From a bacterium (GTDB lineage: Bacteria; UBP15; UBA6099; DSWB01): a stretch of 6,862 nucleotides of DNA. Numbering within the stretch: position 1 is the stretch's first letter; each line of letters starts with the position of its first letter. Shown here one piece after another: positions 1 through 6,862 of this stretch. A program made the position numbers and the translations under genes. The stretch lies in assembly GCA_020061125.1 (NCBI GenBank), contig JAGUYV010000190.1, forward strand, positions 1 to 6,862. The letters are read 5' to 3'. Below the pieces are notes generated by a model. That model did no database searches, had not been told where the DNA came from, and worked only from the letters and a program-made list of their open reading frames with translations.

Positions 1-294
1 CCCCTGCCGCCGGGAATCTATGAAACGCGCGCGCCGGGCGCGGATGCGGTTCTGGCCCTGTTCGCGATCAACGCGGACCCAGCCGAGGGGCGACTGGCGC
101 GCATGGCCCCGGCAAGGCTCGGAAAAAAATTCGCGGGATACCGCATCACCCGCGTTGACGCCGGCCGGTTCTTCCCGCGAGAGCGCGTGGCGCGCTGGGC
201 GTTCAACAAGGAGTATTCGTACCTGTGGATTCCGCTGGCCCTGGGCGCGCTGGCGTTTCTGGCGCTCGACACCCTGGTGTCCAATAGAAGCTGA
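1..294 (+). CDS. C-terminal fragment of a BatA-like (double-transmembrane-region family) membrane protein, 5' end outside window
   Basis: The frame is open from base 1 to a TGA at 292-294, giving 97 residues with no start inside the window that would suit the family. The visible part begins PLPPGIYETR, continues with FAINADPAEGRLARM at about residues 21-35, and ends with a hydrophobic helix (about residues 75-91, WIPLALGALAFLALD) and the short tail TLVSNRS. The order 'PxGxY, fA(I/V)NxDPxE, C-terminal helix' matches the tail of BatA-like proteins with an N-terminal double-transmembrane region, which often carry a von Willebrand A domain. These are inner-membrane proteins often found near MoxR ATPases and DUF58 genes in stress-related clusters. 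The family call is from pattern memory. The first methionine in frame (M35, base 103) is internal, not a start. An intrinsic terminator overlaps the stop codon, so this is probably the last gene of its operon. Confidence 0.6.
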   Translation, partial: PLPPGIYETRAPGADAVLALFAINADPAEGRLARMAPARLGKKFAGYRITRVDAGRFFPRERVARWAFNKEYSYLWIPLALGALAFLALDTLVSNRS

Positions 295-326
295 TCCGGC
301 GCATTCCGCGCGCGCCCGGATTTTTT
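294..326 (+). terminator. Intrinsic terminator overlapping the stop codon of the BatA-like gene
   Basis: ATCCGGCGC (294-302) pairs with GCGCCCGGAT (312-321) with one bulged C, around a 9-base loop. A run of six T covers 321-326. The last base of the TGA stop codon is the first base of the stem. It separates the upstream operon from the rpsT promoter, whose -35 begins only 10 bases further on. Confidence 0.65.
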
Positions 327-336
327 GGTCAAATCG

Positions 337-365
337 TTGAAATCATCCGGGATTCCATATAATAT
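337..365 (+). promoter_or_regulatory. Sigma-70-type promoter of rpsT
   Basis: TTGAAA at 337-342 is a 4/6 or better -35 element. It is followed by a perfect TATAAT at 358-363 (15-bp spacer), or by the overlapping TAATAT at 360-365 (17-bp spacer, more usual). The block is markedly AT-rich against the GC-rich surroundings. A start near 370 would give a leader of about 60 nt. That leader holds a small GCGC-GTGT-GCGC hairpin at 385-396, which could matter for S20 autoregulation, though nothing shows this directly. Confidence 0.65.
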
Positions 366-432
366 ATTTTGTCTGTGAGGGCTTGCGCGTGTGCGCGGCC
401 GGATAATTACATTCAGGAATGGTGGAACAGCA

Positions 433-696
433 ATGCCGAACATCAAATCCGCAAAGAAGCGGCTCAAACAGAACGAGAAGCGCCGCATGCGCAATAAATC
501 GTACAAGTCGTCTATGCGCACGGAACTCAAGAAAGCCGAGCAGGCCCTGGAAGGCGGAGACAAGGAACAGGCCAAAGCCCAGGTTCTGGCCGCGTGCCGC
601 AAGCTGGACAAGGTGGCCCAGAAGGGCGTTATCCATGTGAATCAGGCGAGCCGCGGCAAGTCGCGTCTCATGAGCAAGCTGAATAAGATTTCCTGA
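433..696 (+). CDS. rpsT: 30S ribosomal protein S20
   Basis: The 87-residue product begins MPNIKSAKKRLKQNEKRRMR, the typical S20 N-terminus, and is strongly basic throughout. The middle is a helix (about residues 30-65) with the conserved RTELKKAEQAL pattern, and the tail has VAQKGVIHVNQASRGKSRL, another S20 hallmark. Length is normal for bacterial S20. S20 binds the 5' domain of 16S rRNA early in small-subunit assembly. The open frame extends upstream to 391, but ATG 433 is chosen because the family begins MPNIKSAKKR. Purine-rich sequence precedes it (AGGAAT at 415-420 and GGTGGAA at 421-427, the latter 5 bases from the ATG). The gene has its own promoter and its own terminator, so it is monocistronic. 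E. coli rpsT uses a UUG start; this one uses ATG. Confidence 0.98.
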   Translation: MPNIKSAKKRLKQNEKRRMRNKSYKSSMRTELKKAEQALEGGDKEQAKAQVLAACRKLDKVAQKGVIHVNQASRGKSRLMSKLNKIS

Positions 697-723
697 CGAA
701 ACGCCATACGCAAGAAATTCCGG

Positions 724-748
724 GCGGGTCTTCAAAGACCCGCTTTTT
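724..748 (+). terminator. Intrinsic terminator of rpsT
   Basis: GCGGGTCT (724-731) pairs perfectly with AGACCCGC (736-743) around the 4-base loop TCAA. Five T follow at 744-748. The stop codon of rpsT ends 27 bases before the stem. Confidence 0.9.
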
Positions 749-779
749 GCGTTTGATTGAAAAAATGCGGAAAGTTCGA

Positions 780-783
780 ATCA
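780..783. repeat. Left copy of a 4-bp direct repeat (ATCA) flanking the MITE-like element
   Basis: ATCA directly precedes the GGGG that opens the left inverted repeat. The same four bases directly follow the CCCC that closes the right one. This is the arrangement expected of a target-site duplication. Four bases could match by chance about 1 time in 256. Confidence 0.5.
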
Positions 784-802
784 GGGGTGTGTTGAAAAAT
801 CC
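784..802 (+). repeat. Left terminal inverted repeat of the MITE-like element
   Basis: GGGG, a variable TGT, then GTTGAAAAA, T, CC. It matches the inverse of 1039-1056 except for one gap and two substitutions. Confidence 0.6.
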
Positions 803-976
803 ATTCATCTCGCGAATATGCGGTGAAATTATTCCCAGCCTTGCGCCAACACGAGCCAGCTTCTTGATTGGTGAAAGTTTTAAATCATTATTCCTTGGCG
901 AAAGGAAACCACACAACGGATTCGCAGCCAGTGTTCTATCGCCACAAAACCGCCGCGCACAAAGCGCAGAAGCAGC

Positions 977-1022
977 AAAAACGGGGACTGGGAACGCGGC
1001 GCTTTTCCGCGCGCCTGTCCCC
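977..1022 (-). terminator. Large imperfect hairpin inside the MITE-like element, candidate terminator of the minus-strand operon
   Basis: Read on the minus strand, GGGGAC (1022-1017) pairs with GTCCCC (988-983). Inside these outer arms, GGCGC and GCGCC can pair around an AAAA-containing loop. The second arm is followed by G and then TTTTT (the complement of A977-A981). The symmetry extends outward through GCAAAA/CTTTTGC (975-1031). It starts about 36 bases beyond the symporter stop codon, a suitable place for a 3' terminator. The stem has mismatches in its middle, so its strength is uncertain. It may simply be a structural part of the element. Confidence 0.45.
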
Positions 1023-1038
1023 TGCTTTTGCGGCCGCC

Positions 1039-1056
1039 GGGTTTTTCAACAGCCCC
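1039..1056 (-). repeat. Right terminal inverted repeat of the MITE-like element
   Basis: GGGTTTTTCAACAGCCCC on the plus strand; its reverse complement aligns with the left end at 784-802. Confidence 0.6.
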
Positions 1057-1060
1057 ATCA
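1057..1060. repeat. Right copy of the ATCA direct repeat, containing the symporter stop codon
   Basis: ATCA follows the right inverted repeat directly. On the minus strand its TGA (1060-1058) is the stop codon of the symporter gene. A 4-bp duplication here would leave that stop codon intact. Confidence 0.5.
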
Positions 1061-2923
1061 GAGGAATTTTTCTATGGTCACGATCTGGCCGGGGCGGAAC
1101 AGCGACACTTCCATGTTGAAGCCGCTGATGAGCGCGGTGTCCCCGGGAGCGTCATTGGGGGCGAGCGCAGCGCGCGCGTGAATCGAGTGCAGGCCGCCGT
1201 ACCACCAGCGCGGATCGCACAGATACACATGGTCGCCGGGCCGGGCGTTCATGGCCTTGAGTGCGGACTCGGGCAGCAGGACCGCGCCCGCGCCGTCTTC
1301 CTCGCCGCCCGCCGGAACCGCATCCCACGCCTGCACCGCGAGGCGCACGATTTTCCCGGGTTCGGGGTTGGGTTCCGAGCCTTTGTAGATTTTCATGGCC
1401 GCGCGTTCCGGTCCGATGACCAGGCCCGCGAGTTTTTCGCGCGGGGGCTTTTTGGTGACAAGTGTTACGATAATGCCGATGCCCGCGGCGCACGCCAGGC
1501 CATAAAATGCGCGCGTGTAAATGTACGCGTTGCCGAATCCCGGGGTGAACGGCTCCCCGTGCGAGAACGGCACGATGAGCTGGGGATAGAACATGCCTGC
1601 GATCATGGCGAGGCCTCCGCCAATGAGCGCGGCCATGGCGCCGGGCGCGTTGAACCGCTTCCAGCAGATGGCCAGGAGCAGGGCCGCGGCCATGGGTGGG
1701 GTGATGGTGGCCGTGAAGATCCCGTGCGCCACATAAATGGATTCGAAGCGCGCGAACAGAGGCACCAGAACCACTCCCAGGAGCGTGGCGGCCACGGACA
1801 CCCAGCGGGCCACCGCAAGGTAATAGCTGTCTTTGCGGCCTGGCGCGAGGTACGGCTGCACCACATCATTCACCGTGATGGCGGCCACCGCGTTGATCAG
1901 CGTGTCCACGGTGCTCATGAGCGCGGCGGTGAGCGCGGCCAGAATCAGCCCGAACACCCCGGGCCTGCAGATGAAGTACGCCGTGTTCATGAAAATGTTC
2001 TGCGGGTTGACGTCCGGGGGCAGTAGCCCTTTGTTCACCATGGCCGTGCCGAGCCAGCCCGTGCTGTCAATGGCGAACATGGCCAGGGGGCACAGCACCA
2101 TGATAACCATCAGCATGGTCAGCCGCGCGTCTTTGACCGAGCGCACCGCCAGGAATCGCATGATGATGCCCTGGTTCATGAACCAGAACACGGCGCTGTT
2201 GGCCATGCCGTCCTGCCAGAACACGCCCACGAACGAGAACGATGCGTCATTGTTGTATTCGGCCAGAGCGTATTTGTGGCCAGCGGGCACATGGGACCAG
2301 AATTCCCCGAATCCGCCAAGATAAAAAATGCCCGCGACAAAGATGGTCACTCCGGCGATCAGCAACAGGATCCCCTGCAGCAGGTCGGTCATGATCACCG
2401 ATGTCTGCCCGCCCGCCGTTATATATACGGCGCAGATTACCGCCACCACCAGGACAATGTAGATGATGTCAATCTTTAAAATCGGTTGCATCACCACGCC
2501 CATGGTGTAGAAGTTGATACCGATGTAACCCGTCAGGTACAAGAGCATGAACACAGTGAGCGCCATGCGTGTTGCCGGGCTGAATCGTTTCTCGAAATAT
2601 TCGGGCACGGATTTGATTTTTGAATAATAAATGATCGGGATCCACCCGAACATCATCAGCGGCAGCCACATCCAGTCGTTCATATACGACATGCTCGAAG
2701 AAAAACCGTACTTGAAGGCATTCTCCGAGTATTTCACAAAACTGTAAGAACCCACCAGGGTCGCGATGCACGAGAACGCGATCAGCCACCACGCGAACCG
2801 TTTGCCGCCGAAGAAGAAGTCCGTGGATGTCTTTACGAATTTGCCGTAGTACGCGCCAAAGCCGAGTATGCCTATGAAGTAGGCGATAAGAATGATCCAG
2901 TCTATGGGTTGAATGTGGACCAT
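1058..2923 (-). CDS. Sodium:solute symporter (SSS/SLC5 family) with a soluble C-terminal extension
   Basis: The 621-residue product is an inner-membrane transporter that uses the Na+ gradient to import a small solute; the substrate cannot be read from sequence. Residues 1-490 hold about 13 hydrophobic helices. Family marks include ITAGGQTSVIMTDLLQG (about 168-184), the usual 'GG...TD..QG' of SSS proteins, and AALTAALMSTVDTLINA (329-345), at the position of the helix that supplies Na+-site hydroxyls (S337, T338). Residues 500-621 are a hydrophilic tail. It has a run LPESALKAMNARPGDHVYL (550-568) then DPRWWYGGLHSIHA (570-583), which looks like a small beta-rich domain; most SSS proteins end sooner. 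The start is ATG 2923, with TGAGG (2935-2931) 7 bases upstream. It is last in its operon, 9 bases after the preceding stop codon. Its own stop lies in the flanking repeat of the MITE-like element. Confidence 0.92.
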   Translation of the reverse strand: MVHIQPIDWIILIAYFIGILGFGAYYGKFVKTSTDFFFGGKRFAWWLIAFSCIATLVGSYSFVKYSENAFKYGFSSSMSYMNDWMWLPLMMFGWIPIIYYSKIKSVPEYFEKRFSPATRMALTVFMLLYLTGYIGINFYTMGVVMQPILKIDIIYIVLVVAVICAVYITAGGQTSVIMTDLLQGILLLIAGVTIFVAGIFYLGGFGEFWSHVPAGHKYALAEYNNDASFSFVGVFWQDGMANSAVFWFMNQGIIMRFLAVRSVKDARLTMLMVIMVLCPLAMFAIDSTGWLGTAMVNKGLLPPDVNPQNIFMNTAYFICRPGVFGLILAALTAALMSTVDTLINAVAAITVNDVVQPYLAPGRKDSYYLAVARWVSVAATLLGVVLVPLFARFESIYVAHGIFTATITPPMAAALLLAICWKRFNAPGAMAALIGGGLAMIAGMFYPQLIVPFSHGEPFTPGFGNAYIYTRAFYGLACAAGIGIIVTLVTKKPPREKLAGLVIGPERAAMKIYKGSEPNPEPGKIVRLAVQAWDAVPAGGEEDGAGAVLLPESALKAMNARPGDHVYLCDPRWWYGGLHSIHARAALAPNDAPGDTALISGFNMEVSLFRPGQIVTIEKFL

Positions 2924-2930
2924 GAATAAA

Positions 2931-2935
2931 CCTCA
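2931..2935 (-). promoter_or_regulatory. Ribosome binding site of the symporter, overlapping the preceding stop codon
   Basis: TGAGG on the minus strand: its TGA is the stop codon of the upstream gene and its GAGG is the Shine-Dalgarno sequence, 7 bases before ATG 2923. This predicts that translation of the two genes is coupled. Confidence 0.7.
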
Positions 2936-3739
2936 AACAAAAGGCGCTCTGAACATGAACCAGGCGTATGTGCCCGCGTAGGCCAGATAGCAGGCCAGGA
3001 GCAGGACGAAGGCCCTGGCGTCGAAACGGCCCAGGCAAATTACGCATGCGGCCAGGCCCGCGGCGAACGGGATGATCCCGATGCCGAACATGTACGCAAA
3101 CACGAACCACGGGGGCCGGATGCGTTGCGCGCCCTGCTGCACCAGAACAATGCGCTTGAGCGTGCGTTGATAATTTTGTTCCCGCGTTAGCAGTGCGTCG
3201 CGCGCGGGCGCGGAGAGCCGCGCCAGGGCCGCGTCGCTCATGTCCAGCGAATTCTCGATGCCCGCCAGGGTTTCTATGGCTGCAGCCGAGGGAAGCACCC
3301 CGCGCGCGGTCTCAAGTTTCAGAAGCGCGGGCAGGGCGCCCGCGCCGGCTGCCGACAATTCCCGCGCCGCGGCAGGGTCTCCGTCCTGTACCGCCATGGC
3401 AAGGGCGTCAAGCCGCTTGAGCCCGGCGGCGGACAATGACTCAAGATTCTTGAGCGATTCCAGTTTGGCGGCGCGCGCTTTGGAAAGCTCGATTTCGCTC
3501 TTGATCAAATCCTTGTGCTTCGCGTCCGCGTAGGCTTCCGTGAATTCGGCGAAGGCGCGGGATTTTTGCTGGCTGCAGATTTTTTTGTCTGGATCCGCCG
3601 GGGACGCCGTGCAGGCGATGTCGAAGCGGTAAATGCGTTCGAGGAGAATTTCGGGAGCGTGCGCGGCGTGCGCGGATCGCGCGCACAAAACCGCACAGGC
3701 GAGGAGCGCTGTGAACAAGAATCGGGCCGTGCGGTTCAT
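2933..3739 (-). CDS. Exported or membrane-anchored protein of unknown function with two C-terminal helices
   Basis: I do not recognise a family for this 268-residue product. Residues 1-25 form a signal sequence (basic MNRTAR, hydrophobic core FLFTALLACAVLC, then ARSAHA, a fair signal peptidase I site). The LLAC at 12-15 could instead be a lipobox, although leucine at that second position is unusual. Residues 30-205 are mostly alanine-, leucine-, lysine- and glutamate-rich, predicted helical and probably periplasmic, with two cysteines (C43, C55) that could form a disulfide. Two membrane helices follow (about 211-236 and 241-262), joined by a tight turn at GRFDAR, with a short tail RAPFV. The start is ATG 3739, only 4 bases after the acyltransferase stop codon and without a clear Shine-Dalgarno sequence, so it is probably translated by coupling. 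Placement directly before the symporter suggests a partner or sensor role; this is inference. Confidence 0.8.
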   Translation of the reverse strand: MNRTARFLFTALLACAVLCARSAHAAHAPEILLERIYRFDIACTASPADPDKKICSQQKSRAFAEFTEAYADAKHKDLIKSEIELSKARAAKLESLKNLESLSAAGLKRLDALAMAVQDGDPAAARELSAAGAGALPALLKLETARGVLPSAAAIETLAGIENSLDMSDAALARLSAPARDALLTREQNYQRTLKRIVLVQQGAQRIRPPWFVFAYMFGIGIIPFAAGLAACVICLGRFDARAFVLLLACYLAYAGTYAWFMFRAPFV

Positions 3740-3743
3740 GCGG

Positions 3744-4766
3744 CTATTTTATACCCGGATGGGGCGGGGGTTCAATCCTGTTGGGATTTTCCGCTTCCGG
3801 CTCGCCGGGCGGGCGCGTGGCCCAGCGGCGGTGCCACCAGAAATATTCGGTGGGATGCGCGCGCGCAAAATCCTCGATGGCTTTGGCGCAGCGCTGCGTG
3901 GTTTCGAGGATATCGGCTTCTTGATCGTCCGTGCGGCTGGGGACAATCGGCTCCTGCACATGCAGCGTGATGGTTCCGTCAGGATTGCGGGCCGGGAAAC
4001 TGGGGATGATTTTCACGCCCGCGGCGCGCGCGATTTCCGCGGGGCCGCGCACGGTCGAGGCCTGGACGCCGAAGAAGTCCACGAACACGCCGCCGCGCGT
4101 GGCGTTCTGGTCCGCGAGCAGGCCCAGCAGCTTGTTCTGCGCGAGCTGCCTGTAGCATTCCTCTTTGATGCCGCGCGTTTTGAAGATGTACTCGTTGCCC
4201 CACTTGGTGCGCGTTTCCATGAGCAGCTTGGTGAACACCGCGTCGCGCTGCGCCTTGACGATTACCGCCAGGGGATAGTGGTAGATGCCCAGGCGCGCGC
4301 CCACAAGCTCCCACGACCCGAAGTGCGCGCCCAGAGACACGATGCCCCGGCCTTCCTCGAACGCCGTTCGCGTGTGCCATTGCGGATCGTAAAAGGTGAC
4401 TTTGTTTTCCACCCACTTGTCGCTTTTGTGGGGCAGCATCAGATATTCGGCAAGGTTGCGCCCGTAGTTTACATAAGTGTCGTAAAGGATCCGCTCGATT
4501 TCGTCCGGGGATTTGTCTTTGCCGAACGCGATTTCGAGGTGGCGTCGCGCGAGTTTGCGGAATTTCGGGGCTTTGCGGTAGGCGAGCAGGCTGATGCGGA
4601 CGCCCGTGGCGTAGGCCCACTTTTCGGGCATCCACGCAAACGCGCGGCCCAGGATTCCGAGAACCACGCGAATCATGTAGTACTGCATCCTTTTCTTGAA
4701 GGGGAAACCGCGGTTGTCCGAACGGCGCTGGGGTTCGGCCGTGGGGTCTGCTGTGGAGCGGGTCAC
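3744..4766 (-). CDS. LpxL/HtrB-like lysophospholipid acyltransferase family protein
   Basis: The 340-residue product resembles the lipid A late acyltransferases (LpxL/LpxM, HtrB), inner-membrane enzymes that move an acyl chain from acyl carrier protein to a lipid acceptor. The hydrophobic N-terminal segment MIRVVLGILGRAFAWMP (31-47) would anchor it. The catalytic HxxxxE motif is AHFGSWEL (147-154; H148, E153); the usual form is HxGNWE, so serine replaces asparagine. Later blocks also fit: LLADQNATRGGVFVDFFG (216-233), TVRGPAEIARAAG (238-250) and EYFWWHRRWATRPPGE (307-322, the family's C-terminal 'W.HRRwktRP' block). Length is normal to slightly long because of the proline-rich tail. The start is GTG 4766, overlapping the upstream TGA in GTGA, with AGGAG 8 bases before it. 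The same fold is used for other lipid acceptors, so lipid A as substrate is likely but not certain. Confidence 0.88.
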   Translation of the reverse strand: MTRSTADPTAEPQRRSDNRGFPFKKRMQYYMIRVVLGILGRAFAWMPEKWAYATGVRISLLAYRKAPKFRKLARRHLEIAFGKDKSPDEIERILYDTYVNYGRNLAEYLMLPHKSDKWVENKVTFYDPQWHTRTAFEEGRGIVSLGAHFGSWELVGARLGIYHYPLAVIVKAQRDAVFTKLLMETRTKWGNEYIFKTRGIKEECYRQLAQNKLLGLLADQNATRGGVFVDFFGVQASTVRGPAEIARAAGVKIIPSFPARNPDGTITLHVQEPIVPSRTDDQEADILETTQRCAKAIEDFARAHPTEYFWWHRRWATRPPGEPEAENPNRIEPPPHPGIK

Positions 4767-6145
4767 ATGTCTTTCTCCTGTTGTCTTCTAATGTCAACCC
4801 ATCGGTTGAGTTTGACATTGTCGCCGCGCAGCGAGCGCGGGGGCACGCAGGTCATGCGGAACTTGTACATGTCGAGCATGTAGTTCTTGTAGATGTCCGG
4901 CGAGTATTCCTTCATGGACGCGACGATGGCATTCTGCACCTGATCCTGATCCCCGGCGTCCGATTCGTAGAACAGTTCCATGATCTGGTAGCGGCCTTCC
5001 CAGTAGGCTTTGAGCTGGAAATCCTCGGTGACCTGCGGGACATGGCCCAGGAGTTCGTCGAAGGCTTTCACGGGCAGGAAGTCCATGGAGCCGATGGTGG
5101 CTTTTTCGTCCCTGCGCCCGGCGATTTCCATGATGCGCGCCGTGGGCAGGCCGCATTTGCAGCGCTCGGTGGTCATGCGCCCCAGGTCGCCGATGTTGTA
5201 GCGGATCAGGGGCATGCACTCGCGGTTCAGGGTGGTGAGCAGAATTTCTCCGATCCCGTTTTCGTCCGGGTCCTTGATCTCGACGATCTGGTCCATCTCG
5301 TTGAGGTGATACCCGTTCTGGTGGATGCATTCGCCGCCCGCGCCCCCGCAGTATTCCGTGCCGCCGTAGCCCATGTACACCTTGCAGCCCCACACCTCCT
5401 GCATGTATTCGCGCAACCGCTCCGGCAGCGGTTCGGAACTGCACAGCACCGCTTTCATGGGGATGCGCTTGTTGGCGTCCGCCATTTCCGTGAGCCGCAC
5501 CAGCAGGGACGGGTATCCCATCAGCACATTGATTTTGTAAAATTCGAGGCGGTCGTAAATCTCCGCGGGCGCCACCTTGCTGGCGGGCAGGCAGAACGCC
5601 TCGAATTTCTCGCACGCCTTCTGGTGCAGCACGCCCGGAACCCAGAAGCTGAAGTTGTAGGAATTCACGAACCGGTCCGCGGGCGTGAGGCCGTAGAGCG
5701 TGAACGACAGGGCGATGTGGCTCGTGGCCCGGTTCACTTCCCCGTTGGTGAAGAAAATCTTCTTGTTGCGGCCCTTGGTGCCCGTGGTCTCGAAGGCGAT
5801 TTGCGGCGGGCAGCACACGAAGTCGTACGGCCGCTCCACCACGGCTTTGTTCGGCGTCTCGATGGCGGCCAGGTCTTCGATGCCGCGCACCTTGAGCGGG
5901 TCTATGCCGTGCTCCGCGAACTGCTCTCTGTAGTACGCGGATTTCTCCGCGCAGTAGCGCACCTGCCGGATCAGGTTGTCGCGCTGCGTTTTCAGCAACA
6001 CCGAGCGCGGGATGAGCCGGGACACCGCGGAGATCTGCTCCGGCCCGGCCTTGTGCCGCAGGTATTTCTTCAAATTCTTTTTGATCGTTTTCACAAACCG
6101 CACCGTCCGGCAGGAAAAAGATGAAAGATCCGATATATACAACAT
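4763..6145 (-). CDS. PaaK-like adenylate-forming ligase (phenylacetate-CoA ligase family)
   Basis: This 460-residue product activates a carboxylic acid as an acyl-adenylate and probably passes it to CoA or another thiol or amine acceptor. The nucleotide-binding loop is ETTGTKGRNKK (119-129). The adenine/acid-site motif is YMGYGGTEYCGG (257-268). MPLIRYNIGDLGRM (311-324) contains the ribose-binding Y-x-x-GD, and RCKCGLPTARIMEIAGRRDEK (328-348) holds the CxCG and the hinge GRRDE typical of PaaK. In the C-terminal lid, VKLNRWVDIRR (444-454) places K445 where the A10 catalytic lysine should be. No carrier-protein domain is attached. Length is close to PaaK (about 430) plus a basic N-terminus. ATG 6145 lacks a clear Shine-Dalgarno sequence; in-frame GTG codons at 6103 and 6094 are alternative starts. 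It is the first gene of the operon; its last codons overlap the acyltransferase start by 4 bases. Related CapK-like proteins occur in polysaccharide loci, so the acid substrate is open. Confidence 0.85.
   Translation of the reverse strand: MLYISDLSSFSCRTVRFVKTIKKNLKKYLRHKAGPEQISAVSRLIPRSVLLKTQRDNLIRQVRYCAEKSAYYREQFAEHGIDPLKVRGIEDLAAIETPNKAVVERPYDFVCCPPQIAFETTGTKGRNKKIFFTNGEVNRATSHIALSFTLYGLTPADRFVNSYNFSFWVPGVLHQKACEKFEAFCLPASKVAPAEIYDRLEFYKINVLMGYPSLLVRLTEMADANKRIPMKAVLCSSEPLPERLREYMQEVWGCKVYMGYGGTEYCGGAGGECIHQNGYHLNEMDQIVEIKDPDENGIGEILLTTLNRECMPLIRYNIGDLGRMTTERCKCGLPTARIMEIAGRRDEKATIGSMDFLPVKAFDELLGHVPQVTEDFQLKAYWEGRYQIMELFYESDAGDQDQVQNAIVASMKEYSPDIYKNYMLDMYKFRMTCVPPRSLRGDNVKLNRWVDIRRQQEKDM
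4775..4779 (-). promoter_or_regulatory. Ribosome binding site deciding the GTG start of the acyltransferase
   Basis: AGGAG on the minus strand lies 8 bases before GTG 4766, inside the end of the PaaK-like gene. It supports the non-ATG start and the 4-bp GTGA overlap over the internal ATG codons downstream. Confidence 0.75.
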
Positions 6146-6283
6146 CCGGAAAAACAGGCATGCGCGTGCATGTTTGCGGAAATTTCGGACTGCCGCCCGG
6201 TTTGCATTTGCGCCCCGTGTTTTTTACACTTAAAGCCAATCCGCCGTGGTGCGGAATGCCAGCGAAAGGCGGTTTCCCCGGCC
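6146..6283. promoter_or_regulatory. Divergent intergenic region between the minus-strand operon and the DUF6485-like gene
   Basis: These 138 bases must carry the start signals of both units unless one starts within a coding region. Two short palindromes are visible: CATGC-GCGT-GCATG (6159-6172) and GTGT-TTTTT-ACAC (6217-6229), either of which could be a regulator site. No strong minus-strand promoter is evident. A TATATA at 6134-6139, inside the annotated PaaK-like start, could be a -10 element if that gene really starts at one of the downstream GTG codons. Confidence 0.4.
6202..6230 (+). promoter_or_regulatory. Weak candidate promoter for the DUF6485-like gene
   Basis: TTGCAT (6202-6207) and TACACT (6225-6230) lie 17 bp apart, matching 3 and 4 of 6 sigma-70 consensus bases. 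The start would fall near 6237, leaving a leader of about 47 nt. The -10 overlaps the GTGT-TTTTT-ACAC palindrome, a position where a bound repressor could block it. This is weak evidence. Confidence 0.3.
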
Positions 6284-6496
6284 ATGGAGTGCAAGCAGGA
6301 CAAGAACAAAAAGAACTGCGGCTGCACCTACAGCTCGTGCAGCAAGCAGGGCATCTGCTGCGAGTGCATCATGTACCACAAAAAAATGAACGAGCTGCCC
6401 GGATGCCTGTTCCCGCCCGCGGCCGAGCGCACCTACGACCGCTCCGTGCGCAAGTTCATCGAGGCGGTCACCGCCAATGGATACAGGCTGGGCTGA
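6284..6496 (+). CDS. Small cysteine-rich DUF6485-like protein
   Basis: The 70-residue product carries eight cysteines in its first 41 residues (C3, C12, C14, C19, C25, C26, C28, C41) plus H32. The spacing NCGCTYSSCSKQGICCECIMYH (11-32) is followed by ELPGCLFP (37-44) and the tail ERTYDRSVRKFIEAV (48-62). This strongly recalls the short DUF6485 proteins, which share the NCxCTY..CxxxGxCCECixYH..xxELPxCxFP pattern; the match is from memory. The cysteine clusters suggest zinc or iron-sulfur binding, but no function is known to me. There is no signal peptide, so it is probably cytoplasmic. The open frame reaches back to 6170, but ATG 6284 is preferred: MECKQDKNKKNC is the usual N-terminus of these proteins and the upstream residues look random. 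The Shine-Dalgarno sequence is weak (AAAGGCGG, about 11 bases upstream). It lies 33 bases before the glycosyltransferase gene, probably co-transcribed. Confidence 0.82.
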   Translation: MECKQDKNKKNCGCTYSSCSKQGICCECIMYHKKMNELPGCLFPPAAERTYDRSVRKFIEAVTANGYRLG

Positions 6497-6529
6497 CCCC
6501 GCGCCCGGACCCGGAATCGTGAGCCGCTC

Positions 6530-6862
6530 ATGCCGCTGATCAGCGTTGTGATCCCCAACTGGAACGGCGCCGCGTTCCTGCCCGCGTGCCTCGACGCCCT
6601 GCGCGCGCAAACCTTCCGCGACTTCGAAACCGTGCTCGTGGACAACGGCTCCGCCGACGAGTCCGTGTCCCTGGTGCGCCGGAAATATCCCGAAGTAACC
6701 GTGATTGAACTGCCGCGGAACCGAGGCTTTTCCGCGGCCGTGAACCAGGGCATACAAAACAGCGACGGGGACATCGTCGCCCTGCTGAACAACGACACCC
6801 AGGCGGACCCGCGCTGGCTGGAGCGCGCCGCGGACTGCATGGCGCGGCATCCGCGCGCGGGC
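6530..6862 (+). CDS. Family 2 glycosyltransferase, N-terminal part (3' end outside window)
   Basis: The frame is open from ATG 6530 to the window edge, giving 111 residues. They begin MPLISVVIPNWNGAAFLPAC, the nucleotide-sugar-binding start of GT-A-fold glycosyltransferases. The next family marks are VLVDNGSADESV (35-46), RNRGFSAAVNQGI (63-75) and IVALLNNDTQADPRWL (82-97), where NND (D89) stands at the usual DxD metal-binding position. This pattern is typical of the rhamnosyltransferase-like GT2 group that acts on cell-surface glycans; the sugar cannot be told. No earlier start is possible in frame, since the preceding gene's TGA (6494-6496) is in the same frame and only ATG 6530 lies between. 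A short GTGAG (6519-6523) is a weak ribosome binding site. Confidence 0.93.
   Translation, partial: MPLISVVIPNWNGAAFLPACLDALRAQTFRDFETVLVDNGSADESVSLVRRKYPEVTVIELPRNRGFSAAVNQGIQNSDGDIVALLNNDTQADPRWLERAADCMARHPRAG

Follow-up and report, generated by a model that had tools for sequence, protein, structure and literature searches.

Known relatives of the element and its palindrome

Individually, MITEs, IS1182 transposons, and REPs are all familiar. Palindrome targeting has been mentioned previously for members of the IS1182 family, among them IS1272 of staphylococci, whose targets are inverted repeats (PMC5678879). In that work, stem-loop replacement was observed and loop duplication was sketched as an alternative pathway, IS1272 replacing the palindrome without a target duplication (PMC5678879). 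REPs, which are dispersed palindromes struck at a fixed point, have been described as targets of the IS3, IS110, IS4, IS256, and IS5 families, a list that does not name IS1182 (PMC1525189). In addition, RUP, NEMIS, Correia-type, and ERIC elements are small, intergenic, and bounded by terminal repeats, and have no coding capacity (PMC3733652).

The element described here, located at 785–1056 of the analysed stretch, resembles the last group in size, terminal repeats, intergenic place, and lack of coding capacity. Its ends are different, however, and the several size families of related copies have one palindromic core in common, which also occurs bare in sister genomes. This core is dispersed and struck at a fixed point in the manner of the REP targets (PMC1525189), but whereas the REP is a target only, the palindrome here is also found inside the element. 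In contrast to IS1272, 5 bp of the target is duplicated. A MITE as such is a known kind of element; what is new is a core that is shared in three states, bare, as a target, and inside MITEs.

The element in the window

The window, that is, the whole stretch of 6,862 nucleotides, carries the element between two convergent genes, rpsT for ribosomal protein S20 (433–696, plus strand) and a gene for a sodium:solute symporter (1058–2923, minus strand; PF00474 at 1.5e-39), the latter being a neighbor outside the element. To the left of the element, rpsT is followed on the plus strand by a terminator-like hairpin with a T run (724–748; inverted repeat 724–732/735–743, then TTTTTGCG). An initial annotation had recognized a MITE-like element with inverted ends here, spanning 273 bp (784–1056) and flanked by a 4-bp duplication, ATCA. 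The segment is a non-autonomous transposon (MITE), for which the best-aligned ends give 785–1056 and 272 bp instead. GGGTGTGTTGAAAAA at 785–799, the left terminal inverted repeat, is complementary to TTTTTCAACAGCCCC at 1042–1056 in 13 of 15 positions. Because the full 15-bp alignment of the ends shifts the left boundary by one base, the duplication measures 5 bp rather than 4: the flanking direct copies are present as described, but they read ATCAG (780–784 and 1057–1061) and have the length found around sister copies. When 15-bp ends with at most two mismatches and the same 5-mer outside them were sought, the segment held one such structure and its dinucleotide-preserving shuffles none (0/200).

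The right copy of the duplication contains the symporter stop, TGA at 1058–1060 on the minus strand, and the coding sequence of the symporter is therefore intact after the insertion. The annotation had placed the element at this stop and found it devoid of a transposase, both of which hold: only short chance frames overlap the 272 bp. Of the two ends, the left matches the consensus end of the family, GGGGCTGTTGAAAAA, in 13 of 15 positions, and the right (1042–1056) is exactly that consensus on the minus strand. Between them lie a left interior at 800–828 that is absent from four other long copies in the same genome, a middle segment at 829–974 (plus strand) that is common to these copies, and the palindromic core at 975–1031 (plus strand; GCAAAAACGGGGACTGG...CCTGTCCCCTGCTTTTGC with a T.T mismatch), which is common to the order. 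A search of the window against Rfam gave no match.

Copies of the family in the host genome

The host genome (G000; 4.1 Mb in 513 contigs, with the assembly 78.8% complete) contains 41 blastn matches to the segment. The four long copies, on C44, C118, C106, and C113, belong to the D type (about 311 bp) and align from about 829 (matches begin at 827–829) to the right end with 84–91% identity. This genome contains 63 occurrences of the consensus end, allowing up to one mismatch, and none of its reversed control, while ends of this type number 0–8 in each of 97 other survey genomes, where the controls number 0–7. Paired ends define size types A (about 130 bp), B (149 bp), C (160 bp), and D (about 311 bp), and the copy in the window is D-like, with other sequence in place of the left hairpin. 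With boundary shifts of one base allowed, 10 of the 27 elements are flanked by an exact 5-bp duplication, against a chance expectation of about 0.9% per element by our own estimate; the duplicated letters include ACCGT, GCAGT, AAGAT, AAAAT, AATCT, ATCAG, and ACTGG. The earlier reading is supported as right in substance, with small corrections: copies with the same ends are multiple and lie at unrelated sites, not as a single copy with conserved flanks. All of the relatives compared belong to other genera and families than the host, and none supplied an empty orthologous site for the window copy.

Other repeats are present in this genome as well. A separate insertion sequence (L084:1487-2912, G000:C291:3486-4911) has 38-bp ends, TAGTTAAGTATGGTGTCCCATAAGCG..., and a DDE_Tnp_1 transposase of 400 residues, and its motif TTAAGTATGGTGTCCC recurs at further repeats (C70, C294, C424). 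Another repeat, CGGTAAGCGC-GGGGTTGTTGAACAATCCCAGC... (L068:500-700, L069:560, and L087, which is C424:9037), has MITE-like ends and, after them, about 130 bp of conserved sequence.

The probable parent transposon

A total of 84,980 species genomes were scanned for exact ends 85–115 bp apart, which gave 46 stretches with unrelated interiors, from planctomycete, deltaproteobacterial, armatimonadote, hydrogenedentote, and other MAGs. Genomes of these matches include IS1182 transposons bearing the same ends, full-length insertion sequences of the kind that the initial annotation had suggested looking for as a source of the transposase. L181 and L193, from Candidatus Hydrogenedentota NORP43, are 1593 bp long with perfect 15-bp ends and IS1182 genes inside; L183, from a LacPavin MAG, is 1564 bp long with the ends GGGGGTGTTGAAAAA, one mismatch per end. 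The transposases of all three exceed the cut-off of the IS1182 model NF033551. They match the MITE in their 15-bp ends (perfect or with one mismatch per end) and, in L181 and L183, in the 5-bp duplication, and differ from it in encoding a transposase and in being about six times longer, with no shared interior noticed. The duplications are GTCTC for L181, in the center of the palindrome CATGGGC-GTCTC-GCCCATG, and GTTGT for L183, in the center of TATGGGG-GTTGT-CCCCAGG; L193 is flanked by GAGAC at one end and GTCTC at the other, which is not a direct duplication. Such loop-centered 5-bp duplications are consistent with the loop-duplication pathway (PMC5678879). A 1539-bp end pair in the genome AUK107 (L154) was considered as a further transposon and rejected, as no transposase-like open reading frame, judged by eye, is enclosed.

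In the host genome, the sole trace of IS1182 is a 3' fragment of a transposase gene at C203:1620-1715, whose open frame extends up to an end, GGGGCTGTTGAACAA, at C203:1461 that is one base off the consensus. Over a short stretch of 31–35 residues, this fragment is 66–68% identical to the enzymes of L181 and L183, and at most 47% identical to IS1182 enzymes with other ends. The window MITE is assigned to the IS1182 family because identical ends bound IS1182 transposons and because the C203 fragment is closest to the enzymes of precisely these; an IS1182-family transposon is its most likely source, and the transposase on which it depends is probably one of this family. An intact IS1182 transposase was not found in the host assembly, which is 78.8% complete in 513 contigs, and a search of the genome_contigs collection with the 85-residue IS1182 fragment returned no relatives. 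Given that the assembly is incomplete, the missing enzyme bears on present activity, not on origin. Literature searches for the end sequence returned nothing relevant.

Target choice

Outside the host genome, elements with exact ends favor palindromes: 21 of 34 distinct sites are palindromic against a background of 15% (p 7e-10, with sites in the same genome not fully independent), some of them of the form AATAGGTGACTGTCCC / ACTAGGGACAGTCCCTAGT, which is also found next to a RAYT gene in the genome G006. In the host genome, by contrast, insertion sites are not palindromic above background (3/16 vs 19%), so that its MITEs differ in this respect from L181 and L183, whose targets are palindromes. 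Target choice is therefore not uniform, and it should be noted that palindromic targeting does not define the IS1182 family as a whole. In AUK107, the genome of JAGGVT (L135-L180), at least 25 near-identical MITEs of 131 bp have the same ends, and many of them lie in the loop of a ATTCCCGC..GCGGGAAT palindrome, interpreted as a recent burst with strict site selection. The palindromic form ACTAGGGACAGTCACCTATT, an example of which stands just past the 3' end of the RAYT gene in G006, is also a MITE target (L259, L143, L173).

The core itself is a target too. In G006, a MITE with GGGGCTGTTGAAAAA ends but no core of its own is inserted into a core with the duplication ACTGG (L256; G006:C545), and further MITEs lie in core-like sequence (L255, L260). 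Several elements of the host genome are nested in the cores of others, for example at C31:23389, again with ACTGG duplicated, and flanks run straight into core sequence at 9 of 63 ends, compared with 3% for 40-mers drawn at random from these loci.

The palindromic core

The interior of the window element holds a hairpin, GGGACTGG...CCTGTCCC, that belongs to a repeat dispersed through the order. The inner stems of types A, B, and C differ from one another, but nearly all intact copies hold GGGACTGG...CCTGT[AC]C with an identical T.T mismatch, in most cases between an A-rich and a T-rich arm; in the automatic alignment of the cores, types A and B are offset by one column. The 3' arm reads either CCTGTCCC or CCTGTACC, an alternation seen both in types A and B and in the other genomes. 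Compared with shuffles, the B, C, and G001 forms fold far better (z −5.4 to −7.0), and the core of the window itself moderately better (z −1.3). Of the seven genomes of the order, six contain the pattern GGGACTGG-N12-32-CCTGTMCC, with 60, 12, 21, 9, 4, and 6 copies, whereas each of the other 186 genomes contains it 0–3 times.

The settings of the core vary from genome to genome. In G002 and G003 (21 and 9 cores), it stands bare, as a palindrome of about 58 bp that lacks terminal repeats and consistent duplications. In G001, it is enclosed by MITEs whose ends are of two further kinds, ATTCCGGCGCAAAAAGTCC and GGGTGTGCGACATAAAAGTGGG; their flanking repeats, as read by eye, measure about 7 bp and 7–13 bp, respectively, and the ATTCCGGCGCAAAAAGTCC ends match those of an IS1182-like element in G002. 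G002, G003, and G006 also have MITEs that carry GGGGCTGTTGAAAAA ends but lack the core. Homology of the middle segment to MITE interiors in G002 and G006 was also considered; it comes down to one 14-bp identity, which is too weak to claim.

Origin of the element and alternative explanations

Very probably, 785–1056 is a copy of a MITE family that is moved in trans by an IS1182 DDE transposase; the likeliest origin of its palindromic core is capture. The enzyme would recognize the 15-bp ends, excise or copy the element, and join it to cuts staggered by 5 bp, and repair would then yield the 5-bp duplication, here ATCAG with the symporter stop kept. We infer that the mover is an IS1182 enzyme whose intact copy has been lost or is unassembled. 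Capture would consist of insertions into or beside the core that left the palindrome between two sets of ends, a step read from the distribution of the core. The 15-bp end sequence alone is compatible with another transposase family having similar ends, and a DDE family of the DDE_Tnp_1 kind, with genes at C291 and C240 of the host genome, could be that family if the likeness to IS1182 were convergence. This is quite improbable, as both genes were rejected as the source of the MITE, given that the C291 transposon has different ends (TAGTTAAGTATGGTGTCCC) and no GGGGCTGTTGAAAAA pair was seen around C240, and as it is IS1182 genes that perfect 15-bp ends flank in L181 and L193. The thought that the resemblance to a transposon is due to chance, or to a structured region that does not move, such as a terminator region, draws on the intergenic position of the segment between convergent genes, where hairpins are common; with 41 genomic matches, 63 ends against none in the control, duplications at many copies, and no such structure in 200 shuffles, its probability is negligible, and the multi-copy result refutes it.

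It is also conceivable that the core is the mobile part, namely a REP moved by a RAYT, i.e., a single-strand Y1 transposase, that was inserted into several unrelated MITE families. The bare cores dispersed in G002 and G003 without duplications would fit this, as would the conserved mismatch of the core, which may be taken as REP-like, the two tandem cores just upstream of the RAYT gene in G006 (L241:137-1150, G006:C1), and the presence of Y1 genes in the host genome. Yet a Y1_Tnp match is absent from G002 and G003, the holders of 21 and 9 cores, and the core is absent near the four Y1 genes of the host genome and the other Y1 loci examined, 13 loci besides the one in G006. With no Y1 genes found in G002 and G003 and a single neighborhood of core and RAYT gene, movement by a RAYT is unlikely.

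Implications of the proposed palindrome capture

Returning to capture by IS1182-type MITEs, the data suggest that MITEs have repeatedly captured a palindrome that also serves as their landing site. The palindrome would be taken up as cargo because transposons insert in or next to it, and the occurrence of the core bare, as a target, and as cargo would all be explained by capture through insertion on either side. Half-elements are joined to whole ones at C67, C70, and C403, and these look like intermediates of capture. A broader proposal, which we put forward tentatively and hold somewhat less probable than its negation, is that a palindrome native to the order has become the cargo of transposons with at least three kinds of ends, and that its new copies act as landing pads, giving rise to nested chains and to a partnership that reinforces itself, with a REP-like repeat on one side and IS1182-type MITEs on the other. 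With one palindrome found within a single order on its own, in the interior of MITEs that differ in parentage, and as their target, these genomes would offer a route to study how transposons acquire their interiors.
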